NCBI GenBank assembly: GCA_030648295.1
Contig: JAUSID010000132.1
Location: 1 to 64,000 of the forward strand
Length of the DNA stretch: 64,000 bases
Source: Opitutaceae bacterium
GTDB taxonomy: Bacteria; Verrucomicrobiota; Verrucomicrobiia; Opitutales; Opitutaceae
Direction of reading: 5' to 3'
Shown here: piece by piece, positions 1 to 64,000 of the stretch
Layout of the letters: each line of letters begins with the position of its first letter
How positions within the stretch are numbered: the stretch's first letter is position 1
Translations under genes and position numbers: made by a program
Notes under the pieces: generated by a model
Database searches by the model: none
What the model was told of the DNA's origin: nothing
What the model saw: the letters and a program-made list of their open reading frames with translations, nothing else

Positions 1-534
1 GGCTATGCAAATATCGATCCGGATCGTACCGATTCGCGACGATTTTGGGGAATCGTGTACCGAGCGAAGCGTCATCCGCCAATCGGTCATCGGTCATCTA
101 AAATCTGTCATTTGGAAGACCGGCCCAATTCAATGGATTGGAAATTTCAAGATGCCCGATGACAGATGCCCGATTGGCGGATGTCGCTTCGCTCGGTACA
201 AGATTTCCGGGTACTTCGAAAACCCTGGCCGCCTACGGCGCCGCCGAAGGCGGGCAAGCTTGACCTGTTCACAACGAGTTTCGGATTTCAAGGAGTCTAG
301 CGACGTTGTGTTTTGGATCGTAGCAGCCGAGGTGACGAGGCTGGGGCGTGACGGCGGCTGCGCCGTTCGAGAAGCTCACCGTCGAGAGGCTCGTGACGGG
401 TCACTCGCAGAATCACCGGCTGGAAGCCGGTGCCACTTTGGTGTCATTTGCCGAACGCCACGGCGCCGAGATCCAGCGCGCCGGCGTCCGACCGCAACCC
501 TGCGGATTTGCGACCGCCGCGGCGCGAATCCGCT
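1..534. other. Intergenic region, no supported gene
   Basis: Open frames here have no recognisable protein content. The stretch contains a long hairpin repeat (58-198) and a segment around 405-425 in which 'ccggctggaagccgg' forms a short palindrome. The rest is unassigned. Confidence 0.6.
58..198. repeat. Long inverted repeat (hairpin) with heptamer words
   Basis: The left arm begins taccgagcgaagcgtcatcc and the right arm ends with its near-perfect complement, ending ggatgtcgcttcgctcggta. About 29 bp of the outer arms pair with one mismatch. The inner arms consist of a varying number of 7-bp words of the type atcggtc / atgcccg. A degenerate second copy lies at 20578-20700, upstream of crcB. 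It is a dispersed intergenic element; no protein is encoded. Confidence 0.8.
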
Positions 535-1254
535 TCAGAAATACTTCACGTAGATGGCACCCCGGGCGTCGGTGAACGTGAGGCTGTCGGTGTCGACCTT
601 GACCAGTCGAACGCCTAGGGTGCGATCGACAATGTCGTTCACCCGGAAAACGCGATCGTTCATCAGGACGCGGCTCTCCGTCCCGGACGAGCGGATACCA
701 CCAACGCGCAGCGCGTCGACATAGGCGTGAATGCGTTCATCCGGCTTCACCGCTGGGGCTGGCGGCGTTGCCCCCGGCGTCGGCGGGACGGGTGTGACCT
801 CGGATTTCGGGGCCGCGGGTTCCGGGGCCGGTTTCTCGGGACGGGAGGCGACGGGCTTGGCGGGTTCGGGTGGGGGGAGCGCAGCGCTTGTCACCGGCGC
901 CGCGGGCGGGGGTTCGCTCTTGGTTGCGGGTGCCGGCGATGGAATCGCTGGCATGACAATGGACGGCGCCGGTGCGGGCGCCGACGTCGGGGTTGCAGCG
1001 GGAACCGGCGTCGTCGCGGCGGCGACCGACGGAGTTTTCGCGGGCCGATTGAGCAGGAAAACCGTGATGACAACCGAGAGCACCACGAGCGCGATGGCAC
1101 CGCTGGCAATCAGCAGGGTCACGTTTGCGCTGCGCGGCTGGCGACGAGGCGCGACGGCGCCGCCGGTATTTCCCGGCATCGGCGGCTCAACGGCGGCCTG
1201 TTCGACCGTCCGCTGCCGCTGGGCCTTCTTCAGCGCTTCGTTAATCAAACTCAT
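535..1254 (-). CDS. GspB-like general secretion protein
   Basis: A 239-residue single-pass inner membrane protein. A short cytoplasmic N-terminus (starting MSLINEALKKAQ) is followed by a transmembrane segment at about residues 45-69, then a long Pro/Ala-rich periplasmic linker (about 72-175) and a compact C-terminal domain (about 176-239) that resembles the type II secretion GspB domain (pattern RVLMNDRVFRVND...IYVKYF). GspB partners the ATPase GspA/ExeA, helping insert or assemble the secretin through the peptidoglycan. The GspA homologue lies directly upstream on the same strand, about 200 bp away, which supports the call. No other type II secretion genes are in the window. The linker has low complexity, so homology rests on the ends and the context. 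Confidence 0.7.
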   Translation of the reverse strand: MSLINEALKKAQRQRTVEQAAVEPPMPGNTGGAVAPRRQPRSANVTLLIASGAIALVVLSVVITVFLLNRPAKTPSVAAATTPVPAATPTSAPAPAPSIVMPAIPSPAPATKSEPPPAAPVTSAALPPPEPAKPVASRPEKPAPEPAAPKSEVTPVPPTPGATPPAPAVKPDERIHAYVDALRVGGIRSSGTESRVLMNDRVFRVNDIVDRTLGVRLVKVDTDSLTFTDARGAIYVKYF

Positions 1255-1261
1255 TTATTTC

Positions 1262-1450
1262 ATCCGTTGGTCATTTCTTCTCCGCCGCAGTCTTCCTGGT
1301 CTTTGGAATCTTCCAAGCCTGTTCCCATTTCCCGATTCTACCTTGTCTTCGCGTTTTTCACATCTTCCTCCGGGTTTCTTCTTTCCCGTTTTCCCATGTC
1401 TTCCGGGTCTTACATGTCTTGGCAGTCTTCAATGTCTTCCCGTCTTCCGC
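1262..1450 (-). repeat. Purine-rich GGAAGAC-word tract upstream of gspB-like gene
   Basis: On the minus (sense) strand this leader is almost entirely purine and repeats the words GGAAGAC, GAAGAC and AAGACATG at irregular spacing. It fills the gap between the ATPase gene and the gspB-like start. A tract of the same style lies at 22951-23280, upstream of the beta-helix gene, again purine-rich in the sense of the downstream gene. Confidence 0.65.
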
Positions 1451-1451
1451 C

Positions 1452-2267
1452 TCACGCCGTCAGATTCTCCATGTCCTTGATCGCTCGGCGGACGTCCCAG
1501 TAATTCACCTCGTCGGACTCGCGGATGAAGGCCGAGAGCATCGCCTTGTCGCAAAGATTATTCACAATCCGCGGAATGCCGCGGCTGCCGCGATGGATCG
1601 CCCGCAGCGCCCACGTCGTGAATCCCGGCCGGCCGGCACTGCCCGCGAGCGTCAACCGGTGCTGGATGTAGTGGTTCATGTCGCTCGCGGAGAGCGGGTG
1701 AAGTTCATAATGCACGAGGATGCGCTGCCGGAGCTGGCGCAGTTCGTCGCGCCCGAGTATATCCTTCAACTCGGGCTGGCCCATGAGCACGATCTGAAGG
1801 AGCTTTTGCTTGTCCGTCTCGAGATTCGAAAGCAGCCGGATTTGTTCGAGCACCTCGAACTTCAGGTTCTGCGCCTCGTCGATGATGAGGACGATGTCGC
1901 GGCCTTTCCCGATTCGCTCGAGCAGCACGCGGCTCATCTGCGCGACCAAATCGTTCTGGCTGCGCGCGAGCTTCGTCTCGCCCAATTCCGTGAGGATCGC
2001 CTTCAGCATCTGAGTTTCGGTCACCCGCGGGTTGAGAATGAGCGCGGTGTCGAAGCGGGCGGGGTCGAGTTCGTTGAGGAACCGCCGGCAAAGCGTCGTC
2101 TTGCCGCAGCCCACCTCGCCGACCAGCACGATGAACCCCTTTCTTTCCTGCACGCCAAATTTCAGGTGCTGGAGTGCTTCCTGGTGGGTGGGGCTGAGGT
2201 AGAGAAACCGCGGGTCGGGAGTGATGTTGAACGGCATCTCTCGGAACCCGTAAAAACTCTGATACAT
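1452..2267 (-). CDS. ExeA/GspA family AAA ATPase
   Basis: A 271-residue ATPase. The N-terminus MYQSFYGFREMPFNITPDPR is the hallmark of ExeA/GspA and of exosortase-associated ATPases. Walker A is GEVGCGKT (about residues 50-57) and Walker B is DIVLIIDEAQ (about 124-133), followed by an AAA lid region rich in Arg and Leu. In type II secretion GspA works with GspB in ATP-driven secretin assembly at the cell wall. I start it at the ATG at 2267, where the family N-terminus begins; a TTG at 2279 would only add GLP. It is transcribed towards the gspB-like gene. An exosortase-EPS role is an alternative because an exosortase gene lies 44 kb away, but the adjacent GspB-like protein favours GspA. Confidence 0.85.
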   Translation of the reverse strand: MYQSFYGFREMPFNITPDPRFLYLSPTHQEALQHLKFGVQERKGFIVLVGEVGCGKTTLCRRFLNELDPARFDTALILNPRVTETQMLKAILTELGETKLARSQNDLVAQMSRVLLERIGKGRDIVLIIDEAQNLKFEVLEQIRLLSNLETDKQKLLQIVLMGQPELKDILGRDELRQLRQRILVHYELHPLSASDMNHYIQHRLTLAGSAGRPGFTTWALRAIHRGSRGIPRIVNNLCDKAMLSAFIRESDEVNYWDVRRAIKDMENLTA

Positions 2268-2387
2268 TGGCAGGCCCAAGGTGCAGCCGCCGGGAAAAAA
2301 CGCACGCCAAAATCTCCGCTGCGTGCCGCCGCCGCCCGTTTGAAATCTCCTTTACTCCGGCGCCCTGCTTTCCGTTGATGGGGCACG

Positions 2388-2669
2388 GTGAATTCGCGGC
2401 GAGTCATAACCGGCGTGTATGTCGTCCTCCTGACGGTGCTTGGGCTGGGCGCAGGCGCGCTGTTTTTGGACGCGCGGGCCGAGTATAACCAGCTGAAGCA
2501 GGTCGAGGCCGCCAGCCGCCGCCGGCTCGCCGAAACCGAGACACGCCTCCGCGAACAGGAGCGGATCCTGCAACGCCTCCGTACCGATCCCGGCTTTGTC
2601 GACAAGGTGATTCGCCAGAAGCTACATTACGCCCACCCCGGTGATGTAATTTTTCACTTCGAAAACTGA
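2388..2669 (+). CDS. FtsB/DivIC-like septum formation initiator
   Basis: A 93-residue bitopic protein starting at GTG 2388. One transmembrane helix (about residues 7-27) is followed by a heptad-rich coiled coil (about 30-68, QLKQVEAASRRRLAETETRL) and a short tail (RQKLHYAHPGDVIF). This is the layout of FtsB/DivIC, the small divisome proteins that form a complex with FtsL and FtsQ/DivIB. The tail motif 'PGDVIFHFE' resembles the 'PGE.vi.f' ending of the family. It lies 39 bp upstream of the UDP-sugar pyrophosphorylase gene and is probably cotranscribed with it. The family is short and divergent, so the assignment relies on architecture. Confidence 0.75.
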   Translation: MNSRRVITGVYVVLLTVLGLGAGALFLDARAEYNQLKQVEAASRRRLAETETRLREQERILQRLRTDPGFVDKVIRQKLHYAHPGDVIFHFEN

Positions 2670-2708
2670 ACCTTCGGCGGTTCTGCGTTTCCATGGCGAT
2701 TCCATCCC

Positions 2709-4223
2709 GTGACCCATCCGCTGATCGACAGCTTCAAAGGCGCCGGCCAGGCGCAGGTTTTCGCATATTTTGATCAACTTTCGCCGGACGAGCAGCGGCA
2801 GCTGCTGGAACAGGCGGGCGAGATCGATCTCGCCGAGATCGATCGGCTGAGCCGGACCCTGCTGGGCAAAAACGCCGCCGAAATAAACCTGGAGGGCCTT
2901 GCCCCCGCGCCGTACGAGAAGCGGCCCGAACACGGTGGTGAGGCCGACGCGTGGGTGAAGGCGAAAGCCGCGGGAGAGGAGGCGTTGCGCGCGGGCCGTG
3001 TCGCCGCGTTTATGGTCGCCGGCGGGCAGGGGACGCGGCTTGGCTACGACGGACCAAAGGGCACGTTTCCGGTCACGCCGGTGAAACGGAAGCCGCTGTT
3101 CCAGGTCTTCGCGGAAAAAATCCGCGCGGCGGGCCTGCGCTACGGCCAGCCGTTGCACTGGTTCATCATGACCAGCCACGCGAACCACGCCGCGACCGAG
3201 GCGTTTTTCGCCGAGCACGGTTTCTTCGGGCTCGAGCGTGGCCGCGTGCATTTTTTCCGGCAGAGGCGGATGCCGGCGGTGAATTTTGAAGGGCGGATCA
3301 TGCTCGAGTCGAAGTCCGCGATTGCGCTTTCGCCCGACGGCCATGGCGGTTCGCTCCGCGCGCTCGAACGCAGCGGCTCGCTCGACCTGATGCAGCGCGA
3401 GGGCATCGACACGCTGAGTTACTTCCAGGTCGACAACCCGCTCGTCCGTTGCGTCGACCCGGAGTTCATCGGCTGGCACCTGATGCGCCGATCGGACATG
3501 TCGAGCAAGATGGTGCCAAAGGCCTACGCGGAGGAGAAAGTTGGCCATTTCTGCGTCCAGAGTGGCAAACTCGTCGTGGTGGAGTATTCGGATTTACCCA
3601 TGGCGATGCAGCGCGAGACCGACGCGCAGGGGCAGCTGCGGTATCTCGCCGGCAGCATCGCGATCCACATCCTTGACCGCGAATTCGTCCGGCGGATGGC
3701 CCGTTCGGCAGGCTCGGGGAAGGCCCATTCGGCAGGCTCCCTCCTTCGCCAAGGCTCCGGAGGGCAGGGAGGGCGGGCCGAGACGAACGAGAGCGCGAAG
3801 TCGGGGGAGGACGTGGCGCTGCCGTTTCACCGGGCCGACAAGAAAATTCCGACGATTGACGCGAGTGGTCGCCCGGTTAAGCCGGATCGGGCGAACGGCG
3901 TGAAGTTCGAGATGTTCGTGTTCGACGCATTGCCGTTCGCGCGGAATCCCGTCGTGATCGAAACGCGGCGGGAGGATGACTTTTCGCCGGTGAAGAACGC
4001 CGAGGGGGTCGACTCGCCGAAAACGTGCCGCGACGATCAGCTGCGGCAATTCGGCCGCTGGTTAACGGCCAATGGCACCGGCGTCGCGACGGACGCCACC
4101 GGTCTGCCGGCGCTCACACTCGAGGTGTCGCCGCTTTTTGGCTACGACGAGGATTCGTTCGCCGAGTCGTGGAAGAAGCTCTCACCGAAACCGGTGATTC
4201 ACGAGGGGCTGTACTTGGAGTAG
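2709..4223 (+). CDS. UDPGP-family UTP--sugar-1-phosphate uridylyltransferase
   Basis: A 504-residue cytoplasmic nucleotidyltransferase of the UDPGP (UAP1-like) family. It makes UDP-sugars (UDP-GlcNAc/GalNAc or UDP-glucose) from UTP and a sugar 1-phosphate. The nucleotide loop is VAGGQGTRLGYDGPKGTFPV (about residues 103-122), typical of eukaryote-type UDP-HexNAc pyrophosphorylase. Further family segments are SYFQVDNPLVRCVDPEFIGWH and FHRADKKIPTID. The start is GTG 2709. About 35 residues (roughly 331-365, nucleotides 3700-3805) between 'FVRRMA' and 'VALPFHRADKK' are Ser/Gly/Ala-rich and derive from an in-frame repeat insertion, described separately. Substrate preference cannot be read from the sequence. 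Confidence 0.9.
   Translation: MTHPLIDSFKGAGQAQVFAYFDQLSPDEQRQLLEQAGEIDLAEIDRLSRTLLGKNAAEINLEGLAPAPYEKRPEHGGEADAWVKAKAAGEEALRAGRVAAFMVAGGQGTRLGYDGPKGTFPVTPVKRKPLFQVFAEKIRAAGLRYGQPLHWFIMTSHANHAATEAFFAEHGFFGLERGRVHFFRQRRMPAVNFEGRIMLESKSAIALSPDGHGGSLRALERSGSLDLMQREGIDTLSYFQVDNPLVRCVDPEFIGWHLMRRSDMSSKMVPKAYAEEKVGHFCVQSGKLVVVEYSDLPMAMQRETDAQGQLRYLAGSIAIHILDREFVRRMARSAGSGKAHSAGSLLRQGSGGQGGRAETNESAKSGEDVALPFHRADKKIPTIDASGRPVKPDRANGVKFEMFVFDALPFARNPVVIETRREDDFSPVKNAEGVDSPKTCRDDQLRQFGRWLTANGTGVATDATGLPALTLEVSPLFGYDEDSFAESWKKLSPKPVIHEGLYLE
3700..3805 (+). repeat. REP-like repeat inserted in frame in the UDPGP gene
   Basis: Two copies of (g/a)ttcggcaggctc and one 'cttcgccaaggctccgga' followed by gggcagggaggg lie within the coding sequence. 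Closely related words occur as intergenic repeats at 24684-24710 and 45405-45440 (ttcgacaagctcagg, cctgagcctgccgaaggg). The length keeps the reading frame and adds a flexible loop to the enzyme. Confidence 0.7.
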
Positions 4224-4500
4224 GGGCGGCGCGCGGAGGGGCGGAAGGGCAGAGGCACGGAGGCGCGGAGGGGCGGAGGAACGGAGGAACGGAGGGGCGG
4301 AGGAACGGAGGAACAGAGGGCAAATGCGCAGATGGTCGGATGGGCTGGCGGACCAAGGACCAAGGACCAAGGACCAAGGACCAAGGACCAAGGACCAAGG
4401 ACCAAGGACCAAGGACCAAAGACAACTGGTCATCTGCGCGCATCCTAACCACCGACCACCGACCACCGACCACTGACCATCTGCTCCTACGACCTTCGAC
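4224..4500. repeat. Intergenic tandem repeats: 8-mer, GGACCAA x10, GACCACC
   Basis: Three arrays stand back to back after the UDPGP stop. About 4240-4320 holds an imperfect 8-bp repeat (cggaggaa / cggagggg). 4350-4419 holds exactly ten perfect copies of the heptamer GGACCAA. About 4447-4479 holds four copies of gaccacc/gaccact. No gene is supported here. Confidence 0.9.
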
Positions 4501-4562
4501 TGGGAGCGCGACCGCCCTCGGTCGCTCCGATCTCCATGCGACCGGGGGCGGTCGCGCTCCCA
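4501..4562. repeat. Inverted repeat, 16-bp perfect arms
   Basis: tgggagcgcgaccgcc (4501-4516) is the exact reverse complement of 4547-4562. A further 'ggtcgctcc' lies inside. It belongs to the GGGAGCGCG motif family seen in at least nine other intergenic places in the window. It could form a strong hairpin between the UDPGP gene and the next gene; there is no T-run, so I do not call it a terminator. Confidence 0.85.
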
Positions 4563-4651
4563 AAGAACCGCGGAGCGGCCGGCCCAACATTCGGGTTGAA
4601 ACAGATCTCGAATGCAGGCGTAACCGTGTGCGAGTGTTTTCCCTTCCCGGA

Positions 4652-5392
4652 ATGATCACCCACGCGCGCCGTATCGACCCGGAATCTTTGCCACCGCCGG
4701 TGAGTCGCACGCGCGTCCGCGGGGGACTTCGGGTGGGAATCGCCCTCGGAGCCACTGCGGTTGCGATGTTCGCCGGGTTGCGGGCGGCGCCCACGGGCGT
4801 GAACAATGTGCCGAGTGCGGACACGTCGCCGGGCGGAACAGGCGTGTTCCAGATGTACTCGGCCTTTGGCAAGGGGGCGCCCGAATGGTTTGCTGGCGTC
4901 CGCGCCGGCCTGTCGCCGTCACTCGGAAATTTCGAAGCGGGAGTCGACACCCGCTGGGGTGCCGGTCCGACCATCCCGGCTTTTTTCAACGCGAAGTGGG
5001 CGGCGCAGCTCGAGAAGGGGCTGCCCGCGCTCGGCATCGGGATCGCCGGAGTCGCGCTTCGGTCGTCGGACCGCGACGCGCTCGGGCAGCCGCAAACGTA
5101 TGCGGTGTTCACCTACGACGCGGATGTCGCGCGGTTTCACGCCGGCTACGCCTTTCAATCGCGGAACGGCGCCATGTTCTTCGGGCTGGACCACTGGTGG
5201 GTGCTCGCAAACCAGAAACTTACGTTTCGCGCCGACATCACCCAGATTCAAAATCGCGACCAGTGGCTCGCGAGCGCCGGCTTCATGTACCTGCTCGCCG
5301 ATCCGCTGACGCTCGAGGTGTGGCACAGCCTGCCGACCGAACGCGGTCGCGACTACACCACCGTGAGGCTATCGATCGGGTTCCGCTATTAG
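4652..5392 (+). CDS. Putative outer-membrane beta-barrel protein
   Basis: A 246-residue exported protein of unknown function. An Arg-rich N-terminus is followed by a hydrophobic segment (about residues 28-48, GGLRVGIALGATAVAMFAGL) that looks like a signal peptide. The rest alternates short amphipathic strands rich in Gly, aromatic residues and turns (FMYLLADPLTLEVWHSL...) and ends in ...TVRLSIGFRY, an aromatic C-terminus typical of Omp85/BAM-inserted barrels. I start at ATG 4652, since the frame upstream is only repeat DNA. It may be conserved among Opitutaceae-like genomes, but I do not recognise a named family. Confidence 0.6.
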   Translation: MITHARRIDPESLPPPVSRTRVRGGLRVGIALGATAVAMFAGLRAAPTGVNNVPSADTSPGGTGVFQMYSAFGKGAPEWFAGVRAGLSPSLGNFEAGVDTRWGAGPTIPAFFNAKWAAQLEKGLPALGIGIAGVALRSSDRDALGQPQTYAVFTYDADVARFHAGYAFQSRNGAMFFGLDHWWVLANQKLTFRADITQIQNRDQWLASAGFMYLLADPLTLEVWHSLPTERGRDYTTVRLSIGFRY

Positions 5393-5490
5393 GGGAAATC
5401 TTCGGGCTGGCTGTTTCCATTCAGCCTCCACCGCAATACGCGTTTTGCTCCGGACAGGAAGAAACAACGGTTTCCTGGGGTTGATTCGTG

Positions 5491-8400
5491 TCAGCTCGCG
5501 GCTGTCTGCATCCGCCCGCGCCGGCCAAATCGCGCATAAAGCGGCGGCAGCAGAAACAGATTCAGCAGGGTCGATGTGACCAGGCCGCCGAGGATCACGA
5601 GTGCCATCGGCCGCTCGATTTCGTTTCCCGGCACGTTGCCTTTCAACACCAGCGGCAGCAGGGCGAAAGCAGCGGTGGCCGCGGTCATGAGGATCGGTAC
5701 GAGTCGTTCCTCGGAGCCGCGTAGCACGACCTCGGGCCCGAAGGCCACGCTCTCCTCCTGCTCCAGATGGCGGTAATGACTGACGAGCAGGATCCCGTTG
5801 CGCGCGGCGATTCCCAGCACGGTCACAAAGCCGACCAGCGAACCGAGCGACAGGACGCCGCCGCCGAGCCACGCGGCGAGGACTCCGCCGATGAGCGCAA
5901 AGGGCAGCGTCAGGGCGATGAGCAGCACGAGCCGCACCGACTGGAAATCCGCGAGCAGGATCACGAGGATGCCGGCGAGGGATGCCAGGCCGAGCCAGAA
6001 CAGCCGCGACTGCGCGGCCTGCCGTTCCGCGTATTCGCCCAATACTTCCGGGTGATAGCCGGCGGCAAACTTGACCTGTCCGACGCGCGCTTCGATATCC
6101 TTGGCTACTGCCCCCAGGTCGCGACCGGAGACGTTGCACGTCACATCAATCCGTCGCGACGCACCTTCGCGGCGAATCGCGTTCGGCGTCGGCACGATGG
6201 CGAGGTCCGCTACATCGGCGAGTCGCACATGCCCGCCGCTCGGCGTCTCAATCAGCAATTCGCGAAGGCTGGTATAGTCCGCGCGCACCGGCGGCAGACT
6301 CCAGACTGCGACGTCATGGACCTTCTGGTCGTGATACACCTCACCGACCTTGCGGCCGCTAACCAGCGTCGTCACGGCCAGCCGGACCTGCCCTGCCGTC
6401 AGTCCATGCAGTGCCGCGGACTCCGCTCGGAGCTTGATCGTGATTTGCGGCACGAGCGTCTGCGGTTCGACCTTCAAAGCGCTGACTCCGGCGATGTCCT
6501 TCAGCGCGGCGCCGACCTCCGCCGCATGCGAACGAAGCAGCGCAAGATCCGGCCCGTAGATTCGCACCACGATGCTCGCACTCGCTCCGGTCAGGACCTC
6601 CTTGATCCGCTCGCGCAGGTAGGTCAGCAGGTCCCGCACGAGCCCCGGGTAGCTGTCCACGACCGCCTGCACCTTCGCGATGGTTGATTCGTAGTCCACC
6701 TGCGGATCGAGGCTGATCCACAGCTCGGTGAAGTCCGGACCGACCACCTCGTCCGCGACCTCGGCGCGGCCGATGTGCGCGCCCTGGTTGCGCACGCCGG
6801 GAATCGCGCGCAGGTCCTTGCTGGCGGCAATCGTGATCCGGGTGCTGGCCTCGACCGACGTGTTTGGTTTCTCCAGCCAGTGCATCAGGAAATCACGCTC
6901 CATGAAATTCGGCAGGAACTCCTCGCCCAGCCGGGCGTGCCATACCCACCCGGTGAATACAAACGCGACCGCGAGCACCACGATCGCCATCCCGGGACGG
7001 TGGGCGAGACGGGGAAGCAGCGAGCGGTAGCCGGTCTTCAGCTTGCGCGCGAGCCAGGCCTCGCGGTGCTTTTGCGCCTCGACCCGCAGGAGCAGAAGGC
7101 TCAATGCCGGCGTGACGGTCAGCGCGACACCCAGCGAAGCGACGATGGCGAGGATGTAGGCGAGCGCCAGCGGCTGAAAGAACGTTCCCGCGAGCCCGGG
7201 CAGGAAAAACACCGGCACGAACACGAGCACGATGATCACACTCGCGTAGACGACCGCACTCCGCACTTCGAGCGAGGCGGCAAGCACGACCTTGAGCGCC
7301 GGGAGCGGCGTGGGCAGCAGACGATTCTGCCGCAACCGGCGAAGGATGTTCTCCACGTCGATGATGGCGTCATCCACCACCTCGCCCAGCGCGATAATGA
7401 GGCCGGCGAGGATCATCGTGTTGATCGTCTCGCCACGCCAGCGCAGCAGCAGCAGCGCGACCGCGAGTGACAGTGGAATCGCAACGATGCTGATGATTGT
7501 GGTGCGCCAGTCTCCGAGGAAGAAGAAGAGGATGATGATGACGAGCAGGCAACCCAGCCACAGCGCCTCCGTGAGATGATCGATCGAAAGCTGGATGAAC
7601 GTCGCTGGCCGGAAGATCGTCGAGTCCATCTCCACGCCCGACAGCCCGGGCTTCAATTCCGCCAGGACTTTCTCCACGCCGGCAGTGACATCGAGGGTGT
7701 TTCCCCAAGGCTGCTTCTCGACAATGAGCAGAATCCCCGGGCCGTCGTTGATGACCGCATCTCCGATCGGGGCGGGATGGCCAATGCGTACTTCGGCCAC
7801 GTCGCCGAGCCGGATGGGGGTGCCATGGCGAAATTCCACGACGGTGCGCGCCAGGTCTTCCGGCGTCGTGATGAGCCCGAGTTGGGCGACGCTCAGCCGG
7901 AGGTTCGGCGTGTCAATGAAGCCGCCGGCGCTGACGACCGCGGCGTCTCCCGCCGCCCGCGTGACGGCATCGAGCGTGACGCCCGCGGCGCGCAGCCGCT
8001 GTGGATCCACGAGCACTTGGAACTGTTTGTCGCGCTGGCCCCAAATGGCGACGTTCGCCACGCCGGGCACCGACATGAGACGAGGGCGAATCGTCCAGCG
8101 CGACAGCTCGCTCAGTTCCATTTGGGAAAGCGTCTTGGAGGTGAGGCCGACCTTCAGCGCGCGGCTGAGCGACGAGTAGGGGGCCATCAGCACCGGCGGC
8201 TTCACCACCGCGGGCAAACGATTCTGGGCGAGGTTCAGCCGCTCCTGCACCAGTTGCCGGGCCCGCATTATGTCCGTGCCGGGGTTGAAGATCATCACCA
8301 CCGACGAAAGCCCGAGCACGGATTTCGACCGGATTGTCTTCAGGAACGGCAGCCCGTTCAGCGAGTTTTCCAGCGGCACCGTGACGAGTGAATCGACTTC

Positions 8401-8577
8401 CTCGGTGGATAGACCTGGTGCCTCGGTTTGCACTTCCACCAGGGGCGGGGCGAACTCGGGAAACACGTCCAGTGGCGCATTGCGCGTGGCATTGATCCCG
8501 GCGAAGAGAAGCGCCGCCGCCAGCGCGACGACCAGCACCCGCATGTGGAGCGCCCACGAAACGATGGCGTTGAGCAT
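5491..8577 (-). CDS. RND efflux permease, CusA/CzcA-type
   Basis: A 1028-residue inner-membrane proton/substrate antiporter, close to the usual length of about 1030-1050. The N-terminal helix is followed by [20 protein letters not shown], the signature of the heavy-metal-efflux branch. Twelve transmembrane segments fall into two halves (about residues 335-540 and 850-1015) with two large periplasmic loops. The TM4 motif [15 protein letters not shown] carries the acidic proton-relay residues of HME-RND pumps. It is the last gene of an operon after the outer membrane factor (9595-10980) and membrane fusion protein (8596-9573), 18 bp after the latter. Likely substrates are monovalent or divalent metal ions; the ion is not deducible. 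The damaged two-component regulator divergent to the operon fits a metal-response locus. Confidence 0.93.
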
Positions 8578-8595
8578 GGCGGGCGCGGGTCCGGG

Positions 8596-9573
8596 TTACT
8601 TGCCGGTCATGAACTCGGTGCCAAAGAGCTCGGCCGCGCCGTCGGTGACGATTCGCGCTCCGATGGCCGGACCGCTGGCGAGGACGGCGTGAGCGCCGGC
8701 GAGCCGCATGACCTGGATCCGGCGCCGCACATACTGGTGCGGCGCGGTGTTTTCGTACACCCACTGTCCGCCGTGAATGTCATGCAGCACCGCGTTGAAC
8801 GGCACGACGAGACTCTCCGTGGCCGCTCCGGCCACCGGCACCTCGACGGCCACGCGCTCGCCCGGTCGCAGGGCGAGTCCGGCGGGCAATTCATAGTACC
8901 AGTCAATGGTCGCGGCCGACGCGTTCGCCGTCAGGGGCCCGGCCACGGGTTTCGCCACGTGCGGCTCGCTCGAGGGCGAGGCGGAGAGCGCGCGCAACAT
9001 CGCACTCGCATTGGAATCGAGCAGGGATGCTTCTCCGCTGTAGATCGCAACGCGGACCCACGTCCGCCGCGCCTTGGCGGCCTCGCCCACCGGCGCGCCG
9101 AGAATGTCGCGCTGCGCGCGCGCGGTGCGCAGCGCTGCCTCCGCCACGGCGAGCGTGGCCTTCGCCTCATCGACGGCGCGGACACTGCCCGCCTCGGCTT
9201 CGAGGACGCGCTCGGCGCGGGCGCGCGCAATTTTCGCCGCGTCCACCTGCGCCTGCGTCTGAAGGATCCGGCCATCGGCCGCGGCCTGAAGATCAGCGAG
9301 CCGCAGCACGTCGTCGAGCGTGCCGCCGAGCACGGGTGCGATCGCCGTGCCGGCCGGCGCCAGCGGCAGTACGATCTCGCCGGAAAACAACCGGACGGCC
9401 GGGACCGCGCGGCGCTCGACTGCCACGAGCTTCAGTCGCAGCCGCTCCTCCGCCTGCGGCTGAAGCACCACGGTCGTGAGATCGGCTTCCTTCGACAACG
9501 TGGCCGGCGGTGCGCTGGTCGGCGCGCCGTAAAGGACAGGGACAAGCAGCAGAAGGAAGACGTACCGTTTCAT
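8596..9573 (-). CDS. RND membrane fusion (periplasmic adaptor) protein
   Basis: A 325-residue adaptor. A signal peptide (MKRYVFLLLLVPVLYGAPT) is followed by a first beta-barrel/lipoyl half, an Ala/Arg-rich alpha-helical hairpin (about residues 105-165) and a second barrel region with ERVAVEVPVAGAATESLVVP, the conserved HlyD-type strand 'iP..Av....g...VyV'. It bridges the RND permease and the TolC-like channel. It is short for a CusB (usually about 400), mainly because the hairpin and C-terminal membrane-proximal domain are compact. It starts 21 bp after the outer membrane factor gene ends. Confidence 0.85.
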   Translation of the reverse strand: MKRYVFLLLLVPVLYGAPTSAPPATLSKEADLTTVVLQPQAEERLRLKLVAVERRAVPAVRLFSGEIVLPLAPAGTAIAPVLGGTLDDVLRLADLQAAADGRILQTQAQVDAAKIARARAERVLEAEAGSVRAVDEAKATLAVAEAALRTARAQRDILGAPVGEAAKARRTWVRVAIYSGEASLLDSNASAMLRALSASPSSEPHVAKPVAGPLTANASAATIDWYYELPAGLALRPGERVAVEVPVAGAATESLVVPFNAVLHDIHGGQWVYENTAPHQYVRRRIQVMRLAGAHAVLASGPAIGARIVTDGAAELFGTEFMTGK

Positions 9574-9594
9574 ATCGGAGTGCGGGAGTTAAGG

Positions 9595-10980
9595 TCAGCC
9601 GGAAGGTCGGTTGGAACTGCGCCAGGCGGACTCCGGCCAGGCCAGGGGGCGCTGCACCGCGTCTTCGAGGGCGCCGAGCGCGTTTTCCACGCGCAGTCGG
9701 ATTTCGAGTTCAGCGCGCGCATTGTCGGCGAGTTCGATTTGGGCCCGGGTCAGTTCGAGGCGCGAGGTCTCGCCGGCAGCCTGCTGGGCCCGGATCGTTC
9801 TGGCCTGCTGTTCGAGGTTCGCGCGCATGGACTTCACCGTCGCCAGATCGGCGAGCGCGGCGCTGTAATCGGCGGACGCGCGATCCACTTCGGCGAGGAC
9901 CCGGTTTTGCAGCGCGAGAAACCTGGCGGCGGCAGCTTCCCGACGAGCCTGCGCGACGGCGATGGGACCCTGGTTCTGGTGAAAAACGGGCAGGGTCACG
10001 CCGAGCCCCAGCGACCATTTGCCCTCGCCCTGATCGAGCTGGTAGCCGGGGCCGAACGATAAATCCGGATACTGCCTGGCGATCTCAACCTGGAGAGCCG
10101 ACTGGCTCGCCGCATAGATGGCGAGCGCCGCGAGCAGATCGGCGCGATTCTGCGCGGCCCAGCGGCGCGCTTCCGCCACCTCGAATGGCGCGGCGGGCTC
10201 ATCCAGTCCGCGATACGACACCGGGACACCCGCGAGGGCGGCGAGCGGCAGACCGATGGTTTCGGCCAGCCGGCTGCGCGCGGTCGTCAGCCCGCGCTCG
10301 CTCTCGCGGGCGGCGAGTTCGGCGCGGTTGAGCGTGATGCGTGCCTGCGCGGCTTCGAGGGGAGAGACTTCGCCGGCCTTGACCTGGAGATCGACGAGCT
10401 GCGCGGCGCTTGCGAGCAATGGCGTCTGGTTGCGCCAGAGTCCGGCGGTGGCTTCGGCGGCGTGCAATGCGCTCAGCGCCCGACGTACGCTGGCACGCAC
10501 CGACCAGGCGAGTCGCGCGACTTCAAGCCGCGCCGCCTCGGCCTGGTGCTGCGCTTCCGCGGTGCGATACGTGCGTTTGCCCGCGAGTTCGAGCGGGAGA
10601 TCGAGGGCGTAATCGAGAATCCACGGCGTCACGCCGGCCGCCGAGTCCTGGTTGTAGCCGGGAGTGAAGGCAAAGGTCGGGTTGGGTCGCGCCGCTGCGC
10701 TGCGCACGCCGGCCTCGGCTCCGGCCAGTTGCGCGCGCGCAACATCGAGCTCCGGATTGAAATGGAAGGCGGCGAGCGTCAGCCGGGCCAGATCCCATGA
10801 TTCCACTTCGGCGGGCTGACCGTGAGATGCCAGGAATTTTTTCAGACCGGCGTCGCCCAGCGTCCGGCTCTCGAGCTGCGCCTGCGTCGTGGCGGGACTG
10901 AGGTCCCTTGGCTCGTAGGTCATACACCCGCTCAGGACGACAAAGGTGAGTGCGACGAGGAAGAAACGCGGTTGAGACAT
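9595..10980 (-). CDS. TolC-family outer membrane efflux lipoprotein
   Basis: A 461-residue outer membrane factor. The N-terminus MSQPRFFLVALTFVVLSGCM contains a lipobox (VLSGC), so it is probably lipid-anchored like CusC/OprM. Two TolC-type repeats follow (about residues 60-245 and 260-455) with long Ala/Glu/Arg-rich helices and the pairs 'ARPNPTFAFTPGY' and 'QYPDLSFGPGYQLDQG', the barrel-strand segments of each repeat. I start it at ATG 10980; an upstream extension is open but has no family content. It is the first gene of the pump operon. Confidence 0.9.
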   Translation of the reverse strand: MSQPRFFLVALTFVVLSGCMTYEPRDLSPATTQAQLESRTLGDAGLKKFLASHGQPAEVESWDLARLTLAAFHFNPELDVARAQLAGAEAGVRSAAARPNPTFAFTPGYNQDSAAGVTPWILDYALDLPLELAGKRTYRTAEAQHQAEAARLEVARLAWSVRASVRRALSALHAAEATAGLWRNQTPLLASAAQLVDLQVKAGEVSPLEAAQARITLNRAELAARESERGLTTARSRLAETIGLPLAALAGVPVSYRGLDEPAAPFEVAEARRWAAQNRADLLAALAIYAASQSALQVEIARQYPDLSFGPGYQLDQGEGKWSLGLGVTLPVFHQNQGPIAVAQARREAAAARFLALQNRVLAEVDRASADYSAALADLATVKSMRANLEQQARTIRAQQAAGETSRLELTRAQIELADNARAELEIRLRVENALGALEDAVQRPLAWPESAWRSSNRPSG

Positions 10981-11159
10981 GAAGCGGGGCCGGCAGGGCC
11001 TGGTTTTTCCTGGCGGAGGGACGGTAAATGCGAGGCTTGGCCGGCACCGGGTCGGCAGTCCCGCGCGTCTTTCCGAAATATTTTCAACAATTCTGTCCAC
11101 GCGAGGTAGCAACATGCGTCGGATGACGGCCGAAAACCAGACGCCGATTCCCGGGCGAC

Positions 11160-11200
11160 ACCGTTGTAATGGAACCGTTAGTCTTTTGTAATGCGAGAGC
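11160..11200. promoter_or_regulatory. Candidate response-regulator operator (TTGTAATG direct repeat)
   Basis: The octamer TTGTAATG occurs at 11164-11171 and 11186-11193, exactly 22 bp apart, about two helical turns. It lies in the 274-bp divergent gap between the efflux operon and the regulator gene. OmpR-family regulators bind direct repeats with such phasing, and copper/heavy-metal boxes often contain TGTAAT-like halves. Placement and spacing are seen; the function is inferred. Confidence 0.45.
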
Positions 11201-11254
11201 CGGTTTTTCCGCTCGTGACCGCAGGTCCGGCTGGAACATGTTCCAAACCACATT

Positions 11255-11743
11255 GTGCGCGTTTTGATCGTAGAAGATGAAAGAAAGGTCGCCAGCCTGG
11301 TTCAAAGCGGGCTGGCGAAGCAACGGATCAATGCGGAGGTTTGCCACCACGGCGACGAGGCGCTGCACCGGATCGCGACTGAGAATTTCGACGGTGTCGT
11401 GCTCGATATCATGCTGCCCGGCCGCGACGGGTTGAGCATTCTGCGCAAGCTGCGCGCTGACGGAAATCTGGTGCCGGTCCTGCTGCTCACCGCCCGCGGC
11501 GATGTGGACGAGCGGGTCGAAGGGCTGGACTTGGGAGCCGACGATTATCTCGCCAAGCCGTTTGCGATGACGGAGCTCTCGGCGCGATTGCGTGCCGTCT
11601 GTCGACGGCGCGCCGGTCTCGGTCTGGCATTATCGTGGGAAATCGTCGGCCTCCATGGGGGGAGTCTCACGCTCGTCGATACGTCTGCTCCCGGTTGGAC
11701 GGAGTTTGAAGTGCGGTTTCCGTGGGCGAACTTGCCGCGATGA
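11255..11743 (+). pseudogene. Fused relic: response-regulator receiver + histidine-kinase tail
   Basis: Residues 1-119 are a complete OmpR-type receiver domain: acidic pocket E7-D8-E9, phospho-acceptor D51 (VVLDIMLPG), T79 (LLLTARG), K101 (AKPFAM). Instead of the winged-helix DNA-binding domain, the protein continues at about residue 121 with GLGLALSWEIVGLHGG, the G2 box and last helix of a histidine-kinase ATPase domain, then a kinase C-terminal strand (PGWTEFEVRFP). A deletion of roughly 1.6-2 kb joining an rr-hk operon in frame near nucleotide 11615 explains it simply. The start is GTG 11255. It could still be phosphorylated but has no output or kinase activity. It faces the efflux operon, the usual position of a cusRS-like pair, and overlaps the next gene by ATGA. 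Confidence 0.85.
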
Positions 11744-12303
11744 AAGTGCCAGAAAGCGGCATGCCGGAAGAAGCCTATTGGGAGTCGTTGTTCGATATCC
11801 CGTTGATCCTGGATCGGCTCAAGATCGACCGTGCGGTCGAGCACGTGGCCGAATTGGGCTGCGGCTACGGGACATTCACGCTGCCGGTGGCGCGGCGAAT
11901 CCAAGGCGTCGTGTTTACGTTCGACATCGAGCCGCCGATGATCGCGCGCACCATCGCGCGGGCTGCGGACGAAGGCGTGTACAACGTGAATGCGATGCTG
12001 CGCGATGTGCTGGCCACGGGATTTGGGCTCGAAGCGGGATGCTGCGACGCGGTTCTACTGTTCAATATCCTGCACTTTCCGAAGCCCGAAGACTTGGTGC
12101 ACAAAGCCGCGGAGGTGTTGCGGCCCGGCGGCCGCGTGCTGGCGATCCACTGGCGTTCCGATCTTACGACGCCCCGCGGCCCGCCATTGCATTTGCGGCC
12201 GAAACCATCCGACGCGGAGCAGTGGGCGAAAGCCGCAGGCTTGCGTGTCACCGCCACGATGGATCTCCCACCGTGGCATTTCGGGGTCGCATTGACCAGG
12301 TGA
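11740..12303 (+). CDS. Class I SAM-dependent methyltransferase
   Basis: A 187-residue cytoplasmic methyltransferase with a complete Rossmann core: motif I VAELGCGYGTFTLPVA (about residues 36-51), an acidic residue after beta-2 (FDIEPP), motif post-II DAVLLFNILHF and motif III LRPGGRVLAIHWRSD. The substrate is unknown. The ATG at 11740 overlaps the TGA of the upstream regulator relic (ATGA), so it was evidently translationally coupled to the original histidine kinase gene. It may belong to the same metal-response unit. Confidence 0.85.
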   Translation: MKVPESGMPEEAYWESLFDIPLILDRLKIDRAVEHVAELGCGYGTFTLPVARRIQGVVFTFDIEPPMIARTIARAADEGVYNVNAMLRDVLATGFGLEAGCCDAVLLFNILHFPKPEDLVHKAAEVLRPGGRVLAIHWRSDLTTPRGPPLHLRPKPSDAEQWAKAAGLRVTATMDLPPWHFGVALTR

Positions 12304-12448
12304 CGCCTCCATCGCTCCCTCCCGGCAAATAGCGGGAGTGATTGCTCAGCGGGAATGGCGCAAGCTTCGACCTCCCGCAACGTAGCCGCGCTCAATTCGT
12401 CTCTTCTGCGGGCAACACGGGCGGCCAGCCTCGCTGTAGGTGCAGCGA

Positions 12449-12574
12449 TTGCTTCCGCCGCTCGGTGAAATCGGGACCATCCGTGCCACCTTCGATCCAC
12501 TGCCAGCCCATCGCCCAGAGCTGTTCGCAGAAGGGTTATTCGACCAGAGCGTAATCCCACTCGATTTTGCTCAT
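12449..12574 (-). pseudogene. HsdR (type I restriction) N-terminal relic
   Basis: ATG 12574 begins MSKIEWDYALVE, then a stop codon TAA at 12536-12538, then PFCEQLWAMGWQWIEGGTD and PDFTERR. This matches the start of type I restriction subunit R (M..I..D.VEKPF..QL..MGW.W), with the stop replacing the Lys of VEKPF. Homology fades about 42 codons in and nothing of the helicase or nuclease remains. It starts 7 bp after the Fic gene, in the same direction, as in restriction islands that include Fic proteins. It is a degraded remnant with no plausible product. Confidence 0.6.
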
Positions 12575-12581
12575 CGGCAGT

Positions 12582-13583
12582 TCATTTCAGGACGTAGCGC
12601 CCGTTCTTCAGCGTGCCCACGCGCTTCACCAACCCGGCCTTCACCAGCGGCCGCAGCAGGTCCATCGCGCCCTGCTTGGACACCTTCAACGCCGCCCAGA
12701 GTTCCGCCGGCCTCAGGCCACCGCGCTGGCCGAGCAGCTTGAGCAACTGCTCCTGACGCGGGCGCAGCACCAGTTTCCCGCGCGCCGCGGAAACCGAAAA
12801 CTGCCCCATCCGCTCCCACACCCGCTCCAGGGTTTGCCGCAACCCCTCCGCGCAGTAGGCCAGCCACGAAGTCAGGTCGCCACCCTCGCGCCGCGCTGCG
12901 TCCAGCGCCGCGTAGTAGCGCGGGCGATCCTCCCAGTAAAACTCGTCCACCGCGAAGATGTGATGCGAATCGAAACCGCGCCGGTAAAGCTCCCACAACG
13001 CCAGCGCCCGGCCCGTGCGCCCGTTTCCGTCGGCAAAGGGATGAATCGTCTCGAAGCGATGATGCACGATCGCCGAGCTCAACACCGGCGAAAGTCCCGG
13101 CGCGTCCTTGTTCCACCACGCCAGCAACTCGAACATCAGCCCTGACACGTCCTCGGGTGGCGGCGGCACGAACTGCCCGACCCGCACCCGCATGGTGCGA
13201 TAACGCCCCGCCTCGCCCTGATCCATCACGTCGCCGGCGATGATCGTGTGCAGCCGGAAAATGTCCTCGTGCGCCAGCTGTTTCTTCGCCGATCGCTTTT
13301 CCACCTGCCGCAGTGCCGCGAAATTGTTTAGCACCTCCCGCCGCGCCCGCGCCGGTGCGGACACGCTCGCCCCTTCCTCCAGCGCGCGGACCTCCTCCAG
13401 CGTGAGCGGATTGCCCTCGATGGCGGTCGAGCTGTGGGTGTTTCGTGCCCGCGTGTCCTTTTGCAGCGCGGGAATCCATGGCACTTGCACCGCCGCGCCC
13501 TGGATGCGCTCCCGCAACGCGGCGATGGCCTCCACCCGCGCCAGCAGGGCTGCCGTGATGGTGAATTGCGGTTGGTAGCTCAC
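12582..13583 (-). CDS. Fic family protein (class II, probable AMP transferase)
   Basis: A 333-residue protein. The catalytic Fic motif HPFADGNGRTGR (residues 181-192) is complete with the active-site His. An N-terminal autoinhibitory motif of the (S/T)xxxE(G/N) type is visible as STAIEG (52-57), placing it in class II, where inhibitory helix and Fic core are in one chain. The C-terminal 80 residues form a winged helix (LLKLLGQRGGLRPAELWAAL, then VKRVGTLKNGRYVL). Such proteins transfer AMP from ATP to target hydroxyl groups and are often found in restriction or toxin islands. Here it precedes an HsdR relic and follows a set of 11-bp direct repeats. The start is GTG 13583. The target is unknown. 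Confidence 0.9.
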   Translation of the reverse strand: MSYQPQFTITAALLARVEAIAALRERIQGAAVQVPWIPALQKDTRARNTHSSTAIEGNPLTLEEVRALEEGASVSAPARARREVLNNFAALRQVEKRSAKKQLAHEDIFRLHTIIAGDVMDQGEAGRYRTMRVRVGQFVPPPPEDVSGLMFELLAWWNKDAPGLSPVLSSAIVHHRFETIHPFADGNGRTGRALALWELYRRGFDSHHIFAVDEFYWEDRPRYYAALDAARREGGDLTSWLAYCAEGLRQTLERVWERMGQFSVSAARGKLVLRPRQEQLLKLLGQRGGLRPAELWAALKVSKQGAMDLLRPLVKAGLVKRVGTLKNGRYVLK

Positions 13584-13601
13584 GCCGGGGCAGCTTGCCC
13601 A

Positions 13602-13645
13602 TGGGTCAATCCTGGGTCAAGTGTCGGTCAAGTATGGGTCAAGCC
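13602..13645 (-). promoter_or_regulatory. Four 11-bp direct repeats upstream of fic
   Basis: On the plus strand tgggtcaatcc, tgggtcaagtg, tcggtcaagta and tgggtcaagcc follow without gap. On the sense strand of fic each presents TTGACC once per helical turn, ending about 18 bp before its GTG start. This looks like an operator for a cooperative DNA-binding protein, perhaps the Fic winged helix itself. Repeats are seen; the role is inferred. Confidence 0.5.
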
Positions 13646-13876
13646 CCCTGCCCGTTCCTTCGCTTTGACAATAACCCGCAGCGATCCGAGCACCGGTACA
13701 CCCTGCTGGGACGCCAAGCGGCGCGCGGCCCGGTCGTCGAGCACGGCGACAAAGCCAGCGTGTGCGATCGCCCACGAAACTACTTCCGCTTCGCCGCAGT
13801 TTTTGTTTGCCGTGAACTCCCAACCGGCTGATGTCTCCAACGTCGACGGTCTGCCCCACTTGATTGACCACGACAA
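13628..13876 (-). pseudogene. PIN-domain (DUF3368-like) toxin relic
   Basis: The readable part, GEAEVVSWAIAHAGFVAVLD followed by DRAARRLASQQGVPVLGSL, corresponds to the C-terminal half of DUF3368/VapC-like PIN nucleases (GEaeaI.LA.e.....liDDr.aR..A...gl.v.GtlG.l). The acidic N-terminal catalytic residues are missing, the frame has no convincing start, and the region overlaps the fic direct repeats and almost reaches coxS. It is a truncated toxin-antitoxin remnant in the same decayed island as the HsdR stub. Confidence 0.6.
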
Positions 13877-13899
13877 TCGTCCGTCGCGACGAACCCCCT

Positions 13900-14385
13900 G
13901 TGAAAACGTCCGTCAACATCCGCGTCAACGGAACCTCCCGTACCCACGACGTTGAGCCGCGCCTCCTCCTCGTCCACTTCCTGCGCGATCTCTGTGGTTT
14001 GACCGGCACGCACGTCGGTTGTGAGACGACGATTTGCGGCGCCTGCACGGTGCTCCTCAACGGCCAGGCGGTAAAAGCGTGCACGATTCTGGCCGTGCAA
14101 GCCGACGGCGGCGAAGTGACCACGATCGAGGGACTCGCCAGCAATGGACGGCTCCATCCGGTGCAGGAGGCATTCTGGGAGTGTCATGGCCTGCAGTGCG
14201 GTTTTTGCACGCCGGGGATGATCCTCGCGAGTGTGGAGCTGCTGCAGCACAACCCCCGGCCGTCCCGCGAACAGATAACCCACGCCATCGACGGCAACCT
14301 CTGCCGGTGCACGGGTTATTCCCACATCATTGACGCGGTTCAATCCGCGGCCAAAAAAATGGCCCGGCCGGAGAAAGCGAAATGA
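13900..14385 (+). CDS. coxS: Molybdenum hydroxylase [2Fe-2S] small subunit (CoxS-like)
   Basis: A 161-residue iron-sulfur subunit of a xanthine dehydrogenase/CO dehydrogenase-family enzyme. An N-terminal plant-type ferredoxin domain carries Cys at about 41, 46, 49 and 61 (GCETTICGACT...KAC); a C-terminal helical domain carries the second cluster, Cys 100, 103, 135 and 137 (QCGFCTPGM...NLCRCTGY). It passes electrons from the molybdenum centre to the FAD subunit. I choose GTG 13900 because the family N-terminus (KTSVNIRVNG) starts there. The next gene overlaps by ATGA, so subunits are translationally coupled in the order S-L-M typical of form II enzymes. Confidence 0.93.
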   Translation: MKTSVNIRVNGTSRTHDVEPRLLLVHFLRDLCGLTGTHVGCETTICGACTVLLNGQAVKACTILAVQADGGEVTTIEGLASNGRLHPVQEAFWECHGLQCGFCTPGMILASVELLQHNPRPSREQITHAIDGNLCRCTGYSHIIDAVQSAAKKMARPEKAK

Positions 14386-16751
14386 AGAGCGGCACGTCCA
14401 ACGGCTACTTCGGCCAGGCGCTCAAGCGCGTCGAGGACCCGCGCCTGATCAAGGGGATCGCGACGTACGTCGACGACCTCCGGCTGCCGGGCTTGCTCCA
14501 CGCGGCAATCCTGCGCAGCCCGCATGCGCACGCCAGGATTCTTGGCGTCAAGACGGAGGCGGCGAAAAATCTTCCCGGTGTCGCGGGGGTCTTCACTGGC
14601 ACCGACATCAACCCGGCTTGTGGCCTCGTGCCCTGCGCCTCGTCGATGCCCGGCCTGAAGGCCCCCAGGCATACGATGCTGGCCGGGGATCGCGTTTACT
14701 TCGTCGGCCATCCGGTCGTAGTCGTGGTCGCGGCCAGTCCCGCCATCGCGCGCGACGCGCTGGATTTGATCGAAGTCGATTACGATTCGCTCCCGGCCGT
14801 CACGAACCCCGAAAAGGCGCTGGAGAAGGATTCCCCGCTCACGCATCCCGACCAGGGCACCAACGTCGCCTTCACGTGGTTGCTCGCCAACGGCGACGTC
14901 GACGGGCTCTTCGCCCAGGCCGACCGCGTAATCAAACAGCGCATCGTCCACCAGCGGCTCACGCCGATGGCCATCGAGCCGCGCGGCTGCGTGGCGTCGT
15001 ACCACGCCGGCGAAGGGTCGCTCACGCTTTGGACCTCCACCCAGATTCCGCATCTGTTGCGCACGCTGTTGCCCGGCGTGATCGGTGTGGCGGAGAATAA
15101 AATTCGCATCATCACGCCTGAAGTCGGTGGGGGCTTCGGTTCCAAACTGGATCTCTACGTCGAGGAGGCCATGTGCAGCCACCTCGCGATGCGCCTGGGC
15201 TCCCCGGTGAAATGGATCGAGGGCCGGCGCGAGAACGCGATGTCCACCATCCACGGCCGCGACCAGATCGGCGACTACGAGCTGGCGGTGAAAAACGATG
15301 GCACGGTGCTGGCTATCAAGGCGCGCACGATCGCCGATATCGGATCGTATCTCCAACTCCTCACGCCCACCATCCCGACGCTCACCGGTTTGATGATCTG
15401 CGGCTGCTACAAGCTCAAGGCGGTGCGCTTCGAGCTGACGGGCGTTTATACGAACAAGATGGCCACTGACGCCTATCGTGGCGCGGGCCGGCCGGAAGCG
15501 ACCTATGCCATCGAGCGCTTGATGGACCTCGCCGCCGCCGAACTTGGACTCGATCCGGCAAAAATCCGGCAGAAGAATTTTCCCAAGCCGGGCGAGTTCC
15601 CCTTCCAGACTGCGACCGGACTGATGTACGACAGCGGCAACTACCAGCGTGCACTCAAGAAAGCGCAGGAACTCGCGCGTTGGGACGCTTTGCTCAGGCA
15701 ACGCGAACAGGCGCGGCAGGCAGGCCGGCTCTTCGGCATCGGGCTGTCCACCTACGTCGAGATTTGCGGACTTGGACCTTCGAAAATCATGGCCGCTGGC
15801 GGCTGGGAATGGGGCTGCGTGCGTCTCGAGATGTCCGGCAAGGTCACCGTCATCACCGGCACGACGCCGCACGGGCAGGGGCAGGAGACCAGTTTCGCGC
15901 AGATCGTCGGTGACCGCCTCGGCGTGCCGATGGAAGACATCGTGGTCCTGCGGGGTGACACCGCCAGCGCGCATTATGGCCGCGACACCTATGGCAGCCG
16001 CGCGACCGCCGTCGGTGGCACGGCGCTGATCATGTCCGTCGACAAGATCATCGCGAAAGCGAAAATCCTGGCCGGCGCGCTTCTCGGCGCGTCCGCGAAG
16101 AAAATCGATTTTCGGAACGGCCGGTTCTGGGTGAAAGGAAAACCGAAAAACGCCATCGACTGGAAGCGGCTGGGCCAGGAGGCCTACGAGGCGAAGAACC
16201 TGCCGGCGAATCTCGAGCCGGGCCTGGAGGCCTCGAGCTTCTTCGAGCCGAAGAACTGCACGTATCCGTTCGGCACGCACATCGTGGCCGTGGAAGTGGA
16301 GCGCGAAACGGGCGACGTGAAGATCGTGAAATATGTGGCTGTGGACGACTGTGGGCCGCAGGTGAATCCCCTGCTGGTCGAGGGTCAGGTGCAGGGCGGG
16401 ATTGCTCATTCGCTCGGCCAGGTGTTGTTCGAGCGCACGGTGTATGACGAAAACGGCCAGTTGCTCACCGGCGAGTTCACGGACTACCCGATGCCCCGCG
16501 CGCGGGACATACCGGAGTACGTGATTGGCAGCACCGTCACGCCGTCGCCGAGCAATCCAATGGGAGTCAAGGGCGTGGGCGAGGCGGGCACCATCGGTGC
16601 AAATCCCGCCATTGCCAATGCGGTGATGGACGCGCTGGCGCCGCTCGGAATTCGTCATCTCGATCTTCCGCTCCTGCCGGAGAAACTCTGGCGCGCCATC
16701 GAGGAAAAGACCGCCGGGCGGAAAATGAAGAAGCCAAGGAGCCAGTCATGA
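14382..16751 (+). CDS. coxL: Molybdopterin-binding large subunit, form II CoxL-like
   Basis: A 789-residue catalytic subunit of a molybdenum hydroxylase. An N-terminal a/b hammerhead domain (GQALKRVEDPRLIKGIATYV, about residues 8-130) is followed by the Mo-cofactor-binding domains. The active-site loop reads AYRGAGR (residues 364-370), the signature of form II enzymes; true aerobic CO dehydrogenases (form I) have AYRCSFR with the Cu-binding Cys. The conserved catalytic Glu lies in KGVGEAGTIG (E734). The substrate is therefore probably an aldehyde, purine or other N-heterocycle, with CO oxidation less likely. The ATG overlaps the coxS stop and its end overlaps coxM by ATGA. Confidence 0.93.
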   Translation: MKSGTSNGYFGQALKRVEDPRLIKGIATYVDDLRLPGLLHAAILRSPHAHARILGVKTEAAKNLPGVAGVFTGTDINPACGLVPCASSMPGLKAPRHTMLAGDRVYFVGHPVVVVVAASPAIARDALDLIEVDYDSLPAVTNPEKALEKDSPLTHPDQGTNVAFTWLLANGDVDGLFAQADRVIKQRIVHQRLTPMAIEPRGCVASYHAGEGSLTLWTSTQIPHLLRTLLPGVIGVAENKIRIITPEVGGGFGSKLDLYVEEAMCSHLAMRLGSPVKWIEGRRENAMSTIHGRDQIGDYELAVKNDGTVLAIKARTIADIGSYLQLLTPTIPTLTGLMICGCYKLKAVRFELTGVYTNKMATDAYRGAGRPEATYAIERLMDLAAAELGLDPAKIRQKNFPKPGEFPFQTATGLMYDSGNYQRALKKAQELARWDALLRQREQARQAGRLFGIGLSTYVEICGLGPSKIMAAGGWEWGCVRLEMSGKVTVITGTTPHGQGQETSFAQIVGDRLGVPMEDIVVLRGDTASAHYGRDTYGSRATAVGGTALIMSVDKIIAKAKILAGALLGASAKKIDFRNGRFWVKGKPKNAIDWKRLGQEAYEAKNLPANLEPGLEASSFFEPKNCTYPFGTHIVAVEVERETGDVKIVKYVAVDDCGPQVNPLLVEGQVQGGIAHSLGQVLFERTVYDENGQLLTGEFTDYPMPRARDIPEYVIGSTVTPSPSNPMGVKGVGEAGTIGANPAIANAVMDALAPLGIRHLDLPLLPEKLWRAIEEKTAGRKMKKPRSQS

Positions 16752-17593
16752 TCCCGGCCGCCTTTGATTATTCGCGACCGCAGACGCTCGAGGAAGCGGT
16801 GAACCTGCTCGCGCAGCACGGTGAAGCGGCGAAGCTGCTGGCCGGCGGACACAGTCTGATTCCGGCCCTGAAGCTCCGGCTCGCGCAACCCAAGACGGTG
16901 ATCGACATCGGGCGCATCGCGGACTTGAGCTACATCCGCGAACAGGACGGCAGGATTGTCGTCGGCGCGATGACGACGCATCACGCCATCGAGACATCCG
17001 CCTTGCTGGAGGAGAAATGCCCGCTGCTGCCCGAGGTCGCGCGGCACATTGGGGACGTCCAGGTGCGCAATCGCGGAACGCTGGCCGGCAGCATCGTGCA
17101 CGCCGATCCCGCGGCCGACTGGCCGGCCGCCATCCTGGCGTTGGACGCAGAAATGGAGACCGTCGGGCCCGACGGTCCACGCGTCATTGCCGCAAAGAAA
17201 TTTTTCGTCGACCTGTTCCAGACCGCGCTTCGCTCGGACGAGATTCTCCGCGAAATCCGTTTTCCGGTGACCGCGAAGTCGGTTGCGTACGTGAAGACCG
17301 TGCAACGCGCCAGCGGTTTCGCCATCGCTGGCGTGGCGGTGGTGGTCGACGCGCCGCGCATGACGGTGAGCGTGGGCATCACCGGCGTGGCGGCCAAGGC
17401 GTACCGCGCCACGGCCGTGGAGACCAAACTGGCCGGACAATCCCTGTCCGCGGAGAACATGGCCGCGGCGGCGGCGAAGGCCGCTAATCGCGTTGAGCCC
17501 CTCGGCGACATCCATGCGTCATCCGAGTATCGCGCGCACCTGGCTCAACTGAATACACGGCGGGCTTTGGTATTGGCCGCGTCGCGAGCGTGA
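16748..17593 (+). CDS. coxM: Molybdenum hydroxylase FAD-binding subunit (CoxM-like)
   Basis: A 281-residue flavoprotein subunit. FAD-binding motifs are both present: AGGHSLIPALK (residues 32-42) and TLAGSIVHADPAADWPA (111-127), followed by a C-terminal CO_deh_flav domain (about 175-275). It hands electrons from the [2Fe-2S] subunit to the final acceptor. The start codon overlaps the coxL stop (ATGA), so the three subunits S, L and M are strictly coupled. Confidence 0.93.
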   Translation: MIPAAFDYSRPQTLEEAVNLLAQHGEAAKLLAGGHSLIPALKLRLAQPKTVIDIGRIADLSYIREQDGRIVVGAMTTHHAIETSALLEEKCPLLPEVARHIGDVQVRNRGTLAGSIVHADPAADWPAAILALDAEMETVGPDGPRVIAAKKFFVDLFQTALRSDEILREIRFPVTAKSVAYVKTVQRASGFAIAGVAVVVDAPRMTVSVGITGVAAKAYRATAVETKLAGQSLSAENMAAAAAKAANRVEPLGDIHASSEYRAHLAQLNTRRALVLAASRA

Positions 17594-17621
17594 TCCGAGG
17601 CGGCCCTTCGCTTCCGGGGCA

Positions 17622-18077
17622 ATGATAATCCAGGGCACTCACACTATCGCGGCCGCGCCGGCGCATGTCTTCGACCGTTTGATGGAACCGGCCTTCCTGC
17701 AGCAAGCCATTCCGGGTTGCGAGAAACTGGAGAAGACGGGTGAGGATGAATATATTGCCCACCTGAAACTCGGCATCGGATCGATCAAGGGCAGCTACGC
17801 CGGGAAAGTCAGACTCACGGATCGGCAACCGCCGCACAAATTCACAATGCACCTGCAAGGCAGCGGCGGCCCCGGGTTCGTCAAAGGGACTTCCGCGATC
17901 GAACTGAAGGCGGAAGGTGAAGCGACAGAGCTGCATTATTCCGCCAACGTTCAGGTCGGCGGGCTGATCGCCGCGGTCGGCTCTCGCGTGATCGAGGCGG
18001 TGGCGAAGAAACTGGCGGGCGAGTTCTTCCTGAAGTTCAGCGCGATCGTGGAACACGATGTGAAGCCGGAGCGCTGA
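17622..18077 (+). CDS. coxG: CoxG-like SRPBCC membrane-recruiting protein
   Basis: A 151-residue protein of the CO dehydrogenase subunit G family (START/SRPBCC fold). The sequence has the family pattern IQGTHTIAAAPAHVFDRLME, AIPGCEKLEKTGEDEY, GSIKGSYAGKVRL and a C-terminal helix AVGSRVIEAVAKKLAGEFF. CoxG helps attach the enzyme to the membrane and feed electrons to quinone. Here it directly follows coxM (28 bp), completing an S-L-M-G operon. No maturation genes (coxD, E, F) are seen nearby. Confidence 0.88.
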   Translation: MIIQGTHTIAAAPAHVFDRLMEPAFLQQAIPGCEKLEKTGEDEYIAHLKLGIGSIKGSYAGKVRLTDRQPPHKFTMHLQGSGGPGFVKGTSAIELKAEGEATELHYSANVQVGGLIAAVGSRVIEAVAKKLAGEFFLKFSAIVEHDVKPER

Positions 18078-18127
18078 CTGGAGAGTTTCGTGAACGGCCA
18101 TGCCGGAGGGACCAGCAAAACCTGGGT

Positions 18128-18682
18128 TCAAGCGCCCGGAAATTCCGGCGGCTCCCGCTTCGGCTCGTCGCGGCGGCGAAAGAGCATCCACGTGCCCCAT
18201 TTGAGCAGGCCAAAAACTCCCGCCGCGAGGAGAAACAATTTCTCAATCGAGCCGCCGAAGAAGACAAAAATCCTCGTCTTCTGGATCACCAGCGCGATGA
18301 CGAAGCTGCACCCGACCATCACCATCAGACCGGAGAGACGATCGAATCCCGGCACGTCGTCGAACGGGACATTTTTCCGGATGAGCACCAGCGTGGCGAC
18401 CATCGAGGCGATGGGCAGAAAATAAACGAGCAGGTTGGCGTCGAGCAGGTTTTCGCCGCTGATGAAGAGCGTGTAGGCCGTGATTACCCCGGCAAACATG
18501 CCTGGCACGCACACCAGGTAAACCAGCACGGCGTATAGATATTTCCACGGCGCGAGTCTGCCCTGCTCCTTTCCATGCGAATGGCCCGCCAGCCACGCGA
18601 GCACCGGCGGGGCGACGAAGACAGATAACAACACCGCCACGGGATGTTGTCCGGCCAGAAGAACGAGGTCGCGAGTGGTCAT
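18128..18682 (-). CDS. Polytopic membrane protein, unknown function
   Basis: A 184-residue inner-membrane protein with five likely transmembrane segments (about residues 8-30, 45-70, 75-95, 120-140 and 148-165). The start MTTRDLVLLAGQHPVAVLLS at ATG 18682 fits the hydrophobic profile better than an upstream extension. A cytoplasmic tail RRRDEPKREPPEFPGA ends it. It converges on the cox operon (50 bp apart), so no functional link is implied. I do not recognise a named family. Confidence 0.65.
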   Translation of the reverse strand: MTTRDLVLLAGQHPVAVLLSVFVAPPVLAWLAGHSHGKEQGRLAPWKYLYAVLVYLVCVPGMFAGVITAYTLFISGENLLDANLLVYFLPIASMVATLVLIRKNVPFDDVPGFDRLSGLMVMVGCSFVIALVIQKTRIFVFFGGSIEKLFLLAAGVFGLLKWGTWMLFRRRDEPKREPPEFPGA

Positions 18683-19007
18683 GTCGTTGTCGGGACGGGT
18701 TCGGTTGAAGAGAGCACTCGGCTCGGAAACTGCATTCGAGAAAGTCCCGGTAGGCAAGGGCAGGACATCAGGTGGCCACGCGCATTCCCTTTGAAGGCCG
18801 GTTCGGCGACTCAAAGGTGGGGCTTTTCGCCACCATCGCGAATCTGTTCCGGCACGGTTTCATTCGTCATCGACGAATCCGTTCAGCCAGCCGCGAGAAC
18901 GAGAAAGATCAAGAGAACGAGAACGATGAAATCGTCGCGGCTTGAGACGAAATGGATCGATTGTTTCACAGCCTGGCCGTCCGATGGCAAAAGGTGCGCG
19001 ACCCGAT
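18683..19007. other. Gene-free stretch
   Basis: No supported gene. A short purine-rich, word-like segment (cgagaacgag, agagaacgagaacg) occurs at about 18890-18930, in the style of the other intergenic repeats; the remainder holds nothing recognisable. Confidence 0.5.
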
Positions 19008-19403
19008 TCAGTCAGGCTTATCCAACGCCTCACAGAACTCGCGAAACGCCTGCTCCTCCGCGCTGGTAGCCACCCCGGCGACGATGTGGCCAGCGAGGCT
19101 GCGCACGACGTAGGCCCGATCGGCAGGCAGTTCGAGCTTCTTGATTACAAGTGCGATGATCGAAGCGAAGGTGTTGCCGTTGTAGAAGCAAAACGGCGCC
19201 ATCCGATGGCAGCGTCGGCAGAGATCCACTGCTTCAGCAAGGCGCATCCCCTCGCGGTGACGGCTCTCCCAGAGTTGTTTGGTGGCATCGTGACCGTTGG
19301 ACGTCGGCTTGTGCAGCGCATTCTTGGCCTGACACAGCACCGCGTTCTGCGCGGTGACAATTTCCCAAGTGAACGGGGCAAGCCAATCTCGAATCTGCGC
19401 CAT
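19008..19403 (-). CDS. Hypothetical protein with CxxC and aromatic motif
   Basis: A 131-residue soluble protein of unknown function. A central segment DLCRRCHRMAPFCFYNGNTF holds a Cys-Arg-Arg-Cys pair, a further Cys and a well-ordered aromatic/Asn motif that looks conserved and not random. The N-terminus is Trp-rich (RDWLAPFTWEIVTAQNAVLC). It begins 3 bp after the small gene at 19407-19598, so the two form an operon. A metal-binding or redox role is possible but not supported beyond the cysteines. Confidence 0.55.
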   Translation of the reverse strand: MAQIRDWLAPFTWEIVTAQNAVLCQAKNALHKPTSNGHDATKQLWESRHREGMRLAEAVDLCRRCHRMAPFCFYNGNTFASIIALVIKKLELPADRAYVVRSLAGHIVAGVATSAEEQAFREFCEALDKPD

Positions 19404-19406
19404 GAC

Positions 19407-19598
19407 TCAGGACTGCTTCTGTTTTCGCGCCGCCTTGATTTTTTTCAGTTCCTCGACCCCGGTGCTCTTCAGATAGCCTTTGCCGGTTTTCGCGTACACC
19501 GGCTCGGCGGCGAAACGGTCCTGCATCGCAAGCCCTTCTGCCATCAGTTCGCGGAACAGCGGATCATTCAGCAGTTTTGGATTAATCGCCGGATTCAT
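19407..19598 (-). CDS. Small hypothetical protein
   Basis: About 63 residues from ATG 19598 (MNPAINPKLLNDPLFRELMA); an in-frame ATG at 19610 would add LAAM. The C-terminus is Lys-rich (GVEELKKIKAARKQKQS). It has no transmembrane segment and no recognised domain. It sits 3 bp upstream of the CxxC hypothetical gene on the same strand, which suggests a two-gene unit. Confidence 0.5.
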   Translation of the reverse strand: MNPAINPKLLNDPLFRELMAEGLAMQDRFAAEPVYAKTGKGYLKSTGVEELKKIKAARKQKQS

Positions 19599-19747
19599 GG
19601 CTGCAAGCATACCCGCGCCGGGTTGATCACGCAATCGCCCAATCGATCCGCCCGGACCACATCATGCCATGTGCATCACGGCCTTCATCCTGACCCGGCG
19701 GCTTGCTTCAAGATTCGGCAAAGTCAGCTCGGTCGGCGGACGGACGC

Positions 19748-20137
19748 TCAGGTCTTCGCATCACCTGACGCCGGAGGGCTGGTGCCGCCGAACGGCGCTG
19801 TGGTCGTTCCCGTGCGATAATGAACCACGCGGACTTCCTCCAGGGTCACAAGGCCGCTGCCGACCATCGTATCAAGGATGGGCAGGAACGCGTTGATCTT
19901 CTCCTCGCTGTCCACGATTTCGATGACCAGCGGCAAATCGTCGGAGAGGCGCAGGATCTTCGTCGTGTGAATCCGGCTGGATTTGCCGAAGCCCATCGCG
20001 CCACGCAGCACGGTGGCGCCGGCGAGATGAAGCTGACGGGCCTTGAGCACGATCGCTTCGTAGAGCGGATGCCCTTCGAAACGGTCGGACTCGCCGATGA
20101 AAATCCGCAGCAGCAAGGAGTCGGTGGGCAGTTGCAT
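19748..20137 (-). CDS. DUF190 family protein
   Basis: A 129-residue cytoplasmic protein of the DUF190/UPF0166 family, a small PII-like ferredoxin fold. The family pattern is clear: LRIFIGESDRFEGHPLYEAI, LAGATVLRGAMGFG, DLPLVIEIVDSEEKI and GLVTLEEVRVVHYR. Members are commonly encoded next to CrcB fluoride channels and may sense or regulate them. Here the ATG (20137) lies 2 bp after the crcB stop. An upstream frame extension lies inside crcB and is not needed. Confidence 0.9.
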   Translation of the reverse strand: MQLPTDSLLLRIFIGESDRFEGHPLYEAIVLKARQLHLAGATVLRGAMGFGKSSRIHTTKILRLSDDLPLVIEIVDSEEKINAFLPILDTMVGSGLVTLEEVRVVHYRTGTTTAPFGGTSPPASGDAKT

Positions 20138-20139
20138 GG

Positions 20140-20538
20140 TCAGGAGCCTTTGAGCGAGTTGAGCGAGGCGGCCGCCACGTGGCCGAGCCAGACGGCCAGG
20201 AGGCACAGGAAAAGCGTGCCGCCGGCATTGGCGCCGGCGCGCCAGAGCTCGCCCTCGCGGGCGAGCGCCAGCGTCTGGAGGCTGAAGGACGAGTACGTGG
20301 TGAACCCACCGAGGATGCCGGTCATGACAAACTGCCGGGCGGTGCCGCCCACCATGAGCCGGCCGTCAGGCGAGGTGAGCGTGGCGAAGAAACCGATGAT
20401 GAAGGAGCCGGAGACATTCACGAGCAGCGTGCCCCACGGGAACGTTTCGCCAAAATGGTGGGCGACGAATCCCGACATCGCGAAACGCGCCGTGCCGCCG
20501 AGCGCGCTGCCGAGGGCGATCCAAAGGTAGAGGGCCAT
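20140..20538 (-). CDS. crcB: Fluoride channel CrcB/FluC
   Basis: A 132-residue, four-helix membrane protein that forms a dual-topology dimer exporting fluoride. Conserved segments: GTLLVNVSGSFIIG (residues 36-49, with the pore Asn41) and GILGGFTTYSSFSLQ (74-88, with the Phe and Ser/Thr track of the pore). It is the first gene of a two-gene unit with DUF190. I looked for a fluoride riboswitch between the start and 20600 and saw no match to the crcB-motif consensus; that space is filled by a repeat instead. Confidence 0.95.
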   Translation of the reverse strand: MALYLWIALGSALGGTARFAMSGFVAHHFGETFPWGTLLVNVSGSFIIGFFATLTSPDGRLMVGGTARQFVMTGILGGFTTYSSFSLQTLALAREGELWRAGANAGGTLFLCLLAVWLGHVAAASLNSLKGS

Positions 20539-20577
20539 ACAGGTTGCGAGTGCGTCTGTTTACTTTCGGAAATCTTG

Positions 20578-20748
20578 TTCCGAGCGAAGCGACATCAGCC
20601 CATCGGTCATCGGTCAGCTGAAATCTGCCATTGGGAAAAATCGACGGATTGGAAATTACCAGGTGCCCGATGCCAGATGCCCGATTTCAAGATTTCCGAG
20701 GTGGATGCCCTTTGGTTGCGGCCGCCTTGCCGCGTCAAGAAATCTCCC
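20578..20748. repeat. Composite intergenic repeat upstream of crcB
   Basis: 20578-20700 is a degenerate copy of the hairpin at 58-198 (ccgagcgaagcgacatcag, cggtcatcggtcagctg, gatgccagatgcccgatttc), with the right outer arm lost. Next to it, ccctttggttgcggccgcc (20709-20727) is a second dispersed word that recurs inverted at 42264-42282 and in part at 36487-36503. Confidence 0.75.
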
Positions 20749-20750
20749 GG

Positions 20751-21422
20751 CTAAAGCGAGTACACGACGAACCACTTGTCCTTGTACAGCTGATGCTCCG
20801 CCACCGGTTTCAAGCCGGCGGACGCCATCCACGCCTTCGTCTGGTCCTTCGTGATCTGGAGTTTCGGGTCGTTGCGGTGCGGCCCGAGTTCGGGATGAAA
20901 ATCAATCACGGCGATCCGGCCGTTTTTTTTCAGGTAACCGCGCAGGTTGTTCAGGTATTCGGCGCGATTTTCGATGTGGTGCAGCACGTCGTAAATAAAG
21001 GCGAGATCGACATCTTTCCCGGGCAGGGCTGGATCCGTGAACTGGCCGAGGACGGCGACGACGTTGGTGACGTTCTTCTCCTTCGCGTTGCGCGCGATGT
21101 GGTCCACCAGCCCCTGATCGATATCAACCGCGTAGACCTTGCCTGATGGTGCGACGGCATTCGCGAGTGGCAGGGTGAAGGCGCCGGCGCCGGCGCCGAT
21201 GTCAGCCACGATGGTGCCGGGAGGAAGCTTCAAGGCGGAGAGGACTTCTTCGATTTTCAAGCCCTTCAGCCGGCCCTCTGAAGTGAGCGTTTTCAGCCAT
21301 GCTTCGGTGGTCCGCGAGCCGAGCTGGGCGTGGGCGGCCGGACCGAGGGCGAGAGTCGCGAGCAGCAACCCGAGTGAGGCAAAGCGGACTCGAGGCAGTG
21401 GGAACGGGAAGATGGAGGGCAT
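20751..21422 (-). CDS. Exported SAM-methyltransferase-fold protein
   Basis: A 223-residue protein with a clear signal peptide (residues 1-32, ...LLATLALGPAAHAQ, cleavage after AHA) followed by a class I methyltransferase core: motif I VADIGAGAGAFTLPLA, then YAVDIDQGLVDHIARNA, DVDLAFIYDVLHHIENRAEY and GRIAVIDFHPELGP. All SAM-binding elements look intact, yet the protein is predicted to be periplasmic, where SAM is not expected. I start at ATG 21422. Genes with this combination occur in several Gram-negative genomes without known function. Confidence 0.75.
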   Translation of the reverse strand: MPSIFPFPLPRVRFASLGLLLATLALGPAAHAQLGSRTTEAWLKTLTSEGRLKGLKIEEVLSALKLPPGTIVADIGAGAGAFTLPLANAVAPSGKVYAVDIDQGLVDHIARNAKEKNVTNVVAVLGQFTDPALPGKDVDLAFIYDVLHHIENRAEYLNNLRGYLKKNGRIAVIDFHPELGPHRNDPKLQITKDQTKAWMASAGLKPVAEHQLYKDKWFVVYSL

Positions 21423-21448
21423 GGGAGATTTGGTTCGGCTTTCCGGGC

Positions 21449-22888
21449 TCAGGACGAGGCAGGCGGCGGTTTGGCCGGTTCGGGGCTGCCGTCGAGCGGT
21501 AACACCTGCCGGCCAAAAAACAAGTACACGAGCAAGCCGGCCAGCGGCGGGGCCAGCCCGACCAGCGTCAGCCGGCCGGCGTAGTTTGCCGCTGAATACA
21601 GCATGTAGCCGCACATGCCGCAGAAGATGAGGGGCAGGAGGGGGAAGAGCGGAACGGCGAACGCGCGCTCGAGCGCACGGTCCTTTCGGCGCAGAACGAA
21701 GAGCGAACCGCCGGTGAGCAGAAAGAAAAGCCAGAACACCGGCGCGGTGCATTTCAGCAGCGTGTCGAACCCGCCATGACCGTCCCACGACACGGCGCCG
21801 AACCCGGCGCGCTGCAACGCCGACCCGATGAGGGCCCGGCCGGCTGGGTGGCCCACGAGCCATACCAGTGCGACGCTCGTCACCATCTGCACGGCGATGG
21901 CCGCCGCCGGCGTGCCCCAGCGCGAGTGCCAGCGCGACAGCACGGCGAAGGCGGGAAAATCCGCGCCGGCCGCGGCGTAAATCCGTCCGCCGGTGAGTAC
22001 CAGCCCGTTCAGCGCACCGAGGGCCGAAACGACGACGAGCGCGGACATGACGGCGGCGCCGCTGGCGGAGAACGGGCCCTGGAGCACATCGGCGGCGATC
22101 GCCTTCGAGGACCGCGCGGCGGTGAAACCGAGGGCGTTGAGGTAGGCCGCGTTGATGAGCAGATAAATTGCCGCGACCCCGGCGGTGCCGAGCAGCAGGG
22201 CACGGGGAATGTTGCGCCGCCGGTCCTTCATCTCCGCGACAATGAAGGCGGCGTCATTCCAGCCGCCGTAGGTGTACAGCACGAGGATGAGGGCGAGCCC
22301 GATTCCGGCGCCCGCCGGAACCGCCGCCGGCGCCTCCGCGTGAACCTGAGGCGAAAGGAACCCCGCCAGGACGATGGCCGCCAGCCCGACGGCCTTGAGC
22401 CCCGTGAGCACATTCTGCGTCCGCCGGCCGGACTTCAGTCCCGCGATGTTGGCGAGTGACAGGATGATGACGGCGGCCATGGCGAACCAGGGCGAGGACT
22501 CCGGACGGGCCCCAAGCAGCCGGACCGCGTAATCGGCAAACACGAATGCCATCAAGCCGATGCTGCCGCTCATGATCACCGTAAGCTGTGACCAGCTGAA
22601 AAGAAAACCGGCCCAGCGGCCGTAGGCGCGCTTGAGGAAGTAGTAGTCGCCCCCACTTCGCGGATACGTGGTCGCCAGCTCCGCGTAACAGAGTGCGCCA
22701 ATCACGGACAGCACGCCGCCGGCGAACCACACCAGCATCGCCTCGGTGGGGCTCGCCACGCACGAGAGGATGAACGGCGCCGTTTCGTAGATGCCGGCGC
22801 CAATGACGATGCCGACGATGATCGAAACCGAATCCGCCAATCCAAGATGGGATTGGGCGGGAGACACGTCGTTCTCCGGGGAAGGCAT
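21449..22888 (-). CDS. APC-superfamily amino acid permease
   Basis: A 479-residue transporter with about 12 transmembrane helices. The first helix contains the APC unwound-helix motif SIIVGIVIGAGIYETAPFIL (GxG(I/V)), followed by GALCYAELATTYPRSGGDYYFLKRAYG, the strongly conserved TM2-3 segment of amino acid/polyamine permeases. It probably imports an amino acid by ion symport or exchange; the substrate is not deducible. It lies 26 bp upstream of the exported methyltransferase-fold gene, so the two may be cotranscribed. Confidence 0.88.
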   Translation of the reverse strand: MPSPENDVSPAQSHLGLADSVSIIVGIVIGAGIYETAPFILSCVASPTEAMLVWFAGGVLSVIGALCYAELATTYPRSGGDYYFLKRAYGRWAGFLFSWSQLTVIMSGSIGLMAFVFADYAVRLLGARPESSPWFAMAAVIILSLANIAGLKSGRRTQNVLTGLKAVGLAAIVLAGFLSPQVHAEAPAAVPAGAGIGLALILVLYTYGGWNDAAFIVAEMKDRRRNIPRALLLGTAGVAAIYLLINAAYLNALGFTAARSSKAIAADVLQGPFSASGAAVMSALVVVSALGALNGLVLTGGRIYAAAGADFPAFAVLSRWHSRWGTPAAAIAVQMVTSVALVWLVGHPAGRALIGSALQRAGFGAVSWDGHGGFDTLLKCTAPVFWLFFLLTGGSLFVLRRKDRALERAFAVPLFPLLPLIFCGMCGYMLYSAANYAGRLTLVGLAPPLAGLLVYLFFGRQVLPLDGSPEPAKPPPASS

Positions 22889-22950
22889 GCTGGAATTCGG
22901 CCCGATGCTGCGGCGCCGCGGGTGAGGTCACCGGAAGGCGGCGCTGGCGT

Positions 22951-23280
22951 CAATGGGGGAAGACACGGAAGACGCGGAAGACGCGGAAGAACGCGAGAGG
23001 GGGAAGATGGAGAAGAACGCGAGACGGGAAGATGCGGAAGAACGAGAGAAGCGGGAGAACGCGAGACGCGGAAGACTCGGAAAACGGCAGAAAGAAGAAA
23101 CGGCAGAAAGAAGAAACGAGGAGAAGACGGGGAGACGGGGAAGAACGCGAGAACGCGAGAATGCGAGACACGGAAGACTCGGAAAACGGCAGAAAGCTGG
23201 AAATCCCAAAGCCAGACGCGCCATTCGCCATTGCCCATTTGCCACCGTGGGGAGACGTGGAGGATTCGGAAGAGGCATAG
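22951..23280 (+). repeat. Purine-rich tract of GGAAGAC-type words
   Basis: About 300 bp of almost pure purine on the plus strand built from the words cggaagac, gaagaacgcgaga, gagacggggaagac, cggcagaaag in irregular tandem. It sits upstream of the beta-helix gene and mimics an open frame, but its translation is only charged low-complexity sequence. Its counterpart is the tract at 1262-1450. Confidence 0.75.
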
Positions 23281-23353
23281 GGGCGGAAAGTTTTTTGCCG
23301 ACTTGGGACCGGAAATTGGTGCTGAATGCGAAGGATTCAACCCCGCTTCTCCA

Positions 23354-24538
23354 ATGATGACCCGCCTCGTTTGTGCGTTTGCCTTATCGACTGCTTTTCT
23401 CGCCGCGGCGCAGCCCGCGACCCAATTCAACATTCAGGCTGCGATCAATGCGCTGCCGCCCACGGGCGGGGTGGTGCAAATTCCGGCCGGGACGTACGAG
23501 ATCACCACCCCGCTCCTTTTGGGAACCGGGGATGTGCGGCTCGAAGGTACTGGCTCGGCGACGCATATCATCAATCGCAATACGAGTGGCCAGCCGGCGC
23601 TCATTGTCCGGCACCCGGAGCTGGCGAAAAATCCGCGCGATCGGAAGGCGCGGCTCTGGCGCGTGACGCTCGCAAACTTTCGCGTGAGCGGGTCGAAGGA
23701 GAGCGGCGATGGGATTCGCGCCGAGGGGATTGATGAGATTTACCTGCACGGCGTCGCGGTCGATCATCACGGCGGCAACGGCATCGTCCTGAAGGATTGC
23801 TACGAGGATCCGCGGCTGGTGGGGAATATCATCACCTACAATGCCGCCGCCGGCGTGCTCCTGGAAATCTGCCACGACATCGTCGTCAGCGCGAACCAGT
23901 TCGAGGAAAACCAGGACGCGCTGCGCTGCCACGACAGCTTCAATCTCTGCATGACGGGCAACAACGTGGATGACCACCTGCGCCACGGCGTGGTGATTGA
24001 AAACACCTACGGCTCGATCGTCACCGGCAACATGATCGAGGAATGCAATGGCACGGCCATCATCCTCGATCGCGATTGCTATGGGATCACGGTGAGCGGA
24101 AACACGATTGCGCATCACCTCGGCGGGGGAGTGCACCTGCCTGATGCGTGGGGCTGCGCGATCACCGGCAACACCTTTCCGCTCGTACATGCGGACTCGA
24201 TCCGGGTGGGGCCGGCGAGCGGGCGGCTGACCATCTCCGGCAATAATTTCAGCAACAGCTTCATTGGCGGGAAGGACAAGCGGCCGCCGACGGGGAAGAC
24301 GCCGATGCAAACCGACGCGGGTACCGGCATCACGCTCGACGGCACGAGCGACATCGCGATCACGGGGAACACTTTCGGCGGGCTCACGACACCCGCGATC
24401 ACGGTGAAGAACGGCAGCCAGCGGCTGTTGATCACCAACAACGTGATCACGGACGTGAATCGTGGCGCGCCCGGCGCCAAGCCGATCGAAGCCGGCGGCG
24501 CGAAAGACAGCATCATCAAGGACAACATCGGCGGTTGA
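23354..24538 (+). CDS. Exported right-handed parallel beta-helix protein
   Basis: A 394-residue secreted protein. A signal peptide (MMTRLVCAFALSTAFLAAAQ) is followed by a pectate-lyase-like N-cap (FNIQAAINALPPTGGVVQIP, GTYEITTPLLL). Then come about ten PbH1/NosD-type coils with the recurrent turn 'sGN.I' (VSANQFEEN, MTGNNVDDH, VTGNMIEEC, VSGNTIAHH, ITGNTFPL, ISGNNFSNS, ITNNVITD). Such proteins bind or cleave polysaccharides or coat surfaces; no catalytic Arg or Asp cluster can be assigned confidently. I start at ATG 23354 because upstream sequence is repeat DNA. Confidence 0.85.
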   Translation: MMTRLVCAFALSTAFLAAAQPATQFNIQAAINALPPTGGVVQIPAGTYEITTPLLLGTGDVRLEGTGSATHIINRNTSGQPALIVRHPELAKNPRDRKARLWRVTLANFRVSGSKESGDGIRAEGIDEIYLHGVAVDHHGGNGIVLKDCYEDPRLVGNIITYNAAAGVLLEICHDIVVSANQFEENQDALRCHDSFNLCMTGNNVDDHLRHGVVIENTYGSIVTGNMIEECNGTAIILDRDCYGITVSGNTIAHHLGGGVHLPDAWGCAITGNTFPLVHADSIRVGPASGRLTISGNNFSNSFIGGKDKRPPTGKTPMQTDAGTGITLDGTSDIAITGNTFGGLTTPAITVKNGSQRLLITNNVITDVNRGAPGAKPIEAGGAKDSIIKDNIGG

Positions 24539-24539
24539 G

Positions 24540-24720
24540 TCTATTTCGGATTGCGGATTTTGGATTGCGGATTGCCTGGGAGCGCGGGCGTCAGTCGATT
24601 TCGGATTTCGGATCGCGGATTGCGGATTGCGCTGGGAGCGCGGGCGTCCCGCCCGCATGGATTGAAATGGCTGCGGCATCCCTTCGACAAGCTCAGGGCA
24701 GGCTCTGCCGCAGAGACATT
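24540..24720. repeat. Heptamer arrays plus GGGAGCGCG and REP-like words
   Basis: 24546-24573 and 24601-24628 are four-unit arrays of gcggatt/tcggatt (7 bp). Each is followed by ctgggagcgcgggcgtc, the second copy continuing into the palindromic complement cgcccgc. At 24684-24706 lies cccttcgacaagctcagggc, a REP-like word related to those at 3700-3805 and 45405-45440. Confidence 0.8.
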
Positions 24721-24810
24721 CGAGCGGACGTTCGATCCCATCTGCGGCTGGAAGCCACAGCCACGGCGGAGCCATGCGGTCCGAACGGCATGCTTGCGGC
24801 TGAGCCAAGA

Positions 24811-24844
24811 GAAAAACGCCCGCCTCCTTTCGGGGACGGGCGGA
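24811..24844 (-). terminator. Rho-independent terminator of SGNH hydrolase gene
   Basis: On the minus strand a GC-rich stem (CGCCCGTCCCC / GGAGGCGGGCG, small mismatch) closes a GAAA tetraloop and is followed directly by TTTTTCTCTT. It lies about 60 bp downstream of the hydrolase stop codon. This is a textbook intrinsic terminator. Confidence 0.85.
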
Positions 24845-24903
24845 AAGATGGACGTAGTTTCGCGGATCGACTCGCGGGCATCGCGCCCAGGTTATGGATT
24901 TGG

Positions 24904-25920
24904 CTAGTTCTTGCCCGGAATCGGCAGCCGGACGAGGCCGCGAAGGCCATTGACCACTCCGCTTCCCGGGCCACCACCTTGCCGGGGAGAATAGCGCTCG
25001 AGCAGCGCACCAATCACATCTTCCGCGAAAACCTGGTGCCCGCGCGTCGTTGGGTGCAGATCGTCCCAGAAGAGCCACGTGGCCGGATCGGTGCCGGCAC
25101 CGGCCATGAGGTACGGCAACTGGACCTCGGAGAACCCATATGCAGCCGGATTGGCGACGACGGCGTTCATGAACGTGTGCATATCCGCGAGCGTGACCAC
25201 CACATCGGGCGCGGTGTAGGCGGCGATCGCGGTGGACAGGGCGCTGTTCAATTGCGCGGTCACGCGGGAATAAAATGCCGCGGTACCCTCCGGGACCAAA
25301 CCGAACCTCTCGGCGAGAATCACCCGCGGCGTTTTTCCGATGTCGGGCAGGTTGACGACCATGATGTGTTTCGCGCCGGCTCGCTGCAGCGTGATAAATG
25401 ACTCGACCAGGTTCATCACGATTTGTCCGAGTTCCTGCTCGTTGGCGGCACGCGAGAGGTCGTTGCCGCCGCCCTGGAGAAGGTGAATCGCGTCGGGATC
25501 GGCGGTGCCGCCGGAATCCGCGAGATAATCGCTCACCTGCGTGGCGACGTCGGTGCCTTCGAGTCCCGGGATTGGATTCACGGGATCAACCGACCAGACG
25601 TTGCCCGTCGGAATTGCCGCCGTGGCCTTCGTCAGCGCGCCGACGACGGCATAATTGCTGACCTGCCCGGCCATGCCCAACCGCGCGGCGAAATACTCGA
25701 CCCAAACGCGTCCATTGGTCTGCCGGCCGTAAACGTACATGGGCTCGTTCGGAAAGGCGCCGCCCGTGAACTGGGCCATGTTGCCGCTATCGTTGAGGCT
25801 GTCGCCAAACACGACGATCCTGGAAAAGGCGGTTGCCGCCGAGATCGCGGGTACCGCGAGGAGTGAAAACGCGAGGCCGGCGAACATGTGCCGGATGACG
25901 CGGAAAGCATTCGATTTCAT
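24904..25920 (-). CDS. Exported SGNH/GDSL hydrolase (lipase/esterase)
   Basis: A 338-residue secreted esterase. A signal peptide (residues 1-29, ...SLLAVPAISAA) is followed by block I VVFGDSLNDSGN (nucleophile Ser41), oxyanion Gly, block III GGGND (Asn153) and block V DDLHP (Asp287, His289). The insertions between blocks and the NGRVWVEYFA segment are like those of autotransporter-type and plant GDSL lipases. An own terminator lies downstream. The start at ATG 25920 is fixed by the signal peptide. The gene is divergent from a TonB-dependent receptor, suggesting a role in degrading acylated glycans or lipids; that is inference. Confidence 0.92.
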   Translation of the reverse strand: MKSNAFRVIRHMFAGLAFSLLAVPAISAATAFSRIVVFGDSLNDSGNMAQFTGGAFPNEPMYVYGRQTNGRVWVEYFAARLGMAGQVSNYAVVGALTKATAAIPTGNVWSVDPVNPIPGLEGTDVATQVSDYLADSGGTADPDAIHLLQGGGNDLSRAANEQELGQIVMNLVESFITLQRAGAKHIMVVNLPDIGKTPRVILAERFGLVPEGTAAFYSRVTAQLNSALSTAIAAYTAPDVVVTLADMHTFMNAVVANPAAYGFSEVQLPYLMAGAGTDPATWLFWDDLHPTTRGHQVFAEDVIGALLERYSPRQGGGPGSGVVNGLRGLVRLPIPGKN

Positions 25921-26190
25921 GGGGGAGTTTTGGGGTTGATGATTTCCTTCGGCCGCCCCGTCGCGAGGTGCCGCGACGGTGAGCTGGAGGCATCTGCTCA
26001 TGCGCGCTTCGGCTTGGTTTCGGATCATTCTTTCGTCAGAGCAGCGCGATGGACGCGGAAAACCGGCGCCGGCAGTCCGGCGTGACTTCCTCGCTCCGCA
26101 CTTTGGATCTTTGCCAAGTGCATTTTTTTTGTTTCTCTGTGACGGCCGGAGTCGGTGAAACCTGCTGCTCCGCGCCAACCAACAGACCCC

Positions 26191-29100
26191 ATGACTACCT
26201 CTCACGCGATTGTGCATCGTTACTGGAGGCGGGCCCTCCTTGCATTCCTGATCAGCGGCGGACTGGCCGGGCTCCGCGCCCAGCCCGCCACCGGCAACCT
26301 CGAAGGCCGCGTTTCCAATCCCGCGACGGGCGCGATCGTCGAACACGCGCGGATCACGGTCGAGGGAACGGCGCTCCAGACGTTCAGCGATGCGGACGGG
26401 CTTTACCGGCTCTTCGGTGTGCCGGCGGGCAGCGTGCAGGTGCGCGCGTCCTTCACCGGGTTTCCGCCGGTGACGGCTACGGTCAACGTGCCCGCGGGCC
26501 AGACCGTGCAGCGTGACTTCGAGCTTGCCCCGGTCACATCAGGCTCGGCGCCGGCGGAAGGCGCGCCCATTCAGCTCGGCGAGTTCGTCGTCTCGACCTC
26601 GCGCGAGATGAGCGCGGCCGCGCTCGCGATCAACGAGGAGCGGTACGCGGCGAACATGAAGAACGTGGTGGCGACCGACGAGTTCGGCGACATCGCCGAG
26701 GGCAACGTCGGCGAATTCCTCAAGTTTCTCCCCGGGGTGAACATGGATGCGGCGGGCGGCAATGCCCGCGACATCTCGCTCCACGGCGTGCCGGCCGATT
26801 ATGTGCCGGTGACGCTCGGCGGGTTCAGCCTGGCCAGCGCGGTCGGTGGCGGCGCCGGCGGCACGGGACGCTCAATCGGGCTCGACCAGGTTTCGATCAA
26901 CAATCTCTCGCGCATCGAAGTTTCGTTTTCGCCGACGCCCGATTCGGAGGGGAATGCGCTCGCCGGTTCGGTCAACATGGTTCCGCGGAGTTCATTCGAG
27001 CGCACGAGGCCGGTGTTCAATTTCAGCACCTACGTGATGATGCGCGACAACGCGAAAAACTGGAGCAAGACCCCCGCGCCGCGGCACCCGACGCGCAAGA
27101 TTCACCCCGGCGCCGACTTTTCCTACATCGTGCCGGTGAACCGGCGGTTTGGCTTCACCCTTTCCGCCGGCTTCAACCGGCAGTATTCGGGCGAGCCGCG
27201 GCTCCAGAACACGAGGCGTGGCACCCAGGTGGTGACGAACGCCAACTTCGCCGCGACCACGTTCGACCAGCCATATCTTTCCGCCGTCACGGTGCGTAAC
27301 AGCGGCAAGGATACCAAGCGCAGCTCGTTCGGCGCGACCGTCGACTACAAGCTCACGCGCGACGACCGGATTTCGTTCTCGTTCCAGTACTCCACCTTCG
27401 ACGTGCTGATCAACCACAACACCCTCACGTTCGACACCGGCCGGGTGGCGGCCGGGAATTTCTCCACCGCCGCGACGCAGGGCACCGCCGGCGCGGGCAG
27501 CCTCCAGCTCCTCACCGATGGCAACGATCGCACCAACTGGACCTACATGCCGTCGCTCATCTGGCGGCACGACGGCCGGGTGTGGAAGATTGAGTCGGGG
27601 TTCGCCTACTCCCGCGCGAGCAATCGCAACCGCAACGTGAGCTCGGGGTTCTTTGATTCGACGACCGCGCGTCGCACGGGCGTGACGATCGGGTTCTCCG
27701 ACATCTTCTACCTGCGGCCCAACGTCATCACCGTGACCGATGCGGCGGGGAGTCCGGTCAATCCGTACTCGCTCGACAGCTACGTGATGACGGCGGCGAC
27801 CGGGGAGACCCGCAGCACTGATGACACCAAGCACACCGCGTATGCCAACATCCGCCGCAATTTCTACGGCAAGATTCCGATTGCGGTGAAGGCCGGGCTG
27901 GATTTCCGCCAGTCGGGGCGCGACCAGCGGTTCAGCACGCCGGCCTACACCTATGTGGGCCGCGACGGTGCGGGCAGCACCGTGCCCGCGGCGACGAGTG
28001 ACGATCGCGCTTCGCCGTTCATCGATCCGAGTTTTTCCAGCCGCATCGCGCCTTATGGGTATCCCAAGATCGAGGGCGTCAGCAGCGAGAAATTCTACGA
28101 GCACTTCGTGGCCAACCCGGGCTACTTTACGGAAAATCTCAACACATCGTACCGTGGCGAGGTCAACAACTCGAAGGTCACCAAGGAACTCGTCTCGGCG
28201 GCGTATTTCCGCGCCGACCTGCAGTTCCTCGAGAACCGGCTGAAGATCGTGACCGGCATCCGCGCCGAACAGACCAACATCGAGGCCGAGGGTCCGCTCA
28301 CCGATCCTTCACGCAACCTCCAGCGTGACGCGCAGGGCCGGCCCATTCTTGGCGCCAACGGCCGCCCGCTGACCATCGCGCCGACCAACACCCTCGCGTT
28401 CTCGCAGCTCACCTTCATCGAGCGCGCCTCCCACGCCGAGAAGGAATACCTGCGGTGGTTCCCGAGCATCAATGCGAGCTACAACCTTCGCGAAAACCTG
28501 ATTGCGCGCGTGGCCTATTCCACATCCGTCGGCCGCCCGAATTTCAACCAGTATGCTGGCGGCGTCACGCTGCCCGATCCGGATAATCCTCAGGCCAACG
28601 ACCAAATCACGGTCAGCAACGTCGGCATCAAGCCTTGGAGCGCACGCGCCTTCAATGCCCGGCTCGAGTATTATCTCCAGGGCGTCGGCAAGGTGGAGGT
28701 CGGCGCGTTCCGCCGCGACTTCGAAAACTTTTTTGGCAGCACCACCTTTCCCGCCACGCCGGAATTCCTCGAACTCTACAGCCTCGATCCGACCCTGTAT
28801 GGCGACTACCTCGTCGTCACCCAGCACAACATCGAGAACACGGTGCGGATGCAGGGGCTCAACGTGGCCTACCGGCAGGCGCTCACGTTCCTGCCGCACT
28901 GGGCGCGCGGCATCCAGGTGTTCGCCAACGCCAGCGCGCAGCGGCTGCTCGGACCGGCGGCGTCGAACTTCCAGGCGTTCATCCCGCGGACGTATAGCTG
29001 GGGCGCGAGCCTCAATCGCGCCAAATATGGACTGCGCGCCAACTGGAACTACCGCGGCCAGCAGCGCCGCAACGCGATGTCCGGAGCTAGCATCGAGCCC

Positions 29101-29316
29101 GGCACTTTCACCTGGTGGTCGAAGCGAATGTACCTCGATGTCAACGCCGAGTACTATTTCTACAAGCGCTTCGCGGTCTACGCGGCGCTGAGAAACATCC
29201 TCGACGCGCCGGACGACGTGCAGGTCTTCGGTCCGAGCACACCCGAGGTCGCGCGATTCCGGCAACGGATCGCGTTCGGTTCGCTTTGGACGTTCGGAAT
29301 CAAGGGATCGTTCTAG
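26191..29316 (+). CDS. TonB-dependent receptor with CarboxypepD_reg-like domain
   Basis: A 1041-residue outer-membrane receptor. A signal peptide (to about residue 33) is followed by a carboxypeptidase-regulatory-like beta-sandwich (about 36-118, TGNLEGRVSNPATGAIVEHA). Then comes a segment IQLGEFVVSTSRE likely to hold the TonB box, a plug domain (about 150-270, NVGEFLKFLPGV, SRIEVSFSPTPDSEGNALAG) and a 22-strand barrel ending in ...FGSLWTFGIKGSF with terminal Phe. It imports large ligands using TonB energy, probably glycan fragments. It shares domain order and plug motifs with the receptor at 31873-35067. ATG 26191 is preferred to a GTG 36 bp upstream. Confidence 0.93.
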   Translation: MTTSHAIVHRYWRRALLAFLISGGLAGLRAQPATGNLEGRVSNPATGAIVEHARITVEGTALQTFSDADGLYRLFGVPAGSVQVRASFTGFPPVTATVNVPAGQTVQRDFELAPVTSGSAPAEGAPIQLGEFVVSTSREMSAAALAINEERYAANMKNVVATDEFGDIAEGNVGEFLKFLPGVNMDAAGGNARDISLHGVPADYVPVTLGGFSLASAVGGGAGGTGRSIGLDQVSINNLSRIEVSFSPTPDSEGNALAGSVNMVPRSSFERTRPVFNFSTYVMMRDNAKNWSKTPAPRHPTRKIHPGADFSYIVPVNRRFGFTLSAGFNRQYSGEPRLQNTRRGTQVVTNANFAATTFDQPYLSAVTVRNSGKDTKRSSFGATVDYKLTRDDRISFSFQYSTFDVLINHNTLTFDTGRVAAGNFSTAATQGTAGAGSLQLLTDGNDRTNWTYMPSLIWRHDGRVWKIESGFAYSRASNRNRNVSSGFFDSTTARRTGVTIGFSDIFYLRPNVITVTDAAGSPVNPYSLDSYVMTAATGETRSTDDTKHTAYANIRRNFYGKIPIAVKAGLDFRQSGRDQRFSTPAYTYVGRDGAGSTVPAATSDDRASPFIDPSFSSRIAPYGYPKIEGVSSEKFYEHFVANPGYFTENLNTSYRGEVNNSKVTKELVSAAYFRADLQFLENRLKIVTGIRAEQTNIEAEGPLTDPSRNLQRDAQGRPILGANGRPLTIAPTNTLAFSQLTFIERASHAEKEYLRWFPSINASYNLRENLIARVAYSTSVGRPNFNQYAGGVTLPDPDNPQANDQITVSNVGIKPWSARAFNARLEYYLQGVGKVEVGAFRRDFENFFGSTTFPATPEFLELYSLDPTLYGDYLVVTQHNIENTVRMQGLNVAYRQALTFLPHWARGIQVFANASAQRLLGPAASNFQAFIPRTYSWGASLNRAKYGLRANWNYRGQQRRNAMSGASIEPGTFTWWSKRMYLDVNAEYYFYKRFAVYAALRNILDAPDDVQVFGPSTPEVARFRQRIAFGSLWTFGIKGSF

Positions 29317-29700
29317 CGGCGAGGCGCCGTTCGAGGCTTTCGTTCGGCGCACCATCGAACGCATTCCTTATTTGGCGCCTCGCTGGGTTTTGGGTTCTGA
29401 GTTCTGGGTTCTGGGTTCTGGGTTCTGAGTTTTGAGTTCCCGGTTCGCAGCGATGTATGGAGCCGCGGCGCCCCGCCGCGGCCGTCCTGGGAGCGCGACC
29501 GCCCCGGTCGCAACAGCAACCATCCTGGGAGCGCGGGCGTCGGTTTGATTTCGGATTTCGGATTTCGGATTGCGGATTGCGGATTGCGGATCGCCCGGGA
29601 GCGCGGGCGGCTCGCCCGCAACTGCAGTACACGGAAACGCTATCGAAACTGCGGGCGGGACGCCCGCGCTCCCAGGAACGAGCCGGAGAAGACCTTCGGT
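29317..29700. repeat. Intergenic repeat cluster (CTGGGTT, GCGGATT, GGGAGCGCG)
   Basis: gcgaggcgcc (29319-29328) pairs with 29374-29383 just after the receptor stop and could form a cruciform or terminator-like stem. 29383-29438 is eight heptamers of ctgggtt/ctgagtt type. 29551-29592 is six heptamers tcggatt/gcggatt. gggagcgcg motif copies start at about 29488, 29526 and 29596, with an inverted copy at 29651-29677. No gene is seen. Confidence 0.85.
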
Positions 29701-29728
29701 TTCCGCCGCGGATGATGCGCGCTCCCAA

Positions 29729-31648
29729 CTATGGCGCGTGCTTCGTATCCAGAGTCTCGAGCAGTCCCTCGAGCGCGAACCGGACGAACAATTCGCGATA
29801 ATCCCTTTCGTCGTTGGCTACGGCCTGCTTCGCCCGCGCGCGGACTTTCTCGGCCAGCGGTTGCGCGCGCGTGCCGAGCAGTTCGAGCGTTCGCGCCGCA
29901 TGCACCACCACGGTGGTATCAGCTGAGTTCAGGTCGGCCTCGAGTCGCGACAAGGCGGCCGGATGCGGTTCCATGGCGAGCAATGCGCCCGCGGCTTCGA
30001 CGGCCACGGAGGCCGACGCGTCGCGCAGCGCCCGCTCGAGTTCAGCTCGCGCGGTTTTGGCCGCGGTGGGGTTCGCGCGGAGCCCGACCGCAGACCAATA
30101 CCGCACCGCGGGATCGCCGTCGCCGAGCGCCTTGCGCTGCGCACCCGCGGCATCGGCCGCGCCCACGCGTTCAGCGGCCGCGAGCACCCGCTCGAACGGA
30201 TAAACCCCGGGCCGGCGCGCCATCTCGTAGGGCGTGAGCGCTCCGCTGCGACTCAGCGCATCGGGCTCGGGGAGAAAGGCGATGTCCCGGACCTCGGCGA
30301 GCCACTCTTGCAGCCGGGTGCGGAGACGCTCGAGAGTCGCGCGGTGTCGCGCATCTCCGGCGAGATTGTTCAACTGCTGCGGGTCGGCGACCGTGTCGTA
30401 GAGTTCCTCCGTCGCTCGCGTGGCCGCGAGCCAGGCGGTGGCGCCGGTGCCGGCGCGTCCGGTGCGGGCGAGTTCGAGCAACTCGCGGCGAAACGGACTC
30501 GCGTCGGAATATCCCTCGGGCGGAGCCCATGAGAGGTGCGGCCGGTAGTTGCGAATATAGAGCCAGCGTCGATCCCGCACGGAGCGCGCCGTGTCGATCG
30601 CCTCGTCGACCCGGTCACGCGCGGCGAAAACGAATTCACGCTCCGGTCCTGATCCGGGGCCGAGAAACGCCGTGCCTTGCATGTGGCGCGGAATCGGAAT
30701 GCCGGCGAGGCTCAGCAGCGTCGGCGCGAAATCGACGAAACTCACGAGCCGGTCGACGGTGGCGCCCGCTGCGGCCGGAGCGAGATGCCGCCATTTGGCC
30801 GGGAAGCGAATCAAGAGCGGCACATGCAGTCCGGAGTCGCGCAGCAGTCGCTTGCCGCCGGGCATGCCCATGCCGTGATCCGAGTACACGAAAACGATCG
30901 TGTCGTCCGCCAATCCGTCCGTCTCGAGTTCCCGCAGCGCCGCGCCTACCCGGCGGTCGACGGCCGCGATGCAGTCGTAGTATCGCGCCATGGCCTGGCG
31001 CGCCAGCGGCGTGTCCGGATAAAAACCGGGCAGCGGCACGCGCGCCGGATCCGCGCGATCGGCGGGCGGGAGTTTCGAGCGAATCTCGCGTTCGAACTGC
31101 TGTTGCGGCCACGCGCTGCTGCGGGACTGATGCGTCTCGCTGAAGTTGAACACGGACATGAAAGGTTGACCGCGCTCCCGCTGACGCCAGTGCACGTTGG
31201 CGCCGTTGCGGCTCCAGGCACGTTTGATGAAGGCCTGCTCGTCCTTGAGGTTGTAATCCGTCTTCGCGTTGTTCGACGTGAAGTAGCCGGCGTCACGGAG
31301 GTGTTCCGCGTAGCCCTTGAACTCCGCCGGAATCGGGATGCTGCACCGGAGGTGCGGATTGCCCAGCGACGTCGCATAAACGCCGGTGATGAGGCACGCG
31401 CGCGCCGGGGAGCAGACTGGAGCCGGCGCGAATGCGTGGGTGTAGCGCACGGCGTCGCGGGCAAACGCATCGATGTTCGGCGTGCGGGCGAATGAATCGC
31501 CGTAGCAGCCGAGATTCGGACTCATGTCCTCCAGCGTGAGCCAGAGGATGTTCGGCTGATCGGCGGCGTGCGTCAGCGCGCTCGCGGCGATCCCGCCCGC
31601 GATGGCGAAGAGGAGACGGACGGCGGGCCCAACGGGGAAGAAGGTCAT
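29729..31648 (-). CDS. Exported type I sulfatase with C-terminal HEAT repeats
   Basis: A 639-residue periplasmic or outer-surface sulfatase. A signal peptide (residues 1-28) is followed by the metal-binding strand NILWLTLEDMSPNLGCYGD and the formylglycine motif CSPAR (Cys79, needing conversion by an FGE enzyme), and VFVYSDHGMGMPGGKR further on. The last 130 residues are Ala/Leu/Glu/Arg-rich helical repeats (LERALRDASASVAVEAAGAL) resembling HEAT repeats, an addition seen in verrucomicrobial and planctomycetal sulfatases. It removes sulfate esters from glycans. It lies convergent to one TonB receptor and directly downstream of another on the same strand, consistent with a sulfated-glycan use locus. 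Confidence 0.93.
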   Translation of the reverse strand: MTFFPVGPAVRLLFAIAGGIAASALTHAADQPNILWLTLEDMSPNLGCYGDSFARTPNIDAFARDAVRYTHAFAPAPVCSPARACLITGVYATSLGNPHLRCSIPIPAEFKGYAEHLRDAGYFTSNNAKTDYNLKDEQAFIKRAWSRNGANVHWRQRERGQPFMSVFNFSETHQSRSSAWPQQQFEREIRSKLPPADRADPARVPLPGFYPDTPLARQAMARYYDCIAAVDRRVGAALRELETDGLADDTIVFVYSDHGMGMPGGKRLLRDSGLHVPLLIRFPAKWRHLAPAAAGATVDRLVSFVDFAPTLLSLAGIPIPRHMQGTAFLGPGSGPEREFVFAARDRVDEAIDTARSVRDRRWLYIRNYRPHLSWAPPEGYSDASPFRRELLELARTGRAGTGATAWLAATRATEELYDTVADPQQLNNLAGDARHRATLERLRTRLQEWLAEVRDIAFLPEPDALSRSGALTPYEMARRPGVYPFERVLAAAERVGAADAAGAQRKALGDGDPAVRYWSAVGLRANPTAAKTARAELERALRDASASVAVEAAGALLAMEPHPAALSRLEADLNSADTTVVVHAARTLELLGTRAQPLAEKVRARAKQAVANDERDYRELFVRFALEGLLETLDTKHAP

Positions 31649-31689
31649 GGCGCCAGCAATACACGGTCTTTCAGACGCGGGAAATCAAA

Positions 31690-31870
31690 ACACGCGGGAG
31701 GGCCCGCCTCCCCGCCGCAGGCGGGCAAGCGGCGCGGCTTGCCTGCCTTTGGCAGGGCCGTCGCTTTCCGAAGGACCTTCCACTCCGAAAAGTCGAAATG
31801 GGGGTTGACCCGGCGGCGGACGACGCGGAGGTCGTCCCTCCATCGTTTCTCCGATTATTTGTGACGCCCT
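31690..31870. repeat. Composite intergenic repeat, copy 1
   Basis: GC-rich small hairpins (ccgcctccccgccgcaggcgg, gcctgcctttggcagggc) are followed by tttccgaaggaccttccactc, gaaaagtcg and ggaggtcgtccctcca. The same words in the same order recur at 37905-38115, with matching ends (attatttgtgacgcc / attatttgtggcgcc). No gene is present. Confidence 0.75.
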
Positions 31871-31872
31871 GT

Positions 31873-34800
31873 TTAGAACGTGCCCTTTACGCCGAACTGA
31901 TACGTCACGCCGTATTCACCTTCGAATGACTCCCGGACGTACCGCGGGCTGCCCACGGCGTAGGCTTCCTGCTGGTCGCGATCGTTGAAGATATTCCGGC
32001 CGGTGATGTAGAGGGAGAATCGTTTCGTCAGCTGGTAATCCAGCGACGCATCGAACCGGATCTTTTCCATCTGGTAATTCCAACCGGGGATGCCGAATGG
32101 AGCCGCCGCCGTCGGCCCCAGGCGCTTCTTCCCGATCAAATACCATTTGCCGACGAACGAAACGGGCCGGCGATTGAACATGAACCCCGCGTTGATGTTC
32201 TTCCGCGAGAACCCGCGGAAGTCCGCCTCGCCCGGCCCCATCGGCCGGATGAAAGTCGCGTTGGCGAAAGTGCGAAAGTAGCGGGCGATCTCGATCGTGG
32301 TCAAACCGGCGAGTGGCTGGTTGAAGCCCATCTCCCAGCCGTTCACGTGCACGATTGCGTCGGTGTTGTACGGCGCGGTGACCCGATAATCGACGTAGTC
32401 GGTGCTCAGGTTGATCGACTCGAGAAAGTCGGCGGTGGCGAGAAAGGCGCGATTGGCGAAAAAGTTTTTGATCTGCTTCCGGAAAAATCCGACGGAAATA
32501 TCGCCGCCACTCCGGGTGTAATACTCCAGCCGCAGGTCAAGGCTGTCCGCCGTCCACGGCTTGAGCGCGGGGTTCTTGGTCACAATCGTGCCGAGCGCGG
32601 AGCCGCTGGTGTTCGAATCCGGTTCGAAGTCGATCTGCGTGACGTTGGAGGCGCCGACCAGGTTGGTGAACTCGGGCCGGCCAATCGTCCGCGCCAGTCC
32701 GAGCCGGCCGATCAGGTTTTCGGTGACATTATACGACGCGTTCAGGCTCGGGTAGTAGCCGTGGTACTGCTTTTGCATCCGCGAGCCGAGGCGGGTGTAG
32801 ACGAGCGCATCCTGGGCGATTAGCTCCGCGGGGGTGAGCGTGGTACGGACCGTCTTCTCCGGCGCAATCACGTGGATCGGGCGGCGTTGCGCATTGAGGA
32901 TGAGCGCGCTCGTGGCCGGGTTGCGTTGATACTGCGCGCTGTTGTCCTGCAGCACACCGCGGCCGTCATCCGTCGTCTGCTCGAACCGCATGCCGGCCAC
33001 GATGCGCAGCCGGTTGTTTATCAGCGAAAGATCGCCCATCGCGTACGCCGCGTCGATCCGCTCCGTGATGTCGAACGGCGTCGTCATGTCGGCCAGAAGG
33101 TCAGCGCGCCGGTTGACGTTCGTATCAAAATATTGGGGATACTGCTGGAATAGTTCGAACGCGCGTCGGGTGCTGGGGAAGGTGGGAGTGGGCAGCCCGC
33201 GCGGGAAGGCGATTTCCTGCATCGTGTAATTCGTCAGGTCAATGGGCGAGCGGGTGATGCCTTCGTCGCCCGAGGCGGCCCGGCCGTCGGGCCCGACATA
33301 GGCGGGAAAAAACTGGCCCATGCGATAGGCCGCGTACTCCTCTTTCACCGAGAGCCCCGTCTTCACGGAAAACTTGAAGCCTTCGTCGAAGAATTTGCGC
33401 GTCGCGTCGAGTCGCGCGCTCCTGGCGTCCGCCTCCGAATCGCGGGTCTGAATCGAGCCGTTGACGAAAAGATTGTAGTTACGCAGGTCGAACGGATCCA
33501 CGACGCTGCCGGCGGCGTTGCGCACGGTGATGCGGCCCGGCACGTAGCCGCTGTTGTCATCGACATCGATCGTGGCGCCGGTGATCTCGCCGGAGGCGTT
33601 GGCGAGTTGATCGTAGGAAAGCTCGCGGAACCATTTCGCCGAGAAACCATAGCTGAGATTGGCGGCGAAATCCCACCGCGCACCGAGATGGCTGTAATTG
33701 AGCCGGAACAGATGGTTGCGGACCGAGAAGTGCCGCGCGTTGTTGGCGGCGAAAATCCGGCCGGAGCCGGGACGGCCATGGGTGAAATCCGGGCCCCACG
33801 AAACCGGATTTGTGCCCGTGTTGATGTTGAACGTGAACGCCGGAATGTCCTGCTTGAAGTAGGCGCCGGAGTGGATGAATGAAATCTTGTCCGTGGGCGA
33901 GAGTCGCCAGTCGAGCCGCAGGCCGAGGTTGTAGCGCCGCTCGGTGATGGGGAAGAAGAGGTAGTTCCCGGAGAGGAAGTACGGATTGTCGACCGTGGCG
34001 CGAACGGGATTGGTCGCGAGCGTTGTCGTGCTGAAGGTGCGCCGGATCTGTTCGACGGCGTTGAACTGCTCGAACTTCACCGCGTTGATCGAGAAGCCGA
34101 AGTTTTTGGAGATCGGAACCGTGTAGGTGAGATCGAACCCCGGGCCCCAGAAAAAGTTCTTCGACGTGCTGTCGCCATCATTCCCCCACGCTTTCGCGTA
34201 TCTCGGGTAATGGGAGTTCTTGTTCAGGAAGGTGCGGAACTGGAACTCGGGCCTGCTCTTCTCGAACGCGGTGCGGCTGACAAGATTGATCGAGCCGCCG
34301 AGACTCGAGGCCGGCATATCGGGCGTCGGGACCTTGTAGACCTCGATGCGCGTGGCGTTGGCAAGCGAGATCGTCTGGAGCGACGTGGCGCGGGATGGCC
34401 CGCCGGTCGCGGCGACATTCATCGTTTCACCGTCGATCGAGATGCCGGTGTATACCTGCGGCATGCCGCGGAGCTGGATGGCGACGGCATTCATTTGGTC
34501 GGTGACGACCTCGACGCCGGGGAGGAATTTGACGAATTCGCCGATGTTGTTTTCGCCGACGATGCCGAGGGCGTCGGTCGACACCACGGTCTTGGCGTTG
34601 GCGGCGAACCGCTGCTCGTTGATCGCAATCGCCGCGGCATTGGTCATGCGGGCGGATTCGACGACGAACTGATCGAGTTTGACGACTCCGGGGGCGAGGG
34701 CGCTTTCGGCGGCGGCATCGAAGGCCGGGAGTTCGAAATCCTGCCGGGAGACGCCGCCCGGCGTCACACTGACGGTGGCCGTCTGGGGCGCGCGTCCGGT

Positions 34801-35067
34801 GTAGAACACGCGGAGCGTGACGGGCCCGGCCGGCAGGTCAGCGAAACGGTATTCGCCAAACGCGTCGGTGAAGGCTTCACGCGAAGTGCCCTCGATGGTG
34901 ACGCGCGCGTTTTCGAGGGCGAGGCCGGCGACGCGATCCTGAACACGTCCCGTGAGCACACCGGTTGCCGGCGATTGGGCAGAGACGGGCGGTGCAGCGA
35001 GGGCAACGCACGCGAGCGCGGCGACAACGAGACGAGGCAGGGCGCGAAGCAGGACGATGGGTTGCAT
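31873..35067 (-). CDS. TonB-dependent receptor with CarboxypepD_reg-like domain
   Basis: A 1064-residue outer-membrane receptor. A signal peptide (MQPIVLLRALPRLVVAALAC...VSAQ) is followed by a carboxypeptidase-regulatory-like domain (about residues 36-115, TGVLTGRVQDRVAGLALENA), then VKLDQFVVESARM (TonB-box region), a plug (about 150-265, NIGEFVKFLPGVEV, RIEVYKVPTPDMPASSLGGS) and a long barrel ending GVTYQFGVKGTF. Start ATG 35067 is fixed by the signal peptide. The paralogue at 26191-29316 has the same architecture. The sulfatase gene follows 224 bp downstream, so this receptor probably imports products of that enzyme. Confidence 0.93.
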   Translation of the reverse strand: MQPIVLLRALPRLVVAALACVALAAPPVSAQSPATGVLTGRVQDRVAGLALENARVTIEGTSREAFTDAFGEYRFADLPAGPVTLRVFYTGRAPQTATVSVTPGGVSRQDFELPAFDAAAESALAPGVVKLDQFVVESARMTNAAAIAINEQRFAANAKTVVSTDALGIVGENNIGEFVKFLPGVEVVTDQMNAVAIQLRGMPQVYTGISIDGETMNVAATGGPSRATSLQTISLANATRIEVYKVPTPDMPASSLGGSINLVSRTAFEKSRPEFQFRTFLNKNSHYPRYAKAWGNDGDSTSKNFFWGPGFDLTYTVPISKNFGFSINAVKFEQFNAVEQIRRTFSTTTLATNPVRATVDNPYFLSGNYLFFPITERRYNLGLRLDWRLSPTDKISFIHSGAYFKQDIPAFTFNINTGTNPVSWGPDFTHGRPGSGRIFAANNARHFSVRNHLFRLNYSHLGARWDFAANLSYGFSAKWFRELSYDQLANASGEITGATIDVDDNSGYVPGRITVRNAAGSVVDPFDLRNYNLFVNGSIQTRDSEADARSARLDATRKFFDEGFKFSVKTGLSVKEEYAAYRMGQFFPAYVGPDGRAASGDEGITRSPIDLTNYTMQEIAFPRGLPTPTFPSTRRAFELFQQYPQYFDTNVNRRADLLADMTTPFDITERIDAAYAMGDLSLINNRLRIVAGMRFEQTTDDGRGVLQDNSAQYQRNPATSALILNAQRRPIHVIAPEKTVRTTLTPAELIAQDALVYTRLGSRMQKQYHGYYPSLNASYNVTENLIGRLGLARTIGRPEFTNLVGASNVTQIDFEPDSNTSGSALGTIVTKNPALKPWTADSLDLRLEYYTRSGGDISVGFFRKQIKNFFANRAFLATADFLESINLSTDYVDYRVTAPYNTDAIVHVNGWEMGFNQPLAGLTTIEIARYFRTFANATFIRPMGPGEADFRGFSRKNINAGFMFNRRPVSFVGKWYLIGKKRLGPTAAAPFGIPGWNYQMEKIRFDASLDYQLTKRFSLYITGRNIFNDRDQQEAYAVGSPRYVRESFEGEYGVTYQFGVKGTF

Positions 35068-35729
35068 GGTCTGGTCTCCTGATGGTGCGGCACCGCGTCG
35101 GTGAGCTGACACGCGGTCCGGGTTGCGAACGATAAGTGAACTATCCCGGCCCAATCCAGCGTTGTTTTCCGCGACGGTAGTCGTGGCGTTAGCGGCCGCA
35201 ACCGAGCCGCCGCCAAATCATCCTGCGACCTTGATTCGGCTCCATGCAGTCGAAGAGCTTGTTCCGACCTGGGAGCGCGGGCGTCTCGCCCGCATGGATT
35301 GGAGTGGCACGGGCATCCCTGGTCGCCTTCGGCGCCGCCAGAGGCGGGTAAACCTGCCGGTGGTGCTGGGGGCGCGGGCGCCCTCGCCCGCTGAGAAATG
35401 CCGATTGCCAATCCTACCGAATCTGCGGCTGCCTCGCGACCGGCCTCTCGACGAGCCTCTCGACACGCTCGAGGCCTTTCAGTCGAAATCACAGACGGCC
35501 GTGAGCTCGTCGAATCGGATCGAGGCCTTTCAATCGAAATCACAGATGGCCGTGAGCCTGTCGAATCGGCTCGGGGCCCTGCCGAATGGGGAATCCGCAG
35601 CCACTCGATCCTTGCGGGCCAGAGGCCCGCGCTCCCAGGGGAACAACGCCGTGCGATTCGGCGTGGTTTGCCGAATCCGAAAACCGAAATCGACCGGCGC
35701 CCGCGCTCCCAGGAAACCGTTTGTTCGAG
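35068..35729. repeat. Gene-free stretch rich in repeats, incl. 51-bp tandem pair
   Basis: A full GGGAGCGCG motif with its palindromic half is at 35268-35297; variants are at 35367-35391, 35614-35640 (inverted) and 35698-35713 (inverted). 35470-35520 and 35521-35571 are a direct tandem pair of a 51-bp unit (cgaggcctttcagtcgaaat... gtcgaatcggat) about 90% identical. A third, divergent copy is at about 45494-45555. No gene is supported. Confidence 0.85.
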
Positions 35730-36272
35730 TTACGGCGGCAACAAACCCGCGAGCACGGCGACCGCTTCCTGGCGCACGGTCAGTACGGCGCGCAACTCGT
35801 CCTGCGCCTTCACGAGTCGCTCCTCGTTCTGGCGGTAAATCTGATGCTGGTGGACCAGCCTCAGCTTGATTTCAGCGTCGGGCAGATTGTCCTTCAGCGC
35901 GGTCCGCAGGGAATCCTGCTCCGGACTCCCGCCACGACCGCCCGGCTTGCCGAACGACGGTGCGGCGAGTGTGGCAGGACTGCCTTTTGGAAGACTGCCA
36001 CGGAGCTCGATGATTTTTCTGATTCGCGCTGCGATCAGCTCCCATTCGGCGTCGTCAGTGATCGCGAAGTGTTCACGTAGTCGCGCCAGGCCCTTCTCCT
36101 CGATGTTTGGTTTTCCGTTGCTGACGGTGTCGCTCTCTCGCTTCGAATCACGGCGTTCGGACTTGTCGGGTTTTTTCTGCGCCAGCAGCGTGACGGGCAC
36201 GACTGTGGCAATGCCAAAGGCGAGCGCGGCGCGAACGAGCATCAAGGAACGGGAGCGAACGGAAGGCTTCAT
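35730..36272 (-). CDS. Exported hypothetical protein
   Basis: A 180-residue protein with an Arg-rich signal peptide (MKPSVRSRSLMLVRAALAFG...VTLLAQ). The mature part is highly charged and mostly helical: AITDDAEWELIAARIRKIIE, a Gly/Pro-rich loop, then a long helix ending in EERLVKAQDELRAVLTVRQE and AVAVLAGLLPP. The layout (DDAEW...I..RI..I, then a helix with repeated Arg/Glu and 'LR.vLt.RQEA.L...G.L') is a pattern I associate with verrucomicrobial periplasmic proteins of unknown role. ATG 36272 is chosen by the signal peptide. Confidence 0.65.
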   Translation of the reverse strand: MKPSVRSRSLMLVRAALAFGIATVVPVTLLAQKKPDKSERRDSKRESDTVSNGKPNIEEKGLARLREHFAITDDAEWELIAARIRKIIELRGSLPKGSPATLAAPSFGKPGGRGGSPEQDSLRTALKDNLPDAEIKLRLVHQHQIYRQNEERLVKAQDELRAVLTVRQEAVAVLAGLLPP

Positions 36273-36879
36273 GGAGGGTTGTGGGTGCAGAATCCGGGTT
36301 TGGACGGATCGATGCAGTCGACGGGGTGCGGCTTGACGGTATATCGACTGCATCGTTTCCGCCTAGACGCAAGCGGGGCGCAAGCGTTACGGCAAGAGCC
36401 CGCTGCGCCGGGGCGTTGTTCCGAGCCCAACGGCCCGGGCCAATGTATCCGCAGCGGCCTATCCTGGAAATTTCACACCGCGGCTCGAAGCCGCAACCAA
36501 ACGGTCCGGAGGTGGGACACAGAGGTCACAGAGGAAAACGGAGGACACGGAGCAAGACCGGATTGTGATGCGTTGCTTCGACTCTGTGCCCTCTGCTCTG
36601 AACTCGGTGTCCTTAGTGACCAAAGAATTGGTGCCTTCAAATTCGTCGCGACGATCCACGATTCGGATCGATATTGGGCACCCTCCACCCGGCGCCGACC
36701 ACACAGCCTGTTCGTGGGTAACACCCGCCAGTGGATCCGGGCCCTCGAGCATTCCCGGCTTGGGCAAAACAGCTCCGGCGGTTTTGCTTTTAGCCCGCAT
36801 GAGCTCGAGAGCTGCGATGCCCGCACCATGGCCGAAGACAAAGGAATGTTGAATGACACGCAGACGGTGAGAATGCGGG
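36273..36879. other. Gene-free stretch with a long hairpin
   Basis: No supported gene. Apart from the inverted repeat at 36524-36621 it holds a half-copy of the 'ggttgcggc' word (36487-36503, inverted). The rest (36625-36879) shows nothing recognisable. Confidence 0.55.
36524..36621. repeat. Inverted repeat of 'cacagaggtcac / cggaggacac' words
   Basis: The left arm starts ggtcacagaggaaaacgg and runs to ggagcaa; the right arm starts ttgcttcgactctgtg and ends cggtgtccttagtgacc. The arms are imperfect complements made of 8-9 bp words (acagagg, cggagga, gacacgg). It is related in style to the hairpins at 37817-37902 and 52217-52302. Confidence 0.7.
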
Positions 36880-37665
36880 CTACGGAACTTCGTAAACTTC
36901 GACCAGGACCGCACCTGTCGTGCCATCACCGCTGGTGGCATGCGCGGTATAGCTGCCCGGCAGGAAAGGCATCATCACCACCACGTCGCGTGTGCCCGCG
37001 GGAATCGGAAACGCACCGGTTCGCGCCAGCGACGCCGCGAGGTCTTCCTCGTAGGTCAGCCCACCGACAACCGGCGGATAAACGTAGCCGTTCGTGTAAG
37101 GCTGGCCGTTCGCGTCGAAGATCCGCAGCACGGGCGCGCGCAGGGGGTTGACCACCCCGAAACCGGCCAGCGACGGGCCGACTGCCCGCAGGATGAGCCG
37201 CTTGCCGCCGCCGCCTGCTGCGACCACAAACCCGACGATCACGGCTTGATCGCCGCCCGGGCCGGCAATCCCGCGCGTCGAGAGATTGAGCAACCGATCC
37301 GTGGGACCGACGCCGAGAATCAGCTGCTGCGAGGGGCGCGGCAGCGTGTCCGGTGTTGAATACTCCCAGGCGTAAGTGCCGGCATCGGCCGGTCGGACAT
37401 TTTCAAGCACGAGCGTGTTGCTCGAGCCGCTGGCAATGGCGCGCCCATTCTTCGTCCAAACGAAAATGGAGTTCTCCCCGAGCGGCGGCGCGAGCAGCCG
37501 CAGCCGCTCGCCGGGCGGAACCGTCACGCGCGATGGCGGAACGGCGCGAACGCCGAAACCGATGTCGAGCGCGAGCGAGGTCTCGCCGACATTGGGCGTT
37601 GTTTGGGCCGGCAGGAGCGCGGCAGCCAGAGGGACGATCAGCAGGAGAGTGCGGGCCGTTTTCAT
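36880..37665 (-). CDS. Exported Ig-like protein with Opitutaceae-type C-terminal domain
   Basis: A 261-residue secreted protein. A signal peptide (residues 1-20) is followed by an immunoglobulin-like domain (about 38-118, PPGERLRLLAPPL, VWTKNGRAI, LENVRPADAGTYAWEYS with the usual Trp and D-x-G-x-Y core). A C-terminal domain (about 125-261) begins RLLNLSTRGIAGPGGDQAVI and contains GFVVAAGGGGKRLILRAVGP. This second domain is a repeat module that I associate with large surface proteins of Opitutus-like bacteria. Function is unknown, probably cell-surface binding. Confidence 0.8.
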   Translation of the reverse strand: MKTARTLLLIVPLAAALLPAQTTPNVGETSLALDIGFGVRAVPPSRVTVPPGERLRLLAPPLGENSIFVWTKNGRAIASGSSNTLVLENVRPADAGTYAWEYSTPDTLPRPSQQLILGVGPTDRLLNLSTRGIAGPGGDQAVIVGFVVAAGGGGKRLILRAVGPSLAGFGVVNPLRAPVLRIFDANGQPYTNGYVYPPVVGGLTYEEDLAASLARTGAFPIPAGTRDVVVMMPFLPGSYTAHATSGDGTTGAVLVEVYEVP

Positions 37666-38116
37666 GGATGTAGTTGTGGGACGAATCGGTGGGACTGGCG
37701 CGTTTCGCGATTGTGCCGCTCATCGCGCTTGCGCCTCGTGCACACCTCCCAACCGCATCGCGGTGCTGCTGTGTGCAAATCTCGATTCGATTCGTGCCTG
37801 ACACTCTAAGACCAGAAGCTTTACAGGAGGAAACGGAGACAACGGAGAGCACGGGCACCGCAGTTTCTCCGTTGCCTCCGTTGCCTCCTGTAAAAAGGCT
37901 TGGAGGGCGGCTGCTCGCCGCAGGCGCGAACCTCTCTTTCCTGGCGGACGGCGCAGAGGTCGTCCCTCCACGATTGCGATTCCAAAAACAATACGTGGAG
38001 GGCCGGGCTCCGCCCCGGCCGATCCGTTTCCGAAGGACATTCCACTCGGAAAAGTCGGAATCGGTGTTGAACCGGGAGCGGACGATGCAGAGTTCGTCTC
38101 TCCATGTTACGGCGAA
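37666..38116. repeat. Intergenic repeats: 86-bp hairpin and composite repeat copy 2
   Basis: 37817-37902 is a strong hairpin: left arm ttacaggaggaaacggagac continuing to aacggaga; right arm tctccgttgcctccg continuing to cctcctgtaa; about 26 of 28 bp pair. A copy at 52217-52302 is about 95% identical, including about 20 bp before it (tgacactc..a.accagaagc). 37905-38115 is copy 2 of the composite repeat at 31690-31870. No gene is seen. Confidence 0.85.
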
Positions 38117-38743
38117 TTATTTGTGGCGCCCCGATGGACGAGAGATTTTTCCTCGCGAAGACGGCTTCTTGCGGTCGCGGCGCAAGGTCAGCGCAGGAAC
38201 CGCGTCGTGTTGCCGCAGCAGATTGATCGCGCGTTGCTCGGCGCGACGCATGACGCGTTTGCGCGCTGGCACCAGGTCGTCATGACCCGCGAGGTGCAAC
38301 CAGCCGTGCACGACATACAGCAGGAGTTCGTCCCGAAAATCGCGGCCGTGCCCGGCGGCGTAGCGGGCGGCGGTGTCCACCGACACGCAGATTTCGCCGC
38401 CCGCTCCGTGGGCGGGCTCACCTTCGAACGTGATGACGTCCGTCGTCGTGGGATCATCCAGAAAATGATCGTGCAGTTGCGCGAGCGCCGCGTCCGTCAG
38501 GAACACCACCGACAATTCACCGGGGAAGCCCACGCTCTTTTTCGCGGCGAGCGCGGTTTGGTGCGCGTCGAGCAGCCGGATCGCACGGATCAGGGTCACG
38601 CGGTCCAGCTTCAGGCGCGGATGACGGTTGGAAATGGCAACGGGACGAGGCTCCATCAGCAGGGCGGCAGAACCGGATTCGCGGCGACGGGCATTCAAGT
38701 GGACCGCGGCCGCCATCGGATGCGCGGATGAAATCCGGCTCAC
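38117..38743 (-). CDS. ybeY: Endoribonuclease YbeY
   Basis: A single-metal endoribonuclease acting in 16S rRNA 3'-end maturation and 70S quality control. The zinc motif is intact: VVHGWLHLAGHDD with His146, His150 and His154. The family strand SVVFLTDAALAQLHDHFLDD followed by DVITF is also present. The ORF of 208 residues is longer than usual (about 150), having a longer N-terminus and a basic tail (RRDRKKPSSRGKISRPSG). The GTG at 38743 overlaps the stop of the 7TM-HD gene (GTGA); a later internal start (for example at residue 30, MEPRPVAISN) is possible. The PhoH, 7TM-HD and YbeY order is a widely conserved cluster. Confidence 0.93.
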   Translation of the reverse strand: MSRISSAHPMAAAVHLNARRRESGSAALLMEPRPVAISNRHPRLKLDRVTLIRAIRLLDAHQTALAAKKSVGFPGELSVVFLTDAALAQLHDHFLDDPTTTDVITFEGEPAHGAGGEICVSVDTAARYAAGHGRDFRDELLLYVVHGWLHLAGHDDLVPARKRVMRRAEQRAINLLRQHDAVPALTLRRDRKKPSSRGKISRPSGRHK

Positions 38744-41139
38744 GCCTTGGCTTCGGCGACGGGAGTCGCGCCGGTGGCGTACGAAACCCGCGCGTGCAGC
38801 ATGTTCAGCAGCGTGAATTGAAGGCTGTTCTTGATCCGCGTGATTTCCTCGAGGGTCAGCGGCGCCTCGTCGAGTTGTCCGTCGCCGATCCGTTCATCGA
38901 CGATGCGATTGATCAGCTCGGTGAGATGCTCCGGGCCGATCTGACGCAGCGAACGGGAGGCGGCTTCGACGCCGTCCGCGAGCGAGATGATGGCGCTCTC
39001 CTTGAACTGCGGCTTCGGCCCGTCGTAGCGGAACGTTTCCTCCTTCGGGGGCGGAATGGGTGGCGTCGAGCCCGGCGGCTTCAGCGGTTCGATGTTCGCA
39101 ATCTTGGCCGGCACCGCGGCCGGGAACGGCGTCCGCGACTGGTCGATCGCGCGCTGATAAAAGTAGCGGACGAGCGTCGTGCCATGATGCTGCTGGATCA
39201 CATCCACCACCGCCCGGGGCAAATTATGCTTCTGGGCCAGTTCCGCGCCATCGGTGACGTGCTGCTTGATGATTCGCGCCGATTCCGCCGGATCGAGGTG
39301 ATCGTGCGGGCTGCCGCGCTCGCGCAGGTTCTCGACGAAGTACTGGGCGTTCGCGGTTTTGCCGACGTCGTGGAAAAGCGCGCAGACGCGCGCCACGAGC
39401 GGGTTCGCGCCGATCGCGTTGGCCGCATTTTCTGAAAGCTGCGCGACCACCAGCGAATGGTGATAGGTGCCGGGCGCCTCCAGCTGCATGTGTCGCAGCA
39501 GGGGGTGTTTGTAATCCGTGAGTTCGAGCAGCGTGATGTCAGTCGTGCGTTTGAACAGCGACTCGAGGATCGGCAGCAGCCCCACGACGAGCACGCCGGT
39601 GAGCACGCCCGTGCCGAGCCCGGCGGCCATCTGCCGCCACAGCGTGTCGAATGGCGTCTGGTCGACGAACCCAATCAGCGCCGCAAAGGCCGCCACCGTG
39701 AGTCCGCCCGCACCCGCGGCTCGCACGAGCCGTCCGCGCCGGCGGGCATCGCGGCCGAAGAAAATCGCGACCAGCGAGGCGAGGAACGTCAGCACGAGCA
39801 GATCGAGCCGGTTGCCGTAGATGACACCGGTGAAAATCGAGATCAAAAGCGCCATGAAAATGCCGGAGCCGGCATCAATCAGGATGGCGACGATCAGCGG
39901 CGCAAAGGCGGTCGGTGCAACGTACGGCAGGGTCGATGCCCAGGAACCGTCGCGCATGAAGAACTCGGCCCCGCCGAGAGAGTAATTCGCGCGCACGAGC
40001 GCGAGATTCACGATGACAACAAGCGCGAGCAGCCCGCAGCGAACATTGCTGCGCAGGGTTTCCGGGTCCTCGATCCGAATATAGAGCAGCGAGGCGAGCA
40101 CCATCGCCAGCACCAGCAGTACGCGGCGGAACAATGTCTGCCCCTCGTGGACCTCGGTGTCGCCGTGCGCGCGCAGGAACTGCCGGTGCGCCATCAGCAT
40201 CTCGTATTGTTCCGGCGACACGCGATCGCCGGGCTCGATGATCGTCTGGCCGCGGACAACTTTGACCATCACGGGCTTCACCGATTGCATGGCGCTCGAT
40301 TGCCGTGCCTCGGTCGCCTTGCGATCGAACACCACATTCGCCGTCACGCCGTAGCGGAAAAGCCGGAAGACCGCCTGCGCCGCCTGGCGCGGCACCTGGT
40401 CGGTGGCGAGGCTGACGCGCAGCAGCGTGAGCGCGTCCTCCAACGACTGCACCGCGCGCTGGGTGACGGTGCCATTCGCACGCGCAATTTGGAACACCAC
40501 TGCACTTCCGGGGGTGATGCCGCTCAATGCGGAATCGGTGACGCCCTGCGCGTAGATGTCGCGCAACGTCGCGAGACCGTTGTCAAACAATGCGGTGCGG
40601 GTCCGCGCATCGCCGATCGTGAGCACCGCCGCGACATCCTCCACCGTGGCGTGGTAGGGGCCATGCGAATTGAACGTGTCAGCAATGGCGGCCAGGTCGT
40701 TGCGCCGCGCGAGGAGGGTCGCGCCATCCGGCTCGACCGGGGCTGACTTTTCGAACGCGGCGAGCTGCGCGAGCAGCATGCGCGCGGCGGCCTCGAAGCG
40801 ACGCAGCGGCTCGTTGTCGAGACGGTAGACCGGGGGAACGCGGCCAAGAAATTGCTCGCGCGCCGCGCGGGTGCGTTCCGCGCTTTCATACTTGAATGAG
40901 ACCAGCGCCGGCACGCGGGCGGTGGCGACCTGGTTCAATTGCACCGGAACGTTGATGGTGCTCAGGCCCGCCGAGCTGATGAGGACAATGGCCGAGACCG
41001 TGACGATGAAGATCAGCGCGCCGATGACCGGACTTCGCTCCATGAACTCGCTCATCGCGGACTGCTTCTGGTTGCCGCGACCCGACCGGCGGGCACCGAG
41101 GCCGCCGACGAGAAGCTTGAGCTGGTTACGGACGGACAT
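38740..41139 (-). CDS. 7TM-HD family membrane HD-domain phosphohydrolase (PgpH-like)
   Basis: A 799-residue membrane protein. Layout: first helix (about residues 36-57), a large extracytoplasmic 7TMR-HDED domain (about 60-330, NVPVQLNQVATARVPALVSF), seven transmembrane helices (about 335-530), and a cytoplasmic HD domain with H...HD (YHHSLVVAQL, then ARVCALFHDVGKT near residue 589, and VDVIQQHHGTTL). In other bacteria PgpH of this family hydrolyses cyclic di-AMP. It lies between phoH (104 bp upstream) and ybeY (overlap), a conserved arrangement. I start at ATG 41139 (MSVRNQLKLLVGGLG). Confidence 0.92.
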   Translation of the reverse strand: MSVRNQLKLLVGGLGARRSGRGNQKQSAMSEFMERSPVIGALIFIVTVSAIVLISSAGLSTINVPVQLNQVATARVPALVSFKYESAERTRAAREQFLGRVPPVYRLDNEPLRRFEAAARMLLAQLAAFEKSAPVEPDGATLLARRNDLAAIADTFNSHGPYHATVEDVAAVLTIGDARTRTALFDNGLATLRDIYAQGVTDSALSGITPGSAVVFQIARANGTVTQRAVQSLEDALTLLRVSLATDQVPRQAAQAVFRLFRYGVTANVVFDRKATEARQSSAMQSVKPVMVKVVRGQTIIEPGDRVSPEQYEMLMAHRQFLRAHGDTEVHEGQTLFRRVLLVLAMVLASLLYIRIEDPETLRSNVRCGLLALVVIVNLALVRANYSLGGAEFFMRDGSWASTLPYVAPTAFAPLIVAILIDAGSGIFMALLISIFTGVIYGNRLDLLVLTFLASLVAIFFGRDARRRGRLVRAAGAGGLTVAAFAALIGFVDQTPFDTLWRQMAAGLGTGVLTGVLVVGLLPILESLFKRTTDITLLELTDYKHPLLRHMQLEAPGTYHHSLVVAQLSENAANAIGANPLVARVCALFHDVGKTANAQYFVENLRERGSPHDHLDPAESARIIKQHVTDGAELAQKHNLPRAVVDVIQQHHGTTLVRYFYQRAIDQSRTPFPAAVPAKIANIEPLKPPGSTPPIPPPKEETFRYDGPKPQFKESAIISLADGVEAASRSLRQIGPEHLTELINRIVDERIGDGQLDEAPLTLEEITRIKNSLQFTLLNMLHARVSYATGATPVAEAKA

Positions 41140-41242
41140 GGCGGCGACAGGAGCGCGCACTATTCCCGTACAACGGATCGTCGGCAAGACATCACCGCGT
41201 CTTGCTCCCGCCCCGACGCGTTAAGGTGCAGAGCCGCAACGC

Positions 41243-42226
41243 TCACGGTTTTTCCTCCCCGTCATCTTCGGTTGGCGGGTTCCGGTACGCATCGTACGCC
41301 TCGATGATTTTGGCGACCAGCGGATGACGAACGACATCCGCGCCGCTGAAGGTGTGAAAATCGATTCCGGGGATGTCCGCGAGGATGTGCCGGACCTCGA
41401 GCAGCCCGCTGCGTTTCGCGCGAGGGAGATCGATTTGAGTGATGTCGCCAGTGATCACCATTCGCGACTCCTCGCCGAGCCGGGTGAGGAACATCATCAT
41501 CTGCTCCGGCGTCGTGTTCTGCGCCTCGTCGAGGACGACAAATGCGTGCGAGAGGGTGCGGCCGCGCATGTAGGCCAGCGGCGCGATTTCGAGGATGCCC
41601 TTTTCGGTCAGCCGCGCGACGTCCTCGCTGTCGAGCATGTCGTGCAGCGCATCGTAGAGGGGCCGCAGATACGGCAGGATTTTTTCGCGCAGGTCACCGG
41701 GCAGAAAACCGAGCGCCTCGCCCGCCTCGACGGCCGGCCGCGTCAGGATCACGCGCTCGACCTCGTTTTTCAGCAGGGCATTAATGGCCGCCGCCATTGC
41801 GAGGTAGGTTTTCCCGGTGCCGGCCGGGCCGATGCCGAACACGACGGGGTGGGCGAGCATCGACTGGAGATACATTTTCTGGCCGAGCGTTTTCGGCACG
41901 ATCGTTTTCCGGTTCGTGGCGATGACCAGCGGCTGGTCGAGCAGCGTGCTGAGCTCGGGGCCCTCGCCGCGGATGAACGCGTCCGCGATCCGGTGGAAAT
42001 CCGGGGTGCGGATGGTCATGCCCTGCGAACGCGCCTTGTCGAGGAACGCGAACAGTCCCTCGGCCTTGGCGAATGGCTCGCCACTGCCCTCGATTTTCAG
42101 CCAGTCCTCGCGCGTGGTGACCTTCACGCCGAGTGCCCGCTCGACGTGCATCAGGTTGTCCTCGCGGCCGGCATACAGCGAGCTGGCGTGCCGCGGACTT
42201 GGGAAATGGAGCGTTTTGGTGGGCAT
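41243..42226 (-). CDS. PhoH-like ATPase (YbeZ)
   Basis: A 327-residue cytoplasmic P-loop ATPase. An N-terminal KH-like region (about residues 15-65) is followed by the PhoH core: Walker A GPAGTGKT (133-140), RPAVEAGEALGFLPGDL, and Walker B FVVLDEAQNTTPEQM (229-243). It is linked to RNA metabolism together with YbeY, whose gene is two genes downstream. The acidic tail (EDDGEEKP) ends it. The start ATG 42226 matches the family length. Confidence 0.95.
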   Translation of the reverse strand: MPTKTLHFPSPRHASSLYAGREDNLMHVERALGVKVTTREDWLKIEGSGEPFAKAEGLFAFLDKARSQGMTIRTPDFHRIADAFIRGEGPELSTLLDQPLVIATNRKTIVPKTLGQKMYLQSMLAHPVVFGIGPAGTGKTYLAMAAAINALLKNEVERVILTRPAVEAGEALGFLPGDLREKILPYLRPLYDALHDMLDSEDVARLTEKGILEIAPLAYMRGRTLSHAFVVLDEAQNTTPEQMMMFLTRLGEESRMVITGDITQIDLPRAKRSGLLEVRHILADIPGIDFHTFSGADVVRHPLVAKIIEAYDAYRNPPTEDDGEEKP

Positions 42227-42239
42227 GGGCCTCGATTAG

Positions 42240-42340
42240 CCGGCGCGTTTCCCAACGCGGCACCGCGGCCGCAACCAAAGGGCGTACACCTCGGACGGCG
42301 ATTCGGCGAAACGCTCGCGCGTTCCGCTACGGAAGTCGTT
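42240..42340. repeat. Partial copies of two dispersed repeats
   Basis: 42264-42282 carries ggccgcaaccaaagggcgt, the inverse of the word at 20709-20727. 42310-42334 carries cgaaacgctcgcgcgttccgctacg, a right-arm fragment of the hairpins at 47223-47372 and 61705-61815. Confidence 0.65.
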
Positions 42341-42408
42341 TCCGACCGACGGAAAGCGCCCATTTGCCATTCGCGCCGGATCGCCCCGAGACGCTGTTTC
42401 GGCCATGC

Positions 42409-42912
42409 TCATGGGGCTTTCGTCAATTTCGCCGCCGCCGCATTTAACTTTTCCCACGTGGCTTCGAGCGACTGGGGCAGAATCCGCGTCTGCCCAATCA
42501 CGGGCATGAAGTTATTGTCGCCGTTCCACCGCGGCACGATGTGGCCGTGCAGGTGTGGAATGCTGCCGCCGGCAACCGCCTGGCCGAGATTGAACCCGAT
42601 GTTGAATCCCTCCGGCCGGAGCGCCTCCCGGAGAATGCGTTGGGCCACCAGGATTTCCTCGAAAAGATCGGTGCGCTCGGTGACCTCGAGCTGATCGAGT
42701 TCCGTGACTTCCCGGAAAGGCACGGCCAGCAGGTGGCCCGGATTGTAAGGAAAACGGTTCAGGATCAGGTAAGACAGCTTCGAGCGGTGAACGATCAGCG
42801 CCGTGCGATCATCGCCGAGCGCGGGCAGTTCCGTGAAGGGCCGCTTCATCGCCGCGGGATACCGCGGGGCTTCGATGTATTCCATGCGCCAATAGGCGTG
42901 AAGCTGCTGCAT
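42409..42912 (-). CDS. HIT family hydrolase/nucleotidyltransferase
   Basis: A 167-residue cytoplasmic enzyme of the histidine triad superfamily. The start MQQLHAYWRMEYIEAPR matches the 'L.aPWR..Yi..' N-terminus of the Ap4A phosphorylase-like branch. Conserved elements: LILNRFPYNPGHLLAVP (about residues 49-65) and the triad IPHLHGHIVPRW (118-129, His120, His122, His124). Substrates are dinucleoside polyphosphates or nucleotide-sugar-like compounds. It lies 182 bp upstream of phoH on the same strand. Confidence 0.92.
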   Translation of the reverse strand: MQQLHAYWRMEYIEAPRYPAAMKRPFTELPALGDDRTALIVHRSKLSYLILNRFPYNPGHLLAVPFREVTELDQLEVTERTDLFEEILVAQRILREALRPEGFNIGFNLGQAVAGGSIPHLHGHIVPRWNGDNNFMPVIGQTRILPQSLEATWEKLNAAAAKLTKAP

Positions 42913-43348
42913 GAGTTCTTTGGGCTGCCGGGCCGGAAGAAGAAAAGGGGCGGAGCAAAACCTTCGACGGGAGGAATGTCAAAACCTAGCGGGGCGCCGT
43001 TTCATGCAGATCGTAACCGAAACGAATCGAATGTATTCCGCCATTGGCGCCCCGTTTGTTTTTGGCGGTGCCATTGGGGCTGGGGTGGCTCAGGGCATGC
43101 CGCCCGTGGCGAATCGTTGTGGCACAGGCAGCCTGCCTGCCGATTTGACCGGGATGAATCAATGAGATGCCTTCCCTGGGAGCGCGGGCGTCTCGCCCGC
43201 TATATCCCGATCGGCGGCCGAAGGCCCGCGACTTCAGAGCCGGCACGCATCGCGATTTTGACGTGTAGTCAGCGGCGGGGAAGCCGCAGCCACTTCGCTG
43301 AATTGCCGGCTTGCCTTGGTATGACGAGCGTCATGTCATCGCCTCTTC
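42913..43348. other. Gene-free stretch with one GGGAGCGCG motif
   Basis: No supported gene. 43175-43200 is a complete cctgggagcgcgggcgtctc motif followed by its palindromic half gcccgc. The rest (about 42960-43160 and 43205-43348) shows no recognised element; the last 30 bp include the likely tetR ribosome-binding and promoter region. Confidence 0.6.
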
Positions 43349-43975
43349 ATGCGTTATCCGGCTGACCGCAAATCATGCACCCGTCGACGAATCGTCGAGG
43401 CGGCCAGCCAGGCTTTCAGGGAAAAGGGCGTGGCCGAAACCGGTATCGACGAGGTGATGCGTCGGGCGGGTCTCACGCACGGCGGGTTCTATTCGCATTT
43501 CGACGACAAGTCGGAACTGGTGGCCGAAGCGTGCGCGGCCGGATTCGACGCCGCGCTGCCGAACTTGGAGCGAATCACGGCCGCACCGACTCCTTCCGCG
43601 CGGGCCCGGCTTTTGATTGATAGTTACTTGGGCGTCCGGCATCGCGACAACCGCGCCTCGGGGTGCTTCGTCGTGGCGGTGGGCGCCGACATGGTGCGTT
43701 TGCGCGGCCCCGCGCGCACGGGGTACGCCAGGGGTTTCGCGCGTCACCTCGAACGCCTGAGCGCGGCGCTGCGGCTGAGCCCGAACGAGGCGCTCAATCG
43801 CGAGCGTGTCACCCATCTGATGAGTTCGCTGGTCGGAGCGCTGTTGTTCTCCCGCGCAATTGACGACCCGGCGGAGAGCATCGCGATGCTGCAAACGATG
43901 CGCCGGCGGCTGCGCCGCCAGTTCTGCCACGACGAATCCGCCGGCGCCGGCAACGATTTTGTCCGCATCCTTTGA
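43349..43975 (+). CDS. TetR family transcriptional regulator
   Basis: A 208-residue repressor. The N-terminal helix-turn-helix is typical: TRRRIVEAASQAFREKGVAE, GIDEVMRRAGLTHGGFYSHF, then DKSELVAEAC (about residues 11-66). 'GLTHGGFYSHFDDKSEL' is characteristic of the NemR/AcrR-like branch that senses small toxic compounds. The C-terminal ligand domain contains a Cys (SGCFVVAVGADM). No obvious target gene is adjacent; the next gene on the same strand is a fatty acid synthase, 71 bp on. No operator was identified. Confidence 0.9.
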   Translation: MRYPADRKSCTRRRIVEAASQAFREKGVAETGIDEVMRRAGLTHGGFYSHFDDKSELVAEACAAGFDAALPNLERITAAPTPSARARLLIDSYLGVRHRDNRASGCFVVAVGADMVRLRGPARTGYARGFARHLERLSAALRLSPNEALNRERVTHLMSSLVGALLFSRAIDDPAESIAMLQTMRRRLRRQFCHDESAGAGNDFVRIL

Positions 43976-44046
43976 AAACCGTCGCGCCTTCCGTTCGCTA
44001 TGGCTTGCTTCCGTGGCCGGTGGCTGACGGCGTCTAATTTCGTTTC

Positions 44047-45369
44047 ATGACATCAAGCACTCATCCTGTTCGCCGCGTGGTCATCACTGGCCTTGGCGCC
44101 GTCACGCCCTGCGGCAACACCGCGGCGGAAACGTGGGCGTCATTCATCGCGGGCCGCAGCGGCATCGGCCGCATTACCCGCTTCGACGCGACCGGTTGCT
44201 CGGCGCAGATCGCCGGCGAAGTGCGGAATTTCGATCCGGCGCGGGTCCTGCCTGCACCGTTGCGGCCCCGCGGTCCGTCGGGCGACGTGCTCGCGCAGGC
44301 GCTCACGTTGAAGGACGTGAAAAAATTCGGCCGCTTCACGCATCTCGGCGTCGGCGCGGCGGTCGAAGCGTATGCCGATTCTGGACTCGATGCCCACCGC
44401 GCCACGTTGCCGGCCGAGCGGATGGGTGTGAACCTCGGCGTTGGGTTGGGCGGCCTGCCCGAAATGGAGGCGATGCACGACACCTGGAAGGCGGGCGGTT
44501 TTCGAAAGATCTCGCCGTTCTTCATCATCCAGATTGCGCCCAATCTGCTCGCGGGCCAGGTGAGCGTGCTGCTCGACTTTCGCGGCAGCAACATGAGCGT
44601 GGCCTCCGCGTGCGCGACCAGCGGCCACGCCTTGGGCGAGGGGGGGGCCACCATTGCGCGCGGCGATGCCGACGTGATGATCGCGGGCGGCGCGGAATCC
44701 ACGGTGACGCCGCTGGCCATCGGCGCGTTCGCGCAGATGCGCGCGCTCTCCACGCGCAATGATGCACCGGAAAAGGCGTCGCGGCCCTATGATCGCGATC
44801 GCGATGGATTCGTGCTGTCCGAGGGCGCGGTCGTGTTTGTGCTCGAGGAACTGGAGCACGCGCGGCGGCGCGGCGCGCGGATTTACGCCGAATTGCGCGG
44901 CTACGGCGCATCGGCCGATGCGTATCATCTTTCCTCACTCGCGCCCGGCGCCGAAGGCTCGGCGCGATCGATGCGGTCGGCGCTGGCGCGCGCGCGTATG
45001 CAGCCGACGGAAGTCGATTACGTGTCCGCGCACGCGACGTCCACTCCCGGCGGTGATGGCGAGGAGGCGGCGGCGATCGCGTCCGTCTTCGGCGAAGGCA
45101 AGTCGACGCTCCACGTGAGCGGGGTCAAATCGATGACGGGCCACCTGCTGGGCGCGGCCGGCGCGATGGGCGCGTTCGCCGCGGTGCTGGCGATTCATCA
45201 CGGAATCATTCCGCCGACCATCAATCTGGAAAATATCGATCCCGCCTGTGAGCAGCTGGGGCTGAATTTCACGCCGAACGTGGCGGCGCGTAAGCGCGTC
45301 CGCGCCGCGCTCGCCAACAGCTTTGGCTTCGGCGGCACCAACGCCTCGATCGTGGTTTCCGCCCTGTAG
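44047..45369 (+). CDS. fabF: 3-oxoacyl-ACP synthase II (KAS II, FabF)
   Basis: A 440-residue condensing enzyme of fatty acid elongation. The Cys-His-His triad is complete: Cys189 in VASACATSGHAL, His329 in VSAHATSTPGGDGEEA and His366 in MTGHLLGAAGAMG. The N-terminus RRVVITGLGAVTPCGNT and C-terminus NSFGFGGTNASIVV are standard. It has about 25 residues more than E. coli FabF, mostly in the 70-95 loop. No acpP lies beside it, so it may be a second, specialised KAS (for example for polyunsaturated or secondary lipids). Confidence 0.93.
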   Translation: MTSSTHPVRRVVITGLGAVTPCGNTAAETWASFIAGRSGIGRITRFDATGCSAQIAGEVRNFDPARVLPAPLRPRGPSGDVLAQALTLKDVKKFGRFTHLGVGAAVEAYADSGLDAHRATLPAERMGVNLGVGLGGLPEMEAMHDTWKAGGFRKISPFFIIQIAPNLLAGQVSVLLDFRGSNMSVASACATSGHALGEGGATIARGDADVMIAGGAESTVTPLAIGAFAQMRALSTRNDAPEKASRPYDRDRDGFVLSEGAVVFVLEELEHARRRGARIYAELRGYGASADAYHLSSLAPGAEGSARSMRSALARARMQPTEVDYVSAHATSTPGGDGEEAAAIASVFGEGKSTLHVSGVKSMTGHLLGAAGAMGAFAAVLAIHHGIIPPTINLENIDPACEQLGLNFTPNVAARKRVRAALANSFGFGGTNASIVVSAL

Positions 45370-45716
45370 CCGCAGCGCCGACGAAGGTGGAGCGCGCTGC
45401 CCGTTCGACGGGTTCAGGGCCCTGAGCCTGCCGAAGGGCTCCTCAGCGCGCTTGAACCGTTGAGTCGAAAAAAAGCGGCGTGGGGAGCCTCTCGACCAGC
45501 TCGAGGCCTCTCGGTCGATGGCGCGATTGGCCGTGAGCCTGTCGAACCGGCAAGCCGCTCCACCCAGACCGAACACTTCCGCGTAGCAGCGGAGGTCACG
45601 ACGCTGGTCCGCTCGGTTCGATGGGTCCCAAACCCATTTCAACTGGAATCTTTCCGGACCGCGATCAGGGTAACACTCACCTTTGACTTCAATCGTCCCG
45701 CTGCGACAGTGCGCAC
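45370..45716. repeat. Gene-free stretch with REP-like palindromes
   Basis: At about 45400-45440 'gttcgacgggttcagggccc' is followed by 'tgagcctgccgaagggctc', giving an imperfect palindrome in the style of REP elements. 45494-45555 is a divergent copy of the 51-bp unit at 35470-35571. No gene is seen. Confidence 0.7.
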
Positions 45717-46100
45717 GTGTTCCACGAAATCAGAAACGTGAAACAGGAACGGGGAGCGGGACGACGCCAATGGTTCGAGGCCGATGGGCTCGAACTCGTG
45801 GTGTGGCTCGATCGTGGCCATGCCCATCGCGTGTCGGGATTCCAGCTGTGCTACGACCTGGGGCAGGCGGAATATGCGCTGACCTGGCGGGAGGGGAGCG
45901 GCTTCGCCCACAGCGTGGTCGACACGGGTGACGCCACGCCGCTGAAAAACCAGACGCCGATCCTTACGCCCGAGAATGACGTCCCGTGGGGTGAGATCGC
46001 GCGGCGTTTCGACGAACACGCCGGGACGCTCGAAGACTGGCTGCGTCAGCTGGTTCACGACAAACTCGCGGAACGTGCGGGCGCGAGCGCGGAACGCTGA
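45717..46100 (+). CDS. Conserved-looking hypothetical protein
   Basis: A 127-residue soluble protein starting at GTG 45717. Residues 4-55 read like a small beta-rich domain (IRNVKQERGAGRRQWFEADG, LVVWLDRGHAHRVSGFQLCY), then TWREGSGFAHSVVDTGDATP and a C-terminal helix (GEIARRFDEHAGTLEDWLRQ). The even amphipathic pattern and codon use argue for a real gene. It precedes the exosortase gene by 83 bp on the same strand. Function unknown. Confidence 0.65.
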   Translation: MFHEIRNVKQERGAGRRQWFEADGLELVVWLDRGHAHRVSGFQLCYDLGQAEYALTWREGSGFAHSVVDTGDATPLKNQTPILTPENDVPWGEIARRFDEHAGTLEDWLRQLVHDKLAERAGASAER

Positions 46101-46183
46101 ATTCCATTTTCGTTGCCCGCGGTCCGTCTCGCGCCCCGTGAAACAGGCTCGCGTTCGGCGGCGCCGGCATTTCGCTCAGTTCG

Positions 46184-47155
46184 ATGTTCGCGGCGTGGCA
46201 AAGGTTGCGGGCGGCGATTCCAGCTCCTTTTCTCGCCGCGCTCGCCCTCTCGCTCGGTTACCTCGCTTTCGTGGCGTGGGATCAATCGCATTGGTGGCGC
46301 GTGAAGCAGGACTACACGTTCGGCTGGCTCGTGCCACTGTTCGTCGCGTTTGTCGTGCACGATCGGTGGCCCAGGATTTGCACCGCGCTTACGCGGGCGG
46401 CCGCGGCGGGAAGCCCACGCGCGGCGGGCTGGCGGAAATGGATCCTGCGCCTGGTGGTCGGCGGGATGCTGGCGTGGGGCATCCTCATGTTTCTGCTCGG
46501 CTCGTTCTATCGTGCCGGTGCCGGCACGTCGCAGCCCGGCACGCTGGCAATCACGCTGGGTGCAATCGGGATCCTGCTCCCGCTGCTCTTCATCAACGCG
46601 CCTGATTCGTCTGCGCCCGTGCCGGCCGGCCTGCGGGCTGACGCCCGCGTGCAGCTGACCGCGCTGTTTCTTTTTCCCGTGCTGGTGTGGCTCGTCTCGG
46701 CACCCATGGTTTCGGCCATCGAGTCGCAGCTCAACCTGGCCCTGCTGCGCCGGGTCGTCGGCGTCGTCGCGTTCGTGTTCGAGGTCCTTGGGCTTCCGAT
46801 CGAGCAGCAGGGAAACGTGCTCGCGCTGCCGCGGGGAAATGTCGGCGTCGAGGATGCATGCTCCGGGATTCGATCGCTCACCGGCTGCCTGTTCGCCGGC
46901 TCGTTTCTTGCCGCCGTCTTTCTCGAATCGTGGTGGCGAAAGGCGATGCTGCTCGCCGCGTCGCTGCTGCTCGCGTTTGTGACCAATCTCGCGCGCAGCC
47001 TTTTTCTCACCACCTGGGCGTATCATCGCGGGCCGGACGCGCTCAGCGGCGCGGTGCATGACATTGCTGGATACGCGGTCCTCGGCCTCACCGTCGCCGG
47101 CCTGCTCCTGCTGCTGCCGGTGCTGAACGGGAAGCCGCCGGTCGAAATTAGATGA
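46184..47155 (+). CDS. Exosortase/archaeosortase family protein
   Basis: A 323-residue inner-membrane cysteine transpeptidase with about eight helices. The three family motifs are intact: Cys226 in DACSGIRS, Arg271 in NLARSLFLT and His292 in VHDIAGYAV. Exosortases cut C-terminal PEP-CTERM-type tails from exported proteins and anchor them, often with exopolysaccharide. No neighbouring protein in the window shows an obvious PEP-CTERM tail or EpsI domain, so its substrates lie elsewhere. The ExeA-like ATPase at 1452-2267 resembles exosortase-associated ATPases but is far away. Confidence 0.92.
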   Translation: MFAAWQRLRAAIPAPFLAALALSLGYLAFVAWDQSHWWRVKQDYTFGWLVPLFVAFVVHDRWPRICTALTRAAAAGSPRAAGWRKWILRLVVGGMLAWGILMFLLGSFYRAGAGTSQPGTLAITLGAIGILLPLLFINAPDSSAPVPAGLRADARVQLTALFLFPVLVWLVSAPMVSAIESQLNLALLRRVVGVVAFVFEVLGLPIEQQGNVLALPRGNVGVEDACSGIRSLTGCLFAGSFLAAVFLESWWRKAMLLAASLLLAFVTNLARSLFLTTWAYHRGPDALSGAVHDIAGYAVLGLTVAGLLLLLPVLNGKPPVEIR

Positions 47156-47477
47156 CCCATTCAGACTGGCTGCTGGACCGCTACGCCCTCGTTCGTGGGG
47201 TTGGCGGTGACAAACCCAGGGCGCGTCTTCAAACCCGGAGACCGGTGTAGCGGAAGCCGTGAGGCTTTCGCCCTACCGACGATACCCGCCAGAGGCGGGC
47301 AAGCGTTTACCCGCCTTCGGCGGGCTCACGCGTTCCGCTACGCAGAGTTTCTGAATCGAGGCTTGAAAACACGGCTCAACGAAAATGCCGCGGCGGCATT
47401 TTCGGCCCGTTCGCGCGCAGCGCGAAATTAGCAGCCCGCCGGGGTGGGCTGTGATTTGCCGGCAGATTATTCTGCGC
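47156..47477. repeat. Gene-free stretch with 150-bp hairpin element
   Basis: 47223-47372: outer arms gtcttcaaac and gcttgaaaacac, inner arms gtagcggaagccgtgag (47247-47263) and ctcacgcgttccgctac (47325-47341). The middle carries two tiny palindromes, cccgccagaggcggg and cccgccttcggcggg, absent from the sister copy at 61705-61815. Nothing recognised in 47373-47477. Confidence 0.8.
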
Positions 47478-50441
47478 TCACTCCCGTGCTGGAGCCACAA
47501 GCCCGGCGGGCTGCTCTTGGTCCGCCGCCTTCTTTTGTGGCCCGGCCGTGGCGCTTTGCGACTTCGCCTGCGGGACGACAATCACGCGGCTGGCGCGCGG
47601 CGCGGGAAAATATTTTTTCGCGAGCTCGGTGATTTCGGCCGTCGTGATGCTCTCGTTGTCCGAGTACCGCGAGCGCGCCCAGTCCAGCGCCTCCGGCCGT
47701 TCCTGGGCCCGCGCGAGCACATTGAAGAGCCAGTACTGGTTGGTCCGCGCGCTTTCCCGCAGGCTGGTCAAAACCGGTTTCCTGGCCCGTTCGAGCTCGT
47801 CCTCGGTGATGCCCTTCTCCGCCATTTCATGGGCGATGTTGACGATGATGTCGGCCACCTCCTTCGCCCGCGGCGGATCAATCGTCACGCTCGCCTGCAT
47901 GTATCCATAACCCGGATAGATGTCGCTGGCGGAGCTGCCGCTGCCCGGGCTGTACGCATCGCCCATTTCCTCCCGCACCTTGATCCGCATCCGGTCGTTG
48001 AAGACCTCGCTGAGCATGTTCAGCCGCCGCGCCCGCCGGATTTCGCGGCCATCGGTGGTCGGCCAGTAAAGCGCCACGGTGCCCTTGGGGATCTCCGTGT
48101 CGATTTGGTAGCTCTGGTCGATTGGCTGGGTCGGGAACCTCACCTGCCGCAGTTCATCGAGCGACGGCTTCGGGTCACGCTTGGGCAGCGCCCCGAAAGT
48201 GCGGGCCACCGCCGCAATCGTGGCATCGACATCCATGTCGCCGACGATCGCGATCTCGATCGCGCCGTGGGCCAGCTCGCCCGCCACCCATGTCTTCACC
48301 TCGTCGAGATTGCGCTTCAGCATTTCTTCCTTCGGCGGCAGCCCGAAGCGGTGGTCGCCGCTCGCGAGCAGCCGCGCGACCTCCAGCGTGAAGGGCCCGC
48401 TGGCGGTGTGGGCCAGACTGAGATACATCTGATCGATTCCCTTTCGCGCCTGCCGCGCCGCTTCGGGCCGGAATCCCGGATCGGTGATCCGCGCCGCCAT
48501 CAGCTGCAACTGGAGCAGGAGATCCTCGCGGTTGGTCGTGCCGTTGACGACGAAGGCGTCACCGGTCGAGCCAAAGCTCGCGCCGACCGTCCTGCCGGCG
48601 AGGATACGGCGCAGGTCGTCGGCGCTGTGCTGGCCGAGCCCGCCTTCATTGTAGGTCTGTCCGAGATAGAACGACAGCCCGCGCTGGTCGGCCGGTTCGG
48701 TCAGCTGCCCGGTGCCAAGCCGGATGAACAGGCGAATCCGGTTCGCCTCGAAATCGGTTTTCTTCAGGTTCAGCCGCACCCCGTTTTCGAAGCGCAGCAG
48801 CGTGATCCCAAGATCCTCGACCTGCTCGCGGTGGGCGACTTTTCCGAGCGCCCCGAAATCCGCGTAAGCCCAATCCGCATCGTTGATCGCCTCTCCCGGA
48901 CTGACGGGTGTGGCGCGCGACTTTTCGAAAACCGCGGTGATCGCCGCCTGCGCGGCCCGCGATTCGCTGCCCGCCTTGTCGCCGATCGCATCGCCCGGCG
49001 GAGCTTTGCCGGCATCCTTCGCGTCGCTTGAAATCTTCGCGTTGCCGGTGACCATCACGAGCCGGTGCTTCGGGCTCCAGGCCTCGCGCAACGACGCAAC
49101 GCAGTGCTCGACGGTGATTTTTTCCAGGGCCGGGCCATACAACGCCAGGTCTTCGTCGGGCGCGGTATACACGTTGCGATCAAGCAGGGTGTCGGTGATT
49201 TCGTCCGCGATTCCGTCGGATCGACGGGTGGCATAGGTCTTCACCGCCTGCTCGAGGCCGTTGCGAAAGTTGGCCACGACTTCTTTCAACTCGCCCGGCT
49301 GAAATCCGTGCTCCCGCGCCCGCCGCAGCTCCTGGTCCCCCACCGCAAGCGCCGCCTGCCATTGATCGGCGCGGCAGTTGAGCGCAATGGAGGTCATCCG
49401 GTAAAAATTATACCCCTCGCCGGCGCTGGCGCTGCCCCCGGTAAACGGCGCGTTCTCCTTCTTGGCCAGGATCGACAGGCGGCGGTTGATCATCGCGTTG
49501 GCAATCCGGCGCGGCAGGTACTTCAACTGGGTGGCCTTCGTATCCGGTTCCTTGGTATACGGCGTGATCGTGGAAATCGTGACGTTCGTGCTCGGCGCTT
49601 CCGACTCGTAATGATGAAACGTCTGCACGCCTTCGCGGGCCGCAATCCTGCCCAAGTCGGGCTTGGGCCGCCCGGGCCCGCGCGGCTTCAATCCCGAAAA
49701 CGCCTCGATCAACCTCTTTTCCATCGCGACCGGATCGATGTCGCCCACCACGACCACCGACATCAATTCCGGGCGATACCACGTGTTGTAGAAGTCGAGG
49801 AACTGGTCGCGTCCGGCAGTGGAGAGAATTTCGGTCGTACCAATCACGTCGCGTTCGGCGAATTTCGTGCCTCCGAGCAGGAACTTCTGGGTCGCGAGCC
49901 ACGTGCGGTAACCGACCGAGTCGCGCGTGCGCTTTTCGCTCAGGATGATGCCGCGCTCCTTGTTGATTTCCTCCGGCTTCAGCAGGAGCCCGCCCGCGTA
50001 ATCGATGAACACCTTCAAGCCTTCGCTCAGCGTCGTCTCCTTCGTGTCCGGCAGCTGGAGGAGGTAAAGTGTCCGCTGGTACCAGGTGCTGGCGTTGGTG
50101 TCGCCGCCGAAGTTCATTCCCATCCGCTGGAAAAATTCGATCAGCGTGTCAGGCGCAAAATTCTCGCTGCCGTTGAACGCCATGTGTTCGAGAAAATGCG
50201 CGAGCCCCTGCTGCTGGTCCGTCTCGTGAAGGGCGCCGGCCTCGACCAGCAGTCGCAGCGACACGCGCTCCTTCGGCTCCTTGTTTGGCCGGACGGCGTA
50301 GCGCATTCCATTCGGCAGTTTGCCGAATTTAATCAGCGGGTCCGGCTTGAGGTCGCTTTGCTCGTGCGGAAAGGGGATGGCCGCACCGTGCGTCGCGAGG
50401 GTGAACCAGGAACAGAACAGGAGAACGGCGAGGACACGCAT
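47478..50441 (-). CDS. Exported M16 family zinc protease
   Basis: A 987-residue periplasmic or surface insulinase-like protease. A signal peptide (MRVLAVLLFCSWFTLATHGA) is followed by an active M16 N-domain: the inverted zinc motif HFLEH (His82, Glu85, His86) and the third ligand Glu162 in NKERGIILSEKR. There are four M16 lobes; the C-terminal half (about 500-950) lacks a zinc motif, as usual. The last 40 residues are low complexity (QAKSQSATAGPQKKAADQEQ). I start at ATG 50441; the frame upstream codes only His/Phe/Ser repeats from pyrimidine-rich DNA. No Shine-Dalgarno is visible; see the leader feature. Confidence 0.92.
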   Translation of the reverse strand: MRVLAVLLFCSWFTLATHGAAIPFPHEQSDLKPDPLIKFGKLPNGMRYAVRPNKEPKERVSLRLLVEAGALHETDQQQGLAHFLEHMAFNGSENFAPDTLIEFFQRMGMNFGGDTNASTWYQRTLYLLQLPDTKETTLSEGLKVFIDYAGGLLLKPEEINKERGIILSEKRTRDSVGYRTWLATQKFLLGGTKFAERDVIGTTEILSTAGRDQFLDFYNTWYRPELMSVVVVGDIDPVAMEKRLIEAFSGLKPRGPGRPKPDLGRIAAREGVQTFHHYESEAPSTNVTISTITPYTKEPDTKATQLKYLPRRIANAMINRRLSILAKKENAPFTGGSASAGEGYNFYRMTSIALNCRADQWQAALAVGDQELRRAREHGFQPGELKEVVANFRNGLEQAVKTYATRRSDGIADEITDTLLDRNVYTAPDEDLALYGPALEKITVEHCVASLREAWSPKHRLVMVTGNAKISSDAKDAGKAPPGDAIGDKAGSESRAAQAAITAVFEKSRATPVSPGEAINDADWAYADFGALGKVAHREQVEDLGITLLRFENGVRLNLKKTDFEANRIRLFIRLGTGQLTEPADQRGLSFYLGQTYNEGGLGQHSADDLRRILAGRTVGASFGSTGDAFVVNGTTNREDLLLQLQLMAARITDPGFRPEAARQARKGIDQMYLSLAHTASGPFTLEVARLLASGDHRFGLPPKEEMLKRNLDEVKTWVAGELAHGAIEIAIVGDMDVDATIAAVARTFGALPKRDPKPSLDELRQVRFPTQPIDQSYQIDTEIPKGTVALYWPTTDGREIRRARRLNMLSEVFNDRMRIKVREEMGDAYSPGSGSSASDIYPGYGYMQASVTIDPPRAKEVADIIVNIAHEMAEKGITEDELERARKPVLTSLRESARTNQYWLFNVLARAQERPEALDWARSRYSDNESITTAEITELAKKYFPAPRASRVIVVPQAKSQSATAGPQKKAADQEQPAGLVAPARE

Positions 50442-50785
50442 GGTGAGGGAGTGAAAGGGAAAGGGAGAGTGAGAGTGAAAGTGAAAGTGCGGGTGGGCCA
50501 CAGAGTGAAAATGAAAGGGGATGGGGGCAGCCAATGCCATCGTGCAGAGCGAGGATGGACGAAGCCGTCCGTTTTGAGAATGAGAGTGAAAGGGTGACGA
50601 AACCGCTTAATTGCAACTTTCAACCGCACCGTCAGCCTGATGCCGGCGCCTGCCTGTCTCGTCCTGCTCTCAACGCCTGATTCCCTCACTCCCTCACACC
50701 TCATCATTCCCTCGCCGCCACTCTCCCTCTCACTTTCCCTTTCCCTTTCCCTTTCCCTTTCACTTTCCCTTTCACTCCCACTTTG
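50442..50785. promoter_or_regulatory. Divergent leader region with matching pyrimidine repeats
   Basis: The leaders of both divergent genes, each read in its own sense, end in almost the same pyrimidine repeat: ccctttccctttcactccct then caccATG for the M16 gene (50442-50490), and ccctttcactttcccttt then cactcccactttgATG for the Kdo transferase gene (50711-50785). The words are CCCTTT and CACTTT (6 bp). Neither gene has a purine Shine-Dalgarno site. The two tracts together form a large inverted repeat and a polypurine:polypyrimidine duplex. A role in S1-dependent translation or in DNA structure is inferred. Confidence 0.6.
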
Positions 50786-52111
50786 ATGCTTTGGGTTTAT
50801 CGGGTTTTTTTCCTGCCGGCGTTGCTCCTCATGGCACCACGGTATTTGTGGCGCATGTGGCGGCGTGGCGGTTATCGCCGTGACTTCGGCCACCGGCTCG
50901 GCGGCCATCCGGTGCTGCCGCCGAAACAGTCCGCGCATCCCCGAATCTGGCTCCAGGCAGTGAGTGTCGGCGAGATGCTCGCGATCGGCCCGATTCTCGA
51001 GGCGCTGCGCCGCGATGGCGTCGGAGTGTACCTCACCACCACCACGAGCACGGGCTACCGGCTCGCGAACGACCGTTATCGCGGGCTGACCGTCGGCATC
51101 GGGTACTTTCCGCTCGACTGGTGGCCGTTCGTCAGCCGCGCCTGGCGCCGGATTGCGCCTGACCTCGTGATTTTGACCGAGGGCGAACGCTGGCCCGAAC
51201 ATCTGCATCAGGCGTGCCGTCGCGGCGTGCCGGTCGTGAGCATCAACGCGCGGCTGTCCGATCGGAGCTACGCGCGGCTGAAGCGGTTCCGCCCTGCGGC
51301 GCGGCTGATGCTTGGCGGCGTCACCCGGCTGTTGACGGGCTCGGCCGCCGATGAATCGCGTTTTTTGGAACTCGGGATGGATCGCGCGAGTGTACAGACC
51401 ACCGGCAACATCAAACTCGACGTGCAAATTGCACCAGTGCCCGATGCAGAGCGCGTCTCGCTCCGGCGCGCGCTCGGACTGCCCGAGGGGTTAATCGTGC
51501 TCGGTTCGTCCACTTGGCCGGGCGAGGAAGAGGCGCTGGTCGACGTCTTGCGCGCCGCCCGCCAGAGCGGGATCGCGTGTTCGCTGCTGCTGGTTCCGCG
51601 GCACGCGGAGCGTCGCGGTGAAATCGAACGCCAGCTGCGCGGCTCCGAATTTCGCCACCATTTGCGTTCGCGCGGCGCCGCGGTGGGCGAGATCGATATC
51701 GCCGTCGCGGATACGACGGGAGAATTGCGCCGGCTGACGCAGCTGGCCGATCTCGTTTTTGTCGGCAAGAGCCTGCCCCCGCACACCGAGGGCCAGACGC
51801 CGGTCGAAGCCGCGGCGCTGCAAAAACCAATCCTGTTCGGACCCGGGATGAGCAACTTCCGGCTGCTGGCCGACGATTTGGTCGCGCGCGGTGCGGCGCT
51901 CCTCGTTCGCGATCGCGAACAACTCGTCGCGATGGCAACCGCGCTGCTCCGGGATCCGGCGCGGCGGCAGGAGTTGTCAGCGGCCGCGGCGCGCTGGCGG
52001 GTCGAAAACGCGGGCGCGGTCGAGCGGACCCTGCGGGTGATTCGCGACGAGTTGGCCCGGATCCGACCGGCGGCGGAGCCGGCCGCACCCGCGCAAGTTC
52101 GCGCGCGTTGA
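50786..52111 (+). CDS. waaA: 3-deoxy-D-manno-octulosonic acid (Kdo) transferase
   Basis: A 441-residue membrane-associated GT-B glycosyltransferase that adds Kdo to lipid A precursor, at the inner membrane. An N-terminal anchor helix (MLWVYRVFFLPALLLMAPRY) is followed by WLQAVSVGEMLAIGPILEAL with the catalytic Glu (E63), YFPLDWWPFVSRAWRR, LTEGERWPEHLHQACRRGVP, GNIKLDV, and GEEEALVDVLRAAR in the C-domain, ending with HTEGQTPVEAAALQKPILFG (donor-binding). It shows that the organism makes LPS. ATG 50786 is preferred to the overlapping TTG at 50783. A large hairpin repeat lies 106 bp downstream. Confidence 0.93.
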   Translation: MLWVYRVFFLPALLLMAPRYLWRMWRRGGYRRDFGHRLGGHPVLPPKQSAHPRIWLQAVSVGEMLAIGPILEALRRDGVGVYLTTTTSTGYRLANDRYRGLTVGIGYFPLDWWPFVSRAWRRIAPDLVILTEGERWPEHLHQACRRGVPVVSINARLSDRSYARLKRFRPAARLMLGGVTRLLTGSAADESRFLELGMDRASVQTTGNIKLDVQIAPVPDAERVSLRRALGLPEGLIVLGSSTWPGEEEALVDVLRAARQSGIACSLLLVPRHAERRGEIERQLRGSEFRHHLRSRGAAVGEIDIAVADTTGELRRLTQLADLVFVGKSLPPHTEGQTPVEAAALQKPILFGPGMSNFRLLADDLVARGAALLVRDREQLVAMATALLRDPARRQELSAAAARWRVENAGAVERTLRVIRDELARIRPAAEPAAPAQVRAR

Positions 52112-52658
52112 GGGTCGAATTGTTGTTTCCGCCGGGCGAAAACGAAGTCCTCCCTCCGTCTGACTCTCCGTCTGTAGAGACCAACATGTTTGTCTTAACT
52201 GACACTCCAAAACCAGAAGCCTTACAGGAGGAAACGGAGACAACGGAGAGCACGGGCACCGCAGTTTCTCCGTTACCTCCGTTGCCTCCTGTAAGAAGGC
52301 TTTGAGGGCCCTCGCCGCACGCGAACCTCTTTTTTGAGCGCAGGCTCGAAAAAAGACCGTTCACTATCCGTGAGAATGTTGTCGGCCTGCGTGCAGATCT
52401 CCGCTCGTGCAGCAATCCGGTGGTTTGGTCCTGCTCCCTGCTCCGCGGCGCATCAGTCGAAAATACGTGCCACTTCGGTTGCGGCTGCGCCGCTCCAAGC
52501 GTTTTGCGACTGCGAACGCGTGGCCGCACCGCCGAAACGCATAACGATTACATTGCTTACGGTCCGTTGGCGCAGTCGTTTGGAGCAGGGCCTTTTTTTT
52601 GCCGCACTTAGGGATTGCACCTCACCGGTCAATTTTTACGGTCGCACCTTTTAGTCTG
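52112..52658. repeat. Gene-free stretch with 86-bp hairpin repeat
   Basis: 52217-52302 is the sister of the hairpin at 37817-37902 (ttacaggaggaaacggagac and its complement), extended on the left by aagcc and on the right by ggctt. It might end waaA transcripts, but no T-run follows. 52310-52658 has no recognised element; it presumably holds the promoter of the helicase gene. Confidence 0.8.
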
Positions 52659-55304
52659 ATGCAGTCACACGGACCAAAGCGCGTCTATACCCCTCATTCG
52701 CTCGAATTCTGGTTCACCAAACTTGAAAACGAGTGGGCTGGCGCCTTCAGCGACAGCCAGTTAGAACAGGGACGCCAAATCTATCGCGATGGTGAAGTCC
52801 GGGAGCTCGAGCTCACGGACAAGGATGCCATTGTGCACCGTCGGATCGAGAAGAGGGACGAATACGCCGTCATCGAGTGGACGGGAGAAGGCCTGAGCGT
52901 CCGCTCCTCGTCGACCGACCGCGAGTTGGCCCATGCATTGGCGGTGGCCGGGCTGCACGAAATCGAGGAGCTCGTGGCCGACGAGATTTCACCCTTGCCG
53001 GGCGATGTGCCGCCGCCGAGCGCGACCAACGGGTCGAACGGTCACGCGCGCACCTTTGGCGCGGGGTTGTCGAAGAGCGCCAACTTCAATGGCAACGACC
53101 ACACCCACGCGCCCAACCGCGCGAAAAACGGGGATATCGCCAGTGGCCCGTCGCGCACCCTCGTCCTCGTTTTCAAGACCAAGTCCGTCGGCCTGACGTT
53201 CCAGGCCACGTGGCTCGATGCGGACCGGAAGACGAAACATTCCGCCCTGGGGCGTGACGCGCATGCGGATGGCAACGGACACGTGACGTCCTCCGAGCGT
53301 GCGAAATTGATCGGTCTGGCGGCTTATGCGCGGAAGGCGCACTTCCAGTACAATCAGGAGACCGGCGTCTACACGATGGAGTCGCTGGTCGAGATCCCGA
53401 ATTTCCTGAAGACGGTCCTGCCGGCCTGGCGGCGGCTGTTCACGCTCGAGCTCGATGACAAGGCGGCGAACCTGCTCAAGGGCACGCGGCTGGTTGAAGT
53501 CGAAGCGGTCGCCGAACGGACGTTGGGTGCGGCCGGTGCGGGCGGCGGCGACACGACGGCGCTGAACCTCCGGTGGATTTTCCGGGCCGGCGAACGGATG
53601 CTGACCGACACCGAGGTCCATGCGCTGCTCAAGCGCGGTGGCCAGCCTGTCATCCTGCCGAACCTCGGCATCGTATCGATCGCGGGCGAAAAGTGGGAAA
53701 GCTACAGCGCCTGGCAAAGGAACATCGAGGAGACGCAGGGCGGGAGCGGGGACGCGACGAAGGTGTCGCCGTATCTGATCTTTTCATTGTTCAACGATGC
53801 GCGGCTGAAGCTCACGCTTTCGCCCGAAATCGAAGCGTGGCGCCAGCAGGTGCTCGCGCCGGCCGCGACGCCGCCCGCCCTGCCCGAAGTCCTGCGCCCG
53901 TATCAGCGTCGTGGGGTCGAGTGGCTGCATCACCTTTGCGATGTCGGCTGCCATGGCTTGCTCGCGGACGAAATGGGCCTGGGCAAGACGCTGCAGGTAC
54001 TCTCGCTCCTGTTCGCACGCCCGCTGACCGGCAAGGCGAGTCTGATCGTTTGCCCGGCAAGCGTGGTGCCCGTGTGGCGCGAGGAGATCGCGAAGTTCTT
54101 TCCGTCGATCGTTTCCGATGTGCTGAAGACCGGGAACGATTTCACCCAGCGCAAGGACCCCGTGTTGTGGCTGGCGAGCTACACCCAACTGCGCAAACAC
54201 CGCGCGATGCTCGATGGCGTGGAGTTTGGCTACGCGGTGCTCGACGAGGGCCAGTTCATCAAGAATCCCGATGCGAAGATCACGCAGACGTGCTTTGCGG
54301 TGCGGGCGCAGCATCGGGTGGTGCTGACCGGCACGCCGCTCGAGAACCGCCAGCTCGATCTCTGGAGTATTTTCCGGTTCCTGCTGCCGGGCCTGCTGGG
54401 CTCGCGCTCCTCGTTTGAAGGGGCGTTGAACGCCGACCGCGAGGGCACGCTGACGCGACTGCGCGCGCAGCTCGCGCCGTTCATCCTGCGCCGGACGAAG
54501 AACGAAGTGGCGAAGGAACTGCCGCCCAAGGTCGAAATGGACCTCATCTGCCCGCTCACGGACGTGCAGCGCGCCGAGTATGCGCGCATCTGCAGCGAGG
54601 GTCTCGATCGGTTGGGCGACGACGTGGGCACGGCGATGCGCGAAAAATCGTTCGGCTTCCTCGCGCTCCTCACCCGTCTCCGGCAGACGTGCTGCGATCC
54701 CGACATGCTGCCGTGGCTGAAGGCGCCGCTGAAGGACTCGGGCAAGATCAACCTGCTGGTGGAAAAACTGACCGAGGTTGTGAGCAGCGGACACAAGGTC
54801 GTGATCTTCTCGCAGTTCGTGATGCTGCTCGACCGCGTGCGCGAGGCGCTGTCCACGAACTTCCCGGATCTCGCCCGCTTCGAGCTCACCGGCATGACGC
54901 TGGATCGGCAGAAGCCGGTGCAATCGTTCCAAAATGCCACGGGTGCCGCGGCCATGCTCGTGTCGCTCAAGGCGGCCGGCACCGGGATCACGCTGCACGC
55001 GGCGGATTACGTTTTCCTGCTCGACCCGTGGTGGAATCCCGCGGTCGAGGCGCAGGCGGTCGACCGCGTCCACCGTATCGGCCAGACCAACACGGTGTTC
55101 GTTTACCGGATGGTGACCGCCGGCACGATCGAGGAGCGGATCCAGGCGCTGAAGGCCTCTAAGAAGGATCTCTTCGACAAGCTCATCGGCGGGCTCGGTG
55201 GCGACTTCGACCTCAGCCAGCACTTCACCTCGCTCAGGAGCCTCGTCACGCTCACGGCCCAGTCCGAGTCCGACGAGATTCAGGAGCCGTATACGATCGA
55301 CTAG
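52659..55304 (+). CDS. SNF2-family helicase with degenerate SWIM-like N-terminus
   Basis: An 881-residue DNA translocase. The helicase core occupies about residues 410-870: Walker A LLADEMGLGKT (434-444, Lys443), DEGQ box (VLDEGQFIKN, about 528), TGTPLENRQLDLWSIFRFLL, and the C-terminal RecA lobe with VIFSQFVMLLDRV, LVSLKAAGTGITLH and DRVHRIGQTNTVFVYR. The N-terminus (28-100) has the outline of a SWIM zinc finger (RGRqIYrdGeV..l, Y.V.w) but the Cys ligands are missing (GLSVRSSSTDRELAHALAV; only His92 remains). The role is probably chromosome or RNA polymerase remodelling. Start ATG 52659; the upstream frame has no family content. Confidence 0.9.
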   Translation: MQSHGPKRVYTPHSLEFWFTKLENEWAGAFSDSQLEQGRQIYRDGEVRELELTDKDAIVHRRIEKRDEYAVIEWTGEGLSVRSSSTDRELAHALAVAGLHEIEELVADEISPLPGDVPPPSATNGSNGHARTFGAGLSKSANFNGNDHTHAPNRAKNGDIASGPSRTLVLVFKTKSVGLTFQATWLDADRKTKHSALGRDAHADGNGHVTSSERAKLIGLAAYARKAHFQYNQETGVYTMESLVEIPNFLKTVLPAWRRLFTLELDDKAANLLKGTRLVEVEAVAERTLGAAGAGGGDTTALNLRWIFRAGERMLTDTEVHALLKRGGQPVILPNLGIVSIAGEKWESYSAWQRNIEETQGGSGDATKVSPYLIFSLFNDARLKLTLSPEIEAWRQQVLAPAATPPALPEVLRPYQRRGVEWLHHLCDVGCHGLLADEMGLGKTLQVLSLLFARPLTGKASLIVCPASVVPVWREEIAKFFPSIVSDVLKTGNDFTQRKDPVLWLASYTQLRKHRAMLDGVEFGYAVLDEGQFIKNPDAKITQTCFAVRAQHRVVLTGTPLENRQLDLWSIFRFLLPGLLGSRSSFEGALNADREGTLTRLRAQLAPFILRRTKNEVAKELPPKVEMDLICPLTDVQRAEYARICSEGLDRLGDDVGTAMREKSFGFLALLTRLRQTCCDPDMLPWLKAPLKDSGKINLLVEKLTEVVSSGHKVVIFSQFVMLLDRVREALSTNFPDLARFELTGMTLDRQKPVQSFQNATGAAAMLVSLKAAGTGITLHAADYVFLLDPWWNPAVEAQAVDRVHRIGQTNTVFVYRMVTAGTIEERIQALKASKKDLFDKLIGGLGGDFDLSQHFTSLRSLVTLTAQSESDEIQEPYTID

Positions 55305-55663
55305 GTTTTCGCGGGTGCCGCGAAAACCTTGGGGATGCAGAAATGGGGTCATGCTTTACCATTAACCTCGATCGCGAAGACGCTGAGGGCAGGGTGGCGC
55401 GATGGCGCGCAAGCTGCGGGTGGAATTTCCCGGGGCGATCTACCACGTGATCAATGCGCCTCAGGCGCACAAGTCGCGGAAACTACCGGGCCAGGATATT
55501 TAGGACCGAAGGGGGCAGGCGGAACGGGTCAGGTCTAAACTGTTGTGATCGCCGCTCGACCAACCCTGTGCGCCAATGCGCCCGTGACCAGGGCGTGCAC
55601 GCGCGGGCGCGACGTCCGCACAAATGCCTTGTCAGCGGCGGCCGGCGAAGATCGACTCCGGGC
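55305..55663. other. Gene-poor stretch carrying a transposase relic
   Basis: Contains the RAYT relic at 55402-55525 with its flanking words ggggtcatgctttaccatta (before) and gggtcaggtct (after). The remaining 55526-55663 shows nothing beyond a likely promoter region for the LolA-like gene. Confidence 0.6.
55402..55525 (+). pseudogene. REP-associated tyrosine transposase (RAYT) relic
   Basis: ATG 55402 opens MARKLRVEFPGAIYHVIN, the conserved start of Y1-type RAYT transposases. A 19-bp insertion at 55456-55474 (gcgcctcaggcgcacaagt, containing the palindrome gcgcctcaggcgc) breaks the frame. From 55475, in the other frame, RGNYRARIFRTEG continues the family sequence ('RGN.r..iF....'). Everything downstream, including the HUH and Tyr catalytic residues, is lost. 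It documents past RAYT activity in a genome full of REP-like elements. Confidence 0.75.
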
Positions 55664-56392
55664 ATGGCGCGTGCCGGCGCATTCCTGTTCGCGAGCGTGA
55701 TGAGCGTGTTGGTCACATCCGCCGCCGGGGCGGATCGTGCGGCAGACATCGCGGAGATCCACCTGGCCGCAATGGGTGGGGCGACCCACGTCCGCGCCCT
55801 CGGCGCGTTGCGAATCAAAGGCTCGGTGATCACAACCGGTGGGCAAACGCCGTTCACGTTGCTCGCGGTACGTCCGAACCGGGTTCGGATGGAAACGCAG
55901 ATGGGCGGCCGGATCCTGATCCGGGCGTCCGACGGCGTGGCGCCGCCATGGAAGCTCGACCCCGCGACATCGCCCGCCGCCGCCGCCATGCCGCCGGCCG
56001 CGGCCGAACTGTTCTTGTTCGATGCGGATTTCGACGATCCACTCGTGGCGTGGCAGGATCGCGGATACAGGCTCGAACTGGGAACCGGGAAGGATGTTCG
56101 CGGCCGCAGGTTGCTGCAGGTGCTCGTCGTTCGATCGCTCACGCAGAACATCACCGTCCTGCTGGACCCGCTGACCTATCTGATCGCTTACCGGGTACAG
56201 CAGCTGACCGCGGGACCGCAGCCCGTCGAGCTGGTCAGCCGCTATGACGACTACCGTCCGGTTGCCGGCGTGCTCGTGCCGCACGAAGTGACGCTGTTCG
56301 TCGACGGAGAACTTTCGCAAAGAGCGACGTTCGATACCGTCGAAGCGAATCCGCCACTCCCGAAAGACACCTTCAGCCTGTCGCGCTCATGA
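55664..56392 (+). CDS. LolA-fold exported protein
   Basis: A 242-residue periplasmic protein. A signal peptide (MARAGAFLFASVMSVLVTSAAGA) is followed by the unclosed-barrel pattern of LolA/LolB-like proteins: HLAAMGGATHVRALGALRIK, GQTPFTLLAVRPNRVRMETQ, LDPLTYLIAYRVQQL, SRYDDYRPVAGVLVPHEVTL, ATFDTVEANPPLPKDTFSL. Proteins with this fold carry lipoproteins or sense the outer membrane; this branch ('DYR.v.Gv..P......t..i..i..N') is of unknown ligand. It stands alone between repeats. Confidence 0.78.
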   Translation: MARAGAFLFASVMSVLVTSAAGADRAADIAEIHLAAMGGATHVRALGALRIKGSVITTGGQTPFTLLAVRPNRVRMETQMGGRILIRASDGVAPPWKLDPATSPAAAAMPPAAAELFLFDADFDDPLVAWQDRGYRLELGTGKDVRGRRLLQVLVVRSLTQNITVLLDPLTYLIAYRVQQLTAGPQPVELVSRYDDYRPVAGVLVPHEVTLFVDGELSQRATFDTVEANPPLPKDTFSLSRS

Positions 56393-56676
56393 AAGCTCGT
56401 TTGCCACGCTTCAGTGGAAAACCGCGAATGAACGCGAATGGACGCCAATTCCAGAGGAGGAGGGGAGGATTGCCCAAGTGAAACCATGGTCACCGTTTGG
56501 TTGATCGTTTCCATGCTCCCCAAAAACGCCCTCTCCATTCGCGTGAATTGGCGTCCATTCGCGGTTGACCTGAATTGTTCCGGCTTAGCCCGCGTGAACT
56601 CGAGGCAGACGCCGAAACGCCGCGGCGTTGACAGTCGGACAAGCGTGAAAACCAATCGGAACGTGAAAAATGCGGG
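56393..56676. repeat. Inverted repeat with 'accgcgaatgaacgcgaatg' arms, copy 1
   Basis: The left arm 56420-56451 starts aaccgcgaatgaacgcgaat and ends gacgccaattc. The right arm 56535-56566 is its complement with the middle words in swapped order (ccattcgcgtgaattggcgt, then ccattcgcggtt). The word period is 10-11 bp. Sister copy: 60653-60738. Nothing recognised in 56570-56676. Confidence 0.8.
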
Positions 56677-56970
56677 CTACGGAATCGGCGGCACCTTGGG
56701 ACCGAAAATTCCCCAGCTGAACGTCTGGTCCAGTGCGAGCAGCCAAAGCGCCGCGACATAAATCCAGACCGCGGCTAGTACAATTTTCCCCATTGTCCGG
56801 CGGCGGGGATCCGAAGAGTCGAGCCAGGAGCTGCCTGTATCCGCCGTCGTCGCGGACGCACCGGCAGCCGCCGGTGCCGGCGTGGCGGAAGGAGCCGGCA
56901 CCGAAGTTCCCGCCGCGGGAGTGGGGGCCGGCTGCGTTTTGCGACCGCTTTTCTTGGAGCCTTTGCTCAT
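56677..56970 (-). CDS. Small single-pass membrane protein, unknown
   Basis: A 97-residue protein from ATG 56970. A basic start (MSKGSKKSGRKTQ) is followed by an Ala/Pro/Thr-rich linker (about residues 15-55), a polar segment SSWLDSSDPRRRTMGK, one transmembrane helix (about 63-83, IVLAAVWIYVAALWLLALDQ) and a short tail GIFGPKVPPIP. It is probably tail-anchored. No family recognised; the organised layout argues for a real gene. Confidence 0.5.
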   Translation of the reverse strand: MSKGSKKSGRKTQPAPTPAAGTSVPAPSATPAPAAAGASATTADTGSSWLDSSDPRRRTMGKIVLAAVWIYVAALWLLALDQTFSWGIFGPKVPPIP

Positions 56971-57117
56971 GCGGCGGAGCGTGGGAAAGAATTTTTGCCG
57001 GTGCAAGCGTCGGCACGCCGCTGTCTATGGGCATTGGGAATGAGCTGCTCACAATGTCGTCGAAATTTCCGGGCCGGGGCTTGTTTTGCCCGTCATCCGC
57101 CCTACGGTGCCGACACC

Positions 57118-57288
57118 GTGGTTTCGCCGAATGAATTCATTGCCCCCGAGTCGGGTGGGCGCTTGGTTCAAGCGTTGCATGAGCGGTTCGCGCTCTATAC
57201 CAACGCGCTCATGGATGTACTTTTGGCCGCCAGGGACGACCCGAAGTTTCGGGCGGGGCTGGCCGGCGGCGTGGCCGCGCAGCGATGA
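57118..57288 (+). CDS. Small protein coupled to ClC gene (possible)
   Basis: About 56 residues from GTG 57118: VVSPNEFIAPESGGRLVQAL, HERFALYTNALMDVLLAARD, DPKFRAGLAGGVAAQR. The stop overlaps the ClC start (ATGA at 57285-57288), which suggests translational coupling and is the main evidence. The helical, non-low-complexity sequence is compatible with a small cytoplasmic protein. The same frame is open further upstream, so the true start is uncertain. Confidence 0.45.
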   Translation: MVSPNEFIAPESGGRLVQALHERFALYTNALMDVLLAARDDPKFRAGLAGGVAAQR

Positions 57289-59066
57289 AGGCACTGGCTG
57301 CTCCTGGTGCCATCTTGATGCGTCGTCTGCTGCGCCTGCTGCGCTGGCGACTCTGGATCCAGGAAAAACTCCAGCCCACCGAGTGGCAGCTGACGCTCGT
57401 CTGGGCCGCCGTCGCCGGTTTCCTCGGCGCGCTCGCCTGCATCCTGTTCTCGACCCTGACCGAAACGGTTTATCTCTGGTTTGGGGAGTCCGGACTCGGG
57501 ATCGTCGAGACCATGGCCAAGCTGCCGTGGTGGGCCTGCGTGCTCATTCCCACGACCGGCGGTGCCGCGGCGGGATTCATCCTTCAGTTCGGGCAGCGGA
57601 TCACACGGGCGCAAAGTTCCACCGACTACATGGAGGCGATTGTCATCGGCAATGGCAACGTGCCGCGGCGGGCGAGTCTCATCAAGTCCACCGCCGCGCT
57701 TTTCGCCATCGCTTCCGGCGGCTCAATCGGCCGCGAAGGTCCGATGGTCCAGCTCGCGGCCGTCGTCGCCTCGTCGCTCGGCCGCTGGCGGAAGTTCACG
57801 CCGCCGCAACTCCGGTTGCTGGTGGCCTGCGGCGCGTCGGCCGGGATTGCCTCGGCCTATAACGCGCCGATTGCAGGTTCGTTCTTCGTGGCCGAAATCA
57901 TCCTCGGCACGATCGCGATGGAAAGCCTCGGCCCCCTTGTCGTTTCCGCCGTGGTTGCGACCCTGAGCGTGCGGCTGCTGACCGCCGCGCACGTCATGTA
58001 TCAGGTTCCCAAGTTCACGGAGATTCAATCGGGGTGGGAGATGGGACCGTATATCCTGCTCGGGTTCATCGCGGGCGGGCTGGCGCCGATGTTTCTCAAC
58101 ACCCTCCGGCTGGCGGAGCATTTCTTCGTTTCGCTCAAGCTTCCCATCGTCCTGCGCTTGGCGCTCGGCGGGCTGGCCGTCGGCGTTCTTGCCGTCAACG
58201 TCCCGCACGTGGCCGGCAACGGCTACTCCGTCATTGTCGAGATCATCAAGGGCAACATGGTTTGGTCGGTCGTGGTCGGCATCTTTGCCTGCAAGTGGCT
58301 CGCGACGATGGCGTCATTCGGTTCCGGCGCGCCCGGTGGTGTGTTCACGCCCTCGCTCTTCATGGGCGCGTGCGCCGGGCTGCTGTTCGGCGTCGGCATG
58401 CATCGTCTCTTCCCGACCGCGGCGCCGAATCCCACCGCGTTCGCGCTCGTCGGCATGGGCGCATTCCTCTCCGCCGCGAGCCACGCGCCCGTCATGTCGG
58501 TGATCATGCTGTTCGAGATGACGCTAAGCTACGACATCATCCTGCCGCTGCTGCTGTGCAGCGTGATTGCCTATTACACCGCGAAGAGCCTCGAAGGCGC
58601 GTCGCTCTACAGCGAGGCGCTGAAACGCAAGGCGGCGGCCGCGCCGGATCCGACGCTCGGCGAAGGCCGGGTGGCGGACATGATGCGCCCGAATCCGCCG
58701 GTGATCCTGCCCACCGCACATTTCGCGGAGATCGCCCGGATGTTTCTCAATGTGCGCGTGAACAACCTTTACGTCGTGGACGAGGTCGGAAAATTCCTCG
58801 GTGTCGTCTCCCTGCACGACATCAAACCGTATCTCGGTGAACCTGATCTCGCCGAACTCGTCATCGCGCGCGACATCCTGCGCGATGATTTTCCGAAGGT
58901 CGCGCCCGATCAGCCGCTGACCGAGGCGTTGGGCGGTTTCATGGGCATCGTGGCCGAGCGGCTGCCGGTGGTGGAGTCCGACGGCACGCTGCGCGGCAGC
59001 CTGGCGAAAAGCGATCTGCTGCTGACCCTGGTGGAAAAGCGGAAAGCGCCGGTCGGAAGCAACTGA
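57285..59066 (+). CDS. ClC-family chloride channel/transporter with CBS domains
   Basis: A 593-residue membrane protein. The ClC core covers about residues 35-440 with GSIGREGP (146-153; gating Glu151) and GSGAPGGVFTPSLFMGA (GxFxP anion motif). A CBS pair follows (about 465-590, ADMMRPNPPVILPTAHFAE, LYVVDEVGKFLGVVSLHDI, DFPKVAPDQPLTEALGGF). At the position of the 'proton glutamate' of ClC antiporters the segment reads FVAEIILGT with Ile205 after Glu204, as in channel-type ClCs. The ATG at 57285 overlaps the upstream stop; ATG 57318 is a credible alternative start. Confidence 0.93.
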   Translation: MKALAAPGAILMRRLLRLLRWRLWIQEKLQPTEWQLTLVWAAVAGFLGALACILFSTLTETVYLWFGESGLGIVETMAKLPWWACVLIPTTGGAAAGFILQFGQRITRAQSSTDYMEAIVIGNGNVPRRASLIKSTAALFAIASGGSIGREGPMVQLAAVVASSLGRWRKFTPPQLRLLVACGASAGIASAYNAPIAGSFFVAEIILGTIAMESLGPLVVSAVVATLSVRLLTAAHVMYQVPKFTEIQSGWEMGPYILLGFIAGGLAPMFLNTLRLAEHFFVSLKLPIVLRLALGGLAVGVLAVNVPHVAGNGYSVIVEIIKGNMVWSVVVGIFACKWLATMASFGSGAPGGVFTPSLFMGACAGLLFGVGMHRLFPTAAPNPTAFALVGMGAFLSAASHAPVMSVIMLFEMTLSYDIILPLLLCSVIAYYTAKSLEGASLYSEALKRKAAAAPDPTLGEGRVADMMRPNPPVILPTAHFAEIARMFLNVRVNNLYVVDEVGKFLGVVSLHDIKPYLGEPDLAELVIARDILRDDFPKVAPDQPLTEALGGFMGIVAERLPVVESDGTLRGSLAKSDLLLTLVEKRKAPVGSN

Positions 59067-59466
59067 GAATTTCGGATTTCGGATTTCGGAAAACGGATTT
59101 CGGAAAACGGATACCGGAGCGCGGAAGCCAGAAGCCAGAGGACAGAGGCCAGAGGCCAGAGGACAGAGGACTGAGGACTGAGGACTGAGGACTGAGGACT
59201 GAGGACTGAGGACTGAGGTCAGAGGTCAGAGGTCAGAGGTCAGAGGTCAGAGGTCAGAGGTCAGAGGTCAGAGGTCAGAGGTCAGAGGTCAGAGGTCAGA
59301 GGTCAGAGGTCAGAGGTCAGAGGTCAGAGGTTTTGAAAATCCGCAATCCGAAATCCGCAATCCGAAATCGACCGGCGTCCGCAATTCGAAATCGGAAACT
59401 CCGAGTGCCGGTATCCGGTTTCCGAAATCGACAGAACCCGAAACCCGAAACCCGAAACGCAAAACC
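59067..59466. repeat. 400-bp repeat region with 29 uninterrupted heptamers
   Basis: 59067-59110: tcggatt-type words. From 59126 to 59328 the 7-bp phase is unbroken while the unit drifts: gaagcca x2, gaggaca, gaggcca x2, gaggaca, then ggactga x7 (59168-59216) and ggtcaga x16 (59217-59328). 59338-59366: aatccgc/aatccga heptamers, complementary in sense to the tcggatt block at the left edge. 59435-59465: aacccga heptamers. No gene is present. Confidence 0.92.
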
Positions 59467-60594
59467 TCAGGCTGGCAGCATTCGCGCCCGAACTATCCCC
59501 ACCAGGTCGCCGTAGCCGCCGAGGAACTGGTTCAACGTGTGCACCGTCGCGCCATAGCCGAGGAATTCGGGCGGCGCCATGCCGTTCTCGTCGTGCGCGC
59601 GAATGAAATCCGGGAACTTCGCGCGCAATTCGCGCAGAATGGATTCGTCGACCGGCTGCTCGATCGTCGGGGTGGGCACGAACGTCGAGACGTTGAACTG
59701 CGTCCACCACGTGTAGGGGATCGTTTGCAGCACGTCGCGGCCGATGATCTGCGACCAGTGCCGTTCGTGGCGGTACGCGGCCGCCAGGAGCATGCCGGGA
59801 TACCCACGCTGCTGGAACAACCGATGCGCGTGCTTGAACACGGCGAGCCCCGCCCAGTCGAGCGCGCCGGGCGTGGTGGCGATGGCTTCCTTTTCCGCCA
59901 CGCGTTTCAGGTGATCGTCGACGCGGCCAATCATAAGCGTGATGTATGGCCTGATCGCATCGGCGTTGTGGCCGGCGGCACGGGCGCGTTTCAGTCCACG
60001 TTCGAGCGCGCGGGCCACCGCAATGGCCTGCGGAACCGTGAAGCTCACCGTCGCATTCACGCGGATACCGCGCGCGGTCATCTCCTCGATCGCCGCGATG
60101 CCCGTCTCCGTCGCCGGTGCCTTGATCGCGATGTTGGGCGCGAGCGCGGCGAGCTCCGTCGCCTGCTGCACCATCCGCTCGCGATTGGGGTAATACTTCG
60201 GGTTCACCTGCACGGACAGAAAACCTTTTTCGCCGCGCGTCGCATCGTACACCGGCCGCAACCGTGCAGCGGCGTCGAGCGCCAGCGTGTGGATGAGTTT
60301 CCACGTGATCTCGTCCTCCGTGGCCGCGGGTTGCTCACGGATCAGCCGGTCGATGATCGGATGACAGAGCGACGGGTGCGCCTTCGCCGCCTGTGACACG
60401 ATCACGGGATTCGAAGTCCCGCCAACCGCTCCCAGCCCGACCGCTTCGGCGAGTTCATCCGGCACGCCCGAGTCGTTCCACCAATCCGCGCCGAGCGCCG
60501 TCATCTGCCGCATCCGCAGAGGCGATGGGGTGCCGGCGACCGGCGCAGGTCGGGACGAGGGAATCTTGGCAGGTTGGGGGGCGGCCGGAGTCAT
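59467..60594 (-). CDS. Transaldolase-family protein in inositol cluster
   Basis: A 375-residue (beta/alpha)8 aldolase-type protein. The Schiff-base Lys is K158 in PNIAIKAPATETG, and GGTSNPVIVSQAAKAHP, LSVQVNPKYYPN and NATVSFTVPQAIAVARAL match transaldolase strands beta-1, beta-3 to 5. An internal start at residue 28 or 31 (MRQMTALGADWWNDS) is plausible since the first 27 residues are Pro-rich. It is encoded downstream of iolB, iolD and iolE on the same strand. The usual last step of inositol breakdown is done by the class II aldolase IolJ, not seen here; this protein might take part in the pathway or supply pentose-phosphate exchange. Confidence 0.82.
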   Translation of the reverse strand: MTPAAPQPAKIPSSRPAPVAGTPSPLRMRQMTALGADWWNDSGVPDELAEAVGLGAVGGTSNPVIVSQAAKAHPSLCHPIIDRLIREQPAATEDEITWKLIHTLALDAAARLRPVYDATRGEKGFLSVQVNPKYYPNRERMVQQATELAALAPNIAIKAPATETGIAAIEEMTARGIRVNATVSFTVPQAIAVARALERGLKRARAAGHNADAIRPYITLMIGRVDDHLKRVAEKEAIATTPGALDWAGLAVFKHAHRLFQQRGYPGMLLAAAYRHERHWSQIIGRDVLQTIPYTWWTQFNVSTFVPTPTIEQPVDESILRELRAKFPDFIRAHDENGMAPPEFLGYGATVHTLNQFLGGYGDLVGIVRARMLPA

Positions 60595-60754
60595 TGGAGA
60601 GAGTATCTGGTTTCACTTGTAGCACGGAATTTCGTGCTGTCCATGCAGCGAGAACCGCGAATGAACGCGAATGGACGCTAATACGACGGAGGGAGCGACT
60701 TGGTTTTCATTCGCGTCGATTCGCGTGCATTCGCGGTTGAATGGCGGGGACGGT
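60595..60754. repeat. Inverted repeat with 'accgcgaatgaacgcgaatg' arms, copy 2
   Basis: 60653-60738: left arm aaccgcgaatgaacgcgaat, then ggacgctaat; right arm attcgcgtcgattcgcgtgc, then attcgcggtt. A separate small hairpin, agcacggaatttcgtgct (60621-60638), lies 27 bp before the transaldolase-like start and might influence its expression. Both lie in the iolE to transaldolase gap. Confidence 0.8.
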
Positions 60755-61687
60755 CTAGACACCGGCATGTTCGCGCACGTACGTGCGGGCGGTTTTTGCT
60801 TTCGGCAGCGCCGGGACCTTCACCGGATCCTCCTCCGCCTCGACCACCAGCCAGCCGCGATAATCGGCGGCCGCGAGAATCTGAAACAAGGCGGGAAAAT
60901 CGACCGCCCCGTCGCCCGGAATGGTGAACACCCCTTCCTTCACCGCGCGGAAAAACGACCATCCTTCGCGCCGCGCCCGCTCCACGATTTGTGGCCTCAC
61001 GCTCTTGAGATGCACGTGGCCGATCCGCGCGGCGTGTCGCTTTGCCACCGCCACCGGGTCGAGCCCGGCGAAGGCGAGATGCCCCGCATCCAGCACGAGC
61101 GACAACTCGGGGACCGCGCCCAGCAATCGGTCCAGTTCGCGCTCGGTTTGGATCACCGTGCCCATGTGGTGGTGATAGACGATTGTCATTTCCTCCGCCG
61201 CCGCCACGGCCGCCAGATGCTTCAGCCCCGCCACGAAACGCATCCACTCCGGTTCCGTGAGCGGCGACCGATCGTGCTCGGCGAATCCCAACGCGGCGTC
61301 CCGCTGCCCATGAATGCACCGCGTGCATTCCGCCAGGATGGCGACGCGCGCGCCCAGGGTTTTCAGCAGCGTGAGGTGCGATCGAAAGCCCTTCTCCTCC
61401 TCCGCGAGCGGGCGCTCGGCGAGATGGGTGCTGTGCCAGCCGCTCGCCAGCCGCAAATGATGCCGCGCCAGTGCGCCCGCGAGCGCGTCGGCGCTCCGTG
61501 GATACGCGTGGCCCAATTCCGTGCCGGCGTAACCCGCATCCCGCATCTCGCGCAGGATGGTGTCGAGCGGCACGTCGCCGGCAAGGTCATCGAAGTCGTC
61601 GTTGCTCCAGATGATCGGGTTTGCCCCGACGAGACAGTGGCGGAGGCTGGCGCGCATGAGCGGATTGGGTGCTACGACGGAGCCCAT
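60755..61687 (-). CDS. iolE: Myo-inosose-2 dehydratase
   Basis: About 310 residues of an AP-endonuclease/xylose-isomerase TIM barrel. IolE dehydrates 2-keto-myo-inositol to 3D-trihydroxycyclohexane-1,2-dione, the substrate of IolD. The family start CLVGANPIIWSNDDFDDLAG and GTELGHAYPRS are diagnostic; metal-ligand segments are IVYHHHMGTVIQT, LVLDAGHLAFAGLDP and HVHLKSVRP, and the end is WLVVEAEEDPVKVPAL. I start at ATG 61687; ATG 61657 (MRASLRHCLVG) is an alternative, and ATG 61714 lies inside a repeat element and is unlikely. It is separated from iolD by that repeat. Confidence 0.9.
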   Translation of the reverse strand: MGSVVAPNPLMRASLRHCLVGANPIIWSNDDFDDLAGDVPLDTILREMRDAGYAGTELGHAYPRSADALAGALARHHLRLASGWHSTHLAERPLAEEEKGFRSHLTLLKTLGARVAILAECTRCIHGQRDAALGFAEHDRSPLTEPEWMRFVAGLKHLAAVAAAEEMTIVYHHHMGTVIQTERELDRLLGAVPELSLVLDAGHLAFAGLDPVAVAKRHAARIGHVHLKSVRPQIVERARREGWSFFRAVKEGVFTIPGDGAVDFPALFQILAAADYRGWLVVEAEEDPVKVPALPKAKTARTYVREHAGV

Positions 61688-61704
61688 GAATGAGTTCTTA
61701 GGGC

Positions 61705-61815
61705 GTGTCTTCAAACGCGGAGGCCGTGTAGCGGAAGCCGTGAGGCTTTCGCCATACCGACGAAACGCTCACGCGTTCCGCTACGCCGAGTTTCGGCATC
61801 GAGGTTTGAAAACAC
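61705..61815. repeat. 111-bp hairpin element between iolD and iolE
   Basis: Outer arms gtgtcttcaaac (61705-61716) and gtttgaaaacac (61804-61815), inner arms gtagcggaagccgtgag (61728-61744) and ctcacgcgttccgctac (61768-61784). Sister of 47223-47372. It is inserted close to the iolE start. Confidence 0.85.
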
Positions 61816-61874
61816 AGCCTAGTCCTTTCGTCCGTTGGTCCCTTGGTCCTTTAGTCTCTTGGTCTCTTAGTCCT
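61816..61874. repeat. Short TTGGTCC-type word array
   Basis: gttggtcccttggtccttta and gtctcttggtctcttagtcc are 7-8 bp repeats; TTGGTCC is the reverse complement of the GGACCAA heptamer that forms the ten-unit array at 4350-4419. It lies directly after the iolD stop. Confidence 0.75.
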
Positions 61875-63743
61875 CTAATAATAGAATCGCTGCTTTTTCA
61901 GCGCCCGTTCGTAGCCGGCGCGGGCGGCGCGTACTGCGGGCACGCTCGATGTGCCCGACATTGGAACATCCCACCACGAGAACCCCGGCAGCCGCACGCC
62001 GGCTGGAACCCGCGCGCAGATCACATTGACGCCGGTGGCGGTCTTCGCCTCGGCGAGCGCGGCCCGGAGTTCCTCCACGGTGTCCGCCTGCCGTCCACTG
62101 GCACCGAGGCTGCGGGCGTTCGCGGCGAAATCGACCCCGACGGGCGGGCCCTCGAGCCGGCCGGTGCGCCGCGAACGCCGGCGAAACTCGTTGCCAAAGT
62201 TCCGGCCACCGCAGCCCTGCTGCAGCCCCTGGATGCAGCCGAACGCCTGGTTGTCGACCACCACGATTGTGAGGTCCAGCCCCTCCTGCACCGCAGTGAC
62301 GATTTCGGTGTGGAGCATGAGGTAACTGCCGTCACCGAGAAATGCGTACACGCGCCGGCCCGGATCGGCCATCTTCACCCCGAGCGCGCCGGCGATTTCG
62401 TAGCCCATGCAGGAATAGCCGTACTCCGAGTGGTAGTCATTCGTCGCGTGCGAGCGCCAGAGCTTGTGCACGTCGCCCGGCAGCCCGCCCGAGGCGTGCA
62501 CCATGGTGCCCTCCGTGCCGCAGGCGCGGTTCACCTCGTCGATGACCTGCGCCTGCGTGAGCGGGATGCCACGTTTTGGGCCGACGAGCGTGGCCCGCGT
62601 CGCGTCCCACCCCTCGCGGGCGCGACGGACCGCCAGCCGGAAACCCGACGGCACTCTCCAGCCCTCGAGCGCACGATTCAGCTGCGCGAGCACCGCGCGG
62701 GCGTCTCCCACCAGCGGCAGCGCTCCATGTTTGCGCGCATCCATCGCATGGAGGTTGATCGCAATGAACCGGACCCGCGGATGTTGAAACTGCGTCTTCG
62801 AGGCGGTGGTGAAATCGCTCAGCCGGGTGCCGATGCAAATGACAAGGTCGGCCTCTCGCGCGACTGCGTTCGCCGCCGCGGTGCCGGTGACGCCCACGGC
62901 GCCGAGGCAGGACGGGTGCGCGTCGATCAGCGCGCCTTTGCCGGCCTGCGACACGGCGACGGGAATCCCTGTCCTGGTCGCGAGATTTTCGAGCGCCGCC
63001 GTCGCATCGCTGTAGTGAACCCCGCCGCCGGCGACGATCAACGGACGCCGGCTGCCGCGAATGAGCTCGGCCGCGGCCCGAATCGCGACGGTGGCGGCCG
63101 CCGGCCGCTCGACCGTGTAGACGCGTTTCTCAAAAAAGTGCAGCGGATACGCGCAGCTCTCCGCCTGCACGTCCTCGGGCATCGCGATCGTGACCGCCCC
63201 GGTCTCCGCCGGATCGCTCAGCACGCGCATCGCCTCGGGCAGCGCGGTGAGGATTTGCTCCGGGCGGTTGATCCGATCCCAGTATTTGGATACGGGGCGG
63301 AAGCAGTCGTTGACACTGACGTCCTGGCTGGCGGGAAACTCCAGCTGCTGGAGCACCGGGCCGGGCCGCCGGTTGGCGAAGATGTCGCCGGGCAGCAGCA
63401 GCACAGGCAGCCGGTTGACCGACGCGGTCGCCGCGCCCGTCAGCATGTTCGTTGCTCCCGGGCCAATCGAGCTCGTGCAGGCGAACGTGCCGAGCCGTCG
63501 CCGCGCCTTGGCGAATGCGACCGCGGTGTGGACCATCGCCTGCTCGGTTTTCGGCTGGAAGTAGGGGAGCGCGCGACCGCCGTGTTCCTCGAGCGCCTGG
63601 CCGAAGCCGGTGACGTTGCCGTGGCCGAAGATACCGAACACACCGTTGATCAGCCGGTGTTCGACGCCATCGCGGGCGATGTATTGCCGCTGGAGAAACT
63701 TCACCAGCGCAGCGGCCATGTTGAGGGTAACGGTATTTTTCAT
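61875..63743 (-). CDS. iolD: 3D-(3,5/4)-trihydroxycyclohexane-1,2-dione hydrolase
   Basis: A 622-residue thiamine-diphosphate enzyme that hydrolyses the ring in inositol catabolism, giving 5-deoxy-glucuronate. It has the three-domain ThDP fold: the ThDP Glu is E67 (KTEQAMVHTA), the middle Rossmann domain is at about 195-345 (RPLIVAGGGVHYSDA), and the ThDP/Mg site begins GDGSYLMLHTEIV (about 470) and ends VDNQAFG. IolD-specific segments are FGHGNVTGFGQAL and QQGCGGRNFGNEFRRRS. The ATG 63743 overlaps the iolB stop (ATGA). The next gene, iolE, does the preceding step. Confidence 0.95.
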   Translation of the reverse strand: MKNTVTLNMAAALVKFLQRQYIARDGVEHRLINGVFGIFGHGNVTGFGQALEEHGGRALPYFQPKTEQAMVHTAVAFAKARRRLGTFACTSSIGPGATNMLTGAATASVNRLPVLLLPGDIFANRRPGPVLQQLEFPASQDVSVNDCFRPVSKYWDRINRPEQILTALPEAMRVLSDPAETGAVTIAMPEDVQAESCAYPLHFFEKRVYTVERPAAATVAIRAAAELIRGSRRPLIVAGGGVHYSDATAALENLATRTGIPVAVSQAGKGALIDAHPSCLGAVGVTGTAAANAVAREADLVICIGTRLSDFTTASKTQFQHPRVRFIAINLHAMDARKHGALPLVGDARAVLAQLNRALEGWRVPSGFRLAVRRAREGWDATRATLVGPKRGIPLTQAQVIDEVNRACGTEGTMVHASGGLPGDVHKLWRSHATNDYHSEYGYSCMGYEIAGALGVKMADPGRRVYAFLGDGSYLMLHTEIVTAVQEGLDLTIVVVDNQAFGCIQGLQQGCGGRNFGNEFRRRSRRTGRLEGPPVGVDFAANARSLGASGRQADTVEELRAALAEAKTATGVNVICARVPAGVRLPGFSWWDVPMSGTSSVPAVRAARAGYERALKKQRFYY

Positions 63744-64000
63744 GCGAGCCCCGGAGGTAAGTCGACTGGCCGCCAGCCCTGCTGTTTCGGATCGAGCGTC
63801 CACGCGTGCGGCGGCGCGAACGTGAAACCCGTGTAAGGGTTGCCCGGCAGATGACGGATCGTCCACAAATAATACATCCCGTAGCCGGGCGCCGACACCT
63901 GCGCGTGATCGCGGCCCGGCGGGATCACGACCGAGTCGCCATGCCGGATCTTCACCACATCGTCGCCGAGTTCCGCGTGGCCATAGCCCTCCGGCGCGGT
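63740..64000 (-). CDS. iolB: 5-deoxy-glucuronate isomerase, C-terminal part
   Basis: Only the last 86 residues are in the window; the gene continues past the right edge. The visible part TAPEGYGHAELGDDVVKIRH, SVVIPPGRDHAQVSAPGYGM, YYLWTIRHLPGNPYTGFTFA is highly typical of IolB, a cupin-fold isomerase that converts 5-deoxy-glucuronate to 2-deoxy-5-keto-gluconate, the step after IolD. Its stop overlaps the iolD start by ATGA, so the two are translationally coupled. Other iol genes (iolC, iolG, iolJ) are expected further right. Confidence 0.93.
   Translation of the reverse strand, partial: TAPEGYGHAELGDDVVKIRHGDSVVIPPGRDHAQVSAPGYGMYYLWTIRHLPGNPYTGFTFAPPHAWTLDPKQQGWRPVDLPPGLA

Follow-up and report, generated by a model that had tools for sequence, protein, structure and literature searches.

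The two pyrimidine-rich tracts that precede the divergent genes for an M16 protease and a 3-deoxy-D-manno-octulosonic acid (Kdo) transferase are real, and they are one local case of gene-edge repeat arrays, not a special switch of this gene pair. They are best filed as an Opitutaceae variant of the repeat arrays that occur at ORF edges, in a genome without an excess of Shine-Dalgarno (SD) sites. The explanation that we prefer, with a probability of somewhat under 60%, is that expanding intergenic arrays have been retained where their orientation gives the gene a pyrimidine-rich leader for initiation that is independent of SD sites. The locus lies in the window, by which we mean the whole stretch of 64,000 nucleotides that was analysed, and which is part of a 9.12-Mb draft assembly of 294 contigs.

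Positions 50442-50785 (344 nt) are the exact interval between the starts of the two divergent genes. The identities given for these genes in the original prediction were borne out by Pfam, with PF00675/PF05193 for the M16 protease and PF04413 for the Kdo transferase. The M16 frame stays open upstream to an ATG at 50540, and the start at 50441 gives, by eye, a signal-peptide-like N-terminus. The locus is composed as follows.

47478-50441, minus strand: M16 (insulinase-type) protease gene (gene calls, Pfam, and starts of the divergent genes of relatives compared by eye).
50445-50489, minus strand: M16-side array of the words CACTTT, CACTCT and CCCTTT, pyrimidine on the M16 mRNA strand, with period 6 at 50450-50489 (TRF).
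50503-50526 and 50578-50601, minus strand: weaker patches of the M16-side array words, farther from the M16 start (repeat family comparison).
50602-50679, no strand: non-repetitive middle of the spacer (sequence reading).
50680-50703, plus strand: short run of CTCACTCC-type octamer words (sequence reading; similarity to other spacers covers it).
50721-50779, plus strand: waaA-side array, pyrimidine on the waaA mRNA strand, with period 6 at 50724-50773 (TRF).
50730-50764, plus strand: perfect mirror repeat of 35 nt inside the waaA-side array (mirror-repeat search).
50737-50757, opposite strand: G-quadruplex motif inside the waaA-side array, arising from (CCCTTT)3CCC (motif search).
50786-52111, plus strand: Kdo transferase gene, waaA/kdtA type (gene calls, Pfam).

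The presence of a pyrimidine array directly before both start codons was confirmed, and the arrays are non-random: the run 50721-50779 reached a pyrimidine score of 44, and none of 30 Markov shuffles of the window exceeded 21. The two leaders were also said to end almost alike, and by eye a 17-mer, CTTTCCCTTTCACTCCC, is indeed common to both, stopping 5 nt before the ATG of the M16 gene and 6 nt before that of waaA. Both of the tracts described as 50-75 nt long are present, but the dense M16-side array measures only about 45 nt, with the weaker patches lying farther off. Similarly, the predicted very large inverted repeat exists but is imperfect, with an identity of 88% over 34 nt, 83% over 40-nt arms and 75% over 61 nt, and with 211-235 nt separating the arms. 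Because both arms are arrays of the same CACTTT/CCCTTT words facing apart, this imperfect repeat needs no separate explanation. No sigma-70-like site was found in 50380-50860, and the same interval held one terminator-like site, on the minus strand, as compared to 0.5 expected. The promoters of both genes might sit in the middle of the spacer at 50602-50679. A search for known RNA families in 50200-51000 returned a lone sub-threshold match to a human-type microRNA (E 0.068; 22 bits, the gathering score being 82), which was taken as chance.

The same leader was found before other genes of the genome, and the tracts are thus not specific to the M16/waaA pair. With one mismatch allowed, the pattern (CMCYTT)3 gave 124 matches in the 9.12-Mb assembly, neighbouring matches overlapping, and a GTCTTCC array pattern gave 142, with 0 for its reversed control. 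The reversed pattern is a valid control for GTCTTCC and useless for the hexamer, because arrays of CACTTT and CCCTTT are identical when read backwards. The word families present in this one genome, of 6-9 nt, include CACTTT, GTCTTCC(N), GTCCCTT(N), CTCACTCC and CTGCTCC, among others.

Gene edges were analysed in 1.50 Mb of sampled DNA, consisting of 805,520 bp from eight hexamer-bearing contigs and 697,732 bp from further contigs; some of the latter were picked for their tracts, and more than half of all sampled bases lie on hexamer-selected contigs. Genes were called with our own codon-score finder script and not taken from an annotation. Tried on 50 kb of E. coli K-12, this script recovered 36 of 42 annotated stops, and for 29 of these 36 genes the annotated start as well. 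In total 108 strong pyrimidine/purine tracts were detected in the sample. The 0.81-Mb part contained 69 tracts (score at least 26), as compared to 0, 1 and 0 in three Markov shuffles, and 54 of the 69 did not lie mainly inside a called gene (52 with a retrained caller). One tract only was held by 85 of the 112 tract-bearing spacers.

The tracts near genes were found to differ markedly in strand between the two gene ends. Of the 108, 70 are no more than 60 nt from the nearest gene edge, and 38 are farther away. Read in mRNA sense, the edge tracts comprised 32 pyrimidine (Y) and 1 purine (R) tracts at 5' ends, and 8 Y and 29 R tracts at 3' ends (Fisher p 2.6e-11; 1.50 Mb). Where the leader gap was 60 nt or more, the last 100 nt contained a Y tract in 38/613 leaders and an R tract in 2/613, and among tails an R tract was present in 26/581 and a Y tract in 11/581. 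In spacers with a single tract, 70 of 85 fit this strand rule and 15 do not. A G-quadruplex motif was found in 11 of the 32 pyrimidine tracts at 5' ends and was absent from 21. The tracts without such a motif gave 21 Y and 1 R at 5' ends, and 7 Y and 24 R at 3' ends, so a G-quadruplex is not needed for the rule.

These motif-free counts and the edge counts of the 108 tracts include a CTCTTTCTC hairpin family, which was left out, post hoc, of the strictly intergenic counts and of the purity-gradient test given below. At 5' ends, strictly intergenic tracts beside strong genes were all Y (16, as compared to 0 R), and at 3' ends there were 3 R and 2 Y. Since the 3' counts shrink in this way, much of the 3' purine signal overlaps purine-rich coding ends. 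The strand bias of the arrays is firm at the start-codon side and weaker at the stop-codon side. In 400-kb stretches of two other genomes the edge counts (5'Y, 5'R, 3'Y, 3'R) were 11, 2, 4 and 5 for G003, and 3, 1, 0 and 8 for G015. The leaders of G003 gave a weak signal (5 Y and 3 R of 175) and its tails went against the rule (8 Y and 4 R of 157); the leaders of G015 showed little signal (2 Y and 1 R of 132), and its tails held 2 Y and 4 R tracts of 122.

Both leaders of the pair are pyrimidine-rich and without an SD site. The statement that the tracts stand instead of SD sites was in that sense true, but it is uninformative, as SD-like 4-mers were at background across the sampled genes. The 16S rRNA 3' end was looked for in the assembly and not found. 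The SD-like 4-mers GGAG, GAGG and AGGA occurred at positions -20 to -4 in 82 of 839 genes of our own calls, and at the control position in 73 (43/460 versus 38 and 39/379 versus 35 in the two gene sets). The corresponding values were 16 versus 29 of 236 in G003 and 24 versus 28 of 200 in G015, and 24/42 versus 6/42 at annotated starts of E. coli. In the first set, the 300 leaders whose gap is 100 nt or longer are 62% pyrimidine at positions -10 to -1, and one 588-aa frame of the genome holds six S1 domains. A pyrimidine leader instead of an SD site is a description of the whole genome, with M16 and waaA as its extreme form. The proposal of an S1-recruiting leader stands in this general form, given the lack of an SD excess, the pyrimidine-leaning leaders, the frame with six S1 domains and the arrays at starts that are almost always Y. 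As judged from sequence, use of S1 at the M16 and waaA leaders themselves is possible.

The 101-nt pieces around the two starts are predicted to fold weakly, with -3.0 and -4.9 kcal/mol, and 164/200 and 37/200 of the shuffles, respectively, fold at least as well. In a 146-nt piece (50660-50805; -10.7 kcal/mol, z 0.19) the waaA start region is predicted to pair with the distal leader, which weakens the notion of an unstructured leader as part of our preferred explanation. Neither the 101-nt nor the 146-nt predicted folds beat shuffles. SD-scarce Verrucomicrobiota are already in print (PMC10783764), and in the available part of that paper they resemble our genome in having no SD before the start codon. 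The paper concerns SD usage and not tandem arrays, and the word stem 'Opitut-' does not occur in its main text.

We propose that the divergent gene pair is old, that its spacer has been filled and made longer by lineage-specific simple-repeat arrays, and that the two tracts are members of a population of intergenic arrays, with words of 6-9 nt, that extends over the genome. Slippage is the probable origin of such arrays, together with copying inside a spacer, sometimes inverted, as suggested by the words that arms of the same spacer have in common. They would mostly persist where the pyrimidine strand runs into the adjacent gene. Before a start codon this orientation would leave a pyrimidine-rich, SD-free leader, and from this we infer a filter, in that such a leader would suit a genome that initiates without SD pairing, perhaps assisted by the six-domain S1-type protein. 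The arrays would then be tolerated or mildly useful leaders and not a dedicated regulator of M16 and waaA. A translation filter at starts alone does not account for the purine tails.

The conservation of the leader was assessed at the loci of the 80 best named WaaA relatives, all draft genomes, many of them filed as Opitutaceae, Opitutae or Opitutus and others only as Verrucomicrobia. Enough upstream DNA was available for 103 loci from two overlapping sets, in which some genomes are counted twice, and a divergent M16 gene was present in 65 of them. The median spacer was 148 nt, as compared to 344 nt in the window. Most of the loci with the divergent pair lack a tract, which is largely the outcome that the original prediction itself had named as refuting it. 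Among the 65 loci, a pyrimidine score of at least 22 was reached only by the locus in the window and by L031, L025, L126 and L152. Of these, L031 (G003) has related words in a 493-nt spacer, L025 and L126 are one genome (G024) with CTTCCTT words in a 516-nt spacer, and L152 reaches the score through a misplaced spacer end. Within 300 nt upstream of waaA, a long tract was found in L126 alone among the 80 named loci. The tract is not a conserved part of the divergent M16/waaA pair and, judging from these loci, would appear to be recent. The exact hexamer pattern occurs in 9/27 genomes of the genus and the GTCTTCC pattern in 3/27, and in a sample of the phylum three copies of CACTTT were found in 4/288 genomes and GTCTTCC in 7/288. 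G185, from another genus of the family, holds array words of both the GTCTTCC and the CACTTT kind, and this vocabulary thus recurs across genera.

The most specific reading of the locus is that the shared tract recruits S1 or another regulator, and in this way coordinates the M16 protease with the transfer of Kdo to lipid A. The 17-mer near both ATGs, the weak folding of the short pieces around the starts and the six-S1-domain protein encoded in the genome would all fit such a dedicated pair of leaders. However, the same words stand before unrelated genes. Hexamer words occur in the pyrimidine-rich leaders of 14 genes called in the sampled DNA, and the functions of 12 of these genes (the two of the window and ten others by Pfam) are unrelated; they include TatC, O6-methylguanine-DNA methyltransferase, an EF-Tu-type GTPase, a racemase, an aldolase and an ABC ATPase. 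This argues against a coordination of envelope functions, as does the finding that the pair mostly occurs without the tract in relatives. A clear tract was limited to the species of the window, G003 and G024 among the 65 loci, and the word of G024 is a different one. We regard this coordination as the least probable of the readings considered.

The strand rule could also follow from a palindromic, REP-like or MITE-like element inserting into spacers, whose symmetry would place purine left and pyrimidine right on either strand. Neighbouring tracts within spacers indeed formed 19 purine-then-pyrimidine pairs and 7 of the reverse order, all 7 being, by inspection, of a separate CTCTTTCTC...GAGAAAGAG hairpin family. 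Arms of one spacer also have words in common: the 19 pairs shared 12.1 six-mers between arms, as compared to 6.1 across spacers (0/2000 permutations), which makes local inverted copying likely for some arm pairs. However, the single-tract spacers obey the same rule, some of the pairs have unlike words on their two arms, and where the window spacer best resembles its seven partner spacers, the similarity lies in the array stretches, with no such match in the middle. An inserting element is therefore unlikely. Somewhat less probable still is a DNA-structure element, by which the waaA-side arm would influence the transcription of both genes as an H-DNA triplex or as a G-quadruplex/i-motif. No mirror repeat in the window is longer than that of this arm, which has two interrupting A; the sequence (CCCTTT)3CCC creates a G-quadruplex motif in the complementary strand; and repeats of Xanthomonas and Nostoc form quadruplexes in vitro according to the accessible part of PMC4692102. 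Triplex DNA at the waaA-side arm, as raised in the original prediction, is possible in view of the mirror repeat. The M16-side leader, however, has no such motif, nor do most pyrimidine tracts at start codons, and the strand rule holds regardless.

Directional growth, in which arrays creep toward the 3' end of the pyrimidine strand until an ORF halts them, would account for the orientation independence at both gene ends and for the similar rule in Xanthomonas and Nostoc (PMC4692102, as far as available). It predicts a purer gene-facing end, whereas no purity gradient was seen (0.608 versus 0.594, p 0.33, n 68), and the candidate was rejected as very improbable. A fixed order of the word families along the pyrimidine strand was also dropped. 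It looked strong by match counts but rested on very few independent spacers, with octamer-hexamer order at 2 to 1 and another pair at 0 to 1.

Having weighed these alternatives, we return to arrays retained by orientation and compare them with known systems. No report of such arrays in Opitutaceae or Verrucomicrobia was found in the open-licence literature. The repeats of Xanthomonas and Nostoc, as described in the part of PMC4692102 available to us, are the heptamers GGGAATC and GGGGA(C/T)T. They lie within 0-50 bp of ORFs of any orientation, with the G-rich strand non-coding upstream and coding downstream. The heptamers stand near the 5' neighbouring ORF, downstream arrays overlap stop codons, and the strand rule is discussed there together with G-quadruplexes. 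Common to that system and ours are intergenic tandem arrays that hug ORFs of no functional class, an array length that differs between relatives, and the strand rule, the 3' part of which is unsupported here once coding overlap is excluded (the 3 R and 2 Y tracts above). The unit differs, being 6 nt here, with other families using other words of 6-9 nt, as compared to a heptamer there. Unlike that system, ours has several word families in one genome, sometimes inverted arm pairs, no SD excess and, in most edge tracts, no G-quadruplex motif. The Xanthomonas repeats are reported to be under-represented between divergent ORFs, whereas the array in the window lies between divergent ORFs (comparisons limited to the same part of PMC4692102).

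The TAACTGA direct repeats of marine Beggiatoaceae immediately precede start codons, and S1 has been named as a possible binder (PMC4679880, in part). As in our genome, the arrays are short, lie within several nt of starts, are mostly of one orientation and show no gene-function pattern. They differ in consisting of a single word that is not pyrimidine-rich, a regulatory network has been proposed for them, and by the criterion of that paper an SD precedes about 25% of the genes in those bacteria. Surveys of triplex and other DNA structures are also available (PMC4666352 and PMC4060949, both in part), and in the latter oligopurine/mirror patterns are over-represented in Nostoc and, among Verrucomicrobia, in Methylacidiphilum.

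New in the present genome are the several word families and the strand rule for tracts without a G-quadruplex motif; the latter narrows the explanations as compared to the quadruplex discussion for Xanthomonas and Nostoc. A curiosity of one locus thus becomes a measurable rule of a genome without SD excess, namely that an array at a start codon has its pyrimidines on the mRNA strand, and it serves as a warning that lone pyrimidine leaders should not be taken for regulators. We tentatively raise the idea, which we hold to be possible but rather unlikely, that unrelated words in unrelated phyla obey one edge rule, with the pyrimidine strand running into the gene at either end, and that neither G-quadruplexes nor a single element family explains it. 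If so, a general undescribed process would orient the growth or survival of arrays at ORF boundaries, and SD-free leaders would be one visible outcome.

Additionally, the intergenic DNA of this genome was found to be very repeat-rich. The sampled 1.50 Mb has 672 spacers that measure at least 60 nt, and 316 of them share a BLAST-detectable stretch with another spacer (E up to 1e-8, unmasked), and a dispersed intergenic family, GTCATTCTGAGG...CCTCAGAATGAC, is among the shared stretches. The intergenic hairpin family CTCTTTCTC/TTAATC...GAGAAAGAG, with pyrimidine left and purine right, accounts for 7 pairs in 1.50 Mb, located on contigs C245, C11, C142 (two), C96, C19 (L234) and C17 of G000; its loops measure 14-21 nt in 5 of the 7, and 3 and 60 nt in the other two. 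In the window itself, the heptamer CAGAGGT is repeated 28 times (97% match) at 59136-59331, and heptamer arrays of the ATTTCGG and AAATCCG types flank this stretch. Further arrays are GGACCAA x10.6 (4350-4423), GGAAGACGC (22955-23203), GATTTCGGATTGCG (24538-24648) and CTGGGTT (29383-29591). In waaA spacers of relatives (for example L019, L020, L024 and L099) an inverted motif, GCGCAAA(A)GAAAA ... TTTTCTTTGCGCC, was seen by eye between the divergent genes. This motif is possibly an ancestral operator or promoter that was replaced by the arrays; a pattern for its right half matched 12 of the 65 loci (some genomes twice), the species of the window not being among them.
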